Shown one piece after another: positions 1-64,000 of a stretch of 64,000 bases of DNA. Within the stretch, counting starts at the first letter, position 1. Each line of letters opens with the position of its first letter. Location: the NCBI RefSeq assembly GCF_000423445.1, contig NZ_KE384018.1, positions 1-64,000 on the forward strand. Direction: 5' to 3'. Source of the stretch: Acidipropionibacterium thoenii DSM 20276. Its GTDB lineage: Bacteria; Actinomycetota; Actinomycetes; Propionibacteriales; Propionibacteriaceae. Position numbers and translations under genes: made by a program. A model generated the notes under the pieces. The model searched no databases. It worked only from the letters and a program-made list of their open reading frames with translations, and was not told the DNA's origin.

Positions 1-126
1 ATCAACGGCAGGCTCGAGCACCTGCGCGGCTCGGCGCTGGGGTTCCGCAACCTGACCAACTACATCGCCAGATCCCTGCTCGAGACCGGCGGGTTCAGAC
101 CCCGACTACACCCTGGATTCGGATGA
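1..126 (+). CDS. ISL3-family transposase, C-terminal fragment
   Basis: The frame is open from base 1 to a TGA at 124-126, giving 41 residues, so the start lies outside the window. The motif LGFRNLTNYIARSLLETGG followed by FRPRLHP matches the conserved C-terminal end of ISL3-type DDE transposases, which move insertion sequences. No catalytic residue is visible. I found no convincing terminal inverted repeat in the 190 bases before mutY, so the right end of the element is not placed. Family assignment is by remembered motif similarity only. Confidence 0.75.
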   Translation: MNGRLEHLRGSALGFRNLTNYIARSLLETGGFRPRLHPGFG

Positions 127-316
127 GCCGGTATGCCGCCGCTCTTGAGGTGTGGGGCGAGAATGCCACTGCGGTGACCGTGCTGACAGTGCACTGCTTC
201 GCCAGGCCAGGTGTGCTGGTGGAGATCGAAGCACTTGCCGTTGTTCAGGAGCGGCGGGTGTGACGCTGCAGTGGGATCTCGGTGGCGGAGGTGAGGTCTT
301 CGGATCCCCCACCAGC

Positions 317-1237
317 TCACAGCCTCAGAGTCGAGCCCTTCTGGTGGACCAGGCCGTCGTCGAGCAGTGAACCGAGACACTTCTCGGCCTGGTGGCGGCT
401 GGGCCAGGCCGCCAGCGCCACCTCGATCTCCACGCCGGCGGCGCTGTTGCGCACCAGGTCCAGAATGACCCCGCGGCACTGCCGGTCGGTGCCCTTCCAG
501 GGCTGCCCGCGCCTGACCGGAGCGCCGTCCAGTGGCTTGCCGGCGACCACCCAGCGGCAGTGCGCTGCCACCGGGCAGAGCTGGCACGACGGCGTCCTGG
601 CGGTGCAGATCAGAGCGCCCAGCTCCATCGACGCCACCGCCCAGCGGGCCGCATCGGCGTCACCGTCGGGAAGCCATCGGGCTGCCAGCTCGCGGTCGGC
701 CCGGGTGGTCGCCGAGGCGCAGTTGGCCACTCCCCTCTCCACCCGCGCCAGCACCCTGCGCACATTGGTGTCCAGCACCGCGGCCCGGCCCCCGAACGCG
801 AACGACACCACGGCAGCAGCCGTGTAGTCCCCGATCCCCGGAAGCCCGATGAGGTCCTCGTACCTCGAGGGCACCACGCCGCCGTACTGGCGGGCGATCG
901 CCACCGCACAGGCGTGCAGTCGAAGCGCCCGCCGCGGATATCCCAGCCGCCCCCATGCGGCCACCGCGGCACCGGGCTCCTCCTCGGCCAGATCATCGGG
1001 GGTGGGCCATCGTTCCATCCACTGAGTCCACGGGGCCACCACCCGGGCCATCGGTGTCTGCTGGCTCATCACCTCACTGACCAGCACCCCCCACGGCGTC
1101 GTCCCCTCACGGCGCCAGGGCAGATCCCGGCCGTGCTCGGCGTACCAGTCCGAGCAGGTTCCCCGCAGCTCGGACCGCTCGACATCGGTCAGCGGTCCGA
1201 GCCGGGCCTGCCCGGCCGATGCAGGAACCTCGGACAC
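317..1237 (-). CDS. mutY: A/G-specific adenine DNA glycosylase MutY
   Basis: This base-excision repair enzyme removes adenine mispaired with 8-oxoguanine. The 306 residues contain the glycosylase core: SEVMSQQT with the catalytic Glu, the helix-hairpin-helix LPGIGDYTA, and VLDTNVRRVLAR with the catalytic Asp. A [4Fe-4S] loop follows with spacing C-X6-C-X2-C-X5-C. The tail after the cluster is only about 80 residues, shorter than the Nudix-like domain of E. coli MutY but similar to short actinobacterial MutY proteins. The GTG start directly abuts the hemL stop, so it is probably the last gene of the haem operon. The pairing with haem genes may simply be positional. Confidence 0.93.
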   Translation of the reverse strand: MSEVPASAGQARLGPLTDVERSELRGTCSDWYAEHGRDLPWRREGTTPWGVLVSEVMSQQTPMARVVAPWTQWMERWPTPDDLAEEEPGAAVAAWGRLGYPRRALRLHACAVAIARQYGGVVPSRYEDLIGLPGIGDYTAAAVVSFAFGGRAAVLDTNVRRVLARVERGVANCASATTRADRELAARWLPDGDADAARWAVASMELGALICTARTPSCQLCPVAAHCRWVVAGKPLDGAPVRRGQPWKGTDRQCRGVILDLVRNSAAGVEIEVALAAWPSRHQAEKCLGSLLDDGLVHQKGSTLRL

Positions 1238-2554
1238 TCAGCCGATGACCTTCGCGGCCGCCCGACAGGCACTCGGCAGCGCCGAGGAGAAGACCTCGAG
1301 AGCCTCCTCATCGTGCGCATCGGAGAGGAACCAGGCCTCGAAGCAGCTCGGCGGAAGATTCACCCCGGCATCCAGCATGGCGTGGAAGAAGGCGGTGTAG
1401 GCCCCGGAGTCCTGGGCCTTGGCCTGCTGGTAGTCGGCCACTCCGTCGCGGGCCGGTGCCGAGCCCAGGAAGACGCTGAACAGGTTCGAGGCGTTGTTGA
1501 TGACGAACGGCACCCCCGCCCGCTCCAACTGCTCGGCCAGCACCTGGCGCCAGGCCTCGGAGCGGTCATCGAGGCGTCGGTACACCTCGTCGGTGGCCAG
1601 CTGCAGGGTCCGCAGGCCGGCAATGGTGGCCAGCGGATTTCCCGACAGGGTGCCGGCCTGGTACACCGGCCCGGTCGGGGACAGCAGGTCCATCACCTCG
1701 GCGCGCCCGCCCAGAGCCGCCAGCGGCATCCCCCCGCCGACCACCTTGCCGAAGGTGAACAGGTCAGGCTGGTAGCCCTCCCCGCGCTGCTGCTGGAACC
1801 CCCAGAATCCCGAGGGCCCGCACCGGAAGCCGGTGAGCACCTCGTCGAGGATCATCAGCGCGCGGTGCTCGGCGGTGATCCGCCGGATGGCCGCATTGAA
1901 CCCGGGCCGGGGAGCCACCACTCCCATGTTCGCCGCGGCGGCCTCCACGATCACCCCGGCGATCTGGTCCCCGCGGGCCGCGAAGGCGGCCTCCAGGGCG
2001 GCCTCGTCGTTGTAGGGCAGCACCAGGGTGGACGCCGTGATGCCGGCCGGCACGCCGGCCGAGCCCGGCAGGCCGGCGGTGGCCACCCCCGATCCCGCCT
2101 CGGCCAGCAGGCCGTCGGAGTGGCCGTGGTAGTTACCGGCGAATTTGATGATGATGTCTCGCCCGGTGGCTCCCCGGGCCAGCCGGATCGCCGTCATGGT
2201 GGCCTCGGTGCCGGTGGACACGAAGCGGATCTTCTCCGCCAACGGCACCCGGGCGCGCACCTCCTCGGCCAGCAGTGTCTCGGTGGCGGTGGGGGCCCCG
2301 AAGGACAGCCCGCGGGCGGCGGCGTCCTGGACGGCCTCGACGACCTCGCGGCGACTGTGGCCCAGCAGGGCCGGACCCCAGGTGCAGACCAGATCCAGGT
2401 AGCGGGTGCCCTCGGCGTCCCACAGCCAGGGGCCCGCGGCGCGTTCGATGAACCGCGGCACCCCGCCGACGTTGCCGTAGGCCCGTACCGGAGAGTCGAC
2501 CCCTCCCGGTATCACCGAGCGGGCCTCGTCGAAGAGTTCAGCGTTGCTGCTCAC
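1238..2554 (-). CDS. hemL: Glutamate-1-semialdehyde 2,1-aminomutase
   Basis: This PLP enzyme converts glutamate-1-semialdehyde to 5-aminolevulinate, the second step of the C5 haem route started by HemA. The 438-residue length is normal for the family. Visible landmarks are the N-terminal SVIPGGVDSPVRAYGNVGG, the ILDEVLTGFR stretch, and FTFGKVVGGGMPLAALGGR with the PLP-binding Lys. I chose the GTG at 2554 because AAAGGA lies just upstream and the mature N-terminus follows at once. An in-frame start at 2632 would overlap hemB and add an unrelated tail. It follows hemB by 25 bases and precedes mutY with no gap. Confidence 0.95.
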   Translation of the reverse strand: MSSNAELFDEARSVIPGGVDSPVRAYGNVGGVPRFIERAAGPWLWDAEGTRYLDLVCTWGPALLGHSRREVVEAVQDAAARGLSFGAPTATETLLAEEVRARVPLAEKIRFVSTGTEATMTAIRLARGATGRDIIIKFAGNYHGHSDGLLAEAGSGVATAGLPGSAGVPAGITASTLVLPYNDEAALEAAFAARGDQIAGVIVEAAAANMGVVAPRPGFNAAIRRITAEHRALMILDEVLTGFRCGPSGFWGFQQQRGEGYQPDLFTFGKVVGGGMPLAALGGRAEVMDLLSPTGPVYQAGTLSGNPLATIAGLRTLQLATDEVYRRLDDRSEAWRQVLAEQLERAGVPFVINNASNLFSVFLGSAPARDGVADYQQAKAQDSGAYTAFFHAMLDAGVNLPPSCFEAWFLSDAHDEEALEVFSSALPSACRAAAKVIG

Positions 2555-2579
2555 AGCAGTCCTTTCGCAGATGGGGGGA

Positions 2580-3590
2580 TCAGTACCGGAACCAGTCGGC
2601 GGCCTCGATGGCGAAATAGCTGAGGATGACATCGGCCCCGGCCCGGGCGATCGAGGTGAGCGACTCGGTGATGCACCGCTGGCGGTCGATCCAGCCGTTG
2701 GCGGCGGCGGCCTCCAGCATCGCGTACTCCCCGGAGACCTGGTAGGCGGCCACCGGAACCGGGGAGATCTCGGCCACGTCGGACAGCACGTCCAGGTAGT
2801 GGGAGGCCGGCTTGACCATCACCATGTCGGCACCCTCGGCCAGATCCAGCAGGGTCTCGCGCATCCCCTCACGGCGGTTGGCCGGATCCTGCTGGTAGGT
2901 CTTGCGGTCGCCCTTGAGGGAGGAGTTCACCGCCCCGCGGAAGGGTCCGAAGAAGGCCGAGGCGTACTTGGCGGAGTAGGCCAGGATCGAGACGTCGGTG
3001 AACCCCTCGGCGTCCAGCGCGTCGCGGATCACCGCGATCTGGCCGTCCATCATCCCCGAGGGGGAGACCAGGTGGGCGCCTGCGCGGGCCTGGGAGACCG
3101 CCATCTCGGCGTACAGCGGCAAGGTGGCGTCATTGTCGACCCTGCCATCGGGGGTCAGCGCCCCACAGTGGCCGTGGTCGGTGAACTCGTCGAGACAGGT
3201 GTCGGCGCAGATCACCAGGTCGTCGCCGACGGCGTCTCGCACCGCGGCGATGCTCCGGTTGAGGATCCCCTCGGGGTTCCAGGCCTGCGATCCGATCTCG
3301 TCCTTGCGGGTCGGGACCCCGAACAGGTCGATGCCGCCGATGCCGGCCCTGACCGCCTGCTCCGCCAGCGTCCTGATGGACTCGGTGGTGTGCTGGAACT
3401 GCCCGGGCAGGGTGGAGATCTCGCGGGCCTCGTCGATCCCCTCGGCGACGAACGCGGGAAGCATCAACTGGGCGGGATGGACCCGGGTCTCGGTCACCAT
3501 CCGGCGCATCGCCGGAGTGGTGCGCAGACGCCGTGGCCGGTCCACCGGGACCAGGGCGGGGTTGAGCTTGCGATCTGGGAAGGACGTCAT
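2580..3590 (-). CDS. hemB: Delta-aminolevulinic acid dehydratase (porphobilinogen synthase)
   Basis: This enzyme condenses two 5-aminolevulinate molecules to porphobilinogen. The 336 residues carry both Schiff-base lysines, in [16 protein letters not shown] and MVKPASHY. The metal loop reads [16 protein letters not shown]: it keeps the first and third of the three zinc cysteines of animal and E. coli enzymes and has Asp at the second. That is a mixed ligand set, discussed in the findings. The ATG at 3590 overlaps the hemD stop by four bases (ATGA). The frame stays open further upstream through hemD and hemC sequence, but that extension has no HemB-like content. Confidence 0.96.
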
Positions 3591-4348
3591 GACAGGACAC
3601 TTTCTACTGCGGCGAGGATGCCCTCGGGAGTCGGCTCGGAGGCGACCGCCGAGGCGGGATGTCCGAGCTGTTCGAGGGTGGCGGCGGTGGCGTCGCCGAT
3701 GGCGATCGGGTGCTGGCGGGGTTTCCAGGCCAACCCGGCTCGGGTCAGCAGGCCGTCCAGAGCCCGGGCGATCGAGGAGGAGGTGATCACCACTGCGCCG
3801 AAGGCCGGCCAGGCCTGGGCGATCACCGTCGGCAGGGTCTCCAGCGGCTCGGTGGTGTAGAGATCGACCCGCTCCACCTGGCAGCCCTTGGCGGTCAGTC
3901 CCTCGGCGACGGTGCCGGCAGCCAGGGCCGAGACGGGCAGCAGGACGCGGCTGTGCGGGCAGTCCCAGGCCTCCACCAGCCCGGCTCCCGACTGGGTCTG
4001 GGGGATCAGGCAGACCTCGACGCCGTTGTCGGCCAGTGCTCGTGCGGTGGCCCGGCCGACCGCGGCGACCTTGACTGCCAGGTCGGTGAGCAGCCCGTCG
4101 GCGGCCAGCTGGTGGACGGCCCGCTTGCTGGTGAGCACCAGCCAGTCCTCGGTGCCGGCACCGGCCAGCCATCGCGAGACGGCCTCCAGGGCGCCGGGCA
4201 GTGGCACGGTGCGGGTGACGGCCTGGTGGATGACGCCGAAGCCGGCTCCTTTGAGGGCATGGCCGATGGCGTCGCCGGCGGAGTCGCGGGGCAACAGCAC
4301 CGGCGGGCGGATGATGCCGGCGGAGTCCGGGGTGACCACTGAGCTCAT
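3587..4348 (-). CDS. hemD: Uroporphyrinogen-III synthase, stand-alone form
   Basis: HemD closes and flips ring D of hydroxymethylbilane to give uroporphyrinogen III. The 253-residue protein has the weakly conserved HemD pattern: [21 protein letters not shown] at the N-terminus, [14 protein letters not shown] and [14 protein letters not shown], and a C-terminal [14 protein letters not shown]. It sits between hemC and hemB with ATGA overlaps on both sides, which strongly supports the call. A second HemD domain is present in the gene at 22515-24152. Which of the two supplies haem flux cannot be told from sequence alone; operon position favours this one. Confidence 0.88.
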
Positions 4349-5388
4349 CGGATGGCCTTCGAGGCGTGCAGGTCGGCGACCCCGCCGGCTCCCTGGTCCA
4401 GCAGATCGGCCGCGACCTGGAGGCCGAGGGTGTGGGCGGCACCTGCCAGGGTGGCCACGGCCTCAGGTGTGGTGGGTGCCGCATCCAGCAGGTTGACGGG
4501 AAGTTCCAGCCCCGCCTGGCAGCGCACCGACCGGGTGCCGTCGACGGAGATGACGGCCGCTCGCAGGTCCAGCACGCCGGACTCGACCCGGGCCAGTGCC
4601 CCGACCGGGGCCGCACAGCCCGCGTCGAGTCCGGCCAGTACCGCACGCTCGGCGGTGGCGGCCAGCCGGGCCGCCAGGTCGTCAATGGCCATCAGCGCCC
4701 GGGCCAGGTCGCCGTGCCGGGCGTCGGCTGCCCGGCACTCCACCGCCAGCGCGCCCTGGGCGGGGGCGGGCAGCATGACGTCGAAGTCCAGGATCTGGCA
4801 GATGTCCTTGCCCCGTCCCAGTCGGCCGAGTCCGGCAGCCGCGACGACGACGGCATCCAGATCCTGGCGTCCGCCGAAACCCTTGACCCGGCCGACCCGG
4901 GTGTCCACATTGCCGCGGATGTCGACCACCTCGAGATCTGGCCTGGCGGCGCGCAGCTGGGCCGCCCGGCGAGGCGAGCCGGTCCCGACCCGGGCTCCCT
5001 CGGCCAGCTCCGACAGGGTCAGCTCGTCGCGGGCCACCAGCGCGTCGTGGGGGTCCTCGCGGGCCGGGATGGCCCCGATCGCCAGTCCGAGCGGCTGGCC
5101 GGTGGGAAGGTCCTTGAAGGAGTGCACCGCCAGATCGCAGGCTCCCGACAGCAGGTCGGTGCGGATCGCGGAGGCGAAGACGCCGATCCCGCCCATCTTC
5201 GACAGCGGGGTGTCCACCACGTCGCCATGGGTGGTGACGTGGACCAGTTCGACATCCAGCCCGTGGCGGTCCAGCGCGTGGGCGACCATCTCGGACTGGG
5301 TGGTGGCCAGTCGGCTGGCGCGGGTCGCCAGCCGAACCGAGGTGCGCGGGTGCTGGGCTGCGGGCGCTCTCCCGGGTCGTCGACTCAT
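4345..5388 (-). CDS. hemC: Hydroxymethylbilane synthase (porphobilinogen deaminase)
   Basis: HemC polymerises four porphobilinogens into hydroxymethylbilane. The roughly 347 residues show [27 protein letters not shown], the [14 protein letters not shown] arginine cluster, IRGNVDTRV and [10 protein letters not shown], whose Cys near residue 255 carries the dipyrromethane cofactor. I placed the start at the ATG of MSRRPG because GAGAGG lies nine bases upstream; an ATG three codons earlier directly abuts that SD. The gene follows a 157-base gap after hemY that contains a large alternative hairpin. Its stop overlaps the hemD start by four bases. Confidence 0.95.
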
Positions 5389-5468
5389 ATCCGCCATCCT
5401 CTCACGGCCCCGATGCTCCAGGACCGGGCCGGCTGGGGCCACCGGCTGGGACAGTGGCCCGGTCGGGT

Positions 5469-5542
5469 GCGCAGATCACTCCCCAGACGGGGAGTGATGC
5501 ATCTCCAGCTGCAGGAAGGGCCGTCTGCGGAGTGATCTGCGC
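5469..5542 (-). promoter_or_regulatory. Nested, mutually exclusive hairpins in the hemY-hemC gap
   Basis: Two structures compete for the same bases. A long hairpin pairs 5469-5488 with 5523-5542, 19 of 20 positions matching. A short one pairs 5475-5484 with 5489-5498, ten perfect pairs around the tetraloop AGAC. The short stem uses half of the long stem's left arm, so both cannot form at once. Neither is followed by a T-run on either strand. The element lies 3 bases after the hemY stop and about 80 bases before hemC, so it could be a terminator/processing site for hemY or a switch controlling hemC-hemL. The function is inferred. Confidence 0.6.
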
Positions 5543-5545
5543 AGC

Positions 5546-6961
5546 TCACACCAGCCTCGCGGCGGTCTGGCGGGCATGGGGGACCAGGGCGGCGATTCCC
5601 GAACCGGATGTCCAGGCGCCGGTCAGCCCCAGACCCGGCTGCTCTGCGACCTGGGCGTGCAGCCCCTGCACCCAGGCTCGGGTGGCCGGGGTGGTGGGGG
5701 CCAGCGCACCGGTCCAGTGGATGATCTGGGAGGCCACCAGCTGGTCGGCGCTCAGCGGCACCCCGGTCAGGGCGCTGGCATCCGACAGCGCCTGGTCCAC
5801 CGACAGATCCTGGGCCGCCTGGCCCGAACGGCCGTAGCTGACCCGCAGCAGGTGGAGCCCGTCGGGGCACGAGGCCGTCAGGCTGGGCCACTTGGCCGAC
5901 AGATGGGTGAGCGCCTTGGCCGCCACACCGCGCGATCCGGCCGCCACCAGCATCCCGTTGCCCCTGGGCCCGGAGTCCAGCTCAGGTGCCTGGAGGGCCA
6001 GGTTGACGTGGGCGATCGGGGCTCCGGCGACCAGCTCCGGCCCGCTGGTGTCGATGACCTGGGACAGCAGCGGCCGAGCGGTCACCGCCGAGCAGGCCAC
6101 CACGACCCGTGGGGTGCTGAACTCGACCGGCTGCCCGTCAGGCTCAGGGGGCAGCGAGGGATCGGCGGCGCGATGGGTGGCCGCGGCGCGAACGACCCAG
6201 TCGTCACCCCGCCCGCTGCCGGCCGGATGTGCCAGCGAGCTGGCCCCGGTACGGGTGAGGATCCGGCCACCGGCCTGCTCGATCTGATCGGTGAGGGTCT
6301 GGGCCATCAGGTACATCCCGCCGGCCACCGAGGCCACCGGCGAGGTCACCGGACCATCGCCCTTGATGAGCGAGACCGCAGCGGCCAGGCCGCCGGTGCT
6401 GCGTACCGCAGCGGTGAGGCCGGGGGAGACCACCTCGGTGGCCAGCAGGTGCGGATCGGCGGCATGGATACCGCCGGCGATCGGCGCCACCAGACGCCGC
6501 AGCACCTCGGCCCCCATCCGCAGCTCCACCAGGGAGCCCAGATCGCTCGGCAACTGCTCGGGCAGCGGCGCGGCATCCAGCTGCGCGGCCCGGGAGAGCA
6601 CCTCAGGTCCCAGCGCGGCGACCACATCGGGTGCCCAGAGGTCGGCGGGGATACCGAGAATCGCGCGCACCGGCATCGCGAAGGGGCCGTCGTCGAACCA
6701 CACCCAGCTGGGCGCCGACCGCGGGTACTCGACGGTTAGGCCGAGCTCGCCGGCCAGCTTCTCGGTGTCGGGGACCCGCACCGCCCAGCCCTCGGCGCCG
6801 ATGTCATATCGGACGCCGGCGATCGTCGATCCGGCGACCAGCCCTCCGGTGTATCCGCGGGACTCCAGCAGCACCGGCTTCAGCCCTGCCCTGCTGAACT
6901 GCCAGGCGGCCACCAGTCCGGCCATCCCGCCACCGATGACGACGGCGTCAACCCTGTCCAT
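5546..6961 (-). CDS. hemY: Coproporphyrinogen/protoporphyrinogen oxidase, FAD-dependent (HemY/CgoX)
   Basis: This flavoenzyme removes six electrons from a porphyrinogen. Because the organism carries HemQ, coproporphyrinogen III is the likelier substrate; that is inference from the known coproporphyrin-dependent pathway. The 471 residues begin with a clear Rossmann FAD motif, VVIGGGMAGLVAAW, followed by LLESRGYTGGLV, and end with a second FAD contact region, LGLTGAWTSGSGIAALVPHA. The start is the ATG at 6961, preceded by GGAGAGG; a TTG one codon earlier is the only nearby rival. It lies 25 bases after hemE in the same operon. Confidence 0.92.
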   Translation of the reverse strand: MDRVDAVVIGGGMAGLVAAWQFSRAGLKPVLLESRGYTGGLVAGSTIAGVRYDIGAEGWAVRVPDTEKLAGELGLTVEYPRSAPSWVWFDDGPFAMPVRAILGIPADLWAPDVVAALGPEVLSRAAQLDAAPLPEQLPSDLGSLVELRMGAEVLRRLVAPIAGGIHAADPHLLATEVVSPGLTAAVRSTGGLAAAVSLIKGDGPVTSPVASVAGGMYLMAQTLTDQIEQAGGRILTRTGASSLAHPAGSGRGDDWVVRAAATHRAADPSLPPEPDGQPVEFSTPRVVVACSAVTARPLLSQVIDTSGPELVAGAPIAHVNLALQAPELDSGPRGNGMLVAAGSRGVAAKALTHLSAKWPSLTASCPDGLHLLRVSYGRSGQAAQDLSVDQALSDASALTGVPLSADQLVASQIIHWTGALAPTTPATRAWVQGLHAQVAEQPGLGLTGAWTSGSGIAALVPHARQTAARLV

Positions 6962-6986
6962 CAATGCCTCTCCGATAAGCGATTTC

Positions 6987-8051
6987 CTAGAGCGAGTGAA
7001 CGAACTCGACCAACCTCGTCAGGGTATCCGGTTCAGTGGTGGCGGGGACGCCGTGGCCCAGGTTGACCACGTGGCCGGGCGCCGCCCGACCGGCCTCCAC
7101 CACCTCCCGGGCCTCGCCGTGGAGGGCCTGCTGGCCGGCGAACAGCATCGCCGGGTTGATATTTCCCTGCAGCGGCATGGCTGCTCCTGCCGCGCTCAAT
7201 GTCTGGTGCACCTGGTCGAGCGGGACCCGGTGGTCGACACCGAGCACCGGATGGTCGGAGGCTGCCGAGGCCACCTGCGCGAAGGCCACCGCCAGGTGGT
7301 TGGCGTTGACCCCGAAGTGAATCACCGGCGTCGACCGGTCCAGACCGGCCAGCGCCCGCACCGAGTGCGGGGCGACGAACCGTGTGTAGTCCCGCGCCGA
7401 CAAGGATCCGGCCCATGAGTCGAAGAGCTGCACGGCGCCGGCCCCGCCCGACACCTGGGCTGCCAGGAAGGCGGCGTCCAGGTCGGCGACCCAGGCCATC
7501 AGCCGGGCCCAGGAGTCCGGGTCGGCGTGCATCATCGCCCGTGCCGCCAGGTGGTCGCGGGAGGGCCCGCCCTCCACCAGGTAGGCGGCGATCGTGAAGG
7601 GGGCCCCGGCGAATCCCAGCAGCGGGGTGGCGTCGCCGAGTTCGGCGACCACCAGCCGGGCGGCCCGCGTGATGGCAGCCGTGTCGCCGGGTGCCCGGGA
7701 GGTGAGGGCATCGACCTCGGCGGCGGTGCGCACCGGTTCGTCGAGCACCGGGCCGACGCCCGGCTCGATCCGCACCCCGACCTCGGCCAGTACCAGCGGC
7801 ACCATGATGTCGGAGTAGAGCACCGCGGCGTCCACGCCGTGACGTCGCACCGGCTGGCAGGTGATCTCGGCGGCCAGCTCGGGATCCAGGCAGGACTCCA
7901 GCATCGTGGTGTCGGCCCGCGCGGCGCGGTACTCCGGCAGGGAGCGGCCGGCCTGGCGCATGAACCACACCGGTGGATGGGCGGTGCGGTGGCCGGTCAG
8001 GGCCGCCAGGATCGGGGGAGTCGCTTCGGTCTGGGTGCTGTGCTCAGTCAT
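6987..8051 (-). CDS. hemE: Uroporphyrinogen decarboxylase
   Basis: HemE removes four carboxyl groups from uroporphyrinogen III to give coproporphyrinogen III in the cytosol. The 354-residue protein has the family signature PPVWFMRQAGRSLPEYR, the catalytic-Asp region AAVLYSDIMVPL, and a C-terminal FVNLGHGV-like segment that here reads VVNLGHGVP. The ATG at 8051 gives the usual N-terminus; a longer frame adds 29 residues without family similarity and would run into the divergent hemA promoter. A CAGAAT hexamer lies seven bases upstream of the ATG, suggesting a leaderless or nearly leaderless transcript. It is the first gene of the minus-strand haem operon. Confidence 0.95.
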   Translation of the reverse strand: MTEHSTQTEATPPILAALTGHRTAHPPVWFMRQAGRSLPEYRAARADTTMLESCLDPELAAEITCQPVRRHGVDAAVLYSDIMVPLVLAEVGVRIEPGVGPVLDEPVRTAAEVDALTSRAPGDTAAITRAARLVVAELGDATPLLGFAGAPFTIAAYLVEGGPSRDHLAARAMMHADPDSWARLMAWVADLDAAFLAAQVSGGAGAVQLFDSWAGSLSARDYTRFVAPHSVRALAGLDRSTPVIHFGVNANHLAVAFAQVASAASDHPVLGVDHRVPLDQVHQTLSAAGAAMPLQGNINPAMLFAGQQALHGEAREVVEAGRAAPGHVVNLGHGVPATTEPDTLTRLVEFVHSL

Positions 8052-8121
8052 CGTCTCGATTCTGCCGCATGGTCGCACCTGCGTCGGCGTCTGACAGTCG
8101 GTCGTGCTTGAATGGGTCGCC

Positions 8122-9531
8122 GTGGGTCTGTGCATCATCTCCGTGGATTACGCCGAGCAGAGTCTCGGTGCCGTTTCGAACGCCGCCGGTCAGCTGGACG
8201 GGCTCGGTCTCACCCTGACCGACCTCCCTCAGGTGCGTGGCGCGATGGTGCTGTCGACCTGCAACCGGGTCATGGTGCTCGCCGAGACGGCCCCCGGGGT
8301 GGCCCATCCCGGGCAATTGCTGCGGGAGCTGCTGGCCGAGTCCGGCGCCCGCGACCTGGCTGCCGCCTCCGCGGTGGAGGGGGATGACGCCGTCTGGCGG
8401 CTCTTCCGGATCGCCGCCGGTCTGGAGTCGATGGTCACCGGGGAGCGCGAGATCGCCGGCCAGCTCAAACGGGCGCTGAGCTTCGCCCGCACCCAGAACA
8501 CCGTCACCCCGCTCATCGGCCATCTGGTCGAGGAGTCCCTCAAGACCTCCCGCAAGGTCGCCACCGGAACCGCGCTGGCCAGCAGCGGCCGCACCGTGGT
8601 GGCCGTCGGACTGGACCTGGTGAGCGACCTCGTCGATCTCGCCGGCGCCACCGTGCTGCTGATGGGCACCGGCTCCTATGCCGGGGCCAGCTGCGCCCAG
8701 CTGGCCGGCCGTGGCGTCTCCCACATCCTGGTTCATTCCTGCTCGGGGCGGGCCGAGGGGTTCGCGGGCAGCCACTCCGGTGAGGACTGTCAGATCGTGG
8801 CCGTCGACGACGGCGGGCTGGCCCGGGCGCTGGCCGAGGCCGATCTGGTCGTCACCTGTCGGGGCCATGGCGTCCCGGCGTTGACCAGGGCTCTGGCCGA
8901 GCAGGCGGTGCGGGACCGAGGCAGCCGGGACCAGCGGCGGCAGGATCGGGCCGGAGACCTCGTCGTGCTCGATCTCGCCCTCTCCGGCGATGTCGAGACC
9001 CCGGTCCCCGGAATCCGCGTCATCGACCTGGCGACCATCCGCGAGGCCGTCCCGGCCGAGGTCTCGGCCGACCGGGCAGCCGCCGAGAGGATCGTCGCCC
9101 AAGGGGTTCAGAACCTGGCGATGGACCTGGAGAGACGCCGTCTGGCACCTGCCGTCGTCGCCCTCAGGGACTCGCTGTCCAGCCTCGTCCAGGCCGAGAT
9201 CGACCGGCTCCCGGCCGGCGGATCGGTGCCGGTGGACCAGGCCGCCCAGGCGCTGCGGCGACTGGCCGCCTCGATGGCCCACATCCCCTCGGCCAGGGCC
9301 CGGATCGCCTCCGAGCACGGTCTGGGGGACAGGTGGCTCAACTCGTTGTCGGATGTGCTGGGCATCGATGTCGAGGTCGACGACCATATTCTCGATCTCA
9401 GCGGCCTGGCCACCACCGGCGCGCTGACCTGCCCGGTCACCGGGTTGAGCGTCGACGACCTGGCCCCGGCGAGCCCGCGACCAGCCGATCCGGCCACCAC
9501 TGACCTGGCACACAGCGAGGAGCGTCGATGA
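8122..9531 (+). CDS. hemA: Glutamyl-tRNA reductase
   Basis: HemA reduces glutamyl-tRNA to glutamate-1-semialdehyde with NADPH, the committed step of tetrapyrrole synthesis. With the GTG at 8122 as start the protein has 469 residues. The catalytic Cys is in [11 protein letters not shown] near residue 47, as expected. [18 protein letters not shown] and the Rossmann segment [20 protein letters not shown] follow. A GTG at 8104 is in frame, but a TTGAAT hexamer ends eight bases before 8122, favouring the later, possibly leaderless start. The stop overlaps the hemH-hemQ start (ATGA). It is transcribed divergently from hemE across about 70 bases, so one site could control both operons. Confidence 0.92.
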
Positions 9532-11639
9532 GCCAGTACACCCCCGACCACGCCGGCAGCGACCCGCTGAATCCCTACGACGCGGTACTGGTGGCCTCCT
9601 TTGGCGGCCCTCGGGGCCGCGATGAGGTGATGCCCTTCCTGCGGCGGGTCTCCAACGGCCGGATCCCCGACTCCCGACTGGCCGATGTCGCCGAGCACTA
9701 CTACCGGTTCGACGGCGTCAGCCCCATCAATGCCGCCAACGACGCCCTGGTGGAGTCGCTGACCTCGGCATTGCGCTCGCACGGCTCGCAGCTGCCGGTG
9801 GTGCTGGGGGACCGCAACAGCGCCCCCTGGTTCACCGAGGTGGTCGCGACCCTGCACGACCGTGGCGCCCGGCGCATCCTGATGCTCCCGACCGCCGCAT
9901 TCGACTCCTACTCGGGCTGCCGCCAGTACCGCCAGGACGCCGATCGGGCGATTGCGGATCTCGGCCTGTCGGACCTGGTGATCGACAAGGTGCCACCCTT
10001 CTACCCGGTCGAGGGGTATGCGATCGCCAACGCCCAGGCGCTGATGGCAGCCTTCTCCCAGATCCCGCCGACCCCGCTGGACGCCACCCGGGTGGCCTTC
10101 GTCACCCACTCCATCCCGATGTCGATGCTGGCGGCATCCGGCTCCGGGCAACCCGGCACCGACTACGTCTCGCAGCACCAGCAGCTGTGCAACCGGGTCG
10201 CCGAGATCGTGCGCCAGCGGTTCGGGGCGATGCCCCAGTGGGAGCTGGTCTACTGCTCGCGTTCGGGCCGTCCCACCGACCCATGGCTGGAACCCGACGT
10301 CAACGACTACCTCGCCACGCTGCCCGGACAGGGCGTGCGCTCGGTGGTGCTGGCCCCGGTCGGATTCATCTCCGACCACATGGAGGTCGCCAACGACCTG
10401 GACCACGAGGCGGCCGAGACCGCCGAGGAGCTGGGGCTCGCGGTCTCGCGGGCCGCCACGGCCGGCACCGATCCGGTTTTCATCGCCGGGCTGGCCGATC
10501 TGATGGTCCGGCAGGCCCAGGCGGTGCGCGGCTACGGCGACCTGCCGCCGAACTGGCTGTGCCCCTGCGAGCAGCAGCGCTCCGACGACGGGGAGTACCT
10601 GCGCGGTGGCAGAACCCTGGTGGACGAAGAGGGGGGCCACGAAGACCACGGTCATCGGGAGCAGGCCTCTGAGTCCCGCGCCCGTCACGGCGAGCCGCAG
10701 CAACCCTCCGAGCCGGCCGACGTCACCCCCCAGAGGGCGCAGGTGACAGCACGGGCCGTGGCCGATCAGCCCACTGCGGAGTCCCCCGCCACCGACTCCC
10801 CGGCCGCCGAACCGCCCGCAACCGAACCGCCCGCCGACGACGTCAGCAGCAACCAGCCGGCACCCGAGGAGACCACTTCAGTGGACACCACGTCACACAG
10901 CCCAGCCGCCGATGGCACCTACACCACTCCCACCGACTCCCGCGACCACCCCGTCGACCCGGCGCTGGTCAACAAGGCCAGCCTGTGGGGGATGTACTCG
11001 GTGTTCAAGGTCACCACCCCACTGCCGGCCGATCCCACGGCTCGCGCCGAACTGGTCGACGGGTCGGTGGCCTGGGTGGACCAGGCCGGCGCCGACACCC
11101 GCGGCTGGTACGACCTGTCGGGGCTGCGCGCCGACGCCGACCTGCTGGTCTGGTGGACCAGCGATGACGCCGCCGTCCTCCAGGACAGCTATCACCGGTT
11201 CGTGGCCACCGGCCTGGGACGTCACCTGACGCCGGTCTGGTCGAACCTGGCGGTGCACCGCCCCGCCGAGTTCAACAAGTCCCATCTGCCGTCCTGCTTC
11301 GCCGGTGTGGCGCCGCGCCGCTGGGCCTGCTTCTACCCCTTCGTGCGTACCAAGGACTGGTACCTCCTGGACCCCAAGGACCGCTCGGCGATGCTGCGCG
11401 AGCACGGCATGGCCGGGGCCGCCAGCCCCGACGTCAAGGCCTCCACACTGGCGGCCTTCGCGCTGGGCGACTACGAGTGGATCCTCACCCTGGAAGGTGA
11501 CGATCTGGCCCGGTTGGTCGACGTCATGAAGGACATGCGCTACGTCGAGGCACGGCGTCACGTCGACATCGACACGCCGTTCTACACCGGCGAGCGGGTC
11601 GACCCCGACACCTGGGCGGCCCGCCAGCTCAGCGAGTGA
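9528..11639 (+). CDS. hemH: Ferrochelatase fused to HemQ-type coproheme decarboxylase
   Basis: This single 703-residue protein carries two successive haem enzymes. Residues about 15-355 are a ferrochelatase ([49 protein letters not shown]) ending in LCPCEQ, whose cysteines fit an iron-sulphur-type tail. Residues about 360-475 are a Pro/Ala/Glu/Thr-rich, probably disordered linker. Residues about 478-703 are a chlorite-dismutase-like HemQ with [15 protein letters not shown] (Tyr radical site of the family) and MLREHGMAG (haem-ligand His). In the established coproporphyrin pathway HemH inserts iron and HemQ decarboxylates coproheme, so the fusion joins the last two steps. I recall similar fusions in other propionibacteria. 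Confidence 0.93.
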
Positions 11640-11653
11640 GACCAGGAACCGGG

Positions 11654-11677
11654 ACCGGTCGGCCGGGGCCGGCCGGT
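11654..11677 (+). terminator. Hairpin after hemH-hemQ
   Basis: ACCGG-T-CGGCC and its complement, one G-U pair apart, form an 11-base stem 15 bases after the hemH-hemQ stop. There is no T-run. It is a likely transcript end or processing site before the next gene on the same strand. Confidence 0.4.
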
Positions 11678-11708
11678 GGGGTCATCCGACTGACGCGGGG
11701 AGATTGAC

Positions 11709-12410
11709 ATGCGTGGAGTACAGCACCCGATGGGACCGGAGTCCGAGGGGGTCTACTGGAGACGCCGCGCCGGGCTGGTGGGCGTCTCGGTGCTGGTCCT
11801 GGTGCTGCTGATCTGGCTGGTGGGCCGGGGCCTGGGAGGCCGTTCCGACAGCTCTGCGGTGCAGGCCACACCGAGCGTCACCTCCATCAACCCGTCGTGG
11901 ACCGACACCGTGTGGGACACCTCCACGCCCACCCCGAGCCCGGTCGACTCCAGCTCGGCGGCCATCCCGGCCGGATCGACCTCCGGCAGTGCAAGCCCCA
12001 CGCCGACCCCGACCCTGGCCGGCTGTCAGCTGTCGCAGCTGCGTTCGGCGATCGCAGCGCCGTCGAGTGCGGTCAGGCGCGGTTCGAGCGTGCCGCTGAC
12101 CGTCACTGTCACCAACCAGGGCAAGGCCGGCTGTCTGTGGGATCTCAAGACCCTTCCGGTGGAGGTGACCATCACCTCCGGGTCCGACCGGATCTGGTCG
12201 ACCGCCGACTGTGCGGCTTGGGGGCCCAGCGGATCCCACCCGATCGCGGCCGGCAAGCAGTGGCATTTCACCGTGAAATGGCCCACCCAGCGCTCGACCT
12301 CCGGGTCCTGCACACCGGCCAGCGAGGAGTTGGGCACCGGAACCTATGTCGCCACCACCACCGTCAAGGGCGGGGCGACCCGCAAGTTCGTGATGCACCT
12401 CACCGCCTGA
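11709..12410 (+). CDS. Hypothetical membrane-anchored extracellular protein, DUF4232-like
   Basis: The function is unknown. The 233-residue protein has a short basic cytoplasmic N-terminus, one hydrophobic segment (about residues 19-37, LVGVSVLVLVLLIWLVG), then a Ser/Thr/Pro-rich spacer to about residue 100. A C-terminal beta-type domain of about 130 residues contains VPLTVTVTNQGKAGCLW and four cysteines. The layout resembles actinobacterial surface proteins with an Ig-like, DUF4232-type domain; this is a weak family guess. GGGGAG lies seven bases before the ATG. It is probably monocistronic, ending against the convergent XRE gene. Confidence 0.7.
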   Translation: MRGVQHPMGPESEGVYWRRRAGLVGVSVLVLVLLIWLVGRGLGGRSDSSAVQATPSVTSINPSWTDTVWDTSTPTPSPVDSSSAAIPAGSTSGSASPTPTPTLAGCQLSQLRSAIAAPSSAVRRGSSVPLTVTVTNQGKAGCLWDLKTLPVEVTITSGSDRIWSTADCAAWGPSGSHPIAAGKQWHFTVKWPTQRSTSGSCTPASEELGTGTYVATTTVKGGATRKFVMHLTA

Positions 12411-12415
12411 GACCG

Positions 12416-12442
12416 CCGGGAGCCCCAGGCCGGGCCTCCCGG
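12416..12442. terminator. Convergent terminator-like hairpin
   Basis: CCGGGAG at 12416-12422 pairs with CTCCCGG at 12436-12442 around a G/C-rich loop that can pair further. It fills the 35-base gap between the plus-strand hypothetical and the minus-strand XRE gene. Confidence 0.45.
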
Positions 12443-12445
12443 TCC

Positions 12446-12673
12446 TCAGTCCTGGTGCACCACGAGCAGCTCGCCCACCTCGCAGTCGAGGGCGGTGCAG
12501 ATCGACGCCAGCGTGCTGAACCTGATGGCGCGCCCGCGATTGTTCTTGAGCACCGAGAGGTTCGCGTAGCTGAGGTCGACGCGCCTGGCCAGGTCGGTGA
12601 GAGTCATGCCGCGCTCGGCCAGAAGCTCGTCGACGCGGCAGTGGACCGTGCCGGGCCGGATCCGTCCCGGCAT
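12446..12673 (-). CDS. XRE-family helix-turn-helix regulator
   Basis: This 75-residue protein is essentially a single Cro/CI-type HTH domain. MTLTDLARRVDLSYANLSVLK spans the helix-turn-helix, followed by STLASICTALDCEVGELLV, typical of small YozG-like regulators. Such proteins are commonly encoded next to DUF2975-type membrane proteins, and here the gene follows one with a single-base gap (TGAGATG). It probably represses its own promoter through the palindrome at 13341-13357; this is inference from position. Confidence 0.88.
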   Translation of the reverse strand: MPGRIRPGTVHCRVDELLAERGMTLTDLARRVDLSYANLSVLKNNRGRAIRFSTLASICTALDCEVGELLVVHQD

Positions 12674-12674
12674 C

Positions 12675-13319
12675 TCAGATGGTCCCTTCCAGATCCAGAC
12701 GCAGCTGCCGGGCCCGCAGCACCAGCCAGCCGCCCAGTGCGATCAGCAGACCGATCATGATGAGCGGCCAGTCCGAGGAGGCCCAGTCCGGCGAGTCCGG
12801 CAGCAGCCATGCCGGGTGGCCATTCCCCCAGGCGGTGGGCAGTTCGGCAGACGCCACCAGGAGCTCCTCGGCGCGGGCCTGAATGCCTGGACGAGCGACA
12901 CCGGCGGCGATGGCCACCGCGGCGACTGCGAACATCGAGATGGCCACCCCCAGTCCGAAGGGTCTGCCCCGCAGCATCTGGACGGCGAGCAGCAGGAGGA
13001 CCAGGCAGGTGAGGCCGCCGACGAGGAAGGGGATGAGGGAGGCCGCCATCTGGAGCGAGCCGGCCCGGCTGGTTCCGTGAGCCGCACACAGCTCGACGAA
13101 TGAGTACTGAGCATCCGCTCCCTCGAACTCGGGTCGGGGGAGTGGCGGCAGGCTGCCGGCGATCCGGACGTCCATGCATGTGGAGCTGTACCTGAGCGAG
13201 TCCTGGGTCATTGCTCCGTACAGCAGGGTGGCCATGATGCCGAGACTCGAGATGACAATGACGACGATCAGCACGCTCCTGGACACGACCTTGCCGGCGC
13301 GATCGGCGGGTTGGGCCAT
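12675..13319 (-). CDS. DUF2975-like integral membrane protein
   Basis: The function is unknown. The 214 residues contain four predicted membrane segments: about residues 15-38 (VLIVVIVISSLGIMATLLYG), 93-113 (SLIPFLVGGLTCLVLLLLAV), 122-142 and 184-202. An extracytoplasmic loop with two cysteines lies between the first two. Topology and the partner XRE gene match the DUF2975/YozG pairs found in Gram-positive bacteria. It is first in a two-gene operon behind an AT-rich promoter that stands out in this GC-rich sequence. Confidence 0.75.
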   Translation of the reverse strand: MAQPADRAGKVVSRSVLIVVIVISSLGIMATLLYGAMTQDSLRYSSTCMDVRIAGSLPPLPRPEFEGADAQYSFVELCAAHGTSRAGSLQMAASLIPFLVGGLTCLVLLLLAVQMLRGRPFGLGVAISMFAVAAVAIAAGVARPGIQARAEELLVASAELPTAWGNGHPAWLLPDSPDWASSDWPLIMIGLLIALGGWLVLRARQLRLDLEGTI

Positions 13320-13340
13320 GATGCCTCCTCGGTGGCCGCA

Positions 13341-13373
13341 ATATCGATGATCGATATATCGCTTTTCAGTATA
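13341..13373 (-). promoter_or_regulatory. Promoter and palindromic operator of the membrane protein/XRE operon
   Basis: ATATCGAT and ATCGATAT around a single G form a perfect 17-base palindrome at 13341-13357, 22 bases upstream of the start codon. TATACT on the minus strand (13368-13373) is a near-consensus -10, which puts the transcription start beside or within the palindrome. The most economical reading is autorepression by the downstream XRE protein. Similar AT-rich palindromes are also used by PadR-type regulators. Confidence 0.6.
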
Positions 13374-13432
13374 GAGCGCGGTCGAGTTGACTTCCGGCAG
13401 TGTCCTCAGTGCAGGCCGGGGGCGGCCGGTCC

Positions 13433-14596
13433 TCAGCGCAGTCCGGGGGCGTTCCCCTCGAATATCCGCTCCAGGGCGGCCCGGATGCTGCGCGCCCGGG
13501 CCAGTCCGATCCCCGGCAGCTCGCTGAGCTCATTGGTGCCGCTGGCATAGAGGGCCGGCAGGGAGCCGTAGTGATCGACGATCGTCTGGGCGAGCCGCGG
13601 CGGCAGGTCACCGATGGTTGACAGCTGACGGTGCCCACGAGGGTGAAGCACCATGGTGGCGGGGTAGCGCTTCGGGTCGAGGCCGATGGTCTGGGCGACC
13701 AGGCCGGGACTGCCCAGATCGTCCCAGGACAACTGGCGCAGCCCGGCCAGGCTGAAGTTCCAGGGTTCGACCTCCTCGGGCCGGTAGTCCTCGACCAGCA
13801 GCCGGGTCTGCTCATCGACCCCGGCGTACAGCTCGTCGCGCTGCAGCCCGACCAGCCGTCCCTCCACTCCCAGCGCCGAGACGTAGCCACGCACCTCGGC
13901 GTCGATCCGCCTGGTCATCTCGACCCGCTGGGCCACCGCCGCGACGTCCTCGACGGTGGCGACGTCGTGAACCTCCAGAACGGTGAGCCGGGCGGCGGTG
14001 TCGACCAGCCGTCCCCGGTAGCTGGCCAGCGTGTTGAGGGCCTGGTTCGCCCGGGTCAGCAGGGTCTCAGGCTCCTCGATCCGGTACCGGTTGCCGTCCA
14101 GGAAGACCGCCAGGGTGCTCATCGACGCCGACGCCACCACCACCGGGACGCCGGTCTGCCGGGAGACCCGGTCGGCGCTGCGGTGCCGGGTGCCGGTCTC
14201 CATGGTGGGCAGTGAGCCATCGGGGACGAAGTGCACCGCCGCCGCCAGGATCCGTTCGTGGTCGCTGGACAGGATGAGTCCGCCGTCCATCTTCGACAGC
14301 TCGCGCAGTGCCTGGGGGGTGAGCTGCACGTCGATGGCGAAACCACCGGTGGCCACCTTGCGGACCTCAGGGGTGTCACCGAGCACGATGAGGGCGCCGT
14401 TGCGGCCGTGCAGAATCCTCTCCAGACCGTCGCGGATCGGGGTTCCCGGGGCCAGCAGAGCCATCAGATGGCGCACCTGCTCGGGACGGTCGTCGGCGGG
14501 TTCGTCCTGGCCTGCCTGGAGCCCCTCGAAGGGGCCATCGTCGAACCGGTCTCCTCCGGGCCGCGCGCCCCCGGTCACAGCTGCCTCGTCAGTCAT
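13433..14596 (-). CDS. disA: DNA integrity scanning protein DisA, diadenylate cyclase
   Basis: DisA makes cyclic di-AMP from two ATP and scans DNA for branched structures. The N-terminal DAC domain shows the catalytic DGGLILSSD and TGTRHRSADRVSRQT motifs. A helical linker and a C-terminal helix-hairpin-helix follow (LSELPGIGLARARSIRAAL). At 387 residues it is about 30 longer than typical mycobacterial DisA because of a Gly/Asp-rich N-terminal extension. A TAGAGT hexamer ends six bases before the ATG, suggesting a leaderless message. Its neighbour radA is the usual partner in actinobacteria. Confidence 0.95.
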   Translation of the reverse strand: MTDEAAVTGGARPGGDRFDDGPFEGLQAGQDEPADDRPEQVRHLMALLAPGTPIRDGLERILHGRNGALIVLGDTPEVRKVATGGFAIDVQLTPQALRELSKMDGGLILSSDHERILAAAVHFVPDGSLPTMETGTRHRSADRVSRQTGVPVVVASASMSTLAVFLDGNRYRIEEPETLLTRANQALNTLASYRGRLVDTAARLTVLEVHDVATVEDVAAVAQRVEMTRRIDAEVRGYVSALGVEGRLVGLQRDELYAGVDEQTRLLVEDYRPEEVEPWNFSLAGLRQLSWDDLGSPGLVAQTIGLDPKRYPATMVLHPRGHRQLSTIGDLPPRLAQTIVDHYGSLPALYASGTNELSELPGIGLARARSIRAALERIFEGNAPGLR

Positions 14597-14621
14597 GTCT
14601 CGACTCTAGAACCTCTCACGC

Positions 14622-16064
14622 TCACGCCCGTCGCCCTCCCGCTGACGCACCGGCCTCCTCGGTTGCCCGCGGGCCACCGGCGCTCCGGCGCCGGCCCAGG
14701 TTCAGCACTCCCAGAGCCTCCGCCACGGTGGCCACCTCCACCACGTGCAGGCCATGCATGGTCGGCACCTTGGAGTGCGCCTCCCTGGAGTTGCGCGGCA
14801 CGATCGCCAGGTCGAAGCCCAGCCGGGCGGCCTCCCCGACCCGCCTCTCCAGGCCCGGCACCCGGCGGAGGTCCCCTGCCAGGCCCACCTCGCCCAGGGC
14901 GACCACCCGGGTCGGGAAGTTGCGGTCGATCGCTCCTGAGGCGACCGCCACCGCGATCGCCAGATCGGCCGACGGGTCGGTGACCCTGGCCCCGCCGACC
15001 GTCGAGACGTAGACGTCGCGGCTGCTCAGCGGCAGCCCGGCCTTGCGCTCCAGGACCGCCAGGATCATCGCCACCCGGCCGTTCTCCACCCCGTGGGTGG
15101 TCCGGCGCGGGTACTTCTCGGTGGCGGAGGGGGCCACCAGCGCCTGCACCTCCGCCAGCAGCGGACGGCGACCCTCCATCGTCACGGTGACGCAGGTGCC
15201 CGGCTGCGGGTCGGCATTGTCGGAGGTGAACAGCCCCGAGGGGTCGGTCACCTCGGAGATCCCGGCGTCGGTCATCTCGAAACAGCCCACCTCATCGGCC
15301 GGCCCGTAACGGTTCTTGGTGGCCCGCACCATCCGGAAGCCGGAGTGCCGGTCACCCTCGAAGGCCAGCACGACGTCGACCAGATGCTCCATGGTGCGTG
15401 GCCCGGCGATCGATCCGTCCTTGGTGACGTGGCCGACGATGACCACCGCCATCCCGCGCTGCTTGGCGACCCGTACCAGGGCGCCGGTGACCTCGCGGAC
15501 CTGGGAGACGCCGCCGGGGGAGCCGTCGGCGGCGGTGGTGCCGATGGTCTGCACCGAGTCGAGCACCATCAGAGACGGATCGGTCTGTTCGATATGGCCC
15601 AGCACGGTGCCCAGATCGGTCTCCGCGGCCAGGTAGAGCTGATCGGCCAGGGCGTCGGTCCGGCCTGCCCTCAGCCGCACCTGGGCGGCCGACTCCTCGC
15701 CGGTGACGTACAGCGTGCGCCGACCGGCCTTGGCCCACTTGGCGGCGACGTCCAGCAGCAGGGTGGACTTGCCGACCCCGGGCTCCCCGGCCAGCAGGAT
15801 CACCACGCCGGGAACCAGTCCGCCGCCCAGCACCCGGTCCAGCTCCCCGATCCCGGTGAGGTGCCGGTCGGCGGCCTGCTCGGAGACCTCGCCGATCCGG
15901 ACCGCTCGGGCCGAGGGGACGTGCGAGGGGACGTCGGTGAGCTTCGGTGCGCCCTTCTCGACCACCGAACCCCAGGCCTGGCACTCCCCGCAGCGGCCCA
16001 CCCACTTGGACGTGGTCCAGCCGCACTCGGTGCACACCCAGCCGTCGGAGCTCTTCTTCGCCAT
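14622..16064 (-). CDS. radA: DNA repair protein RadA (Sms)
   Basis: RadA is a RecA-like ATPase that drives branch migration of recombination intermediates. The 480 residues begin with a four-cysteine zinc finger (WVCTECGW and RCGECQAW). A Walker A motif GEPGVGKST, the RadA-specific KNRYG motif (ATKNRYGPADE), and a Lon-protease-like C-terminal domain with DPSADLAIAVAVASG follow. I chose the ATG of MAKKSSDGW at 16064; a start 36 bases upstream adds an atypical tail. It lies 25 bases upstream of disA and is probably cotranscribed with it. Confidence 0.95.
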   Translation of the reverse strand: MAKKSSDGWVCTECGWTTSKWVGRCGECQAWGSVVEKGAPKLTDVPSHVPSARAVRIGEVSEQAADRHLTGIGELDRVLGGGLVPGVVILLAGEPGVGKSTLLLDVAAKWAKAGRRTLYVTGEESAAQVRLRAGRTDALADQLYLAAETDLGTVLGHIEQTDPSLMVLDSVQTIGTTAADGSPGGVSQVREVTGALVRVAKQRGMAVVIVGHVTKDGSIAGPRTMEHLVDVVLAFEGDRHSGFRMVRATKNRYGPADEVGCFEMTDAGISEVTDPSGLFTSDNADPQPGTCVTVTMEGRRPLLAEVQALVAPSATEKYPRRTTHGVENGRVAMILAVLERKAGLPLSSRDVYVSTVGGARVTDPSADLAIAVAVASGAIDRNFPTRVVALGEVGLAGDLRRVPGLERRVGEAARLGFDLAIVPRNSREAHSKVPTMHGLHVVEVATVAEALGVLNLGRRRSAGGPRATEEAGASAGGRRA

Positions 16065-16151
16065 GAGTCCCAGCCTGCCAGTCGGCACTGACAGTTTCAC
16101 TGAGGGTCCTCAGAGAGGGTCGTCGGGGCCGCAGTGGCTGCGGGCCCGGGC

Positions 16152-16790
16152 TCAGATCCTGACGAAGCCCTTCTCGGGGGTGTCCAGGATCACGGCATTG
16201 ATCCCGGGATGGCCGTTCGGGCTGGTGAACTCGAAGTTGATCCCCTCGATCTGGTCGGGAATCGGCTCGCCGAGCCAGTCCTCGACCCGGTCACGTGATC
16301 CGGAGATCTCCACGGTGTCCAGCCGGATGACTCCCTCGAGCTGGATCGGCTCCAGGTTGTCGGGGGACTCCCAGTGGATGAAGTAGGGCAGCTGGGGGTC
16401 GGCGATCAGGCCCTTGATCCCGATCTGGTGCCACTCCAGGAGTCGTCCGTCGGGGAAGTGCCGCGAGCCGGGGACCGATTCCCGGTTGAGCCGCTTCTCG
16501 TAAGGAGCGAGTTCGTCAACGGCAACCGACCATCCCATCCAGCCCCCGCCCAGCTTCGACCGGGCGCGCACCGCCTGGCCGTAGATGGCCTTGTCAGCGG
16601 CCGGGTGGTCGAGCACCTCGACCACCTCGATGTAGTGCTGGCCGGTGAGCGGAAGGATGTGGTTGCGCGTGCCGAACCGCGGGTGGAACCCGCCGTCCTT
16701 GAGTTGAACCCCGAGTTTCGTACCCAGACGGGCGGCCTCAACCTTGAGGCCCTCAGGTCCTGCAACGAAAGTGAGATGGTCGACATGCAT
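16152..16790 (-). CDS. VOC-fold (glyoxalase-like) protein
   Basis: The substrate is unknown. The 212-residue protein starts MHVDHLTFVAGPEGL and contains GGFHPRFGTRNHILPL and HYIEVVEVLDHP, the pattern of the single-chain glyoxalase-like domain (Glyoxalase_3 type) found widely in actinobacteria. The His and Glu residues in these motifs could bind a metal. I preferred the ATG at 16790 because related proteins begin at this point; a GTG nine codons earlier is possible. It stands alone between radA and the divergent isomerase-like gene. Confidence 0.8.
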   Translation of the reverse strand: MHVDHLTFVAGPEGLKVEAARLGTKLGVQLKDGGFHPRFGTRNHILPLTGQHYIEVVEVLDHPAADKAIYGQAVRARSKLGGGWMGWSVAVDELAPYEKRLNRESVPGSRHFPDGRLLEWHQIGIKGLIADPQLPYFIHWESPDNLEPIQLEGVIRLDTVEISGSRDRVEDWLGEPIPDQIEGINFEFTSPNGHPGINAVILDTPEKGFVRI

Positions 16791-16899
16791 GGGGCCATTG
16801 TCCACTGGTCGGCTCACTATCTGGAAACTGGGGCCCTGGTACCGCGCCCGGCCGCTGGCGCCGCGACCCTCAGGTTGGGCGATGAACTAAGTTTGTAGG

Positions 16900-17850
16900 G
16901 TGCCAACCGAGGATGAGGAACCGCGACGCAACGACCCCGGGAGTCGTCTGCGGGACGCCGCCGGTGCCGACCGTCCCAGTGCCAGGCGGCCCGACGCGAC
17001 CAGCCCCAGAGTGACCCTGTCCACCAGCTCGATGTACCCCGAGGCCACCGCCAGCACCTTCGAGTGCGCCTCCCAGCTCGGCTATGACGGCGTCGAACTG
17101 ATGGTGGGGATGGACTCCGTCTCCGCCGACATCGACCAGGTCGTCGCGCTGTCGGACTACCACCGGATGCCCGTCACCTCGGTGCACGCCCCCTGTCTCA
17201 TCGTCACCCCCAATGTCTGGGGCACCGACCCCTGGGGGAAACTCGCCACCAGCGGCGAGGCGGCCCGGCGGTTCGGCGCCCATCTCATCGTGGTGCACCC
17301 GCCGTTCCGCTGGCAGCGCGACTACGCCACCCGCTTCGAGGCCGGTATCGCCGAGCTCAACGCGGCCCCCGAGAACAAGGAGGCCGGTGTCATCTACGCG
17401 GTGGAGAACATGTACCCGTGGCGCACCCCGGCCGGGAAGTTCCTGGCCTACGCCCCCGACTGGGACCCCACGATGCGCTCCTACGACCACCTCACCCTGG
17501 ACCTCTCGCACGCCTCCACCGCCCACAAGCAGTCCCTCGACCTGGTCCGCAGCTGGGGTCCGAGGCTGGCCCACCTGCACCTGACCGACGGCTCCGGCTC
17601 CTTCAAGGACGAGCACCTGCTTCCCGGCGAGGGCACCCAGCGTGCCTGGGAGGTGGTGCGCGACGCCGTCGGCCGTGGTTTCGACGGGGACGTCGTCATC
17701 GAGGTCAACACCCATCGGTTCACCAGCCGGGCCGATCGCCAGGACGCGCTCGGAAGAGTCCTGGACCAGACCCGCCGGGCGGTCGCCGAGGGGATGGCGT
17801 CACGACTGCCCAGCTACTCCGGGTCCACCGCGTGGACCGAGCGCGGTTGA
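16900..17850 (+). CDS. Sugar phosphate isomerase/epimerase family protein (TIM barrel)
   Basis: A xylose-isomerase-like TIM barrel of 316 residues with a hydrophilic 36-residue N-terminal tail. Motifs include QLGYDGVELMV, VTSVHAPCL, IVVHPPFRW, YAVENMYPW, TLDLSHAS and LAHLHLTDG, with the acidic and His residues that usually bind a divalent metal. The substrate cannot be deduced. In actinobacteria this family is often encoded next to proline dehydrogenase, as here, where the next start follows the stop by one base. The GTG start has no clear SD, so the true start may be a little downstream. Confidence 0.82.
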   Translation: MPTEDEEPRRNDPGSRLRDAAGADRPSARRPDATSPRVTLSTSSMYPEATASTFECASQLGYDGVELMVGMDSVSADIDQVVALSDYHRMPVTSVHAPCLIVTPNVWGTDPWGKLATSGEAARRFGAHLIVVHPPFRWQRDYATRFEAGIAELNAAPENKEAGVIYAVENMYPWRTPAGKFLAYAPDWDPTMRSYDHLTLDLSHASTAHKQSLDLVRSWGPRLAHLHLTDGSGSFKDEHLLPGEGTQRAWEVVRDAVGRGFDGDVVIEVNTHRFTSRADRQDALGRVLDQTRRAVAEGMASRLPSYSGSTAWTERG

Positions 17851-17851
17851 G

Positions 17852-18793
17852 ATGAGGTTCCGGGCTCGTGACCTCGCCGTCCATGCGGCGACCAGTGACC
17901 GCATCGCGGCGGCGGTGGCCAAACTGCCGCCGGCCCGCGAGATCGCTGCCTCCTATGTCGCCGGCAGGACCCTCGACCAAGCGGTGGCGACCGCCACCGA
18001 CGCGGTCGACAAGGGGTTGGAGGTGTCCCTCCACCCGCTGGCTCGAGAGGCCGAGACGCCGCAGATGGCGGAGCAGGCCACCGTGCAGCTGCTGGAGACC
18101 ACGGCGGCGCTGGGAGCCGATCCGGAGCTGGCACCCCACGCCGAGGTGTCGATCGCGCTGTCGACCCTGGGTATCGGGCTGGCCGAGGACGGCCCTCAGG
18201 TGGCCCTGGCCAATGCCCAGCGGATCTGCCGGGAGGCCCGCAACGCCGGGGTGCTGGTGACCGTCGCCGATGAGCGCCCCGAGACCCACGACCAGGTGCT
18301 CGACGCGGTCCGCTCACTGCTGGCCGATTTCCCCGACACCGGGGTGGTGGTCCAGGCCGCCCGCCACGACTCCCTGGACCAGATCCGAGAGCTGTCGGCC
18401 GCCGGCCGCCGGATCCGGCTGTGCAAGGGCGACTACACCGGCCCCCGTGAGGAGATGGTGGTCTCCCCCCACGATGTGGACCTGCGGATGGCGGCCTGCC
18501 TGCGGACCCTGCTGCAGGGCCCGGCGACCGCCCTGATCGCCACCCATGATCCGGTCTTCATCGCGATTGCCGAGCGATTGATCGCCGACCTCAACCGGGG
18601 TCCCCACAATGTCGAGTTCCAGATGCTGCAGGGAATCCGCCCCTTTGAGCAGCGGCGGCTGGCCGACATCGGCCACAAGGTGCGGGTGTACCTGCCCTGG
18701 GGATCCGACTGGTACTCCTACTGCACCCGGAGGATCATCGAGCGGCCGGCGAATCTGCTGCTCTTCTCGCGCTCCCTGGTGGTCCGCCGGTGA
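17852..18793 (+). CDS. Proline dehydrogenase (monofunctional PRODH)
   Basis: This FAD enzyme oxidises proline to pyrroline-5-carboxylate. The 313 residues are a TIM barrel with the family marks EVSLHPLA, RLCKGDYTGP (the usual KGAY-type segment), LIATHDPVFI and VYLPWGSDWYSYCTRRIIE, whose paired arginines bind the proline carboxylate. The size matches stand-alone bacterial PRODH rather than the PutA fusion. It lies one base after the isomerase-like gene and overlaps the CPBP gene (GTGA). The opposite-direction enzyme, ProC, is encoded 1.9 kb downstream; no P5C dehydrogenase is in the window. Confidence 0.93.
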   Translation: MRFRARDLAVHAATSDRIAAAVAKLPPAREIAASYVAGRTLDQAVATATDAVDKGLEVSLHPLAREAETPQMAEQATVQLLETTAALGADPELAPHAEVSIALSTLGIGLAEDGPQVALANAQRICREARNAGVLVTVADERPETHDQVLDAVRSLLADFPDTGVVVQAARHDSLDQIRELSAAGRRIRLCKGDYTGPREEMVVSPHDVDLRMAACLRTLLQGPATALIATHDPVFIAIAERLIADLNRGPHNVEFQMLQGIRPFEQRRLADIGHKVRVYLPWGSDWYSYCTRRIIERPANLLLFSRSLVVRR

Positions 18794-19578
18794 ACCAGCC
18801 GGACGGCACCGGCCCGGCGTCGCGCACCCGGCGGATGCTGGTCGCCGAGACGGTGCTGGTGCTGGCGCTGTGCCTGGGCCAGTCGGCCTGGTACTCGATC
18901 CTGAGGATGATCGAGAGGATGACTCGCGGGGTCCCGTTGTCCCAGCAGTCCTCGGCCCTCAACACCTCGGTGACCCCGGGGCGGCCCTGGCTCGACCTGC
19001 TCTACCAGCTCTCCGGGATCGGCTTCGCGGTGGTGCCGGCGGGACTGGCGCTGTATCTGCTGGCGCACATCGACCCGCCCGGTTCAGGGGTCCGACGCCG
19101 ACTGGGCCTGGTCGGCCCCGGCTGGGGCCATGACGCCGGGGCGGGGGTGGTGATCGCCGCGCTGATCGGGATCCCGGGCCTGGGGTGGTACCTGGGGGCC
19201 AGGGCCGTGGGGCTCAACACCACGGTGGCCGCCGCCAATCTGCAGAGCGCCTGGTGGGTCATCCCGGTGTTGATCCTCTCGGCGGTGATGAACGCCGTCC
19301 TGGAGGAGGTCGTGATGGTGGGCTACCTGCTCACCCGGTGGGCCCAGGCCGGATGGCGGACCCTCACCGCGGTGCTGGTCAGTGCCCTGATCCGCGGCAC
19401 CTATCACCTCTACCAGGGCTGGGGCGGGTTCGCCGGAAATATCGTGATGGGTGTGATCTTCGGGTGGATCTTCACCCGCACCCGCAGGGTGCTGCCCCTG
19501 GTGATCGCTCACACCATCCTTGACGTCGTCTCCTTCGTCGGCTACACACTGCTGGCCCCGCACGTCTCCTGGTTGTGA
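18790..19578 (+). CDS. CPBP-family intramembrane metalloprotease
   Basis: A 262-residue membrane protein with about seven hydrophobic segments. The catalytic pattern of CPBP (Abi/Rce1-type) proteases is visible: the EEVVMVGYLLTR motif (EExxxxGY...R) near residue 175, followed by RGTYHLYQGWGGF and LPLVIAHTILDV with the second and third His-containing motifs. Family members cleave within membranes or act in bacteriocin immunity; the substrate here is unknown. It overlaps the PRODH stop by four bases and so is translationally coupled to it. Confidence 0.85.
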   Translation: MNQPDGTGPASRTRRMLVAETVLVLALCLGQSAWYSILRMIERMTRGVPLSQQSSALNTSVTPGRPWLDLLYQLSGIGFAVVPAGLALYLLAHIDPPGSGVRRRLGLVGPGWGHDAGAGVVIAALIGIPGLGWYLGARAVGLNTTVAAANLQSAWWVIPVLILSAVMNAVLEEVVMVGYLLTRWAQAGWRTLTAVLVSALIRGTYHLYQGWGGFAGNIVMGVIFGWIFTRTRRVLPLVIAHTILDVVSFVGYTLLAPHVSWL

Positions 19579-21496
<1,918 letters not shown>

Positions 21497-21500
<4 letters not shown>

Positions 21501-21512
21501 GCCGACGCTCAG
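21497..21512 (+). terminator. Short hairpin over the proC stop
   Basis: CTGAGC and GCTCAG pair around CGAC at the proC stop codon, followed at a distance by a short T-run. The stem is six pairs, so this is a weak terminator candidate. Confidence 0.3.
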
Positions 21513-21524
21513 CGGGAGCTGTCT

Positions 21525-21553
21525 TTGCTCAGTTCATGGCCACCGACTAGAAT
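21525..21553 (+). promoter_or_regulatory. Promoter of the bTHXc/AURKAIP1-type ribosomal gene
   Basis: TTGCTC at 21525-21530, a 17-base spacer, and TAGAAT at 21548-21553 form a plausible housekeeping promoter. It would give a leader of roughly 155 bases with two strong hairpins: 21592-21599 with 21609-21616, and 21646-21652 with 21656-21662. Confidence 0.5.
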
Positions 21554-21715
21554 GACCATTTGTCTGCGCCACCGGATGCGTTGACGTGCCTGCTGTCGGA
21601 TCGGCGGGCCGACAGCACCCGGCGGACATCTGGCAATCACCGTGCGGACCCCCTCGGGGTCCATGCAATCCGGTCCGGACCGAATGGTCGAGACCGAAAC
21701 GAGAAGAGGTCCACT

Positions 21716-21817
21716 GTGGGTTCCGTTATCAAGAAGCGTCGCAAGCGGATGGCGAAGAAGAAGCACCGCAAGCTGCTGAAGAAGACGCGCATCCAGCGTC
21801 GTCGCGCCGGCAAGTGA
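21716..21817 (+). CDS. Small ribosome-associated protein, AURKAIP1/COX24 domain (bTHXc-type)
   Basis: The encoded peptide is only 33 residues, more than half Lys and Arg: [19 protein letters not shown], then [14 protein letters not shown]. This is the actinobacterial 30S-associated mini-protein of the AURKAIP1/COX24 family. The GTG start is preceded by GAGAAGAGG. Although the frame is open upstream, only this stretch has family similarity. A long structured leader precedes it, which is unusual for so short a gene and may allow autoregulation. Confidence 0.88.
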
Positions 21818-21830
21818 CGCCCCGGCGGCC

Positions 21831-22232
21831 GTGACCGGAGATCCCCGGCATCATCGCCGGGAGTCCGTGGCGCGGCCGGCGTCGTCTCGAAGCACCCCCC
21901 GTCCCCCCGACCCGCAGATCACGTCAGTCCAGCAGGGCTCAGCGGTTCCTCCGGTCGAGGGGCATGTTGTCCTTCTCGGGCGATCCGGGTGCCACCTGTG
22001 CGCGGCGGTCACCGAGCTGGTGGCTGCCGTCGCGGCAGCCCACCCCGAACTGATCCCCGACGGAGCCGTCGAGGTCGATGTCGACTCCGACCCGGCACTG
22101 AGGTCCCGATGGGGAGATCACGTCCCGGTCACCTTCGTCGACGGGGTGCTGATCGGCTACTGGTATCTCGACCGCGACACTCTGTTGGCCGCGCTGACCG
22201 AGGGCCCGACCCGGGTGAGGGTGATCCCCTGA
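21831..22232 (+). CDS. Glutaredoxin-like thioredoxin-fold protein (DUF836 type)
   Basis: A 133-residue protein whose last 90 residues form a small thioredoxin fold: HVVLLGRSGCHLCAAVTELV with a CxxC pair, VEVDVDSDPALRSRWGDHVPVTFVDG with the cis-Pro, and a short C-terminal helix. The first 40 residues are Arg/Pro/Ser-rich and probably disordered, so the real start may lie downstream of the GTG given here. The family acts in disulphide or iron-sulphur chemistry; the partner is unknown. It sits in front of the large HemD gene. Confidence 0.75.
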   Translation: MTGDPRHHRRESVARPASSRSTPRPPDPQITSVQQGSAVPPVEGHVVLLGRSGCHLCAAVTELVAAVAAAHPELIPDGAVEVDVDSDPALRSRWGDHVPVTFVDGVLIGYWYLDRDTLLAALTEGPTRVRVIP

Positions 22233-22514
22233 TGCCCGGCTCCCCGGATCGATCTGCGGTCACCGCGCAGCCCGCCCGTCGGTGACGGTGCTCCCGCCAT
22301 GTACCACGGGGAGTTCAGAACGCTGCCACCGGGGTCGCGAAAATGTTCCTCGACTTGACGCAGAGGGGTCCGGACTGAGAGAAAAGTGGGGCAGCAGTGC
22401 GGGAGAACAAGTGTATCGGCACCCGGTCGGCGTCCTGACGGTGACCCCGCCGGAATCACTTCACCCGGAGCCGGGCACACATCGGGCGCCGGGCTCCCAC
22501 GAAGGGAACTCAGG

Positions 22515-24152
22515 ATGACTCAGACGCCATTGGGCGCTGCGGACGCGCAGGGCAGTGGCCTCCCGCCCAGCGCTACCGCGCAGGCGAGGGTGCAGTTCGT
22601 CGGCACCGGACCTGGCGATCCGGGTCTGCTCACCCTGGCGGCAGTGACGGCCATCACGAGAGCCTCCAGGATCGTCATCGACTCCCCCCAGATGAGGGCG
22701 ATCCTGGCCGCCCCCGAGATCACCCTGGCGGCCGACGTCGAGATCATCGAGTCGGCCAGCACCCAGGACATCATCAGCTCACTGCTGGACGCCGTCAGCC
22801 AGGGCCTGGACGTCGTCCGGCTGGTCCGGGGGGACCCTTTCCTGGACGGCGACATCGGCGCCGAGTGCAGCGCCCTGGCAGTCGCCGACTTCGACGTCGA
22901 TGTCATCCCCGGCGTCTCCCCGCTGACCGCCGTCCCCGAGTACGCCGGGGTCTCCCTGCACGGCCATGACGTCCAGCTGATCGGAGCCGAGTCGGCCTCC
23001 CGCGACCTCAGCTCGGAGGGGTATCCGTGGGCCGCCGCCGGGCTCATCGTGGTCTCCAGCACCGTCGACTCGATCCGTGAGGTGGTGGCCCACGCCGTCG
23101 AGTCGGGTCGCCCGGAGTCCGAACCGGCCGTCCTGACCCGCCATGGCGGCACCACCAATCAGGTCTCGGTGACCACCACCCTGGGCGGTCTGCCGGCCTC
23201 GGTCGCCAAGGTCGACCCGACCGAACAGGTCCATGTCGTCATCGGGCGGGTCCTCTCCGACGCCAACCGGGCCCGGCTGGACTGGTACGAGTCCAAGCCC
23301 CTGTTCGGCTGGTCGGTGCTCATCCCTCGCACCCGGGACCACTCGGCGATGCTGCCCTCCCGTCTTCAGGACTACGGCGCCCGATGTCTGGACGTCCCCA
23401 CCATCAGCATGGAGCCGCCGCGGACCCCCCAGCAGATGGACAAGGCCATCCGCGGGATGGTCGAGGGCCGTTACGAGTGGGTCGTCTTCACCTCGGCCAA
23501 TGCGGTGCGGGCGGTCCGCGAGAAGCTCGAGACCATCGGGCTGGACTCCCGGGCCTACTCCGGGCTGAGGATCGCCGCGATCTTCGAGTCCACCGTCAAA
23601 GCCCTGGCGGAATGGGGGGTGCGCCCCGACCTGACACCACCGGGAGAGCAGTCGACGGCCGCCCTGGCAGCGATCTTCCCGGCATTCGATGACGCCCTGG
23701 ACCCCATCAACCGGGTCTTCGTGCCGCGAGCCGACATCGCCACCGAGTCGCTGTCTGCCGAACTGTCGGCACTTGGCTGGGAGGTCGAGGACGTCATCGG
23801 CTACCGCACCGTGCGGGCCGCCCCACCGCCGGCAGAGACCCGCGACGCCATCAAGACCGGCAAGTTCGACGCCGTCGTCTTCACCTCCTCGACCACCGTG
23901 CGCAACCTGGTCGGGATCGCCGGCAAACCGCACAAGCACACCGTGGTGGCCGCCATCGGCCCGCACACCGCGGAGACCTGCCAGGAGCACGGTCTGGACG
24001 TCGACGTGGTCGCCCCCGAGCCGACCGCCACCGCCCTGGCGGACGCCCTGGCCGATTTCGCCGCGATCCGCCGCGACGAGTTGATCGCCAAGGGGCGTCC
24101 GGTGATCCGGCCCTCCCAGCGCAAGCGTCGGGGACGCCAGCCCGGCCACTGA
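22515..24152 (+). CDS. Uroporphyrinogen-III methyltransferase-like/synthase fusion (large actinobacterial HemD)
   Basis: A 545-residue two-domain protein. Residues about 25-255 form a SUMT-like fold (VQFVGTGPGDPGLLTLAAV, VRLVRGDPFLDGD, VIPGVSPLTAVPEYAGV). The normal GRGGEE-type segment after GDPF is missing, so methylase activity is doubtful, as in large mycobacterial HemD. Residues about 270-525 are a uroporphyrinogen-III synthase (VLIPRTRDHSAML, WVVFTSANAVRAV, VVFTSSTTVRNLV). GAAGGGAA precedes the ATG. The 282-base gap upstream has a TTGACG at 22355 but no clear -10 or riboswitch. It leads into phosphatase and cytochrome c maturation genes, as hemL does in mycobacteria. The standard hemD is at 3587-4348. 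Confidence 0.88.
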   Translation: MTQTPLGAADAQGSGLPPSATAQARVQFVGTGPGDPGLLTLAAVTAITRASRIVIDSPQMRAILAAPEITLAADVEIIESASTQDIISSLLDAVSQGLDVVRLVRGDPFLDGDIGAECSALAVADFDVDVIPGVSPLTAVPEYAGVSLHGHDVQLIGAESASRDLSSEGYPWAAAGLIVVSSTVDSIREVVAHAVESGRPESEPAVLTRHGGTTNQVSVTTTLGGLPASVAKVDPTEQVHVVIGRVLSDANRARLDWYESKPLFGWSVLIPRTRDHSAMLPSRLQDYGARCLDVPTISMEPPRTPQQMDKAIRGMVEGRYEWVVFTSANAVRAVREKLETIGLDSRAYSGLRIAAIFESTVKALAEWGVRPDLTPPGEQSTAALAAIFPAFDDALDPINRVFVPRADIATESLSAELSALGWEVEDVIGYRTVRAAPPPAETRDAIKTGKFDAVVFTSSTTVRNLVGIAGKPHKHTVVAAIGPHTAETCQEHGLDVDVVAPEPTATALADALADFAAIRRDELIAKGRPVIRPSQRKRRGRQPGH

Positions 24153-24246
24153 CGACCGCGAGCTGGACGGGGGCCGTAGATTGGGGGCTGCGCCACCTTC
24201 TGGCATCGACCGGACGCCAGGCCACAACCCCAGGAATGGAGCCCAG

Positions 24247-24966
24247 ATGAGTCGCACGACGACCGTGCACCTGCTGCGCCACGGTGAGGTCGACAACCCC
24301 GCCGGCGTCCTCTACGGGCAACTTCCCGACTACCACCTGTCACCGGTGGGACGCCGGATGGCGGCCCGGGCCGCCGAGTACTTCGCCGACATCCCGCTGG
24401 GCGCCCTCATCAGCTCCCCCCTGGAGCGTGCCCAGGAGACCATCGCCCCCACCGCCGCCCTGCACCCCGACCTCCAGGTGCGCCTGGAACCGGCCGTCAT
24501 CGAGGCTGCCAGCTACTTCGAGGGCCAGGTCTTCGGCCACGGCAACAAGGCACTGCGCGACCCGCGCAACTGGAAGTACCTGCGCAACCCGCTGCGGCCC
24601 AGCTGGGGGGAGCCCTACAAGGCCATCGCGGCGCGGATGCACGGCGCCATCCTGGCCGCCGCGCGCGAGGTCGGCGAGGGTGGTCAGGCGCTCATCGTCT
24701 CCCATCAGCTGCCGATCTGGATCGCCCATCTGTCGGCCGCCGGGCGTCGGCTGGCCCACGACCCGCGCTCGCGGGTCTGCACCCTGGGATCGGTGACCAG
24801 TTTCGGGGTGCTGGACGGCCGGATCGTGCGGATCGACTACGCCGAACCCTCGGCCGACCTGGTTCCCAGGAGTGCCAGACGGGCCAACATCTCCGCAGGG
24901 GGATCACCGGCCGCCGGCGCAGCAGACCCCGGCGACCATCCTGGCCAGGGCGGGTCCGGCCGCTGA
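24247..24966 (+). CDS. Histidine phosphatase (phosphoglycerate mutase-like) family protein
   Basis: A 239-residue member of the phosphoglycerate-mutase-like superfamily, recognisable from VHLLRHGEVDNPAGVLYG with the phospho-accepting His, ISSPLERAQETIAP and LIVSHQLPIWI with the second catalytic His. The substrate is unknown. In many actinobacteria the same protein heads the tlpA-ccdA-resB-ccsB cytochrome c operon, as here. The ATG is preceded by GGAATGGAG, and the stop shares a base with the tlpA start. Confidence 0.87.
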   Translation: MSRTTTVHLLRHGEVDNPAGVLYGQLPDYHLSPVGRRMAARAAEYFADIPLGALISSPLERAQETIAPTAALHPDLQVRLEPAVIEAASYFEGQVFGHGNKALRDPRNWKYLRNPLRPSWGEPYKAIAARMHGAILAAAREVGEGGQALIVSHQLPIWIAHLSAAGRRLAHDPRSRVCTLGSVTSFGVLDGRIVRIDYAEPSADLVPRSARRANISAGGSPAAGAADPGDHPGQGGSGR

Positions 24967-25550
24967 TGGACCGGCGAACCCTGCTGGGCGCCGCCGGGCT
25001 GCTGCTGGTCGCCCCGATCTCCGGTGCCCTGCTGGCCGGCTGCTCCGACTCGCCGTCGGCCTCCGGTGACAACGGATTCGCCACCGGCGACGGGTCCTAC
25101 ACCAAGGTTCCGGCGGCCGACCGGAAGGCCGCCCCCACGCTGACCGGGACCTCCCTGGACGGCAAGCCGCTCAGCACCGCGGACTCCGCCGGGAAGGTGA
25201 TCGTCATCAACGTCTGGGGATCCTGGTGCGCCCCCTGCCGTCACGAGGCGCCCGCCCTGGTGGCGGCGGCCTCCCGCAGCTCGTCGATCGCGGCCTTCTA
25301 CGGGATCAACACCCGCGATCTGGACAGGGTCCCGGCGCAGGCCTTCGTGCGGACCTTCGGGGTCGGCTGGCCGAGCTTCTACGACCCCGACGGACAACTG
25401 CTGCTGAACTTCACCAGCCTGCCCCCCAAGGCGATTCCCTCCACGGTCATCATCGACCGCCAGGGCCGGATAGCCGCCCGCTTCCTCGGCGAGGTCACCA
25501 CCATCAGCCTGGTCCAGGCCGTCACCCAGATCTCGGGGGAGGCATCGTGA
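24966..25550 (+). CDS. TlpA/ResA-type thioredoxin lipoprotein
   Basis: A membrane-anchored thiol reductant for apocytochrome c. The 194 residues start with a basic n-region, a hydrophobic stretch and a lipobox LLAGC at about residue 25. A thioredoxin fold follows with the active site WGSWCAPCRHEAP and the cis-Pro in KAIPSTVIIDRQG. It overlaps the preceding stop (TGATG) and the ccdA start. Electrons are expected to come from CcdA across the membrane. Confidence 0.92.
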   Translation: MDRRTLLGAAGLLLVAPISGALLAGCSDSPSASGDNGFATGDGSYTKVPAADRKAAPTLTGTSLDGKPLSTADSAGKVIVINVWGSWCAPCRHEAPALVAAASRSSSIAAFYGINTRDLDRVPAQAFVRTFGVGWPSFYDPDGQLLLNFTSLPPKAIPSTVIIDRQGRIAARFLGEVTTISLVQAVTQISGEAS

Positions 25551-26341
25551 CCCGGATGCTGGCCGGGCCGCTGATGGTGCCCCTGGACCTGGGGTCCTGG
25601 GCCGCCGAGAGTCTGCAGGGGTCGATGCTCGGGGCCATCCCGGTGGCCCTGCTGGCCGGCCTGGTGTCCTTCTTCTCACCCTGCGTGCTGCCACTGGTGC
25701 CCGGCTACCTGTCCTATGCCGCCGGCCAGAGCGCCACCGAGTCGGTCTCCAGGCCTCGAACCAGCAGGCTGAGAACCGTCACCGGATCGGCGCTCTTCGT
25801 GCTGGGATTCAGTCTGGTCTTCGTGGCCACCGGCACCGTGATCGGCGGGCTGGGCCGCACCCTGCTGATGCATCAGCGGGCCATCGAGATCGTCGTCGGA
25901 GGGCTCACCATGCTGCTCGGAGGGATGTTTGCCGGGCTCATCCCGGTGGGTCGCCGGGAACTGCGGATACACCGGCTGCCGAGGGCCGGGCTGGCCGCCG
26001 CCCCGGTGCTGGGAATCGTCTTCGGGCTGGGATGGACGCCGTGCATCGGTCCGGCGCTGAGCGTCGTCTACGGGATGTCCTTCCAGCAGGGATCGGCCCG
26101 GCGCGGGGCCCTGCTGGCGATCTGCTACGCGCTGGGGCTGGGCATCCCGTTCATCGCCGCCGGTGCCGCACTCGGCTGGGCGGGGCGGGCCACCGGCTGG
26201 GTCGGACGCCACCAGCGCGGGGTCCAGATCGCCGGCGGAGTCGTGATGATGGCTGTCGGTCTCGCCCTGGTGACGGGCTGGTGGGCCTGGCTGATGGCCC
26301 TGCTGCGCTCCTGGGCGGCACGATTCGGGGCGATCATCTGA
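25547..26341 (+). CDS. ccdA: CcdA-type thiol-disulphide electron carrier
   Basis: CcdA passes reducing equivalents from cytoplasmic thioredoxin to extracytoplasmic TlpA/ResA. The 264-residue protein has six hydrophobic segments and the two conserved membrane cysteines, in FFSPCVLPLVPGYLSY and GWTPCIGPALS. I chose the GTG at 25547, which overlaps the tlpA stop (GTGA); an ATG three codons later is also possible. It is followed by resB with a shared base (TGATG). Confidence 0.93.
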   Translation: MTRMLAGPLMVPLDLGSWAAESLQGSMLGAIPVALLAGLVSFFSPCVLPLVPGYLSYAAGQSATESVSRPRTSRLRTVTGSALFVLGFSLVFVATGTVIGGLGRTLLMHQRAIEIVVGGLTMLLGGMFAGLIPVGRRELRIHRLPRAGLAAAPVLGIVFGLGWTPCIGPALSVVYGMSFQQGSARRGALLAICYALGLGIPFIAAGAALGWAGRATGWVGRHQRGVQIAGGVVMMAVGLALVTGWWAWLMALLRSWAARFGAII

Positions 26342-28047
26342 TGGCCGAGCACGACATCACCACATCCCCAGACGCCGCCGGGGCCGCGACGCCGGACAAC
26401 CCCCGCAAGCGCCGGACCCCGGTGCTGGGATTTCGCGCCACGATGAGATGGCTGTGGGGCCAGCTCACCAGCATGCGCACCGCCCTGGTGCTGCTGTTCC
26501 TGCTGGCGGCGGCCGCGATCCCCGGATCACTGATCCCCCAGACCGCCTCCGGGGCGGTCAAGGTCTCCGACTTCGCCAAGGCGCACCCCACCCTGGACCG
26601 GATCTACCGGCCGCTGGGGCTCTACCACGTCTACACCTCGACGGTCTTCTCGGCGATCTACCTGCTGCTGTTCATCAGCCTGATCGGCTGCATCATCCCG
26701 CGGATCACCGCCCACATCCGGGCCCTGCGGCGTCAACCCCCGCGCACCCCGGCCCGGCTGGACCGGCTGCCCGAGCACGGCGAGGCGCTGGTGGTCGCCG
26801 ACCAGGGCGAACGCGAGGAGGTCACCGCCCGCGCCCGGGCCTGGCTGAGGTCCCGGCACTACCGGACGGCTCTGGACCCGGACGGCTCGGTGCGGGCCGA
26901 ACGGGGCCTGTACCGGGAGACCGGGAACCTGGTCTTCCACGTCTTCCTGGTCGTGGTGCTGATCGCCATCGGGTGGAACACCCTGTGGGGATACAAGGGC
27001 TCGGCGGTGGTGGTAGAGGGCCAGGGGTTCTCCAACAACATCACCCAGTTCGACGACTTCCACGCCGGTGCGCTGGTCGACACCGACTCCCTGACACCGT
27101 TCTCCCTCGTCCTCAAGAAGTTCACCGTCAAATTCGAGACCGGCCCGGTGCAGCGCGGGGCGGCCCGCGAGTTCAGCGCCGATGTCACGGTGACCCGCGA
27201 CGGCAGCGCCAGCGAGCACAATCTGCAGGTCAACCACCCGCTCAGCCTGGGCACCACCAAGGTCCACCTGCTCGGCCACGGCTACGCCCCGGTGGTCAAG
27301 GTCACCGACGGCAACGGCCGGGTCGCCTTCCAGGGCCCGGTGGCCTTCGTCCCCCAGGACGGCAACTTCTCCTCGACCGGCGTCATCAAGGTCCCCGACG
27401 CCCGCCCCGACCGACTGGCCTTCCAGGGATTCTTCCTGCCCACCACCCAGATCGGGGCCACCGGGCCGGTCTCGGTCTTCCCCGACGCCTACAACCCGCA
27501 GCTCTTCCTCAACGCCTGGTACGGCAAGCCGATCGCCGAGACCGGCACCCCGCAGAACCTCTACGTGCTCGACACCACCGGCCTGACCCAGGTCTCCGAG
27601 AAGGGCCAGAAGGTCAGCTTCGCGCTGAAACCCGGTCAGGGCTACAAGCTGCCCGGGGGGCAGGGATCGATCGAGTTCACCGGCTACCAGCGCTGGACCA
27701 AGATCCAGGTCTCGCACTCGCCCGGGCTGCCACTGCTGTTCGGTTCCATCCTCATCGCAGTGGCCGGGCTGTGCGTCAGCCTGTTCACCCGGCCGCGCCG
27801 GATGTGGTTGCGGATCACCACGGCCGCCGGTCCCGGGGGCGGCCAGCGGGATGACGCCATCAGGGTCCAGGTCGGCGGACTGGACCGCGCCGATGCACGC
27901 GCCGGGCTGGATGAGGATGTCGCTGATCTGCTGGCGGCGGCCTGCGGTCAGCTGCCCAGGAACTCGGGGCACGATGACGAGGATGGTGCACCCGGGCTTG
28001 CGGGCGGGGATACTGTGACCGGGTTTACTGGCGAGGAGGACTCATGA
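26341..28047 (+). CDS. resB: Cytochrome c biogenesis protein ResB
   Basis: ResB pairs with CcsB to move haem to the outside and attach it to apocytochrome c (system II). The 568 residues have three N-terminal membrane segments: MRTALVLLFLLAAAAIPGSL, the VFSAIYLLLFISLIGCIIP region, and LVFHVFLVVVLIAIGWN. A large extracytoplasmic domain and a fourth segment near residue 480 (PLLFGSILIAVAGLCVSLF) follow. The last 60 residues are acidic and hydrophilic. The ATG lies at the ccdA stop, and the resB stop overlaps the ccsB start. Confidence 0.93.
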   Translation: MAEHDITTSPDAAGAATPDNPRKRRTPVLGFRATMRWLWGQLTSMRTALVLLFLLAAAAIPGSLIPQTASGAVKVSDFAKAHPTLDRIYRPLGLYHVYTSTVFSAIYLLLFISLIGCIIPRITAHIRALRRQPPRTPARLDRLPEHGEALVVADQGEREEVTARARAWLRSRHYRTALDPDGSVRAERGLYRETGNLVFHVFLVVVLIAIGWNTLWGYKGSAVVVEGQGFSNNITQFDDFHAGALVDTDSLTPFSLVLKKFTVKFETGPVQRGAAREFSADVTVTRDGSASEHNLQVNHPLSLGTTKVHLLGHGYAPVVKVTDGNGRVAFQGPVAFVPQDGNFSSTGVIKVPDARPDRLAFQGFFLPTTQIGATGPVSVFPDAYNPQLFLNAWYGKPIAETGTPQNLYVLDTTGLTQVSEKGQKVSFALKPGQGYKLPGGQGSIEFTGYQRWTKIQVSHSPGLPLLFGSILIAVAGLCVSLFTRPRRMWLRITTAAGPGGGQRDDAIRVQVGGLDRADARAGLDEDVADLLAAACGQLPRNSGHDDEDGAPGLAGGDTVTGFTGEEDS

Positions 28048-29051
28048 CATTGGCGAGTCTGTCGGCACTGGGCATCGTGACGGCCGCGGTGGTCTTCATC
28101 CTGGCCTTCCTGGCCCATGTGGCGGAGTGGGCCGCGCTGCGCGGGGTCGACGACGGTGCCTCGGTCGGCACCGTACCGGCCCAGGCTGTTCTGGTCGGCG
28201 CCGCACGGGTCGGTGCCGGGTCGGCCGGCCAGGAGCCGGCGGACGGCGGACCCGAGGTCTCCCGGGACGCCGGTGATGTCGCGGTGACCAGGGCGGAGAC
28301 CTGGGGGCGGATGGGGCTCAACCTCACCGTGATCGGGGCCATCTGCCAGCTGGTCGGCGTGGTGTGCCGGGGGCTGGCCGCCCACCGGGCCCCCTGGGGC
28401 AATATGTACGAGTTCGTCACCACCGCCCTGCTGTTCGTGGTGATCGCCTACCTGGTGCTGATGACCCGCCAGAACGTGCGCTGGCTGGGGATCGGCGTCA
28501 CCGCTCTGATGGCGATCGGCGACGGCCTGGCCGCCACCGTGCTCTATGTCGGGATCGCCCCGCTGGTGCCGGCCCTGCACTCGGTGTGGTTCGTGGTCCA
28601 CATCGTCGCCGCCTGCCTGGCCGCCGCCGCGCTCAATGTCGGGGCGATCGCTTCGATACTCTTCCTCGTCAAGTCCCGTGCCGAGCACCGGGCCGAACGC
28701 ACCGGGACGCCGATCAGAGGTTTCCTGGCCCGGGTACCCGACTGCCGGTCGATCGACAACCTGGCCTACCGGGCCCATGCCTTCGGCTTCCCGATCTGGA
28801 CCTTCACGATCGCTGCCGGGTCGATCTGGGCCGAGTACGCCTGGGGCCGGTTCTGGGGCTGGGACCCCAAGGAGACCTGGTCCCTGGTCACCTGGGTGAT
28901 CTACGCCGGATATCTGCACGCGCGGGCCACCGCGGGATGGCGTGGCACCCGGGCCGCGATCGTCGCGATCATCGGGATCGCCGCCTTCTGGTTCAACTTC
29001 GTCGGCGTCAACCTGTTCATCTCCGGGCTGCACTCCTATGCGGGGATCTGA
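28044..29051 (+). CDS. ccsB: Cytochrome c biogenesis protein CcsB/CcsA
   Basis: This is the haem-handling partner of ResB. The 335-residue polytopic protein carries the tryptophan-rich haem-binding signature WGRFWGWDPKETWSLVTW and the conserved region WGNMYEFVTTALLF. Conserved histidines lie near the flanking segments (LHSVWFVVHIVAA, YRAHAFGFPIW). A hydrophilic stretch of about 60 residues separates the first and second membrane segments. It overlaps resB by four bases and ends the c-type cytochrome operon. Confidence 0.94.
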   Translation: MTLASLSALGIVTAAVVFILAFLAHVAEWAALRGVDDGASVGTVPAQAVLVGAARVGAGSAGQEPADGGPEVSRDAGDVAVTRAETWGRMGLNLTVIGAICQLVGVVCRGLAAHRAPWGNMYEFVTTALLFVVIAYLVLMTRQNVRWLGIGVTALMAIGDGLAATVLYVGIAPLVPALHSVWFVVHIVAACLAAAALNVGAIASILFLVKSRAEHRAERTGTPIRGFLARVPDCRSIDNLAYRAHAFGFPIWTFTIAAGSIWAEYAWGRFWGWDPKETWSLVTWVIYAGYLHARATAGWRGTRAAIVAIIGIAAFWFNFVGVNLFISGLHSYAGI

Positions 29052-29097
29052 GGGTGCCGGGGTCTGCGATCCCGGACGCGAGCGGACAGGAGACTGA

Positions 29098-30618
29098 GTG
29101 AGCGACGAGCGGTTCGACGACCGGCAGTTCTGGCTGCCGGCCCTCTATCAGGAGCAGTGGGTGCCGATGGTGCGCCTGGCTGCCCTGCTGATCTCGCCCG
29201 CTCGCCCTGATCTGGCCGGCGCCGAACTGCTGGTCCGCGACGAACTGGTCGTGATGTACCGCGACGATCCGACCTTCCACTCCTGGGACCACGTGGTGAG
29301 CACGCTGCGCGCCAATGTCACCACCGCGGCGCGCGGCGTCCACCTCGATGACACCGCCATCCGCGACCGCTCACAGCAGGGTAAGGCCGCCGGCATCAGC
29401 GGCGACCGGGCACCCCGCCATGGAACAGCCCGACCCGACGACCCAGGCGGCGCTCCTGAACTGCTGCGGGCTCTTGCCGGCCTGCCTCACCGGCTGCGTG
29501 ACGTCCTGGTCATCAAGTTGTACGCCGGGACCCGGCTGGCGGAGACCGCCGATGCCCTGGGAGCCACCCGCAAGGTGGTGCGCCGGCGGCGCGACAGGGC
29601 CCTGGCCGAGTTGTGCCGGATCTGCGACCGGTCCGACGGTGATGAGCTGGAGGAGGCTCTCGAGGAGCAGCTGAAACAGGCCGGGGACCGGCTCCAGCCG
29701 GGCGACTTCCGGGCGGAGGTGCTCGACCTGGCCCGCTCGGCCCGGCAGCGCCGTTCGCACTGGGGTCAGCGTCTCTTCGTCGTCCTGGTGCTGGTGGCAG
29801 CGCTGGCAGCCGGCTACGGCTTGTCGTGGCTGTGGACGATGCCCGATGATCAGGCCGATCCGTCCTCCAGTGGGGCGGTCACCGCCGGCGGCCAGGCGCC
29901 CGAGCCCTCCGGCTCGACCGCGATCTCCACCCAGGATGGTGTCGAGGTGTTCTATCTGGGACGCTCCGACGGATTGCTCTACCGGGAGATCCGCAACCTG
30001 CCGAATGTCGGGGACCGGCTCAATACTGCAGTGACCGCAGTGCTCAGCGTGGCTCCCCTGGACCCCGAGTACACCTCCAGCTGGTCCGGTGGGCAGGTCA
30101 ACGCCGCCAGCCTGGACGGCGACCGGATCACACTGGATCTGTCCCAGTCGGCGTTCGCCGGCTTCCACTCCCAGCATCAGGAGGAGACGGCGATCCAGCA
30201 GCTGGTCTATGCCGCCACTGCCGCGGTGGACAACGGGGAGAACAGGTGGGTGCGGATCCTCGTCGACGGGTCACCGAACCTGCCCCTGATCGGCAAGCCG
30301 CAGTCCGATTTCAAGCGCGGCGGAGCGAGCGTCCTCGGGCCGATGTGGGTCGACAGCCCGCTGGCCGGAGCCACCGCGAGCGGCGGGCTGCTGACCATCT
30401 CCGGGCTGGTGAGGTCAGGCCTGTCGCCACCGAGCTGGCAGCTCTACAGCGTCTCCCAGCGCAAGGTGGTGGACAAGGGTACGGTCGCCACCGGCAGCCA
30501 GCACAGCCCGTGGACCGCCTGGCAGCAGGAGGTGCCGGTGCCCGAGACCGCCGGGGAGTACCAGGTGATCCTCACCATCGGCCGGCAGAAGGCCATCAAG
30601 ACCATCACCGTCAAGTAG
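29098..30618 (+). CDS. ECF-sigma-like cytoplasmic domain fused through a membrane helix to GerMN and Gmad2 domains
   Basis: An unusual 506-residue fusion. Residues about 10-85 resemble ECF sigma region 2 (EQWVPMVRLAALLISPA). Residues about 120-175 resemble region 4, with a helix-turn-helix in LAETADALGATRKVVRRRRD. A single membrane helix follows at about 225-245 (LFVVLVLVAALAAGYGLSWL). A GerMN domain lies at about 283-390 (VEVFYLGRSDGLLYRE) and a Gmad2 Ig-like domain from about 417 to the end (WVDSPLAGATASGGLLTISG). The predicted topology is sigma-like part inside and GerMN/Gmad2 outside. AGGAG precedes the GTG start. Function is unknown; it could be a tethered regulator or a degenerate sigma factor kept as an anchor. 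Confidence 0.75.
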   Translation: MSDERFDDRQFWLPALYQEQWVPMVRLAALLISPARPDLAGAELLVRDELVVMYRDDPTFHSWDHVVSTLRANVTTAARGVHLDDTAIRDRSQQGKAAGISGDRAPRHGTARPDDPGGAPELLRALAGLPHRLRDVLVIKLYAGTRLAETADALGATRKVVRRRRDRALAELCRICDRSDGDELEEALEEQLKQAGDRLQPGDFRAEVLDLARSARQRRSHWGQRLFVVLVLVAALAAGYGLSWLWTMPDDQADPSSSGAVTAGGQAPEPSGSTAISTQDGVEVFYLGRSDGLLYREIRNLPNVGDRLNTAVTAVLSVAPLDPEYTSSWSGGQVNAASLDGDRITLDLSQSAFAGFHSQHQEETAIQQLVYAATAAVDNGENRWVRILVDGSPNLPLIGKPQSDFKRGGASVLGPMWVDSPLAGATASGGLLTISGLVRSGLSPPSWQLYSVSQRKVVDKGTVATGSQHSPWTAWQQEVPVPETAGEYQVILTIGRQKAIKTITVK

Positions 30619-30634
30619 CGGGGTTCGGCGCCGT

Positions 30635-31441
30635 TCAGCTGATGAGCCGTCCGGCCGCGGCGGTCGCGATCCGCGCTGGCAGCAACCTGACAGCGGCTGC
30701 CTGAGCCTTGTTGAACAGCCCGTCGACGGCCTGGGGACGGTTGCGGCTCAGGGCGGTGAATGCAGTGCGGACCACCTGGTCGGGACGACGCCGCCGACCT
30801 GGGAAGCCGTCGTCACCGGCGGCGCGGAAGAAGCCGGTACTGGTCGGCCCCGGGCATATCGCGGTGACCCGTACCCCCGAGCCCCTGGTCTCCTGCCACA
30901 GGGCCCGGCTGAAGGACAGCACGAACGCCTTCGCGGCGGCATAGCCGGCGAACCCGGGGACCGGCTGGAAGGCCGCGGTGGAGGAGACATTGATGATGGT
31001 GCCCTGGTGGCGGGCCACCATTGCGGGAAGCAGCGCCGAGCAGAGCTGGACCAGCGCCTGGCAGTCCACCGCGACCTCGCTGGCCAGCCGGTCAGGGGAG
31101 ATCTCGGCAACCGTGCCCAGGGTGCCGAAGCCGGCATTGTTGACGAGGGTCTCGATCTCGATCCCGCGGGCCGACAGATCGGCCAGCAACCCGGAAGTGG
31201 CCTGGGGCTTCGACAGGTCGACCGTCTCGGTGACGACCTGGACGCCATGGCCGACCCGAATCCGATCCGCCAGCTCCGCCAGCACCTCGGAGCGCCTGCC
31301 GGTCAGCACCAGATTGACGTCGCGGGCCGCCAGATAGTCGGCGAAGGCATGCCCCAGCCCGCCGGTGGCCCCGGTCACCAGGGCCCATGGGCGCTCGTCT
31401 GGGGTCGGGATCCGGTCAGTCGGCTGCTGGTGAGCTGTCAT
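30635..31441 (-). CDS. Short-chain dehydrogenase/reductase
   Basis: A classical SDR of 268 residues. It has the cofactor motif ALVTGATGGLGHAFADYL, the NNAG motif (LVNNAGFGTLG), the catalytic Ser in IINVSSTAAF, and the YxxxK pair in GYAAAKAFVLSFSRAL. An Arg in LVLTGRRSE suggests NADP(H) preference. The substrate cannot be inferred. It is divergent from glpD across about 200 bases and convergent with the sigma-like fusion gene. Confidence 0.9.
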   Translation of the reverse strand: MTAHQQPTDRIPTPDERPWALVTGATGGLGHAFADYLAARDVNLVLTGRRSEVLAELADRIRVGHGVQVVTETVDLSKPQATSGLLADLSARGIEIETLVNNAGFGTLGTVAEISPDRLASEVAVDCQALVQLCSALLPAMVARHQGTIINVSSTAAFQPVPGFAGYAAAKAFVLSFSRALWQETRGSGVRVTAICPGPTSTGFFRAAGDDGFPGRRRRPDQVVRTAFTALSRNRPQAVDGLFNKAQAAAVRLLPARIATAAAGRLIS

Positions 31442-31639
31442 GTCCAGATCTTAGGGCGGTCACGAATGCCCAGGGCTCGCAGCACGGGGTGCACGTCGGT
31501 TCGCAGGCCTGGCGTGGTGATGGCTGGGTGGGCAGTATCGGGAAATAAGCAAGATGGACATTGTCTAAATGCATCCTGTCCGGCCGGATCAGCTGACCTG
31601 TCCCGGCCCCGGAGACCACGACTTCAGGGAAGAAGAACT

Positions 31640-33424
31640 ATGAGCAACTCGGACGCCATCCTGTCGGAGCAGACCCGCGCTGACCACCTGGCCGCGATGG
31701 CCGCGACCGATCCGCACCAGGGGGACGCGGGCCCACTGGACGTCCTGGTGATCGGCGGTGGGGTGACCGGCGCGGGAATCGCCCTGGACGCCGCCACCCG
31801 GGGCCTGAGGGTGGGGATCGTCGAGGCCCAGGACTGGGCCTCGGGGACCTCCTCGCGATCCTCCAAACTGGTCCACGGCGGGCTGCGGTACCTCTACCAG
31901 CTGGACTTCCCACTGGTGGCCGAGTCACTGCGCGAGCGCGGTCTGCTGCTCACCACCACCGCCCCCCACCTGGTCAGGGCCCAGCCCTTCCTGTGGCCCC
32001 TGAAGACGCCGGTCATCGAGCGTGCCTACTCGGCGGTGGGCGTCGGGATGTATGACGCGATGGCCCAGTGGGCCCACCGTGGTTCGGTGCCGATCCAGCG
32101 TCACCACACCCGTCGGGGTTCCCTGAAGCTGGCCCCGGCGCTGCGCCGCGACGCCCTGACCGGTTCCATCGTCTACTACGACGCCCGGGTCGACGACGCC
32201 CGGCTGGTCGTCGATCTGGTGCGCACCGCGGTGCGCTACGGTGCCCTGGCGGCCAGTCGCAGCCAGCTGGTCGGGCTGTCCAAGGACCCCACCGGGCGGG
32301 TCGACGGCGCCGATCTGCGCGACCTGGAGACCGGTCAGCAGCTGCACGTGTCGGCCCGTACCGTGATCAACGCCACCGGGGTGTGGACCGAGAAGTCCCA
32401 GTCGCTGTCCGGCGGCTCCGGCGGACTCAAGGTGCTGGCCTCCAAGGGGATCCACATCGTGGTGCCCAAGGACCGGATCACGTCGGAGGTGGGGATCTTC
32501 CTGCGCACCGAGAAGTCGGTGCTGTTCATTATTCCGTGGAAGCGCTACTGGGTGATCGGCACCACCGACACCGCCTACCACCTGGATCGCCGCGAGCCGG
32601 TGGCCGACCGCAGCGACATCCAGTACATCCTCGACCACGCCAACGCGGTGCTGGCCGACCCGCTGACCGTCGACGACGTCATCGGCAGCTATGCCGGGCT
32701 GCGTCCGTTGCTGCAGCCGGGCACCCTGGATGGTGACGAGTCGACCTCGACGAAGGTGTCGCGGGAGCACACCGTCACCGAGGCCGCACCCGGCCTGGTG
32801 GTGATCGCCGGTGGCAAGCTCACCTCCTACCGCAAGATGGCCGAGGACGCCGTCGACTTCGCCCTGGAGAAGTTGGGGCAGGATGTTGCGGCCCACCCCT
32901 CGGTCACCGCCCAGACCCCGTTGCAGGGGGCCGACGGCTACCACGCACTGTGGAGCCGCCGTGAGGCGATCGCCGAGCACTCGGGGCTGAGCGTCGACCA
33001 TGTCGAGGATCTGCTGGACCGCTACGGCTGCGAGATCTCCGAGATCCTGCGGGCGATCGGCGACAGGCCGGATCTGGCCGGCGAGCTGACCGGCGCCCCG
33101 GAGTACCTGCGTGCCGAGATCGCCTTCGGCATCAGCCACGAGGGGGCCCTGCACCTGGAGGATCTGCTGGCCCGGCGGACCCGGATGCACTACGAGCACC
33201 GTGATCGCGGTCAAGGGGCCGCCGAGGAGGTCGCCGAGCTCGCCGGGGAGATGCTGGGCTGGGATGACCAGCAGCGGGCCGCCGAGATCGCGGCCTGGCG
33301 GGAGCGCTGCGCCGCCGAGGAGAAGGCGGCCGGCATCACCGGCGAGGTCGAGGCCCAGCAGATCCGCAACGAGGTGGGGGAGGCGACGCCGTTCATCGAC
33401 GTCGCCCCCGAGGTCCAGGGCTGA
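31640..33424 (+). CDS. glpD: Aerobic glycerol-3-phosphate dehydrogenase
   Basis: GlpD oxidises glycerol-3-phosphate to dihydroxyacetone phosphate at the membrane and feeds electrons to quinones. The 594 residues show the FAD motif DVLVIGGGVTGAGIALDAA, SSRSSKLVHGGLRYLYQLDF, and the C-terminal GlpD helical domain. The size matches the longer actinobacterial GlpD. The ATG at 31640 is preceded by AGGGAAGAAG. The 198 bases upstream contain a small inverted repeat, GACATTGTC at 31558-31566, near a possible promoter; I do not recognise a regulator for it. Confidence 0.94.
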   Translation: MSNSDAILSEQTRADHLAAMAATDPHQGDAGPLDVLVIGGGVTGAGIALDAATRGLRVGIVEAQDWASGTSSRSSKLVHGGLRYLYQLDFPLVAESLRERGLLLTTTAPHLVRAQPFLWPLKTPVIERAYSAVGVGMYDAMAQWAHRGSVPIQRHHTRRGSLKLAPALRRDALTGSIVYYDARVDDARLVVDLVRTAVRYGALAASRSQLVGLSKDPTGRVDGADLRDLETGQQLHVSARTVINATGVWTEKSQSLSGGSGGLKVLASKGIHIVVPKDRITSEVGIFLRTEKSVLFIIPWKRYWVIGTTDTAYHLDRREPVADRSDIQYILDHANAVLADPLTVDDVIGSYAGLRPLLQPGTLDGDESTSTKVSREHTVTEAAPGLVVIAGGKLTSYRKMAEDAVDFALEKLGQDVAAHPSVTAQTPLQGADGYHALWSRREAIAEHSGLSVDHVEDLLDRYGCEISEILRAIGDRPDLAGELTGAPEYLRAEIAFGISHEGALHLEDLLARRTRMHYEHRDRGQGAAEEVAELAGEMLGWDDQQRAAEIAAWRERCAAEEKAAGITGEVEAQQIRNEVGEATPFIDVAPEVQG

Positions 33425-33453
33425 CCTGCTCCTGGACTGACCTGCTCCTGGAC
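33422..33453 (+). repeat. Tandem 16-base direct repeat after glpD
   Basis: TGACCTGCTCCTGGAC occurs twice in a row (33422-33437 and 33438-33453), beginning inside the glpD stop codon. The second copy supplies the left arm of the neighbouring terminator hairpin, so the duplication may have created the terminator. Confidence 0.6.
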
Positions 33454-33481
33454 TGGGGCCGTTCCGCGGCCTCAGTCCAGG
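33447..33481. terminator. Bidirectional terminator between glpD and the antiporter gene
   Basis: 33447-33461 pairs with 33467-33481, 15 pairs with one G-U, around the loop TTCCG. It includes the stop codon of the convergent antiporter gene. No strong T-run follows. Confidence 0.6.
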
Positions 33482-35457
33482 TAGACGCTGCGCGCCTCCA
33501 GGGACAGCTGATCGGCGTCCAGGGTGTCCAGGGCCGCGCTGACGGCCTCGGGGCTGAACAGGCCGTCGTCGCTGGCGTCCAGCAGGGCATCGCGCTGGGT
33601 GGTGATGAGTTTGAGCGCGTAGTTGCGGGAGATCTCGGCGGCTCGGCGGCGGTGCTGCCAGGAGGTCACCGCCTTCTGCTGGTCGCCGGCACCGGCGGTG
33701 TCGTGGTCCGGGGACCCGGAGCCCTCAGTGCCAGAGCCTCGGGACGGACGTTCCGGTCCCGCGGGCTGCTGGCGTTCGGCATCCCGGTCGAGCGGCTGGT
33801 CGCGCATGGCTGCGAACTGACGCCAGGCCAGCGCCACCGCGGCCGCCTGGACCCGGTTCTCGTCGGCCTCGACATCCTCGTGCGCCGGTTCCGCCTGCTG
33901 ATCGGCACCGGCCTGCTGGTCGGAATCGGCGAGCTGATCGGCCTGGCCCTGCTGACCTGCGGCCGTCCGCCGGTCGGCACCGGCCAGCAGCTGACGCATC
34001 ACCGGGGGCACCGGGACCTCGCGGGCCGCCTGGCGCAGCAGGACGCGGATCTCGTGCTGCTCGTGGGGATCGAGCCCCTCGGCGGCGGCCGGTTTGAGCA
34101 GTGACACCGCAAGTCCCAGCGTGCTGCCCTGCAGCAGCAGCGACCCGGCTGCCACCAGGAAGGCGACGAAGACCAGGAAGGAACGGTGCGGGGTGTCCAG
34201 CGGCAGGGTCTGGGCGGCGGCCAGGGTGATGGCCCCGCGCATCCCCGCCCAGATCATCACCGCACCCTCGCGGGGCCCCAGCGGGTGGTCGATGTAGTAG
34301 TCCAGATCGGAGATCCGGCGGCGCAGCCGGGTGCGGATCCGTGCCACCCGATCGGCTCCCAGGGTGACCCCGCGGAACTCCATCGAGCCGTCCTCGGGGT
34401 CCTGGGCGGCGTCCACCCGATCGGTGACCGACTCCAGTCGCGGGCGGCGCCGGGAGTGGCGTCTGGAACGTCGCGACAGCAGGCGCAGCAGCGGAGTCAT
34501 GATCGCCGCCCGCAGCACCAGGGTCAGGACCAGGGCGGCCGCGGCGACCCCGGCGGCCAACTGCCAGCCGAATGACTCGGACTGCATGTCCTTGACGATC
34601 GCGGTGAGCTCCAGGCCCATCATCAGGAAGACCGCCGACTCCAGCACCAGCAGGATGGAGTTCCAGGTGTTGCGACTGGACATCCGCTGGGTCGGGGTGA
34701 GCACCCGGGGGCTGTGGTGGCTGGCCACCAGACCGGCCGCCACCGCCGCGACCAGGCCCGAGCCGTGCAGGTGCTCGGCGGGCAGGAAGGCCAGGAAGGG
34801 AGTCGCCACCGACAGCATCGTGTCGGCTGTCGGCTGGTAGGTCCTGGAGCGCAGCCAGATCATCAGATGGCCGATCAGCCATCCGACCACGATGGCCACG
34901 AGCACCGCCAGCAGGAAGTCGACGATCACCCGGCCGGCGCTCACCTGGCTGGCCATCGCCCCGATCGCGCTGGACAGGATCACCAGTGCCGAGGCGTCGT
35001 TGATGAGTCCCTCGCCCTCCAGCACCGTCACCACTCGCCGCGAGACGCCGGCCTCCTTGACGATCGAGGTGGCCACCGCGTCGGTGGGGCTGACGATCGC
35101 TCCCAGTGCCACGCAGGCGGCGACGCCGATCCCCGGTGCCATCCGATTGACGACGAAGCCGATCACCGCGGCCGAGATGGCGACCAGCAGAAAGGCCAGC
35201 ACGCTGATCGGCAGCAGATTGCGGCGGAAGTCGGAGACCGGCATCCGTACCGCCGAGGAGAACAGCAGCGGCGGCAGGATGATCATCAGCACCAGCTCCG
35301 GCTCCACCTCGATCTCCGGCATGCCGGGTACCAGGGCGACGATCCCGCCCAGCAGCAGCAGGACGATGGGGGAGGCGATGCCGCTCTTCTCGGCCACCGT
35401 CTGTGAGATCGCGATGACGAACATCGCGGCGATGATGATGACGACGACGATAGTCAC
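33472..35457 (-). CDS. Sodium/proton antiporter, CPA1 family, with long cytoplasmic tail
   Basis: The first 400 or so of 661 residues are polytopic with the CPA1 transport core: GAIVSPTDAVATSIVKEAG and EGLINDASALVI with the paired Asp residues of the exchange site. The tail of about 240 residues is hydrophilic, with a Gln/Asp/Ala-rich stretch (QADQLADSDQQAGADQQAE). The start is a GTG directly before a strong membrane segment (VTIVVVIIIAAMF); upstream frame extension into ilvA gives non-membrane sequence. The role is cytoplasmic pH and sodium homeostasis. Confidence 0.88.
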   Translation of the reverse strand: MTIVVVIIIAAMFVIAISQTVAEKSGIASPIVLLLLGGIVALVPGMPEIEVEPELVLMIILPPLLFSSAVRMPVSDFRRNLLPISVLAFLLVAISAAVIGFVVNRMAPGIGVAACVALGAIVSPTDAVATSIVKEAGVSRRVVTVLEGEGLINDASALVILSSAIGAMASQVSAGRVIVDFLLAVLVAIVVGWLIGHLMIWLRSRTYQPTADTMLSVATPFLAFLPAEHLHGSGLVAAVAAGLVASHHSPRVLTPTQRMSSRNTWNSILLVLESAVFLMMGLELTAIVKDMQSESFGWQLAAGVAAAALVLTLVLRAAIMTPLLRLLSRRSRRHSRRRPRLESVTDRVDAAQDPEDGSMEFRGVTLGADRVARIRTRLRRRISDLDYYIDHPLGPREGAVMIWAGMRGAITLAAAQTLPLDTPHRSFLVFVAFLVAAGSLLLQGSTLGLAVSLLKPAAAEGLDPHEQHEIRVLLRQAAREVPVPPVMRQLLAGADRRTAAGQQGQADQLADSDQQAGADQQAEPAHEDVEADENRVQAAAVALAWRQFAAMRDQPLDRDAERQQPAGPERPSRGSGTEGSGSPDHDTAGAGDQQKAVTSWQHRRRAAEISRNYALKLITTQRDALLDASDDGLFSPEAVSAALDTLDADQLSLEARSVYLD

Positions 35458-35500
35458 AGGGCCATCCTGGCACCTGCCGGATGACAGCTTCGTGACACCG

Positions 35501-37141
35501 TCACAACGGATCTGCCAGGAAGAACCGGTAGGCCGGGGAGTCCGAGGCATCGCGCCACGGGTAGCCGACGGCATCCAGATGGCTGACGAAGCCCGGATCA
35601 TCGCGGGCCCCGGCGAACCCGGCGAGCACCCGTCCGGTGTCCATCCCGAAGCTGCGGTAGTGGAACAGTGAGATGTTCCAGCGGCTGTCCAGGGTGGTCA
35701 GGAAATGCACCAGGGCGCCGGGCGCCTCGGGAAACTCGAAGCTGGCCAGCCGCTCCGCCAGATCCTGCGGTGGTCTGCCCCCGATCATGTAGCGCAGATG
35801 GGTCTTGGCGTTCTCGTCGTCGGACAGGTCGGCCACCCGGTAGCCGCCCTCCTGCAGCGCGGCGACGATCTCAGCGCGCTCCGCCGCGGTGTGCAGGGAG
35901 ACCCCGACGAAGACGGTGGCCCGCGCCGGATCGGCATACCGGTAGTTGAACTCGGTGACCATCCGGCCGCCGAGAATCCGGCAGAAGTGCAGGAAGGACC
36001 CGGGTCGCTCGGGGATCTCGACGGCGAACAGTCCCTCGCGCTGCTCGCCGAGCTGGGCCCGTTCAGCGATGTAACGCAGCGAATCGAAGTTGAGATTGGC
36101 CCCCGACAGGATGTGCGCCAACCGCTCGCCGTGCAGCCGGTGGCTCCGGACGTACTTCTTCAACCCGGCAAGGGACACCGCCCCGGCCGGCTCGGCGACC
36201 GCCCGGTTGTCGTCGAACAGATCCTTGACGGCGGCGCTGATCTCATCGGAGCCGACGGTCACGACGTCGTCGATGCACTCGCTCAGCACCCGGAAGGTCT
36301 CATCGCCGATCCGGGCCACCGCGACACCCTCGGCGAACAGTGAGACGTGGTCCAGACAGACCGGCCGGCCGGCCCGCAGGGCCGCGGCCAGGCAGGCCGA
36401 CTCCTCGGGTTCGACGCCGATCACCTGGACCTCCGGCATCAGCTGCTTGACGAGCACCGCGATGCCGGCGGCCAGCCCGCCGCCGCCGACGGGCACGAAG
36501 ATCCGGTCCAGCCGGGCATCGTCCTGGAGCAGCTCCAGTCCGATGGTCCCCTGGCCGGCGATCACCAAGGGGTCGTCGAAGGGGGCCACGTAGGTCAGCC
36601 CCTGCTCGGAGGCCATCGCGATGGCGTGGTCCTTGGCCTGGTCGAAGGCGGTGCCCGACAGCACCACCTCCCCGCCGAGCTGGCGGACGGCGTCCACCTT
36701 GATCGACGGGGTGCTGGTCGGCATCACGATGACGGCGCGGATCCCGAGTCGGGCTCCCGACAGCGCGACCCCCTGGGCGTGGTTGCCGGCCGAGGCGGTG
36801 ACCACACCGGCGTCTTTCTGCGCCTGGGTCAGCGAGCGCATCTTGTTGTAGGCGCCGCGGATCTTGAAGGAGTGCACCGGCTGGCGGTCCTCCCGCTTGG
36901 CCAGCACGGTGTTGTCGAGTCGGTCCGACAGCCGCTCCATCGGTTCCAGCGGGGTCTGGACGGCGACCTCGTAGACCGGGGCCCGCAGCACCGCGCGCAG
37001 GTAGTCCTGGGCGCTCATCGGCGTCGCCGACTCCGGGCTGACCGGTGGCCGGCTGGATGGTGCGGGACTGGCCTGTGCGGGACTGGCCTGTGCGGGACTG
37101 ATGGGCTCACGCCTGGTTGGCGTGGAGGGCTCGGCCGTCAT
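35501..37141 (-). CDS. ilvA: Threonine ammonia-lyase, biosynthetic type
   Basis: IlvA deaminates threonine to 2-oxobutanoate, the first step to isoleucine. The PLP Lys lies in PVHSFKIRGAYNKM, the Gly-rich phosphate loop is VPVGGGGLAAGIAV, and TASAGNHAQGVALSG is typical. Two C-terminal ACT-like regulatory repeats (EIPERPGSFLHFCRI and EFPEAPGALVHFLT) indicate isoleucine feedback control. I took the ATG at 37141, three bases after the ilvD stop, giving 546 residues. An ATG at 37018 (505 residues) is a serious alternative, because the extra 41 residues are a low-complexity Ala/Ser/Pro tail from a tandem repeat. Confidence 0.9.
   Translation of the reverse strand: MTAEPSTPTRREPISPAQASPAQASPAPSSRPPVSPESATPMSAQDYLRAVLRAPVYEVAVQTPLEPMERLSDRLDNTVLAKREDRQPVHSFKIRGAYNKMRSLTQAQKDAGVVTASAGNHAQGVALSGARLGIRAVIVMPTSTPSIKVDAVRQLGGEVVLSGTAFDQAKDHAIAMASEQGLTYVAPFDDPLVIAGQGTIGLELLQDDARLDRIFVPVGGGGLAAGIAVLVKQLMPEVQVIGVEPEESACLAAALRAGRPVCLDHVSLFAEGVAVARIGDETFRVLSECIDDVVTVGSDEISAAVKDLFDDNRAVAEPAGAVSLAGLKKYVRSHRLHGERLAHILSGANLNFDSLRYIAERAQLGEQREGLFAVEIPERPGSFLHFCRILGGRMVTEFNYRYADPARATVFVGVSLHTAAERAEIVAALQEGGYRVADLSDDENAKTHLRYMIGGRPPQDLAERLASFEFPEAPGALVHFLTTLDSRWNISLFHYRSFGMDTGRVLAGFAGARDDPGFVSHLDAVGYPWRDASDSPAYRFFLADPL
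37061..37100. repeat. 15-base tandem repeat in the ilvA 5' end
   Basis: TGCGGGACTGGCCTG is repeated 2.7 times. In the ilvA frame it encodes repeated PAQAS units. The unit length is a multiple of three, so copy-number changes would keep frame. Confidence 0.65.
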
Positions 37142-37143
37142 CG

Positions 37144-39159
37144 TCAGGCCTGGGTGGCGGAGAACGCGTGGGCCACGGAGTCCTCGGCGCCCGGAGTCGA
37201 GGCTGCGGCGGCGGTGCTGGCGGAAGTCGTGCCCAGGGGTGCGTCCTGGGGGGCTGCAGTCGGCTCTGCCGGGGCACCGGCGGCCAGCGGTACCGGCGTC
37301 ACCTGGGACAGGTCGCGCACCCCGCCGCGGTCGGCCGAGGAGGCCAGCAGCCCGTAGGCCTTCAGAGCGGTGGAGACGGCGCGGGTGCGGGCCACGTGCG
37401 GGGTCCAGGCGGCCGCCCCGCGTGCCTCCTCCTCGGCCCGGCGGCGGGCCAACTCGGCATCGGAGACATCGAGCCGGATGCTGCGGTTGGGGATGTCGAT
37501 CGAGATGGTGTCCCCGGAGTGCACCAACCCGATGAGGCCACCGGAGGCCGCCTCGGGGGAGACGTGACCGATCGACAGCCCGGAGGTGCCTCCGGAGAAC
37601 CGGCCGTCGGTGAGCAGGGCGCACTCCTTGCCCAGGTGCATCGACTTGAGGTAGCTGGTGGGGTACAGCATCTCCTGCATGCCCGGTCCGCCCTTGGGGC
37701 CCTCGTGGCGGATCACCACGACGTCGCCGGCCTTGACCTGCTTGCCGAGGATGCCGTTGACGGCGTCCTCCTGAGCCTCGTAGACCACCGCGGGTCCTGT
37801 GAAGGTGAGGATCGAGGCGTCCACCCCGGCGGTTTTCACGATCGAACCGTTGACGGCGATGTTGCCGTAGAGCACCGCCAGCCCGCCGTCGGCCGAGTAG
37901 GCATGGTCGATGTCGCGGATGCAGCCGTTGGTCCGGTCGGTGTCCAGGCTCTCCCAGCGCGAGGCCTGGGAGAACATCCGGGTGGTGCGGACCCCTCCCG
38001 GGGCCGCCGAGTACAGCCTTCGCACAGCCTCATCAGGATTGCCCCGCAGGTCGAAGTGGGCCAGCTCATCGCCCATCGTGGCGGGATTGCCGTCGGGGGA
38101 CCACACGGTGGAGGTGGTGGTGTCGATCAGCCCGCCGCGGTTCAGCTCGGAGACGATGCCCAGCACCCCGCCGGCGCGATGGACGTCCTCGACGTGGAAG
38201 ACGTTGGTGGAGGGAGCCACCTTGCACAGATGCGGGACCCTGCGCGACAGCGCGTCGATGTCGGACATCGTGAAGTCGACCAGGCCCTCCTGGGCTGCGG
38301 CCAGCAGGTGCAGCACGGTGTTGGTGGAGCCGCCCATCGCGATGTCCAGGCTCATGGCATTGGAGAAGGCGGCCTTGGTGGCGATCGAGCGGGGCAGCAC
38401 CGAAGCGTCGTCCTGGTCGTACCAGCGCTTGGCGATCGCCACGATCTGGCGGCCGGCCTGCTCGAACAGGGCCTTGCGGTCGGCGTGGGTGGCCAGCAGC
38501 GAGCCGTTTCCCGGCAGGGACAGGCCGAGGGCCTCGGTGAGGCAGTTCATCGAGTTGGCGGTGAACATCCCCGAGCAGGACCCGCAGGTCGGGCAGGCAT
38601 TGGCCTCCATCAGCTCCAGGTCGGCGTCGGAGGTGCTCTGGTCCCCGGCGGCCACCATGGCGTCGATGAGATCAAGCTTGCTGACGCCGTCGGACAGCGT
38701 CACCTTTCCGGCCTCCATCGGCCCGCCCGAGACGAAGATGGTCGGGATGTTGAGGCGAAGGCTGGCCATCAGCATGCCGGGGGTGATCTTGTCGCAGTTG
38801 GAGATGCACACCAGGGCGTCGGCGCAGTGGGCGTTGCACATGTACTCCACCGAGTCGGCGATCAGCTCGCGGCTGGGCAGCGAGTAGAGCATCCCGTCGT
38901 GGCCCATCGCGATGCCGTCGTCGACGGCGATGGTGTTGAACTCCTTGGCGACCCCGCCGGCGGCCTGGATCTGCTCGGCGACGATCTTGCCCACGTCACG
39001 CAGGCCGACGTGGCCGGGCACGAACTGGGTGAAGGAGTTGGCGATGGCGATGATCGGCTTGCCGAAGTCGCCGGCCCCCATCCCGGTGGCGCGCCACAGG
39101 GCGCGGGCGCCGGCCATCGCGCGGCCGGAGGTGCTGGTTGCAGATCGCAGGGTGGGCAT
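37144..39159 (-). CDS. ilvD: Dihydroxy-acid dehydratase
   Basis: IlvD dehydrates dihydroxy-isovalerate and dihydroxy-methylvalerate in valine and isoleucine synthesis. The 671 residues include the iron-sulphur ligands in [12 protein letters not shown] and [20 protein letters not shown], and the family motif [20 protein letters not shown]. The enzyme normally ends near RDLSQV, so the last 50 residues are an extra Ala/Pro/Thr-rich tail. AGGAGA precedes the ATG. It leads an ilvD-ilvA operon behind a leader peptide and attenuator-like structures (39308-39406). Confidence 0.95.
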
Positions 39160-39307
39160 GTCGTCTCCTAGTTGACCGGTGGTGCGTCAGCCGCCGGTCG
39201 AGCGGAACAGGTGTCGGCGGGGCCGTACGGGACTGTCGTCGGGGCCGTCGTCAGGATGTCTGGGATGTGGGTGGATGAGAACAGATACAGGTGCGCAGAT
39301 ACAGGAA

Positions 39308-39378
39308 CGCCCTCCGTCCGTCAGGAGGGAGGGCGCGCGGTCTCGTCTGCGAGGGCGGTGGGCTTCAGGCCGCGCGCC
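39308..39378 (-). promoter_or_regulatory. Putative transcription attenuator of ilvDA
   Basis: Two mutually exclusive pairings exist on the minus-strand transcript. The early one joins 39370-39378, inside the leader peptide's last codons, with 39332-39340: nine perfect G/C pairs. The late one joins 39308-39319 with 39324-39335: eight pairs, one G-G mismatch, three pairs, loop of four, forming a terminator-like hairpin. They share 39332-39335. A ribosome finishing the leader would mask the first segment and allow the terminator; a ribosome stalled at the Val-Leu-Ile codons would leave it free. The U-run after the late hairpin is poor. The mechanism is inferred. Confidence 0.65.
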
Positions 39379-39406
39379 GACGAATAAGAACTCGACCGGA
39401 ATGCAT
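39365..39406 (-). CDS. Branched-chain leader peptide MHSGRVLIRRRAA
   Basis: A 13-codon open frame 206 bases upstream of ilvD with consecutive Val, Leu and Ile codons (GTT CTT ATT), exactly the three products of the pathway. Basic residues and a stop follow, as in leader peptides of actinobacterial ilv and leu operons. TAGTCT lies seven bases before the ATG and there is no SD, so the leader message is probably leaderless. The peptide end overlaps the first pairing segment of the attenuator. Confidence 0.7.
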   Translation of the reverse strand: MHSGRVLIRRRAA

Positions 39407-39500
39407 GGTCTGGAGACTACCAGCCGTGGTCGCGGGTCGGGATCTGACTTTCAGGATGTGGACGGGGCAGCCCCGGGAGCCCGGTCGGCCACCGCGTCCT

Positions 39501-40259
39501 TCACGGATGAAGGTGGCCCAGCACCGGAATCAGGGGTGACATCAGTCCGGCGCTCATCCACGCCATCCCCAGACCCATCGCGGCGTCGAACAGCCCGCTC
39601 AGCCGGGCCGACCCTGCGGTGGTGGGTGTGGTGTGGCAGCAGGCCGGTTGGCCCGGATGGGGAGGGCGCCCGGTGATTACGCGCACCAGTCCCGAGATGC
39701 CGAGGACCAGCAGGCAGGCCATCAGCGGCAGGCCGACACCGGTGACGAGGGTGAGTCCCGAGGGTCCGGTGGTTGCTGCCGGGGACGCCGGGTGACCCAT
39801 CCCTGCCATTCCGGAGTGGCCGCCGCTCGGTCGGGCTGCAGCGGCCCCGGTCATCGACATCGCGGTATGGCTGGCCATCGAGGCCAGATGCCAGACCATC
39901 GCCGCGAACATCGCGGTGTGCCCCACTGCCAGCCAGGAGATCTTCCAGATCGCCATCGCCGCCATCCAGATGGCGCCGGCAGCCATCACGGCGATGAGTG
40001 TCGGACCTCTGAGTGCCTCCGGCAGGGCGGTCCACCAGGCCCTCGGAACCATCACGAGCATCACGATCGACATCACCAGGTGGAAGGACTGCGAGATGGC
40101 GATCGGGGTGCGGTGGGCGAGTGGCTCGGCGGGGGCCCAGCTGGCCGGCAGATCGACACCGACAGCGGCCAACAGGTCACGAGCCGACCAGAGAATGCAC
40201 CAGATGAACAGCACGGTGAGGCCTATGAAGGTCACCGGGGTGGTGGTGAGGGTGAACAT
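39501..40259 (-). CDS. DUF5134-like polytopic membrane protein, His/Met-rich
   Basis: The function is unknown. The 252 residues have six or seven hydrophobic segments and match the actinobacterial DUF5134-type layout. A loop near residues 135-160 is rich in His and Met (HTAMSMTG, GGHSGMAGMGHP), and the protein ends GHLHP with a preceding CCHTTP. These are possible copper or other soft-metal contacts, but that is inference. The ATG at 40259 has AAAGGAG upstream. It is divergent from mycothione reductase across about 100 bases. Confidence 0.75.
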   Translation of the reverse strand: MFTLTTTPVTFIGLTVLFIWCILWSARDLLAAVGVDLPASWAPAEPLAHRTPIAISQSFHLVMSIVMLVMVPRAWWTALPEALRGPTLIAVMAAGAIWMAAMAIWKISWLAVGHTAMFAAMVWHLASMASHTAMSMTGAAAARPSGGHSGMAGMGHPASPAATTGPSGLTLVTGVGLPLMACLLVLGISGLVRVITGRPPHPGQPACCHTTPTTAGSARLSGLFDAAMGLGMAWMSAGLMSPLIPVLGHLHP

Positions 40260-40364
40260 GGCGCTCCTTTACGGCCTGCTCTGGACCATATCGGCAGCCC
40301 CGCAGTGGTTCAATCGGGCCCCTCCGATGGGTTCTGGCAGGGTCCGGATGGAAGACTGGGGGCC

Positions 40365-41771
40365 ATGACCAATGGGGACTCCTTCGACATCGCCATCATC
40401 GGGTCGGGTTCGGGCAATACCATTCTGGGTCCCGAGTACGCCGACAAGAAGGTGGCCCTCATCGACTCGGGCACTTTTGGCGGCACTTGCCTCAATTACG
40501 GCTGCATCCCCTCGAAGATGTACGTCATCCCGGCCGACTTCGCCACCAGCGGCGGGGACGCCGCCCGGGTCAACGTGGACCTGGAGATGGCCGGTGCGGA
40601 CTTCCCGGCCATCCGCGACCGGATCTTCCACCGGATCGATCCGATCTCGGCCTCCGGTCTGAAGTTCCGGCAGGGGTTGGACAACATCACGGTCCTCACC
40701 CAGGAGGCCCGCTTCGTCGGCCCGCACACCCTGGTGGTCGGCGATCGGGAGATCAGCGCCGATCAGATCGTGCTGGCGGCCGGGTCGCGGCCGAGGGTTC
40801 CCGAGCTGTTCGGCATCGACGACCCGCGCTGGAGCGACAGGATCCACACCTCGAACACCATCATGCGGCTCGAGGAGCTGCCCGAGCGGCTGGTGATCCT
40901 GGGCGGCGGGTTCATCGCCGCCGAGTTCGCTCACATCTTCTCCGCCCTGGGCTCCAAGGTCACCATCGTCAACCGCTCGGGCAGGATGCTGCGCCGCGAG
41001 GATGTCGACATCTCCCGCCGGTTCACCGAGCAGCTGGCCTGGCGGGTGTCCCTGCGGATGTCGGAGGACACCGTCGGGATCGAGGAGGACGCCGGTGGGC
41101 ACCTCACCGTCGTCACCGTGGACTCCTACGGGGTGGACTACATGTATCCCGCCGACATCGTCCTCAACGCCACCGGCCGGATCCCCAACTCCGACCGGCT
41201 CGACCCGGCGGCCGGCGGGGTGGCGGTCGACGATGACGGGTTCGTCGTCGTCGACGAGTACCAGCGCACCAGTGCACCGGGAGTCTGGGCGCTCGGCGAC
41301 ATCTGCTACCCGGGCCTGCTCAAGCACGTCGCCAATGCCGAGGCCCGCACCGTTCGGCACAATCTGCTGAATCCCGACTCGCTGGTGGCCACCGACCACC
41401 GCTTCGTGCCCCACGCGGTGTTCTCCTCCCCGCAGATCGCCTCCGTCGGTGCCACCGAACAGGAGCTGCGCCAGTCCGAGACCCGGTATGTCTCCTTCAC
41501 CCAGAGGTATGCCGACGTGGCCTACGGCTGGGCGATGGAGGACGACGCCCACTTCGTCAAGCTGCTCGGCGACCCGGACACCCGCACCCTGCTGGGTGCC
41601 CACATCATCGGGCCGCAGGCCTCCACCCTGATCCAGATCGCGATCTCCGCGATGAGCGTCAATCAGAAGGTCGACGACATCGCCCGCGGCCAGTACTGGA
41701 TCCACCCGGCCCTGCCGGAGGTGGTGGAGAACGCCCTGCTGGGCCTGGCCGAGGAGATGGACCGGTCCTGA
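40365..41771 (+). CDS. mtr: Mycothione reductase
   Basis: This flavin disulphide reductase recycles oxidised mycothiol, the main actinobacterial thiol, using NADPH. The 468 residues start DIAIIGSGSGNTIL (FAD) and have the redox pair in FGGTCLNYGCIPSKMYV. A second nucleotide fold (LVILGGGFIAAEFAHIFSALG) and the C-terminal interface WIHPALPEVVENALLGL with the His-Glu base complete it. The GSGSGN start and the HPALPEVVEN end separate it from lipoamide dehydrogenases. The ATG at 40365 has GGGGG just upstream; a longer upstream frame is divergent-gene shadow. Confidence 0.93.
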   Translation: MTNGDSFDIAIIGSGSGNTILGPEYADKKVALIDSGTFGGTCLNYGCIPSKMYVIPADFATSGGDAARVNVDLEMAGADFPAIRDRIFHRIDPISASGLKFRQGLDNITVLTQEARFVGPHTLVVGDREISADQIVLAAGSRPRVPELFGIDDPRWSDRIHTSNTIMRLEELPERLVILGGGFIAAEFAHIFSALGSKVTIVNRSGRMLRREDVDISRRFTEQLAWRVSLRMSEDTVGIEEDAGGHLTVVTVDSYGVDYMYPADIVLNATGRIPNSDRLDPAAGGVAVDDDGFVVVDEYQRTSAPGVWALGDICYPGLLKHVANAEARTVRHNLLNPDSLVATDHRFVPHAVFSSPQIASVGATEQELRQSETRYVSFTQRYADVAYGWAMEDDAHFVKLLGDPDTRTLLGAHIIGPQASTLIQIAISAMSVNQKVDDIARGQYWIHPALPEVVENALLGLAEEMDRS

Positions 41772-41804
41772 GTCGGGGCCCCGTCGCTCACCTCCAGCAC
41801 CGGC

Positions 41805-42782
41805 TCAGGTCAGCCCCTCGGCCCTGCCGGCCCGCCAGTAGCCCATGAAGGCGACCCGGGCGCGGTCCACGCCGAGCTCGCCGACCAGCAGCCGGCGCAG
41901 CGTCCTGACGACCGCGGCCTCGCCGGCGATCCAGGCGTAGAACTCGCCTCCCGGGACGCTCTCGGGGGCCTCCCACAGCAACTCCCAGTCGACATCAACG
42001 TCCTCCAGGGGCGCTGTTGTCGACCGGGGCCTGCCAGCACCCACGACCTCCGGGTGCTCCTGGCAGAACCGTCTCACCGCAGCGATCAGCGCCTCTCCCA
42101 GCACCTCGGTGCGGGCCAGCCAGCTGAGCTCGATCCCGTCGGCGATCTCGACCGGCAGGAAGTCCTCGGCGTCGGGGACCTCCAGGAAGGCCTGCACCTG
42201 CCATCGACCCGGCCCGTCGGCGGTCAGGCTCTCCAGGATCGAGCAGACCGCCGGGGCCGCCGTCTCGTCGCCGGCCAGCAGCAGGTGGCGCGCCGGACCC
42301 GGGTGGAAGTCGATGCCGAGCCGGGAGTCGGGCGACCGGCCGTCGGGGCCGACGACGATGAGCTCGTCACCGGGCCGTGCTCCCTGGCCGAAGCGGGACC
42401 CGGGTCCGGCGGCCCCGTGCACGGCGAGGTCGACGGTCAACTCCCGGCGCCGGGGATCGATCCGGCGCACCGTGTAGGTCCGGAACGGGTTGCGGGAATC
42501 CGGTGGCGCATCCAGCCAGCGCTGGTACCAGTCGCCGGCCGCCAGCGCCCGGGGGTCGTCGAGGCCGAGGTCCAGCCATGAACCGTCGGGGTTGGGGAAG
42601 ACCAGCTTGATCCGCTGATCCAGACCGCCGGTGCCGAAGATGTCCAGATCCTCACCGCGCAGCACCAGTCGGACGAAGTGAGCGCTGAGGTCGGTCCGGG
42701 TGGCCACCGTGACCCGGTAGGGCCGGGAGCCGGTGGCGCTGACCGGACGGGGATCGGTCGGGTCGGTGGTCGGCCCGCTCAT
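41805..42782 (-). CDS. Siderophore-interacting flavoprotein (ferric-siderophore reductase)
   Basis: A SIP-family reductase releases iron from imported ferric siderophores with NAD(P)H and FAD. In the 325 residues an N-terminal FAD domain carries the flavin motif FRTYTVRRID. A C-terminal SIP domain has LLLAGDETAAPAVCSIL and FYAWIAGEAAVVRTLRRLL. It is the last gene of the uptake operon and its ATG overlaps the ATPase stop by four bases. The product therefore acts in the cytosol on cargo delivered by the adjacent transporter. Confidence 0.92.
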   Translation of the reverse strand: MSGPTTDPTDPRPVSATGSRPYRVTVATRTDLSAHFVRLVLRGEDLDIFGTGGLDQRIKLVFPNPDGSWLDLGLDDPRALAAGDWYQRWLDAPPDSRNPFRTYTVRRIDPRRRELTVDLAVHGAAGPGSRFGQGARPGDELIVVGPDGRSPDSRLGIDFHPGPARHLLLAGDETAAPAVCSILESLTADGPGRWQVQAFLEVPDAEDFLPVEIADGIELSWLARTEVLGEALIAAVRRFCQEHPEVVGAGRPRSTTAPLEDVDVDWELLWEAPESVPGGEFYAWIAGEAAVVRTLRRLLVGELGVDRARVAFMGYWRAGRAEGLT

Positions 42783-43618
42783 GCCGCCCGCTCCCCACGG
42801 CCTCGCTGCGGACCGTCGGCATGGGAGGGGGTCGCCCGCCCGATCGGCACCACGATCGGGGCCCCGTTCACCGGGTCGGGGAGCACCCGGGTGTCCAGGC
42901 TGAAGACCTCGCGGAGGTTCTGCTCGGTGACCACCTCGGCCGGTGCTCCCTGGGCCATCACCGCCCCGTCACGCATCGCCACCAGCCAGTCGCAGTAGCG
43001 GGCTGCCAGGTTGATGTCATGGAGCACCATCACGATGGTGGTCCCGCGGCTCCTGTTGAGCTCGGCCAGCAGTTCCAGCACGTCGATCTGGTAGGCGAGA
43101 TCCAGGTAGGTGGTGGGCTCGTCGAGGAGCAGCAGATCGGTCTGCTGGGCCAGTGCCATCGCGATCCAGACCCGCTGGCGCTGCCCGCCCGACAACTCGT
43201 CGACGGGTCTGGTCGCCAACTCGGCGATGCCGGTCTGCTCCATCGCCGAGGCGATCGCCTCGTCATCGGCGGCCTTCCAGCGGGCGAAGGTTCCGCGGTG
43301 CGGGGCCCGGCCGCGGGAGACCAGATCCTCCACGACGATCCCCTCCGGGCAGCTGGGGGACTGCGGCAGCAGGCCCAGCACGGTGGCCACCTGACGGGTC
43401 GGCATCTCATGGATCGCCCGTCCGTCGAGCAGCACCGAGCCGGCCGAAGGTCTCAGCAGCCGGGAGAGGGCGCGCAGCAGGGTGGACTTCCCGCACCCGT
43501 TGGGGCCGATGATGGCGCCGATCCGGTGATCGGGCACCGCCAGGTCGAGGGAGTCGATGACGGTGCGGTCGCCGTATCCGACGGCCACCCCGTCGGCGGA
43601 GAAGGTGTGATCGGTCAT
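42779..43618 (-). CDS. Iron-siderophore ABC transporter ATP-binding protein
   Basis: The 279-residue FecE/FepC-type ATPase has Walker A GPNGCGKST, the signature LSGGQRQRVWIAMAL, Walker B LLLLDEPTTYLD and the switch His in MVLHDINLA. ATGA overlaps link it to the permease upstream and the SIP gene downstream. It energises import of ferric siderophore or haem-like cargo by the two FecCD permeases; the precise ligand cannot be read from the sequence. Confidence 0.94.
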   Translation of the reverse strand: MTDHTFSADGVAVGYGDRTVIDSLDLAVPDHRIGAIIGPNGCGKSTLLRALSRLLRPSAGSVLLDGRAIHEMPTRQVATVLGLLPQSPSCPEGIVVEDLVSRGRAPHRGTFARWKAADDEAIASAMEQTGIAELATRPVDELSGGQRQRVWIAMALAQQTDLLLLDEPTTYLDLAYQIDVLELLAELNRSRGTTIVMVLHDINLAARYCDWLVAMRDGAVMAQGAPAEVVTEQNLREVFSLDTRVLPDPVNGAPIVVPIGRATPSHADGPQRGRGERAA

Positions 43619-44688
43619 GCCGGCTGGCTCCTTGTGAGTCTGGTGATGAGAACGATGAGGTAGGCCCCGCCCACGATTCCGGTGACCACGCCCACCGGGT
43701 AGGTGTGTGCCAGCAAGTGGGCCGCGATGAAGTCCGAACCGAGCACCATGGCCGATCCGACCAGGGCTGCCGGCAGCAGGTAGGACCGGCCCGGGCCGAC
43801 CAGATTCGCGGCGATCGGTCCGCACAGCAGCGAGACGAAGGCGATCGGCCCGGTGGTCGCGGTCGCGGTGGCCAGCATCAGGACGCCGACCAGCATCACC
43901 ACGATCCGGGTGGCCTGGACGCGCACGCCCAGTCCGGCGGCGGTGTCCTCGCCGAGCCTCATGGCGTCCAGCGCCCGCCCCGCTGTGGCGATGACCGGCA
44001 TCCCGAGCGCCATCACCACCAGCAGCGGCCCCAGATCGGCGAAACGGGCGCCGTTGAGGCTGCCGGTGAGCCAGCGACTGGCCGCCTGGATGTCGTACTG
44101 GTTGCCGCCGATCATGATCCACATGGTGGCGGCGTCGAACATCGAACTGGCAGCGATGCCGATCAGGATGAGCCGGGAGGTGGCGCCGCCACGCCGCCAG
44201 GCCAGCACGGCGATGAGCAGTGCGGTGAGCAGTCCGCCGGACACCGCCATCGCGGTCAGCGCCAGTCCGGAGGCGCCGAGCAGGATGATGCCGGCCACCG
44301 CGGCGGTGTTCGCACCGGCCGTGATGCCGATGATGTCCGGGCTGGCCAGGGTGTTGCGCAGCAGGATCTGGAAACAGGCCCCCACCACCCCGAAGGCCGC
44401 CCCGGCCAGGACCGCGGTGCTGGCCCGCGGCAGGCGGAGGCGCCCGATGGTGAATCCGGCCCCCGGCACCTTCTGGCCGAGGATCACCCGGATGGCCTCG
44501 GCCGGGGAGTAACTGCGCTCCCCGACGCACAGGTTGACCATGAACAGCGCGATGACCACCGCCACGAGCAGCAGCACCACCAGCACCCAACGGCGCTGGC
44601 GATGACGGCGCCGGGCCCGGACCCGATCGGCGGTGGAGGGCTCAGCGAGGGGTGCCGGCGTCGAGCTGAACGGCATGAGGGTCGTCAT
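43615..44688 (-). CDS. FecCD-family iron-siderophore permease, second subunit
   Basis: A 357-residue permease with about nine to ten hydrophobic segments and FecCD landmarks RLPRASTAVLAGAAFGVVGA, NTLASPDIIGITAGAN and GPIAFVSLLCGPIAANLVG. The ATG at 44688 (MTTLMPFSS) shares a base with the stop of the first permease. A longer in-frame extension is only shadow sequence. It forms a heterodimer with the upstream subunit. Confidence 0.92.
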   Translation of the reverse strand: MTTLMPFSSTPAPLAEPSTADRVRARRRHRQRRWVLVVLLLVAVVIALFMVNLCVGERSYSPAEAIRVILGQKVPGAGFTIGRLRLPRASTAVLAGAAFGVVGACFQILLRNTLASPDIIGITAGANTAAVAGIILLGASGLALTAMAVSGGLLTALLIAVLAWRRGGATSRLILIGIAASSMFDAATMWIMIGGNQYDIQAASRWLTGSLNGARFADLGPLLVVMALGMPVIATAGRALDAMRLGEDTAAGLGVRVQATRIVVMLVGVLMLATATATTGPIAFVSLLCGPIAANLVGPGRSYLLPAALVGSAMVLGSDFIAAHLLAHTYPVGVVTGIVGGAYLIVLITRLTRSQPA

Positions 44689-45749
44689 CACAGTTCGCCC
44701 ATCCTGCGGCTGCGCACCAGGGCGATGAAGACGGGGGCGCCGATGATGGCCGTCACGATGCCGACCTGCACGTCGGTCGGCCGGCTGATGACGCGCCCCA
44801 CGACGTCTGCGATGAGCAGCAGCACAGGCCCGACCAGCACGCACCAGGTGAGCACCCAGCGGTTGTCGGCGCCCACCACGGCGCGAACGGCGTGCGGGAC
44901 GATGAGGCCGACGAAACCGATCGGACCTGCCAGCGCGGTGGAGGCGGCGGCCAACAGCACCGCGGAGATGGCGATGAGCAGCCGGACCCGCCCGACCCGG
45001 ACCCCCAGCCCGGCTGCCATCTCGTCACCCAGCGCCAGGGTGTTGAGAGCGCGGCCCGAGAATGCGGCCGTCACTGCTCCCAGTGCCAGGAAGGGCAGCA
45101 CCTGGAGGATCTGGTCGAACCGGGCACCATCGATACCGCCGGCCTGCCAGGAGCGGAAGGTCTGCAGCAGCTGGGCGCGCGGCAGCAGCACGGCCTGGGT
45201 GATGCCGGTGAGGACCGCCGCCATCACGGCGCCGGCCAGCGCCAGCCGCAGCGGGGTGGGACGGCCTCGCCCTCCCGACCCGATCGTCCAGACCGCCGCC
45301 GCGGTGAGGGAGGCTCCCAGCACCGACAGCCAGATGTACTGTCCCGGGGAGTTCAGACCGATGTAGGCCATCCCGATGACGATCATGACGGCTGCTCCGG
45401 CGTTGATCCCCAGGATGCCGGGATCGGCGAGCGGATTTCGGGTGATGCCCTGCATGAGGGCACCCGAGACCGCCAGCGCGGCGCCGACCAGCACCCCCAG
45501 GAGGGTGCGCGGCACCCGCGTGCGGACCGCCTCGGCGGCGAAGGTGTGCACCGAGGGGTCGGTGAGCGCGGTCCACACCTGCCCCAACGGGACGGACCTC
45601 GAACCGACCGCCACCGATGCCGCGCAGGCCCCGATCAGGGCGAGCAGTGCCACACCGAGTCCCCACCGGCGGGTCCGCCGTCGGGTCGCCGAGACGGCCC
45701 CCGGCGGGGCGGCCGACCCCAGCCGGGGCCGCACCGCTGCACTGGTCAC
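44688..45749 (-). CDS. FecCD-family iron-siderophore permease, first subunit
   Basis: The 353 residues have an Arg-rich cytoplasmic start and then the FecCD fold: RTRVPRTLLGVLVGAALAVSG, GITRNPLADPGILGINAGA, LGDEMAAGLGVRVGRVRLL and GPIGFVGLIVPHAVRAVVG. The GTG start lies five bases after the binding-protein stop. It is the first permease of the operon and closely parallels the next gene, as expected for a duplicated pair. Confidence 0.93.
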   Translation of the reverse strand: MTSAAVRPRLGSAAPPGAVSATRRRTRRWGLGVALLALIGACAASVAVGSRSVPLGQVWTALTDPSVHTFAAEAVRTRVPRTLLGVLVGAALAVSGALMQGITRNPLADPGILGINAGAAVMIVIGMAYIGLNSPGQYIWLSVLGASLTAAAVWTIGSGGRGRPTPLRLALAGAVMAAVLTGITQAVLLPRAQLLQTFRSWQAGGIDGARFDQILQVLPFLALGAVTAAFSGRALNTLALGDEMAAGLGVRVGRVRLLIAISAVLLAAASTALAGPIGFVGLIVPHAVRAVVGADNRWVLTWCVLVGPVLLLIADVVGRVISRPTDVQVGIVTAIIGAPVFIALVRSRRMGEL

Positions 45750-45754
45750 CGGCG

Positions 45755-46864
45755 TCAGCCCACCTTCTGGGCGGCTGCGGCCAGGGCCGCGGTGTAGGGC
45801 CCGACCTGGCTCGGGATCGACAGCACCGAGGGGGAGGCTGCCGAGGCGAGTTCGGAGTTGTCCTGGATCACCGCGACCGAGCCGCGCTTGATGGCGGGGA
45901 TCTTGGACAGCAGCGGGTCCTTCTGGAGAAGAGGCACCAGAGTCTTCGAGTCGCCGTAGCAGACGATGATGTCGACATCGGAGAAGAGGTCGCCGTTCTC
46001 GGCCGAGATCTCCTTGTAGAAGGCCGCCCCCTTGGACTGCTGGGCCACCGAGGCGGGGGTCGTGAGGCCGAGGTCATTGAGATAGGCCGGCCGGGCGTCG
46101 CCGGTGGTGTAGAGGGTGAGGGTGGACAGCTTCTTGGGGTCGAACCACATCATCGCTGCGGAGCGGCCCTTGAGGCCCTTGTGAGCCGCGACGGCCTGGG
46201 CCATCGTCCTCTCGCAGTCGGTGATGACCTTCTCTCCGTCGGAGCTGCGGCCCATCGCCTTGGCGGTGACGCGCATCACGTCGCGCCAGGTCGCCCCCCA
46301 GGCGATCTTGGAGGTGTAGGGGATGGTCGGGGCGATCTCCGAGAGGGTCGCGTACTGCTCCTTGGTGACTCCCGAGGAGATGCCAAGGATGACGTCGGGC
46401 TCGGTGTCGGCGATCGCCTCGGTGTCGATCGAGTCGGTCTCGTCGTAGACCTTGGGCATCTTGTCGCCTGTGCCGCCCAGCTGGGCGACGGCCTTCGCGG
46501 TCCAGGCGAGCATGCCGTTCTTGTCCACCTGACCGTAGTTGGCCTTCGGCATGCCCACCGGCAGCACGCCCAGGGCCAGGACGGCGTCCTCGCCGCTCCA
46601 GCCGGTGGTGGCGATCCGGGAGGGTGCCTTCGGGATCGTGGTGGTGCCCCAGGCGTGCTTGATGGTGACCGGGAAGCGGTCGGTCGCCCCGGATGCCGAG
46701 CCGGAGGGAGTCGACGGTGTGGAGGGGGAGGCGCCCGCCGAGCTGGAGTCGTTGCCTCCGCAGGCGGACAACGCCAGCAGGGCGGCCCCGCCGGCGGCTG
46801 CCGAGAACATTCGTCGCCGGGACAACGGCGTGGCGAAGGCGGAATGGGGGTGCACGGGCTTCAC
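45755..46864 (-). CDS. Iron-siderophore ABC transporter substrate-binding lipoprotein
   Basis: A 369-residue binding protein with a twin-Arg-like SRRRMF start, a hydrophobic core and a lipobox LSACG near residue 35. A Ser/Pro-rich tether and a FepB/FhuD-type two-lobe domain follow (PSRIATTGWSGEDAVLALGV, TEPDVILGISSGVTKEQY). It captures ferric siderophore outside the membrane. It is the first gene of the uptake operon, 44 bases from a DtxR/IdeR-like box, so iron repression is expected. Confidence 0.92.
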   Translation of the reverse strand: MKPVHPHSAFATPLSRRRMFSAAAGGAALLALSACGGNDSSSAGASPSTPSTPSGSASGATDRFPVTIKHAWGTTTIPKAPSRIATTGWSGEDAVLALGVLPVGMPKANYGQVDKNGMLAWTAKAVAQLGGTGDKMPKVYDETDSIDTEAIADTEPDVILGISSGVTKEQYATLSEIAPTIPYTSKIAWGATWRDVMRVTAKAMGRSSDGEKVITDCERTMAQAVAAHKGLKGRSAAMMWFDPKKLSTLTLYTTGDARPAYLNDLGLTTPASVAQQSKGAAFYKEISAENGDLFSDVDIIVCYGDSKTLVPLLQKDPLLSKIPAIKRGSVAVIQDNSELASAASPSVLSIPSQVGPYTAALAAAAQKVG

Positions 46865-46907
46865 GGGACTCCTCTGGAACGGGGTGGGACCTGCCCACCT
46901 GAACTAT

Positions 46908-46953
46908 TAGGGAAGCCTAACCTTATGAAAATTGTTCAGCAACCGTTGACAAG
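46908..46953 (-). promoter_or_regulatory. Iron-regulated promoter with DtxR/IdeR-type box
   Basis: TTAGGGAAGCCTAACCTTA at 46908-46926 fits the 19-base DtxR/IdeR consensus with few differences. On the minus strand TTGTCA (46948-46953), a 17-base spacer and TTCATA (46925-46930) make a promoter whose -10 overlaps the box. Iron-loaded repressor would block transcription of the uptake operon. Confidence 0.8.
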
Positions 46954-47011
46954 CCGAGATGCACGCAGGTGCGGTTCCCCTGCCGTGCCGAGCCCTCCAT
47001 CACGCGATCCC

Positions 47012-47040
47012 GGCCCATCACACCCCTGGGGGTGTGGGCC
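47012..47040. terminator. Hairpin upstream of the small acidic gene
   Basis: GGCC...CACACCC pairs with GGGTGTG-GGCC, with a three-base bulge, around a short loop. It lies between the iron promoter and the small gene and could insulate the two. No T-run follows. Confidence 0.35.
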
Positions 47041-47103
47041 GGCGACCGAGGCCACGGGTAGCAAGGGAGGTGTCACAGTCGCCATGCCATCAAGGGAGGA
47101 CAC

Positions 47104-47295
47104 ATGAGTGAAGGCCAGATCTCCGAGACCTCGAGGATGACCCCGAATGAAGGGGCGGACGACATCCCCGGAACCGAGGAAGGCGTCCCGCCGGCCGAGG
47201 ACACCCAGCACGTGACCCAGGGCCCGCCCCGTGACTACACGGGAGGTCGGCGCGAGCGCTCCGACCGTGACGAGGAGGAGTCGCCCGACCGCTGA
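47104..47295 (+). CDS. Small acidic hypothetical protein
   Basis: A 63-residue, strongly charged, probably disordered protein: many Glu and Asp, an Arg/Glu/Asp-rich C-terminus (RERSDRDEEESPDR), no hydrophobic segment and no cysteine. Evidence that it is real is the excellent AGGGAGGA ribosome site six bases before the ATG. No family is recognised. It stands between the divergent iron operon and the MFS gene. A near-copy of its ribosome site (CAAGGGAGGTGTCACA) lies 35 bases upstream. Confidence 0.6.
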   Translation: MSEGQISETSRMTPNEGADDIPGTEEGVPPAEDTQHVTQGPPRDYTGGRRERSDRDEEESPDR

Positions 47296-47504
47296 CCGGT
47301 GTCGTCCTGCCGCGACCAGGCGTGGAGGGCGATCCCCGCTGGAAACCGATCCCTCGGCCAGGCCAGCCTGACAGCTGAATGCGCAACAGCACCCGACCGG
47401 TGTCCACCAGGTGGAGGACAGGGCCGTCCCCGGTCGGGGGTCGCGGCGTCGCTCCAGGTCCCGCAGACTCGAGACAACCGAGTTGTGGGACAGGGAGCCC
47501 GATC

Positions 47505-49067
47505 GTGCCGGAACAGAACACCACCCACCGAACCGCCATGATGGTGGGACTGATCGTCGCCGTGTCGATGACATCGATAGATCAGACCATCGTGGCGCTG
47601 ACCGGGCCGACGATCCAGAAGGATCTCGGAATCACCCACGGCCCGATGCAGTGGGCCGTCAATGTCTACCTGATCGCCACCGCCGCGTTCTTCCTTCTCG
47701 GCGGGCGGCTGTCCGACGTCCTAGGACATCGTCGGATGGCGCTGATCGGGATCGCGGCCTTCGGGAGCACCTCTCTGCTGTGTGGCCTCGCACCCGAGGG
47801 CGACTACGCCGGGGTGTGGCTGATCGGCGCGCGAGCTCTGCAGGGCGTGGCCGGCGCACTGATGTACCCTGCCGCGATCGGTCTGGTCGTCCAGACGTTC
47901 CCCAGAGCAGGTCGAGCAGGCGCGATGGCGCGCTTCTTCGCGATCACCGGCGCCATGACGGCTCTGGGGCCCATCGCCGGCGGCTACCTCAGTGTGTGGA
48001 CCTGGCGTTCCGTGTTCTGGGTGAACGTGCCCCTGGCCATCGTCGGTCTCGTCCTGGTGCGGCTGGCTGCACCACGGTCAGAGCCGCGCAGTGAGCCCAT
48101 CGACCTGCCTGGGGCCGCGATCGTCGCCGCTGCCTTCGGCGTGATCGTCTTCGGCCTCCAGCAAGCAGGATCCTGGGGATGGACGGATCCGTGGATCATC
48201 GCGTCACTGATCACCGGTGCCGCGCTGCTGATCGTGTTCTGCATCGTGGAGCTGCGCACCGAGCATCCGCTCGTCCGGCTCGCAGTGTTCCGCGATCGCA
48301 GCTTCACTATCGCCAACACAGCTCTGCTCCTCGCGTCGATCGCGTTCGTCTCGACATTCTTCTTCCTCAGCGTCTATGGGCAGGTGTCTCTCCAGCTCAG
48401 CGCGTTGAACACCGGACTGCTGTTCCTGAAGCTCTTCATCGGATTCGTGGTGGCATCTCAGATCGGGGCGAGACGCTTCGACCAGCTCGGCGGCCGGACC
48501 GTCCTCCTGTTCGGCGGTGTCATCGGGTTCCTCGGGTTCTTCTGGCTGTCGAAGGCCGTGATCACCATCCCGGACAACCCCGCGGACTTCATGAACTCCC
48601 AGACCCTCCCCATCATGCTGGCAGGGGCCGGAATCGGCTTCATGCTGAGCTCTGCCTCCACCGACGCCGTCAATCGCGCGATCGGCGCCTCCTACGGAGA
48701 GGTCACGGCGATCTCCCAGACCATGCGCAACCTCGGCGGGGCCCTGGGACTGGCCGTCCTGTCGACCGTCGTCACTCAGTCGCTGACGACCAGGCTCACC
48801 GCGTCGTTCACGGCGCTGGGGGCTCCTGCGAGCGCCGCAGCCGATGCCGTCGCTCAGATCGGCGGCGCGAGCAGCTCGTCAAGCTCGTCCTCGCTGCCTG
48901 CCGCTGTCCAGGCGCAGTACATCCAGGCCGTGCAGCAGGGCTATGCCGAGGCGGTCTCCCACGCCTTCGCGGGATCTGCGATCGCGATGGCCGCCGTGGC
49001 CGTCGTCAGCCTGCTCTACACCGATCGCGAGAAGGTGCGGGACGTCCTGGGGGTGTCGGCCAGCTAG
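47505..49067 (+). CDS. MFS drug exporter, 14-helix DHA2 family
   Basis: A proton-driven exporter of 520 residues. It shows the DHA motif near the first helix (MTSIDQTIVALTGPTIQKDL), motif A in GGRLSDVLGHRRMA, and ARALQGVAGALMYPAAIGLV. A Ser-run and Ala-rich stretch lie in the last loop before the final helix. GGGAG precedes the GTG start. A two-component system follows immediately on the same strand, suggesting the exporter is its target. The substrate is unknown. A small inverted repeat, ACAAC-CGA-GTTGT, at 47474-47486 could be an operator. Confidence 0.9.
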   Translation: MPEQNTTHRTAMMVGLIVAVSMTSIDQTIVALTGPTIQKDLGITHGPMQWAVNVYLIATAAFFLLGGRLSDVLGHRRMALIGIAAFGSTSLLCGLAPEGDYAGVWLIGARALQGVAGALMYPAAIGLVVQTFPRAGRAGAMARFFAITGAMTALGPIAGGYLSVWTWRSVFWVNVPLAIVGLVLVRLAAPRSEPRSEPIDLPGAAIVAAAFGVIVFGLQQAGSWGWTDPWIIASLITGAALLIVFCIVELRTEHPLVRLAVFRDRSFTIANTALLLASIAFVSTFFFLSVYGQVSLQLSALNTGLLFLKLFIGFVVASQIGARRFDQLGGRTVLLFGGVIGFLGFFWLSKAVITIPDNPADFMNSQTLPIMLAGAGIGFMLSSASTDAVNRAIGASYGEVTAISQTMRNLGGALGLAVLSTVVTQSLTTRLTASFTALGAPASAAADAVAQIGGASSSSSSSSLPAAVQAQYIQAVQQGYAEAVSHAFAGSAIAMAAVAVVSLLYTDREKVRDVLGVSAS

Positions 49068-49080
49068 GGTCGGGGCTGTG

Positions 49081-50259
49081 ATGCCGTCACTCCCGGGCCA
49101 GGACGTGCGGTCCGGCTCGCGCACCTGGTACCTGTTCTTCGCGCTCGCAACGCTCGGAGCCGTACTGGTCCTCCTCGGCAACGCAGGAAGCGATCCTCGG
49201 CCGACGTTCGGTGCGATCGGTCTGCTGCTGGTGGGACAGGCTTTCTACTGGATCGTCACGTTCGCCACGAGGACACGCGGCCTCACCCGACGACTGGCCG
49301 GGATGTACGCAAGCGTTGCGATCGTCACCTACTGGCTGGCTGCTGGCCTGGACCCATGGGCACAGATCAGTCTGACGTACCTGACACCACAGCTGTTCAT
49401 GCTGCTGAGTTCTCGGGTCGCGGCAGCAGGCGTGGTCCTCCTCAGCGCAGGACAGACCCTGGTCCGGATCACCCTGGATGGTGCCGTGGACCTCACCGAT
49501 CAGGTCGGCACGGCCGTGTTCGTGGTGACCTTCTCCCTGTTCCTCGGCAGCAGGATGCACACCGTCGCCGTGGAGAGCGCCGAACGTCTGCGCCTGATCC
49601 AGGAGCTGCGCCGGCGCGAGGAGGAGGTCAGCGCCCTGGCGGCCGCCCGTGCTGCCGAGGAGGAACGCGCACGCATCGCCCGCGACATGCACGACACCTT
49701 GGCCCAGGGCTTCGCCTCGATCATCGTCCTGGGCCACGCCATTCGCGGTGAGCTCGTCGACGATCGCGCCGCCGCTGGGCGGCACCTCGACATGATCGTC
49801 TCGACGGCGCAGGACAATCTCGAGGAGTCCCGCCGGATCATCCACGCGCTGTCGCCGGCACGCCTCATGCACACCCCGCTGACCACGGCGATCCAGCGGC
49901 TCGCGCAGGAGATCACCCAGGAGACCGGGATCGACGCAACGCTCGACATCACAGGGGATCCCTGGGCAGATCCCTCGGTGGACGTGGTCACCCTGCGGGT
50001 GGTCCAGGAATCCCTGGCGAACATCCGCAGGCACGCGCATGCCTCACACCTCCAGGTGGCCTTGGCCTATGCTGCTGAGGACCTCCACCTGAGGGTCTCC
50101 GACGACGGCCACGGGTTCTCCACGGAGGGCGTGTCGTCCGGCTTCGGGATTGCCGGCATGAAGTCCCGCGTGTCGGACCTGGGTGGAACTGTGCAGATCA
50201 CCTCGGCGGCGGGAGAGGGCACGGTCGTGCGTGCCCGGATCCCCAGAGAGCGGTCCTGA
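49081..50259 (+). CDS. Sensor histidine kinase, NarL/LiaS-type (HisKA_3)
   Basis: A 392-residue membrane kinase. Five or six N-terminal hydrophobic segments with little external sequence suggest sensing within the membrane. A coiled linker leads to the phospho-acceptor His in RARIARDMHDTLAQGFASI. The ATPase domain has the N-box VVQESLANIRRHAHA and the G-boxes VSDDGHGF and GFGIAGMKSRV. The stop overlaps the response-regulator start (TGATG), so the two form a pair. Confidence 0.92.
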   Translation: MPSLPGQDVRSGSRTWYLFFALATLGAVLVLLGNAGSDPRPTFGAIGLLLVGQAFYWIVTFATRTRGLTRRLAGMYASVAIVTYWLAAGLDPWAQISLTYLTPQLFMLLSSRVAAAGVVLLSAGQTLVRITLDGAVDLTDQVGTAVFVVTFSLFLGSRMHTVAVESAERLRLIQELRRREEEVSALAAARAAEEERARIARDMHDTLAQGFASIIVLGHAIRGELVDDRAAAGRHLDMIVSTAQDNLEESRRIIHALSPARLMHTPLTTAIQRLAQEITQETGIDATLDITGDPWADPSVDVVTLRVVQESLANIRRHAHASHLQVALAYAAEDLHLRVSDDGHGFSTEGVSSGFGIAGMKSRVSDLGGTVQITSAAGEGTVVRARIPRERS

Positions 50260-50882
50260 TGATCACGGTGGTGCTGATCGACGATCATCCGTTGGTCCGT
50301 GAGGGCATCCGAGGGATGCTCCGCCCGGTCCCCGACATCACGGTGACCGGGGACGCCGCCAGCGGCCCCGAGGGTGTGGGTCTGGTCGCCCGCGAGCGCC
50401 CCGACATCGCCCTGATGGACCTCAGGATGCCCGGTGGCGACGGCGTGGAGGCCATCCGACAGATCGTCAGGACGACGACGACCCGCGTCATAGTGGTGAC
50501 CACCTACGAAGCCGATGAGGACATCATCCCGGCAGTCGAGGCAGGGGCCGTGGGGTACCTGCTCAAGGACATCACCCCGGACGAGCTCGCCGACGCGATC
50601 AGAGCCGCACACCGGGGCGACACCGTCCTGGCCCGCTCTGCGCAACGGGCGTTGATGTCTCGTCTCCACCACACGAGTGTGACCACCCCGGCCCTCTCGG
50701 AACAGGAACGCACCGTGCTCGCCCATGTGGCGCAGGGAATGACCAATGCCGCGATCGGAAACGCCATGCACGTGAGCGAGGCCACGGTCAAGACCTATCT
50801 CAGTCGCGACTACGACAAACTCACCGTCAACGACCGCAGCGCCGCAGTCGCCAAGGCCATCAAGCTCGGACTGATCGACTGA
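50259..50882 (+). CDS. NarL/FixJ-family response regulator
   Basis: The 207-residue regulator has a receiver domain with the acidic pocket VVLIDDHPLVREGIRGML, the phospho-Asp in IALMDLRMPGGDG, and the Lys in GYLLKDITPDEL. A LuxR-type HTH follows (LSEQERTVLAHVAQGMTNAAI and VSEATVKTYLSR). Cognate to the adjacent kinase. The most likely target is the MFS gene upstream, by position. It ends six bases from a convergent gene. Confidence 0.93.
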   Translation: MITVVLIDDHPLVREGIRGMLRPVPDITVTGDAASGPEGVGLVARERPDIALMDLRMPGGDGVEAIRQIVRTTTTRVIVVTTYEADEDIIPAVEAGAVGYLLKDITPDELADAIRAAHRGDTVLARSAQRALMSRLHHTSVTTPALSEQERTVLAHVAQGMTNAAIGNAMHVSEATVKTYLSRDYDKLTVNDRSAAVAKAIKLGLID

Positions 50883-50888
50883 CCGCGC

Positions 50889-53033
50889 TCAGCGGCCCCG
50901 GGAGGGTTCCGCCGCGCCGGTCGCCGGCGGCATGACAGGCATCATCCGGTTGTCGATCCTCGCCGGGGGATCGAGCGTGGCCCTCACCTCGTCCAGCAGC
51001 TCATCGGTCAGCGGGACGCCGCGTTCGGCAGCCAGCCGGATCGTCTCGCGGCGGTACCACAGGTCGATGACGGTGGTGTCGCCCTCACGCAGTCCGGCCC
51101 AGTCCCGGTCGAGGAGGGCGGCGACGAAGTCGTCGTGGCCGAGTTCGATGGCGGCCCTCGCCACTGCCAGCAGGATGCGTTCACTGTTGCGGGTCGACCC
51201 GGGAAGCCCCTGGAAGGCCTGCCAGGCCCGCTCGTGGAGTCCTGCACCGACGAGCAGGTTCAGCAACTCCTCGAACCACGCCTGATCGGCGTGGGGGCCG
51301 ACACCGTCGCACGCCCGTGACATCAGGTCGACCGCCGTCACGAGGTCACCGCGGGCCTGGGCGACCATCGCCAGGTTGCGCAGTGCTCGGCAGCTTCCGA
51401 GCTCGCCAGCACGCTGCCACCGGGCGACGGCTCTGGTCGGCTCGAGGTTCTCCCACTCCAGCAGGCCCAGGTGATCGAGAGTGGTGGCCAGGCCGGGCTG
51501 GTTCCCGGTGCCGGGTTCAGGGTCGCCGGGTGAGCCCGCCGTCTGGTAGCTGGCGAGGCTGGCCTCCAGCAACGGACGCCAGCTGGGGTCCACCATGAAG
51601 GAGGAGGTCTCGCTCGGCAGCCGGCCTGTCTCGAGCAGCCTCAGCCAGCCGGCCTGCTCGGCGCCGAGGCTGTCGGCCGGGTAGCTCAGCCCCTCCGGCA
51701 CCTGTTCCGGGTGTCGAGTCGCCTCCAACGCGCCCCAGCCCGAACCGCGGTGCAGGATCCTCGCCACGGGCATCCGGGCACGGCGGCGGGCTGCGATGTC
51801 CGCGGCCGCCAGCTCGGCGGTCGCGACCACCTGGTCGACGGCGTCGCGCACATCGGCACGGGCCTGCGCCCAGTCCGCATTCGCCCGGTCGGCATCCAGT
51901 GAGCTGCCGCCGAACACCTGGGTGAACTCCAGCTGCTGGCCCGCCGACAGGGTGTACCCGTGCAACTGGGTGGGCGCCAGCCCGGCCTGCAGCTCCAGAT
52001 AGTCGCCCCGGCCGGGTTCGCTGAGATAGTCCCGCCACCACCGTCCACCCGGGTGCTCCCCCCAGCAGAACATCTTCCGGTACCTCAGTGGCCGGGTGGA
52101 GCGTTCCACGAAGAGTCGGCCGTCCGGCTGCCAGGCCGCCTCCCAGGGAGCGGGATCGGCGGCGGGGGTCTGGAAGAAGTACTCGCTGGAGAAGTCGAAG
52201 TTTCCGGGATAGCTGGCGTCGAAGGTGCGGCCGTTCTCGGTGAACCAGGGCAGTCGGCTGTGACCGAAGTAGTGCGGGGCCTTCGCCAGCGACTGCGCAC
52301 TCAGCGGCAGTCGATGCTCTCTGGTCCAGGCGATCCGGGCCGCCGAGTCGGCGCAGATCACCTCGTCGGTGCCGCTGAACACCCGGGTGCCGGCATCCTG
52401 GGGGACGGCGGTGTTCGTCCACCAGTAGAAGGGGACGTCGGCGTCGTGGGGATTGACCACTCGGACATGAGCCTCCAGCAGCCTGCGACCCTCGGGAAGT
52501 CGGAAGTCGACCTGCCAGAACAGGCCGTGCATCCGTTCGTACTCCCAGATGCGCATGAAATCGCCGTCGACGGCCTGCCCGACGCCGCAGAACAAGGGCT
52601 CGCAGGTCGTCACGCTGTGGCCGTAGTGACCGAGATTCCACTCGATACCACCGGAGAACCAGGCGTCGCGGATGGCGAGGTTGGCGGGCTGGAGGACCGG
52701 ATTGGAGAACAGCAGATCCTGTCCCGTGGCCAGATCGGTGAGCGAGTACAGCCGTCCGCCGAGTTCTGGCAGGAAGACCGCCCGGAGCAGTCCGTTGTCG
52801 AGTTCTATCGATCTGAGATCTGTCTGCTGCCGGTGGCGGCTGTAGCGATCCTGAATGCGATAGGGCAGCACACGACGGGCGTCATGCTCGCCCATCCGCT
52901 CCTGCTCGGCGGCCGACAGGCTGCCGTTGCTGAGGACCGGGAGATCCTCGCGCTGATCGCGCAGTGCCGGAAGCGGATTCTCCCCGATCGTGCTGGCCGC
53001 CGGAATGCTGAGCACTCCCTGGCGAATGTCCAT
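50889..53033 (-). CDS. DUF5107 domain protein with TPR-like C-terminus
   Basis: A 714-residue protein. The first 380 residues resemble the beta-sandwich DUF5107/aldose-epimerase-like family (LRAVFLPELGGRLYSLTDLATG, FYWWTNTAVPQDAG, FSSEYFFQ). The last 250 residues are helical with Ala/Leu-rich repeats like TPRs (RALRNLAMVAQARGDLVTAVDLM). Relatives are linked to carbohydrate metabolism, probably binding sugars; no reaction is established. There is no signal peptide, so it should be cytosolic. It stands alone on the minus strand. The 174-base gap to rpmB contains nothing I can name. Confidence 0.8.
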   Translation of the reverse strand: MDIRQGVLSIPAASTIGENPLPALRDQREDLPVLSNGSLSAAEQERMGEHDARRVLPYRIQDRYSRHRQQTDLRSIELDNGLLRAVFLPELGGRLYSLTDLATGQDLLFSNPVLQPANLAIRDAWFSGGIEWNLGHYGHSVTTCEPLFCGVGQAVDGDFMRIWEYERMHGLFWQVDFRLPEGRRLLEAHVRVVNPHDADVPFYWWTNTAVPQDAGTRVFSGTDEVICADSAARIAWTREHRLPLSAQSLAKAPHYFGHSRLPWFTENGRTFDASYPGNFDFSSEYFFQTPAADPAPWEAAWQPDGRLFVERSTRPLRYRKMFCWGEHPGGRWWRDYLSEPGRGDYLELQAGLAPTQLHGYTLSAGQQLEFTQVFGGSSLDADRANADWAQARADVRDAVDQVVATAELAAADIAARRRARMPVARILHRGSGWGALEATRHPEQVPEGLSYPADSLGAEQAGWLRLLETGRLPSETSSFMVDPSWRPLLEASLASYQTAGSPGDPEPGTGNQPGLATTLDHLGLLEWENLEPTRAVARWQRAGELGSCRALRNLAMVAQARGDLVTAVDLMSRACDGVGPHADQAWFEELLNLLVGAGLHERAWQAFQGLPGSTRNSERILLAVARAAIELGHDDFVAALLDRDWAGLREGDTTVIDLWYRRETIRLAAERGVPLTDELLDEVRATLDPPARIDNRMMPVMPPATGAAEPSRGR

Positions 53034-53207
53034 GGCTTGCTCCTCCGGCAGTCGGCAACTCGGGTGCGGGGCCTGCCGGCTCGCTCGGTCCCCGCGGGGC
53101 GGACCCTCATCGGGCTCCGTGGCTCCACGAGTCGTCGGCTGCCATCCGATCGGCGCGCTGTCGAGCGTAGTCGGGTGGCCGCTGAGGGTGCGACCCAGCG
53201 GGCCGGG

Positions 53208-53447
53208 TCATCTGATCCGCTCACCGCGGGCGAGCATCTCGGCGACGACGGTGTCGATCCCGCGCCGGTCGATGATCTTCATGCCCCTGGCGCTGAGGCG
53301 CAGTGTCACGCGGCGGCCGAGTGAGGGGACCCAGTACCGCTTGGTCTGAAGATTGGGCTCCCAGCGGCGGCGGGTGTGGCGCTGGGAGTGAGACACCGAG
53401 TTCCCGAAACCGGGGCGGGTGCCCCGGACCTGGCAGCGTCGAGACAT
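53208..53447 (-). CDS. rpmB: 50S ribosomal protein L28, zinc-free (C-minus) paralogue
   Basis: A 79-residue L28: [20 protein letters not shown], then [17 protein letters not shown] and [13 protein letters not shown]. It has a single Cys and lacks the paired CxxC motifs of zinc-binding L28, so it is the replacement form used in zinc starvation. AGGAGG lies five bases before the ATG. It is transcribed divergently from the ABC transporter genes across a Zur-like box. Other zinc-free ribosomal proteins are encoded 4 kb away. Confidence 0.95.
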
Positions 53448-53464
53448 CTGAACCTCCTGGTGAT

Positions 53465-53492
53465 GACTTAATGAAAACTGTTCTCATATACT
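53465..53492. promoter_or_regulatory. Zur-like box 1 between rpmB and the ABC transporter
   Basis: ATGAAAA-CTG-TTCTCAT at 53471-53487 is a 7-3-7 inverted repeat with one mismatch, resembling actinobacterial Zur operators. On the plus strand TATACT (53487-53492) is a good -10 whose first base is the last base of the box, with a weak -35 near 53465. The rpmB start lies 24 bases on the other side. Zinc-bound Zur would repress both directions. Confidence 0.75.
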
Positions 53493-53630
53493 GCGCCTGT
53501 GCGGTTCCTCGGGCAAGTCGAGCTCGTACGGGAAAGGCGTACCCGCCTGCCCCCTCCCGTGGCCGGCACGGTGAGCCATCGGCCTCGGACAGGCCCTTGG
53601 ATTGCCGGTGGCCCGGCAGGAGGAGTGAGA

Positions 53631-53666
53631 ATGGGGACCATGCTCGAACCGCGCAGCACCCGATGA
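53631..53666 (+). CDS. Possible 11-residue upstream ORF coupled to the ABC transporter
   Basis: MGTMLEPRSTR is encoded behind AGGAGG with a seven-base spacer, the best ribosome site in the neighbourhood. Its TGA overlaps the transporter ATG (ATGA), which itself has no SD. This could be a coupling or regulatory ORF. It could also be the true N-terminus of the transporter separated by a one-base frameshift or sequencing error. Confidence 0.4.
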   Translation: MGTMLEPRSTR

Positions 53667-55399
53667 GCTCCTCGAGAACGCCGGCCTCCCAGGCCGCCGG
53701 CCATCCGGGAGGTCATCCCGGCGCCGGTCCGGCGGGCCGGGCCAGGCCGCCCGAGGTCGTTCGACGTGCCACCCCGCGCTGGCTCCTGATCTGCTCGGTC
53801 GTGCTGAGCTGGGTCGCGGCGCTGGCCACCGCGCTGCTGCTGGTTCTGCTGGGTGACGGGGTCGACCGGATGGTCGGCGGCCGTCCTGTGCCGAGGGGTC
53901 GTCCAGTCCTACTGATCGGCCTGGCGGTGATCTGCGGGCTGGCGGTGGGCGTGGGGCAGTGGCTGTCCCAGTGGGGCGCCTCGTCGACCGAACGGCGGTT
54001 GCGACAGGCGGTGATGTCGCGGGTGCTGCAGCTGGGTCCGACCGGCACCCGAGGGGGTACCGGCGAGCTGTTGTCGATGGCCACCAACTCGGTGGAGCGC
54101 ACCGCCCACTACCGGGCCGGATTCCTCGGCCCGATGACCGGGGCGCTGACCACTCCGCTGCTGGTGCTGGCCGTCATGGCGGTGACCACCGATGCCGGGA
54201 TCGCCTGGCGTCTCGCGGTCCTCATCGTGCTGGTGCCGTTGGCGATCGGCGGGTTCCAGCGACTGGTCCGCCCCGTCGGAGCCGCCTACCACCGTTCGCA
54301 GGCCCGACTCACCTCGGCGTTCCTGGAGGCGCTGCGCGGCCTCGACACCTTGGTCTACGCCCGGGCTGCGAAGCGGACGGCCGATCGGCTCGCCGAGCGC
54401 GGCGAGCAGCACCGCCGTTCCCTGATGCACCTGCTCGCCGTGAACCAGCTGCTCATCCTGGTGGTCGACGCCGCCTTCTCCCTCACGGTGGTGGTGGCGG
54501 GGGGCGTGCTGGCCGCCGACCGAGTGGCCTCCGGTGCGCTGCCGGTGGGTCGGGGGGTCGCCGTGCTGCTGATGACCGTGCTGGTGATCGGGCCGGTGGA
54601 CGTGGTCGGGCAGTTCTTCTACATCGGCATCACGGGGCGCGCGAACCAGCGCAACCTGGGACGCCATCTCAGTGCCGGCCGACCACCGGCCGGAGCGCAG
54701 ACCCGCCCTCAGCGCTCCGGTGAGCTGCAGCAGGGTCACCAGGCGGCCATCCTGCTGGAGGACGTCTCGGCCTCCTGGTCGGCTGACCGACCGGTGCTCT
54801 CGGGGCTCAACCTGCGGGTGGAGCAGGGCGAGACGGTGGCTCTGGTCGGCCCCAGCGGAGTCGGCAAGTCCACTGTCAGCGCGCTCATCCAAGGTTTTCT
54901 GATGCCGACCTCCGGACGGGTGCTGGTCGCCGGTCTGGACACCGCCAGCTGCTCTGCCCAGCTGATCCGCTCCCAGCTGGCGGTGGTGGAGCAGCGGCCC
55001 TTCCTGTTCCTCGGCAGCATCGCCGACAATCTGCGGATGGCCGCCCCCGATGCCTCCGAGTCCGAGTTGTGGAGGGCCCTGGGGACCGCCGGGCTGGACG
55101 GCGAGGTGCGCGCCATGCCCCGCGGCCTGCAGACCCCGGTGGGCGAGCGTGGCAGCACGATGTCCGGAGGTCAGGCCCAGCGTCTGGCCATTGCCCGCGC
55201 GGTGCTGCGCGATGCCGAGATCCTCATTCTCGACGAGCCGACCTCCGAGGTCGATCTGGGCGCCGAGGCCGACATTCTGGCGGCACTGAGGCGGCTGGCC
55301 CAGGGCCGGACCGTGCTGCTGATCGCTCACCGTCCCGGGGCCATCATGGCGGCCGACCGTCTCATCAGGCTGGCTCCACTGCCTCAGGAGGCACGATGA
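53663..55399 (+). CDS. ABC transporter, exporter-fold permease/ATPase fusion, first half
   Basis: A 578-residue half-transporter: a membrane domain of about six helices (residues about 40-330) fused to an ATPase with Walker A GPSGVGKST, signature MSGGQAQRLAIARA, Walker B ILILDEPTSEVD and switch His in LIAHRPGAI. The stop overlaps the start of the second half, so they form a heterodimer. Control by a Zur-like promoter suggests a role in zinc supply, either as a YbtPQ/IrtAB-like metallophore importer of exporter fold or as a zincophore exporter. This role is inference; no metallophore synthesis gene is visible here. Confidence 0.88.
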   Translation: MSSSRTPASQAAGHPGGHPGAGPAGRARPPEVVRRATPRWLLICSVVLSWVAALATALLLVLLGDGVDRMVGGRPVPRGRPVLLIGLAVICGLAVGVGQWLSQWGASSTERRLRQAVMSRVLQLGPTGTRGGTGELLSMATNSVERTAHYRAGFLGPMTGALTTPLLVLAVMAVTTDAGIAWRLAVLIVLVPLAIGGFQRLVRPVGAAYHRSQARLTSAFLEALRGLDTLVYARAAKRTADRLAERGEQHRRSLMHLLAVNQLLILVVDAAFSLTVVVAGGVLAADRVASGALPVGRGVAVLLMTVLVIGPVDVVGQFFYIGITGRANQRNLGRHLSAGRPPAGAQTRPQRSGELQQGHQAAILLEDVSASWSADRPVLSGLNLRVEQGETVALVGPSGVGKSTVSALIQGFLMPTSGRVLVAGLDTASCSAQLIRSQLAVVEQRPFLFLGSIADNLRMAAPDASESELWRALGTAGLDGEVRAMPRGLQTPVGERGSTMSGGQAQRLAIARAVLRDAEILILDEPTSEVDLGAEADILAALRRLAQGRTVLLIAHRPGAIMAADRLIRLAPLPQEAR

Positions 55400-57126
55400 A
55401 CCGGTCACCGATGAACTCGGACTCGCGGCTGGCGCTGGCCCGATGGCTGGTGGCTCGGACCCGGCGTCTGGTGCCTGTCCTGGGAATCTCGGCACTGGCC
55501 AGGATCGGCTCCCAGCTGGCGGGGGTCGCACTGCTGGTGATCGCTGCCGATGCGATCGCTGCCGCCGCCGGGCAGCTGCGCCCTCACCTCGGGGTGCTGG
55601 TGGCGACGATGGTCGGGGTGGCCCTGCTCAAGGCGGCACTGCGCTACCTCGAGCAGTACTGCGGCCACTGGGTGGCCTTCGGCTGCCTCCAGCGGTTGCG
55701 CGAACTGTTCTTCTCCCGGCTCGTCCCCCAGGCCCCCGCCGCGACCACCGGGCGGGCCGGGGCCGAGCTCACCGAACGGGCCACCCGCGACATCGACCGG
55801 ATCGAGGTGTTCTTCGCCCACACCCTGCCGCCGGCCCTCTCGGCGGTCCTGGTGCCGCTCGCCGCCCTGTGCTGGCTGGCTGGGCGCTCCGTGCCGCTGG
55901 CCCTCACCCTGGCGGTGCCGGTGCTGGTCGTCCTGGCGATACCGATGGTCGCCGGGTCGGTCGGCTGGCGGGCCGCCAGGCGGGTCGCCCAGGGCCGGGG
56001 GAGGTTGGCCGAACAGCTGGGCGATGACCTGAACGGGGTCCGGGAGATCCTGGCCTTCAACGCCGGACAGGGACGACTCGCGGCCCTCGACGAGGCCGAT
56101 CGTCAACTGGTCGCGATCCGCAGCAGGCAGGGGGCCCTCGCCGGCCTGCGGACCGGGGCGATATCTGCGGTGCAGGCCGGCGGGCTCATCGCTGTGATGG
56201 CGGTGGCGCCGGTCTGCGGTGCCGGCCTGGGCCTGACTCTGAGTGCCCTGGCCGTCGGCATCGGGATGTGGACCCCCACCCGCGGTGTCGATGACTTCGT
56301 CCAGGGGCTCGACGACTCCTTCGCGGCGGCGGCTCGGGTGCGAGAGGTGATCGAGGCGGAGCCACTGGTCGTCGATCCGCCGGAACCGGTCGACTGCGCC
56401 GGTGAGCCCGGGATCGCCTTCGACCGGGTGGGCTTCCGCTATCCCGGGACCGGTCGTGAGACCCTCGAGGAGGTCAGCTTCCAGGTGTCACCGGGCTCCT
56501 GGACCAGGGTGGTCGGGGTGTCAGGCTCGGGCAAGTCCACTCTCGCCGGGCTCCTGCTGCGCGGATGGGATGTCGAGTCCGGGAGCGTCCGGCTGGGCGG
56601 CGTCGATGTCTCGGCGATGCGCCTGGACGAGCTGCGCTCGCAGATCGCGATGGTCCCTCAGCACCCGGTGCTGTTCTCGGGAGGCCTGGCTGACAACCTT
56701 CGGCTGGAGGCTCCGCAGGCCGCCACCGGGCTGCTGGAACGGGCGCTGGCGGCGGTCTGTCTGGACGACTGGGCGGCAGGGCTGCCCGCCGGGCTCGACA
56801 CCCCGGTGACAGGCCGGGGTGCGGGCGTCTCCGGCGGCCAGTTGCAGCGGATCGCGATCGCGCGTGCTCTGGTGGCCGAACCGGCAGTGCTGGTGCTCGA
56901 CGAGGCGCTCAGCCAGCTGGACGGCGTCACCGCGGACCGGGTTCGCGAGGGGATCGCCGACTGGCGGGCCGGCATGACGGTGGTGGAGATCACCCATCGG
57001 GCCGATCTGGTCCCCGACGACAGCCCGGTCGTCGTGCTGGATGCCGGACAGGTGGTGGAGGCGGGCCTCGCGTCCCAGTTGAGGCAGGCAGGCGGACCTT
57101 TCACCAGGCTGGAGGCCCGGGGCTGA
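55396..57126 (+). CDS. ABC transporter, exporter-fold permease/ATPase fusion, second half
   Basis: A 576-residue partner of the preceding gene. The membrane domain (residues about 20-310) includes the coupling-type segment GAELTERATRDIDRIEVFFAH. The ATPase has Walker A GVSGSGKST, Q-loop MVPQHPVLF, signature VSGGQLQRIAIARA, Walker B VLVLDEALSQLD and switch His ITHRADLV. AGGAGG lies shortly before the ATG, which overlaps the previous stop (ATGA). Both sites have intact motifs, unlike many degenerate heterodimers. It ends at a strong bidirectional terminator. Confidence 0.9.
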   Translation: MNRSPMNSDSRLALARWLVARTRRLVPVLGISALARIGSQLAGVALLVIAADAIAAAAGQLRPHLGVLVATMVGVALLKAALRYLEQYCGHWVAFGCLQRLRELFFSRLVPQAPAATTGRAGAELTERATRDIDRIEVFFAHTLPPALSAVLVPLAALCWLAGRSVPLALTLAVPVLVVLAIPMVAGSVGWRAARRVAQGRGRLAEQLGDDLNGVREILAFNAGQGRLAALDEADRQLVAIRSRQGALAGLRTGAISAVQAGGLIAVMAVAPVCGAGLGLTLSALAVGIGMWTPTRGVDDFVQGLDDSFAAAARVREVIEAEPLVVDPPEPVDCAGEPGIAFDRVGFRYPGTGRETLEEVSFQVSPGSWTRVVGVSGSGKSTLAGLLLRGWDVESGSVRLGGVDVSAMRLDELRSQIAMVPQHPVLFSGGLADNLRLEAPQAATGLLERALAAVCLDDWAAGLPAGLDTPVTGRGAGVSGGQLQRIAIARALVAEPAVLVLDEALSQLDGVTADRVREGIADWRAGMTVVEITHRADLVPDDSPVVVLDAGQVVEAGLASQLRQAGGPFTRLEARG

Positions 57127-57156
57127 CAGCCCCCGGACACCGGGCCCCAGTACTGA

Positions 57157-57207
57157 CCCGCCCTGAGGATCCTGGGCGGCACACTGCCAGGATCACCTCA
57201 GGGCGGG
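57157..57207. terminator. Strong bidirectional terminator, 19-base stem
   Basis: CCCGCCCTGAGG (57157-57168) pairs perfectly with 57196-57207. The stem continues as ATCCTGG (57169-57175) with CCAGGAT (57187-57193) after a two-base bulge. It lies between the convergent ABC genes and the rpmG-rpsN-rpmF operon. Confidence 0.75.
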
Positions 57208-57227
57208 AGATCGGGATGGGACGACCG

Positions 57228-57243
57228 GCTGCTCGGCAGCAGC
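57228..57243 (-). terminator. Hairpin immediately after rpmF
   Basis: GCTGCT-CGGC-AGCAGC forms a six-pair stem that begins directly after the rpmF stop codon, marking the operon end before the larger shared terminator. Confidence 0.45.
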
Positions 57244-57414
57244 TCAGTCGTCGGGGCTGATGAGCCCGGACTGATAGGCCCTCACCAGATGGCGCGGGAC
57301 CTGGATCCGGCGCCCGTCGACGACGATCGGCACCAGCTGGGCCGGCTGCGCCTTCCACTGCGAGCGGCGGTGGCGGGTGTTGGCGCGAGACATCTTGCGC
57401 TTGGGGACGGCCAT
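57244..57414 (-). CDS. rpmF: 50S ribosomal protein L32, zinc-free paralogue
   Basis: A 56-residue L32 beginning [20 protein letters not shown], the family signature. The two CxxC pairs of zinc-binding L32 are absent and there is no Cys at all. It is the last gene of a three-gene operon, four bases after rpsN, with GGTGAG upstream of the ATG. The longer frame upstream belongs to rpsN. Confidence 0.95.
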
Positions 57415-57418
57415 GATC

Positions 57419-57724
57419 TCACCAACTCGATTTCGTGATGCCGGGCAGTTCGCCGTTGTGGGCCATCTCACGGAACCGCACACGGCTGATCCCGGCCTTG
57501 CCGACGAAGCCGCGGGGACGCCCGTCGATGGCGTCGCGATTGCGCAGTCGGACCGGGCTGGAGTCGCGGGGCAGCCTCGCCAGCCGACGGGAGGCCTCCA
57601 TCCGCTGCGCCATGGTCAGGCTCTCGTCCTTGCGGGCGGCACGCAGCTGAGCCCGCAGCTCGGCGTGCCGCGCCACCAGGACCTCCCGTTTGTGCTGCTT
57701 GGCGATCTTGGACTTCTTGGCCAT
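57419..57724 (-). CDS. rpsN: 30S ribosomal protein S14, zinc-free paralogue
   Basis: The 101-residue long form of S14: [20 protein letters not shown], a central [19 protein letters not shown], and the conserved C-terminus [20 protein letters not shown]. It contains no Cys, in contrast to the short zinc-finger S14 used under zinc sufficiency. The ATG shares a base with the rpmG stop (TGATG). In the ribosome it replaces the zinc form so that zinc can be released or spared. Confidence 0.96.
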
Positions 57725-57894
57725 CAGCGGGCCTCCTTGAACTCGACGTGATGCCCGACGACCGGGTCGAACTTGCGCAGCACGAGTCGGTCGGGGGTGT
57801 TCCTGCGGTTCTTCCGGGTGACGTAGGTGTAGCCGGTTCCCGCGGTCGACCGCATCTTGATGATGGGTCGCAGATCCTTGCTCTTCTTGGCCAT
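57724..57894 (-). CDS. rpmG: 50S ribosomal protein L33, zinc-free paralogue
   Basis: A 56-residue L33: [39 protein letters not shown] and [16 protein letters not shown]. It lacks the CxxC pairs of the zinc form. It is first in the rpmG-rpsN-rpmF operon, 51 bases from the second Zur-like box. The frame continues upstream but has no L33 content. Confidence 0.96.
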
Positions 57895-57938
57895 CAGGGC
57901 CTCTCCAGTCCGGGCGCCGTGGTGGCGCCTCCGGTTAG

Positions 57939-57967
57939 ATTGCACATGAGAATCATTCGCATATAAT
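57939..57967. promoter_or_regulatory. Zur-like box 2 between rpmG and rpmE2
   Basis: ATGAGAA-TCA-TTCGCAT at 57946-57962 is a 7-3-7 inverted repeat with one mismatch. On the plus strand TTGCAC (57940-57945), 16 bases, and a perfect TATAAT (57962-57967) form the rpmE2 promoter, with the box filling the spacer. The -10 starts at the last base of the box, the same geometry as at box 1. The minus-strand rpmG operon starts on the other side. Confidence 0.8.
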
Positions 57968-58026
57968 GCATCACGATCGTCCACGGAACAAACCCGCCCC
58001 GTAGGGGGCCCAGGAGGCAGCACATC

Positions 58027-58272
58027 ATGAAGGACGGCATCCATCCCCAGTACCGGCCGGTGGTCTTCCGCGACATCTCGGCAGGGATGAGCTTCCTCAC
58101 CCGCTCGACCGTCACCAGCGAGAAGACGATCGAGTGGGAGGACGGCCACAGCTACCCGGTCGTCGACGTCGACATCTCCTCGGCCAGCCACCCCTTCTAC
58201 ACCGGCAGGGCGAAGGTCATCGACACCGCCGGCCGGGTGGAGAAGTTCAACCGCCGCTACGGACGACACTGA
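58027..58272 (+). CDS. rpmE2: 50S ribosomal protein L31 type B
   Basis: An 81-residue type B L31: [40 protein letters not shown] and FNRRYG. It has none of the four cysteines of zinc-binding type A L31. AGGAGG lies nine bases before the ATG. It is the single plus-strand gene of the second Zur-like promoter, completing a set of five zinc-free ribosomal proteins in 5 kb. Confidence 0.96.
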
Positions 58273-58327
58273 CCTGTCAGTTCGGAGTGCCGCCGCTAGG
58301 AGTGGCGCGTCGGGACACTGCTGAAAA

Positions 58328-58382
58328 CGGCCACATGACGGGCGAGCTCTGGATAATCCAGAGATCGCCCGCCACGTGGCCG
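58328..58382. repeat. Large palindrome A after rpmE2
   Basis: A 55-base near-perfect palindrome. Outer arms CGGCCAC/GTGGCCG, middle GGGCGA/TCGCCC and core CTCTGGA-TAA-TCCAGAG combine into a stem of about 25 positions with two mismatches. It shares its core (CTGGATWATCCAG) and its right flank with palindrome B, so the two are diverged copies. It may act as a terminator between rpmE2 and pstB; there is no T-run. Confidence 0.7.
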
Positions 58383-58416
58383 AACTCATCTGGAGGCCGT
58401 CTCGGACCCGAACGGA

Positions 58417-58475
58417 ATCGGCCACCACAGGGCTGCCGTCTGGATTATCCAGACGTCGGCGCCGTGGTGGCCGAT
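58417..58475. repeat. Large palindrome B before pstB
   Basis: A 59-base palindrome with outer arms ATCGGCCACCAC/GTGGTGGCCGAT and core CGTCTGGATTATCCAGACG, separated by an unpaired internal block of about eight bases on each side. The sequence following it (CTCAGTTGGA) parallels that following palindrome A (CTCATCTGGA). Possibly a REP-like or terminator element on the pstB side. Confidence 0.7.
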
Positions 58476-58491
58476 CTCAGTTGGATGAGGA

Positions 58492-59268
58492 TCACCCGAA
58501 GCGGCCCGAGATGTAGTCCTCGGTCGCCTTCTGTGAGGGATTGGAGAAGATCTTCTCGGTCGAGTCGATCTCGACGAGGTGACCGGGCTCTCCCTGGGCC
58601 TTGAGGTTGAAGAATGCCGTCCGGTCGGAGACTCGCGCCGCCTGCTGCATGTTGTGGGTGACGATGACGACGGTGAACTCCTCCTTCAGCTCGTTGATGA
58701 GATCCTCGATCGCCAGGGTGGAGATCGGGTCCAGGGCCGAGCAGGGCTCGTCCATCAGCAGCACCTCGGGTTGCACCGCGATCGCCCGGGCGATGCACAG
58801 CCGCTGCTGCTGGCCGCCCGACAGCGAGGCTCCGGAGCGGTCCAACCGGTCCTTGACCTCACCCCACAGGTTGGCCCCACGCAGGGCGTGCTCGGCGACC
58901 TCGTCGAGGGCCTTCTTGTTCTTGGCCCCGGTCAGCCTCAGCCCGGCCACCACGTTGTCGCGGATCGACATCGCGGGGAACGGATTGGCCCGCTGGAAGA
59001 CCATCCCGACGGTGTGGCGCACGGCCACCGGATCGATTCCCTTGCCGTACAGATCGGTGCCGTCGAGCAGCACCTGGCCGGTGCAGTAGGCCCCCGGGAT
59101 CACCTCGTGCATCCTGTTGAGGGTGCGCAGCACCGTGGATTTGCCGCATCCCGAGGGGCCGATGAAGGCCGTCACGGTGCGCGGTTCAACGGTGAGCTCC
59201 ACCCCTTCCACGGCATGGAAGTCTCCGTAGAAGATGTTGAGATCCTTGACCTCAATCCGTTTTGCCAT
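58492..59268 (-). CDS. pstB: Phosphate ABC transporter ATP-binding protein PstB
   Basis: PstB powers high-affinity phosphate uptake. The 258 residues show [16 protein letters not shown], Walker [27 protein letters not shown], the PstB-typical [14 protein letters not shown], signature [14 protein letters not shown], and Walker [16 protein letters not shown]. It is the last gene of the pstSCAB operon, 47 bases after pstA, and ends against palindrome B. Length and motifs are normal. Confidence 0.97.
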
Positions 59269-59315
59269 TGTGAGTCACTTCCGTTCTGATCGTCGTCGCA
59301 GCTGAGCCGGGGTGG

Positions 59316-60221
59316 TCACTTGCCCATCCTGCGGAGGTAGCGGCGGGATATCGACTTGGCGATGATATTGAGGCCCATCACCAGGACGATGAGGGTCAGC
59401 GCGGCACCCCAGACCGTCGGGGTGTCGGCCGAGCCCTGGGTGTAGGCATTCGAGATGATCGTCGGCAGGGTCGCGAAGGTCGGGGTGTTCGGGTTCACCG
59501 TGAAGTACTGGTTGAACTGGAGCAACAGGATCAGCGGGGCGGTCTCGCCCATCACCCGGGCCAGCCCGAGCATGATGCCGGTGGCGATGCCGGAGATCGA
59601 GGTCGGCAGCACCACTGAGACGATCGTCCGCCATTTGGTGATGCCCAGTGCGAAGGAGGCCTCGCGCAGCGAGTCCGGTACCAGTTTGAGCATCTCCTCG
59701 GTGGATCTGAGCACTGTCGGAACCATCAGGATCACCAGGGCCAGGGACGCCGCCCAGGCGGACTGGTGGCCGCCGAAGGTGGTCACCACGAGTGCGAAGA
59801 TGAACAGTGCCGCAACGATCGAGGGGACTCCGGTCAGCACGTCGACCGCGAAGCTCACGACCCGCGCCATCTTGGTGCCGCGGGCGTACTCGACCAGGTA
59901 GATGGCTGTCAGCAGTGCGATCGGCACCGAGATCACCGCGGTGATGAGGCCGATCTGGATCGTGCCGACGATGGCGTGCAGTGCACCCCACTTGGCCTGG
60001 TCGGCGGAGTCCATCGCATTGGTCCACCAGGAGGCGCGCAGCATCGAGCCGATGCCCTTGCTGATCGCCGACCACAGCACCCACACCAGTGGGGCGACCG
60101 CCAGCACGGTGGCGAAGACCATGAAGACCGAGACGCAGCCGTTTCGGGCCAGTCGCGGGCCGGAGGGTTTGGTGAGTTCCAGGCTGGTGATGACCGAGCC
60201 GTTGTCCGATGTCGAGCTCAT
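59316..60221 (-). CDS. pstA: Phosphate ABC transporter permease PstA
   Basis: The 301-residue inner-membrane permease has six membrane segments after a 25-residue cytoplasmic tail. Its permease loop is SLREASFALGITKWRTIVSVVLPTSISG (read as SLREASFALGITKW followed by RTIVSVVLPTSI). GVPSIVAALFIFALV and GLARVMGETAPLILL are typical PstA motifs. The ATG overlaps the pstC stop by four bases, so the two permease subunits are made together. Confidence 0.96.
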   Translation of the reverse strand: MSSTSDNGSVITSLELTKPSGPRLARNGCVSVFMVFATVLAVAPLVWVLWSAISKGIGSMLRASWWTNAMDSADQAKWGALHAIVGTIQIGLITAVISVPIALLTAIYLVEYARGTKMARVVSFAVDVLTGVPSIVAALFIFALVVTTFGGHQSAWAASLALVILMVPTVLRSTEEMLKLVPDSLREASFALGITKWRTIVSVVLPTSISGIATGIMLGLARVMGETAPLILLLQFNQYFTVNPNTPTFATLPTIISNAYTQGSADTPTVWGAALTLIVLVMGLNIIAKSISRRYLRRMGK

Positions 60222-61282
60222 CGCTTCACTCCTCTCTCGGCGATCATTCGTGCCGCCCCGTTGACGAAGAAGGTGATGACGAACAGGGCCAGGCCGGAGG
60301 CGACCAGAGCGCCCAGCGACTGCGGGTCGTTGAGAGCCTCGGGGAAGTCCCGGGCGATCTTCGAGGCGAAGGTGTCGCCGCCGGTGAAGATCGACGGATC
60401 GAACACCCGGCGCAGCTGCATCTGGCTCACCTGCTGGAGAATCAGGGTGACCGCCAGAGTCTCACCCAGGGCCCGTCCCAGGCCGAGCATCGATCCGGAG
60501 ATGATGCCCGAGCGGGCGTGGGGCAGGACCGCCATCTTGATGACCTCCCAGCGGGTGGCTCCCAGCGCCAGGCTGGCCTCGATCTGGTCGCGCGGGGTCT
60601 GAGCCATCACATCGCGGCTGGTCGCCGTGATGATCGGCAGGATCATGATGGCCAGCACGATCGAGGCCAGGAAGACGGTGCCACTCGGATCGGTCCAGCT
60701 CGGGGTCTCGGAGAAGATCGGGATCCAGCCCAGCACTGCGATCAGCGCCGAGCGGATCCACTCCAGGAAACCGGCCTGGGCCAGCACGATGGAGCCCCAC
60801 AGACCGAAGATGATGGAGGGCACGGCGGCCAGCAGATCGACCACGAAGGCCACCGGTCCGGCCAGCCTCCTGGGTGCCATCTGGGTGATGAACAAGGCGA
60901 TGCCGATGGCCAGCGGGACGGCGATCAGCAGTGCGATCACCGAGGAGATCGCGGTGGTCCAGAACAGCGCGGCGATACCGAACTTGATCGGGTCGCCATC
61001 GGTGGACCAGGTGCGGGTGGTGAAGAAGTTCGCCTGGTTGGCGGACAGTGCAGGAATCGCGGACTTCACCAGGAAGGCGAAGATCACCACGACCAGCACG
61101 GCCATCAGGACGGCGACGGTGGCCGACAGTCCCGAGAAGACTCGGTCACCGGTCCTCGACGGGGTCTTGGTCCTGACCGAGGGTCGCGGCTTCGAGGGGC
61201 CGGTGGCACCGCCAGTCGGGTCCGGCGCATCGGCAGGCGCCGAGACGGCCTGGGAGTCAGTGCCAGGGTTCGGTTCGGCCAT
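60218..61282 (-). CDS. pstC: Phosphate ABC transporter permease PstC
   Basis: The 354-residue permease begins with a Pro/Thr/Gly-rich cytoplasmic tail of about 55 residues, then six membrane segments. Landmarks are VFSGLSATVAVLMAVLVVVI, LLAAVPSIIFGLWGSIVLA, ALGATRWEVIKMAVLPHAR and GLGRALGETLAVTLIL. It pairs with PstA. It is separated from pstS by 96 bases holding a long hairpin that may lower expression of pstCAB relative to pstS. Confidence 0.96.
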   Translation of the reverse strand: MAEPNPGTDSQAVSAPADAPDPTGGATGPSKPRPSVRTKTPSRTGDRVFSGLSATVAVLMAVLVVVIFAFLVKSAIPALSANQANFFTTRTWSTDGDPIKFGIAALFWTTAISSVIALLIAVPLAIGIALFITQMAPRRLAGPVAFVVDLLAAVPSIIFGLWGSIVLAQAGFLEWIRSALIAVLGWIPIFSETPSWTDPSGTVFLASIVLAIMILPIITATSRDVMAQTPRDQIEASLALGATRWEVIKMAVLPHARSGIISGSMLGLGRALGETLAVTLILQQVSQMQLRRVFDPSIFTGGDTFASKIARDFPEALNDPQSLGALVASGLALFVITFFVNGAARMIAERGVKR

Positions 61283-61309
61283 GTGTGTCCTTCCTCAAGC
61301 AGGGTCCGA

Positions 61310-61359
61310 CATGGTGAAACCGTGCCCGGCGGCCCAGAGCCGGGCACGGTTCCACCATG
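61310..61359 (-). terminator. Intercistronic hairpin between pstS and pstC
   Basis: 61310-61330 pairs with 61339-61359, 21 pairs with one G-U on the transcript, around an eight-base loop. It starts 20 bases after the pstS stop. Such structures commonly protect the upstream binding-protein message and reduce read-through into permease genes; that role is inferred. Confidence 0.7.
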
Positions 61360-61378
61360 GTGTGGGGGAGGTCGCAGG

Positions 61379-62566
61379 TCAGGAGATGGCCTGGGCCGCG
61401 GTGAGCACCTTGCTGGCGACGTCACCAGGCAGCGGGGCGTAGCCCAGCTTCTGGATGTCGTTCTGCTGCTCGGAGGAGGCGTAGAAGGACATGAAGTCCT
61501 TGATCAGCGCGGTCTTCTGAGCGTCCAAGCCCTTGGAGCAGACGATCTGGTAGGTGACCAGGACTGCAGGGTAGACCCCGGCGGGGGTGTCCTTGTACTG
61601 CAGGTCGAGCTGCAGGTTGTTGCCGGAGCCGACCACCTTGGCGGCCGAGACGGCCTTGCCGGCGGACTCGCCGGTGAGCTTCACCGGACCGTTGCCATTG
61701 TCGATGGCGGCCATCGACAGGTTGTTCTTGCTGGCGTAGCTCCACTCGACGTAGGAGATCGAGTCCTTGGTGGACTTGACCGCCTGGGAGACGCCGGCGG
61801 ACTTGTCAGCTCCCTTGCCGGTGCCCTTCCACTGCTTGGAGTGCTCCTCGGTCCAGACATCACCGGCGGCCTTGTTGAGGTAGTTGGTGAAGTTGTCGGT
61901 GGTGCCCGACTCGTCGGAACGGTAGAACACCGAGATATTGGCCGAGGGCAGGTTGGCGTTCGGGTTCTCCTGCTTGATGGCCTCGTCGTCCCACTTGGTG
62001 ATGGCGCCGGAGAAGATCCCTGCCAGGGTCTCGGAGCTGAGGTTCAGGTCGGTGACACCGTCCACGTTGAAGACCACCGCGATCGGGCCGGCGGCCAGCG
62101 GCAGGTGCCATGCGTCATTGGCCGAGCAGCGGGCCTTGGCCTTGTCGACCTCGCCCTTGTCCGCCGACAGCGCGGAGTCGGACCCGGCCCAGTCGATCTG
62201 CTTGCCGATGAAGGCGGAGACGCCGGCTCCGGAGCCGCTGATCGAGTAGTTGATCTGGCCCTTGCCCTTGCAGGCGGTCTTGTAGTTGTTGATCACCTGG
62301 GTGATGGCATTCGCCTGGGCGGAGGAGCCCGCACCATTGATGGAGCCGCCGGGGCAGGTGGGGGTGTACTTGACGTCGGCAGCGGGGGCCGAGCTGGAGT
62401 CGGCGGTCGAGGCGTCGGAGCTGGAGGCCGCGGCGGTCGACGAGGAGCTGGTCTCGGTGGCCGAGGGGCTTGCGCCGCTGCTCGACTCCTGCGAACCGCA
62501 GGCGGCCAGTGCGACGCTGCCGAGCAGAGCAGTGGCTGTGATCATGGCGAGACGCGTGGTCTTCAC
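61379..62566 (-). CDS. pstS: Phosphate-binding lipoprotein PstS
   Basis: The extracytoplasmic phosphate receptor of the Pst system. The 395 residues begin with a lipoprotein signal (LLGSVALAACGSQ, lipid Cys near residue 23) and a Ser/Ala-rich tether of about 45 residues. The PstS fold follows: INGAGSSAQANAITQVINNY, ISGSGAGVSAFIGKQIDWAGSD and FYRSDESGTTDNFTNYL supply the phosphate-binding Ser, Thr, Arg and Asp residues. It is the first gene of the operon, 140 bases downstream of a PHO box. Confidence 0.97.
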   Translation of the reverse strand: MKTTRLAMITATALLGSVALAACGSQESSSGASPSATETSSSSTAAASSSDASTADSSSAPAADVKYTPTCPGGSINGAGSSAQANAITQVINNYKTACKGKGQINYSISGSGAGVSAFIGKQIDWAGSDSALSADKGEVDKAKARCSANDAWHLPLAAGPIAVVFNVDGVTDLNLSSETLAGIFSGAITKWDDEAIKQENPNANLPSANISVFYRSDESGTTDNFTNYLNKAAGDVWTEEHSKQWKGTGKGADKSAGVSQAVKSTKDSISYVEWSYASKNNLSMAAIDNGNGPVKLTGESAGKAVSAAKVVGSGNNLQLDLQYKDTPAGVYPAVLVTYQIVCSKGLDAQKTALIKDFMSFYASSEQQNDIQKLGYAPLPGDVASKVLTAAQAIS

Positions 62567-62705
62567 AAGAATTTCCTTGAGTGCTGGGGATCTGGATCAC
62601 GGGGCCCGAAGGGCTTCCGGGCGGCCACTCAGCCGTGACCGGGACGCTCCTCAGTTCCTCGTACGCGGCACACGCTAAAGGCCCGAGATGTCCTGACGGC
62701 CCTCG

Positions 62706-62727
62706 CTCGGTGAACGCCGGATGAACA
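62706..62727 (-). promoter_or_regulatory. PHO box upstream of pstS
   Basis: On the minus strand two adjacent 11-base direct repeats, GTTCATCCGGC and GTTCACCGAGC, match the actinobacterial PhoP-binding repeat. This is expected to activate pstSCAB when phosphate is low. A TTTAGCGT stretch about 30 bases downstream may be the -10 region. Confidence 0.82.
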
Positions 62728-62746
62728 GCTGATGGTGGGCCCGAGC

Positions 62747-63658
62747 TCACACCGACGGCCGGTGCCACTCCTGGCGGATCTGGCGTCCCCTGGCGTCCAG
62801 ATGGACGACCAGGCACTCGGCGGTGGCCATCGGATGATTGCCGGCCCTCACCACATCGCCCATCACGGGCAGCACCGGCCGGTGGCCGCAGATCGCCAAC
62901 GGCTGGTCCGGTTCGGCCAGCTGCTCGGCGACCAGTTGCCTCATCGCCTGCTTGGCGGGCTTGTGGTGGGACTTGAAGGTCTCCTCGGTGAACTCCTCGT
63001 GAGTGACGATCTCGATCCCGGCGGTCTGCGAGTAGGGGGTCAGGGTCTGCACGCAGCGGGTCGCCGAGGAGCTGGCCAGCCGGGTGACGCCGTAGGCCTC
63101 CAGCATGGCCACCAGCGACTTCGCCTGCTGGTGGCCCCGCCGGTCCAGCGGACGCTCCAGATCGGGTCGGTTCTTGGTCTTGCCGTGGGCCCAGTCCTTG
63201 CGGCTGACCGCCTTGGCGTGGCGCACCAGGATGATCGTGCTGGTCGGAGGGATCTTGGCGGCCTCCTTGAGGACCTGCACATCGGTGGAGTAGGAGAGCT
63301 TCTGGCGTGCCTCGGCCAGGCTCAGCCACATCGCGGTGTCCACCTCCTCGTCGGGCTCGTGGGGCTGTTGGGAGATCACCGTGCCCAACCACCACTGGAC
63401 CAGCTTGGCGCCCTGCTTGGGTACGTCGTACTCGATCGGCTGGAGGCTGGAGCACAGCCGGATCCTCACCCCGGTCTCCTCGCGGACCTCGCGGACCGCC
63501 GTGACCGGGGAGAGCTCGCCGGCCTCCTGGTGGCCCTTGGGCAGGCTGAGGTCGTCGTAGCGCGGACGGTGCACCACCAGCACCTGGGTGAGGCCGTCGG
63601 GTCCCCGTCGCAGCACCACGGCGCCGGCCGCCAGCACCGGGCCCTTGCGCCGGCTCAT
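62747..63658 (-). CDS. mutT1: Nudix hydrolase/histidine phosphatase fusion, MutT1 type
   Basis: A 303-residue two-domain protein. Residues about 5-140 are a Nudix hydrolase whose box reads [22 protein letters not shown]. Residues about 155-303 are a SixA-like histidine phosphatase with [14 protein letters not shown] and a second His in [12 protein letters not shown]. This architecture matches mycobacterial MutT1, which cleans 8-oxo-dGTP and dinucleoside polyphosphates. The ATG overlaps the ppk stop (ATGA), the same neighbour as in mycobacteria. Upstream frame extension runs into ppk. Confidence 0.93.
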
Positions 63659-64000
63659 CGGCGTCGTCCCCGGGTCCGGGTGTCGGCGATGAGCTGTTCC
63701 TGGAGGTCGGTGAGGATGGTGCCATCGGCGGCCCGGGAGACCTTGGTCCACTCCTTGTCGTGCAGCTTCCACGAGATGGTGCCCTCGTCGAAGGCCAGCG
63801 CGAAGAGATTCTCGATCTCGGTGATGTGGTCCTTGTTCGACAATCGCACGAGCACCTCGACGCGCCGGTCGAGGTTGCGGTGCATCAGGTCCGCCGAGCC
63901 GATCGCCACACTCGGGTTGCCGTCATTGGCGAACCAGTAGATCCGGGAGTGCTCCAGGAACCGGCCCAGGATGGAACGTACCCGGATGTTCTCGCTCAGC
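63655..64000 (-). CDS. ppk1: Polyphosphate kinase PPK1, C-terminal part
   Basis: The gene enters from beyond base 64000; 114 residues are visible. [40 protein letters not shown] and [13 protein letters not shown] form the conserved C-terminal domain of PPK1, including the phosphate-binding Arg/Ser cluster. The tail of about 55 residues (after LSNKDH) is partly variable. PPK1 makes polyphosphate from ATP, which fits the adjacent pst operon. It overlaps the mutT1 start by four bases. Confidence 0.93.

Follow-up and report, generated by a model that had tools for sequence, protein, structure and literature searches.

Leader-peptide control of branched-chain amino acid (BCAA) operons is a textbook mechanism. 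Among actinobacteria, ilvB leader control has been described in Corynebacterium, Mycobacterium and Streptomyces, although in S. coelicolor it is open to doubt, whereas the leuA leaders do not count as established attenuators in the consulted part of a 2005 survey (PMC1262725). A preliminary description of the locus studied here had taken both kinds of leader as known, which is borne out for ilvB and not for leuA. The ilvBNC operon of Corynebacterium glutamicum, an instance of the ilvB-II motif, has a BCAA-rich leader, MTIIRLVVVTARRLP, which is made without a ribosome-binding site according to the title of Morbach et al. (2000), as cited in PMC11857589 and PMC10272879. In the excerpts of the latter two papers its antiterminator and terminator share a short boundary, the control codons lie close to the antiterminator strand, and the terminator stem is followed by uridines. 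The Mycobacterium tuberculosis ilvB1NC attenuator has a BCAA-coding upstream ORF with LVVI control codons and a U-tract; a ribosome sitting at the stop of this ORF covers about 26 bases, which keeps the antiterminator from pairing, as far as the excerpt of PMC13236596 goes. Leader-peptide attenuators directly upstream of ilvD are found in Bacillota, at Staphylococcus aureus ilvD and at Listeria monocytogenes Rli60 (PMC5794164, PMC5864092, both in part); there the operon is ilv-leu, a ribosome-binding site precedes the leader, and the S. aureus terminator carries a poly-U tail. The LEU element of actinobacterial leuA is a conserved pseudoknot upstream of that gene.

No actinobacterial ilvD leader is described in the titles and abstract openings listed by a full-text literature search, from whose coverage most subscription papers fall outside, and an earlier description is possible. 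The word ilvD is absent from the main texts of the 2005 survey (PMC1262725) and of the 2023 ilvB-II paper (PMC10272879). Here we analyse the region upstream of ilvD-ilvA (ilvDA) in a stretch of DNA of 64,000 nucleotides (the window). The element found there resembles C. glutamicum ilvBNC in its actinobacterial setting, its BCAA-rich leader, the likely lack of a ribosome-binding site, the short boundary common to its two structures and the closeness of the control codons to the antiterminator strand; it differs from it in standing before ilvDA, in having no proper U-tract, and in sequence and peptide. It shares the BCAA-coding upstream ORF with M. tuberculosis, unlike whose attenuator it lacks a proper U-tract and precedes other genes than ilvB1NC; it shares the position directly upstream of ilvD with the two Bacillota; and it is set apart from the LEU element by standing before ilvD. 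We consider it likely that this element is a leaderless, ribosome-controlled attenuator of ilvDA that senses Ile, Leu and Val.

Results

The features of the locus are as follows.

39414-39422, minus strand: extended -10 box TGG-TAGTCT, with TANNNT in 10/10 genomes
39365-39406, minus strand: leader ORF MHSGRVLIRRRAA, 13 codons and TGA, with a homologous leader in 10/10 genomes
39383-39391, minus strand: putative control codons GTT-CTT-ATT (Val6-Leu7-Ile8), rare codons, Ile8 kept
39370-39378, minus strand: antiterminator 5' strand GGCGCGCGG, inside codons 10-13 of the leader, invariant in 10/10 genomes
39332-39340, minus strand: antiterminator 3' strand CCGCGCGCC, with four bases in common with the hairpin
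39308-39335, minus strand: terminator-like hairpin without a proper U-tract, conserved stem
39165-39169, minus strand: Shine-Dalgarno sequence AGGAG of ilvD, read from the sequence
37144-39159, minus strand: ilvD, dihydroxy-acid dehydratase (NF009103 1119 bits, TIGR00110 793 bits; PF00920, PF24877)
35501-37141, minus strand: ilvA, biosynthetic threonine ammonia-lyase (TIGR01124 765 bits; PF00291, PF00585)

The leader ORF runs from an ATG at 39406-39404, 247 bases upstream of the ilvD ATG, to a TGA at 39367-39365 on the minus strand. The preliminary description had reported a 13-codon frame with Val, Leu and Ile codons in a row, and on re-reading the codons are present (GTT-CTT-ATT, 39391-39383, minus strand), as are all the coordinates and counts it gave for the leader, the pairing, the hairpin and TAGTCT. 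The three codons are rare in the eight window genes counted, ilvD and ilvA among them (GTT in 4 of 306 Val, CTT in 7 of 379 Leu, ATT in 3 of 177 Ile codons), so that three rare codons follow one another in the window leader. T-ending codons are decoded by the same tRNAs as C-ending ones, and C-ending codons (GTC, CTC, ATC) occupy some of the control positions in other genomes; the T-ending control codons may serve to slow decoding, to keep RNA structure weak, or to do both.

Downstream, the ilvA ATG lies 2 bases after the ilvD stop in the window, and an ilvA match adjoins ilvD in 10/10 loci. The hairpin is separated from the ilvD ATG by 148 bases in the window, 70 in G004 and 27-47 in the other eight genomes; the window gap (39307-39160) contains a stretch that is C-rich and G-poor by eye. 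Upstream of the leader the window has a gene on the minus strand (39501-40259) with a below-cut-off DUF5134 match, and homologues of it (40-74% identity) occupy the same place in the other nine of the ten loci, in two pieces in G003. The ilvD gene of that genome (G003:C5:112874-114830; first part L006) is itself split into two overlapping frames, which points either to a frameshifted gene or to a fault in the assembly.

The distribution of the element was followed with a covariance model built from six genomes and searched, with stricter filters, in 198 genomes of the family, which we take to be Propionibacteriaceae. Matches above 50 bits were returned by ten genomes (52 to 128 bits), the next best reaching 29 bits; the model was built from six of these ten, whose matches follow by construction, and four (G107, G110, G112 and G113) are independent. 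These ten are all five examined genomes of the window's genus (g1, presumably Acidipropionibacterium) and five of the nine of a second genus (g13, presumably Cutibacterium-like). Any match at E 1 or better was obtained in 101 of the 198 genomes, and the five weak-match loci inspected (L122, L123, L124, L128, L138) have no such leader. The element stands directly before ilvD-ilvA in 10/10 examined genomes of the two genera with this ilvD; in g13, ilvD occurs in the same five of nine genomes as the element. The other four (G106, G108, G109, G111) gave no ilvD match at E 0.001, and the element model scored 18 bits in G108 and 12 bits in G109, with neither G106 nor G111 among the matches listed. 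A close ilvB is likewise without a match in these four at E 1e-150. Since ilvD and the close ilvB are both missing, the pattern suggests that BCAA synthesis was lost together with its leaders.

An alignment across relatives had been proposed as the check on the first reading of the locus, which was to fall if the peptide or the stems proved unconserved. The short peptide recurs in 10/10 genomes of two genera, and peptide and stems are both conserved. The leader reads MHSGRVLIRRRAA in the window, MNTGRVLIRRRAV in G004, MNTGRVLISRRAA in G002, MNTGRVLISRRAV in G001, MNTGRVLIRRRAA in G003, MMNGWSLITRRAV in G016 and G107, MMNGWILITRRAA in G112, MMNGWIFITRRAA in G110 and MTIGLLIIDRRAAL in G113. Codon 8 is Ile, always ATT, in 10/10 genomes; codon 7 is branched-chain in nine and Phe in one; codon 6 is branched-chain in eight and Ser in two. 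The resulting pairs at codons 6-7 are VL, SL, IL, IF and LI. All ten leaders thereby have branched-chain codons at 6-8, two in G016, G107 and G110 and three elsewhere. Judged from the aligned leaders, the branched-chain bias at the variable codons 6-7 is the pattern expected of control codons.

Upstream of the leader, TAGTCT occupies 39419-39414 in the window, leaving 7 bases between it and the leader ATG, as noted in the preliminary description. A TANNNT motif lies 6-8 bases 5' of the leader ATG in 10/10 genomes, is preceded by TGN in 9/10, and TGNTANNNT is found in 9/10. TAnnnT is the reported vegetative -10 of Propionibacterium acnes, in which leaderless mRNAs are common (PMC3848588, in part). 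Given the 7-base spacing, transcription should start at the leader ATG or within about 2 bases of it. The conserved spacing, together with the P. acnes -10 and its leaderless mRNAs, indicates that the leader transcript is probably leaderless and translated as such; C. glutamicum ilvBNC provides a precedent for synthesis of a leader peptide in the absence of a ribosome-binding site. A sigma-70 promoter scan gave no match, and a -35 sought by eye upstream of the leader could not be established.

The two RNA structures described earlier are confirmed at every position. GGCGCGCGG and CCGCGCGCC form nine perfect pairs in the window (39370-39378 with 39332-39340), and the hairpin at 39335-39308 has 12 positions (8 pairs, one C/C mismatch and 3 pairs), with an extra G-U pair at 39336/39307. 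The two share the four bases 39332-39335. Including the G-U pair, the hairpin has a folding energy of -22.5 kcal/mol in the window, within a range of -19.7 to -23.2 across the ten genomes. The antiterminator is paired in 89 of 90 cells across the ten, the single mismatch being in G107, and the 8 outer pairs of the hairpin are formed in 80 of 80 cells, with 3 one-sided G-U changes and 0 double changes; in G113 the tip of the hairpin is rebuilt and still closes. The search for covarying stems that the preliminary description had called for gave none: neither stem has compensatory changes in the ten genomes, and because the pairing strands are nearly invariant, covariation speaks neither for nor against the stems. 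A different indication comes from the coding constraint on GGCGCGCGG. The fourfold third positions of its codons CGG CGC GCG are invariant across the ten genomes (3/3), against only 22 of the 183 ilvD fourfold sites examined in the same genomes, which would speak for selection on the RNA, three being a small number of sites. The heptamer CGCCCTC occurs twice in this region of the window (39356-39350 and 39335-39329), giving the 3' half of the hairpin a second possible partner; by eye, this repeat is also present in G004 and absent from the other eight genomes.

The response of these structures to translation was modelled by folding the RNA of each of the ten genomes while a ribosome was placed at one leader codon after another. 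The ribosome was represented by masks extending to its limits of +11 or +15 from the P-site codon, and antiterminator probabilities refer to a transcript ending just past the antiterminator 3' strand. With the +11 mask, the probability is 0.76-1.00 for codon 6 and 0.74-0.89 when codon 8 occupies the A site; it drops to 0.06-0.55 for codon 9 and does not exceed 0.02 for codon 10, codon 11 or the stop. The +15 mask gives 0.58-0.77 at codon 7 and 0.00-0.44 at codon 8. In these models the switch point falls at the branched-chain codons, with the invariant Ile8 at its edge. The earlier proposal that stalling on Val, Leu or Ile codons frees the first pairing is therefore supported for the truncated transcripts under the +11 mask, but a stall at Ile8 frees the strand poorly at +15. 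Equilibrium folding of the full-length RNA does not support a choice of stem by ribosome position: for ribosomes placed at codons 6-8, pairing at the hairpin base keeps a probability of 0.77-1.00 in nine genomes and 0.20-1.00 in G001. Since the hairpin prevails at equilibrium once the RNA is complete, switching must be kinetic, and the antiterminator must form first and persist. In the ribosome-free fold, the antiterminator probability is 0.97 in the window, 1.00 in G016, 0.00 in G002 and 0.09 in G107.

The hairpin had been called terminator-like, and its stem is conserved, but intrinsic termination is unproven, as a proper U-tract is missing. The first bases 3' of the hairpin are TTCCTG (three genomes), TTTCGC, TTTCTC, TCGTCA (three), TTGTCA and TCGTCG. 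Within ten bases after the hairpin the longest T run is 1-3 in 10/10 genomes, and the best 8-base stretch has 3-5 T, with five only in G001, the one genome that would satisfy the rule of the terminator scan. That scan found no terminator in the window and did not call the hairpin. Measured against the classical attenuator, in which a U-tract follows a GC-rich hairpin, the element has the hairpin and no proper U-tract, with at best a weak one in G001 only. At the ilvB leaders of these ten genomes, by comparison, the T run is T6 in nine cases and T5 in one. Termination at the ilvD-leader hairpin, which we infer, is accordingly the weakest step of the attenuator reading: the hairpin may end transcription alone, with the help of NusG or Rho, or act otherwise.

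Leader translation might control ilvDA with no intrinsic terminator at all, the hairpin serving as a pause or barrier and Rho or NusG being needed. We regard this as unlikely, while noting that it accommodates the missing U-tract in at least nine of the ten genomes, as well as the 148 bases that follow the hairpin in the window with their C-rich, G-poor stretch. Rho has also been proposed for actinobacterial leader peptides without terminators, in the consulted part of PMC1262725. In eight of the other nine genomes, however, the 27-47 bases between hairpin and ilvD ATG would hardly accommodate a Rho site, and the strong conservation of the hairpin also speaks against this reading.

Control might alternatively be exerted on translation, if the alternative folds hid or exposed the Shine-Dalgarno sequence of ilvD. 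The 5' half of the hairpin includes CCTCC, a possible partner for AGGAG, and in most genomes the ilvD start is close by, but the distance between hairpin and ilvD ATG varies from 27 to 148 bases. Moreover, folding shows no consistent opening of the site: the antiterminator state changes its accessibility by more than 0.1 upwards in one genome of the ten (G107) and downwards in four, with little change in five. Sequestration of the Shine-Dalgarno sequence is on these grounds very unlikely.

The possibility that a chance ORF and chance GC-rich pairings happen to lie upstream of ilvD is suggested by the single sequence, which barely appears to beat chance. The fold of the region has a z-score of only -1.23, with 23 of 200 shuffles folding as well. 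An ORF scan of both window strands asked for TANNNT, a gap of 6-8 bases, and a start codon opening a short ORF with three consecutive V/L/I; it finds one place only, the ilvD leader, whereas shuffled 64-kb strands give a mean of 0.23 each (100 shuffles). What puts the element beyond chance is its conservation. It is kept in 10/10 genomes while the fourfold sites of ilvD largely change, and its codon swaps are mostly among branched-chain residues. The scan recovers seven of the ten true leaders, being blind to those without three consecutive V/L/I, and finds no comparable leader (0/24) in the other ilvD upstream regions scanned (L007-L030, from other genera of the family and order; L025 with only 225 bases upstream). 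These 24 loci come from 28 further genomes with the same long ilvD type, to which the comparison is confined, a more distant ilvD type (about 40% identity) being left out. Nor did the scan match in the four upstream regions (L031, L032, L043, L063) taken from at least 80 mostly proteobacterial protein-scan loci. Conservation in the main refutes a chance origin, whose probability we put close to nil.

A riboswitch or T-box in place of a leader-peptide device would equally fit a conserved RNA structure in front of an amino-acid biosynthesis operon, but it is exceedingly improbable here, since what is conserved is an ORF carrying control codons and no Rfam family matched anywhere in the window at gathering score, a permissive search of the element yielding three matches far below gathering scores, none of them relevant.

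Discussion

The region upstream of ilvDA has the codon cluster, the conserved ORF, the two mutually exclusive pairings and the downstream BCAA genes that characterise the broad leader-peptide kind of BCAA operon, to which we assign it. The deficient U-tract sets it apart from the classical attenuators with an intrinsic terminator. As far as can be read from sequence, the element appears to be a further, well-conserved example of a long-known mechanism.

Under the leaderless attenuator that we favour, transcription would begin on or immediately beside the leader ATG, and no ribosome-binding site would be needed for translation of the leader. With ample charged Val-, Leu- and Ile-tRNA, the ribosome would reach the stop codon and cover GGCGCGCGG in the last codons of the leader; the downstream hairpin would then form, and less transcription would proceed into ilvDA. 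When the charged tRNAs are short, the ribosome would halt at codons 6-8, and GGCGCGCGG would pair with CCGCGCGCC before the 3' half of the hairpin is made. The hairpin would thereby lose its base, and RNA polymerase would read through into ilvDA. Ile8 may be the main sensor, being invariant and the last codon able to free the strand under the tighter footprint, and this would fit the role of ilvA as the isoleucine-specific enzyme of the pair.

A more specific form of this mechanism can be put forward tentatively, although we think it doubtful as a whole. The antiterminator strand of the leaderless attenuator would be written in the last leader codons, its output would pass through Rho, NusG or a paused RNA polymerase, and the swaps at codons 6-7 (Val-Leu, Ser-Leu, Ile-Leu, Ile-Phe, Leu-Ile) would retune the device between genera around a fixed Ile at the edge of the footprint.

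The ilvDA element is accompanied by other BCAA leaders. In the window's genome ilvB is preceded by a leader, MNGLVVLS (L153), located 245 bases ahead of the ilvB match at G000:C13, 24584-26257; the hairpin downstream of this leader carries a T6 run. Leaders with BCAA codons stand before the close ilvB in all ten genomes, those of the other nine being VNGLVVLS (twice), VNGLIVLS, VNGLVVLIVT, MSGQLLVIG, MNGQLLVIG (twice), MSGQFLVIG and MNGPHASNLLVID. A leuA leader, examined in the window's genome only, begins with GTG and reads (V)ARVLLLSRRSGAR, again with BCAA codons (L156, 173 bases before the leuA match, G000:C2, 370331-372001); with TACCAT 7 bases upstream, it is probably leaderless too. The ilvD leader resembles both as a short ORF with BCAA codons and differs from both in sequence, and from the ilvB leader in the T6 run of the latter's hairpin. 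The siting of control at ilvD-ilvA had been singled out as notable. The element is indeed there, but it supplements the ilvB and leuA leaders and does not replace them, so that control of ilvDA extends a set.

The design is compact and probably leaderless, with its invariant Ile codon at the edge of the footprint, and offers a natural series for relating codon-to-stem distance to the amino acid sensed, and the element is suited to asking whether actinobacterial attenuators need a U-tract. For the bacteria that carry it, the element probably means that the ilvDA enzymes are made mainly when isoleucine and valine run short. A separate control point on ilvD-ilvA, beside those on ilvB and, in the window's genome, on leuA, could allow each branch to respond separately.
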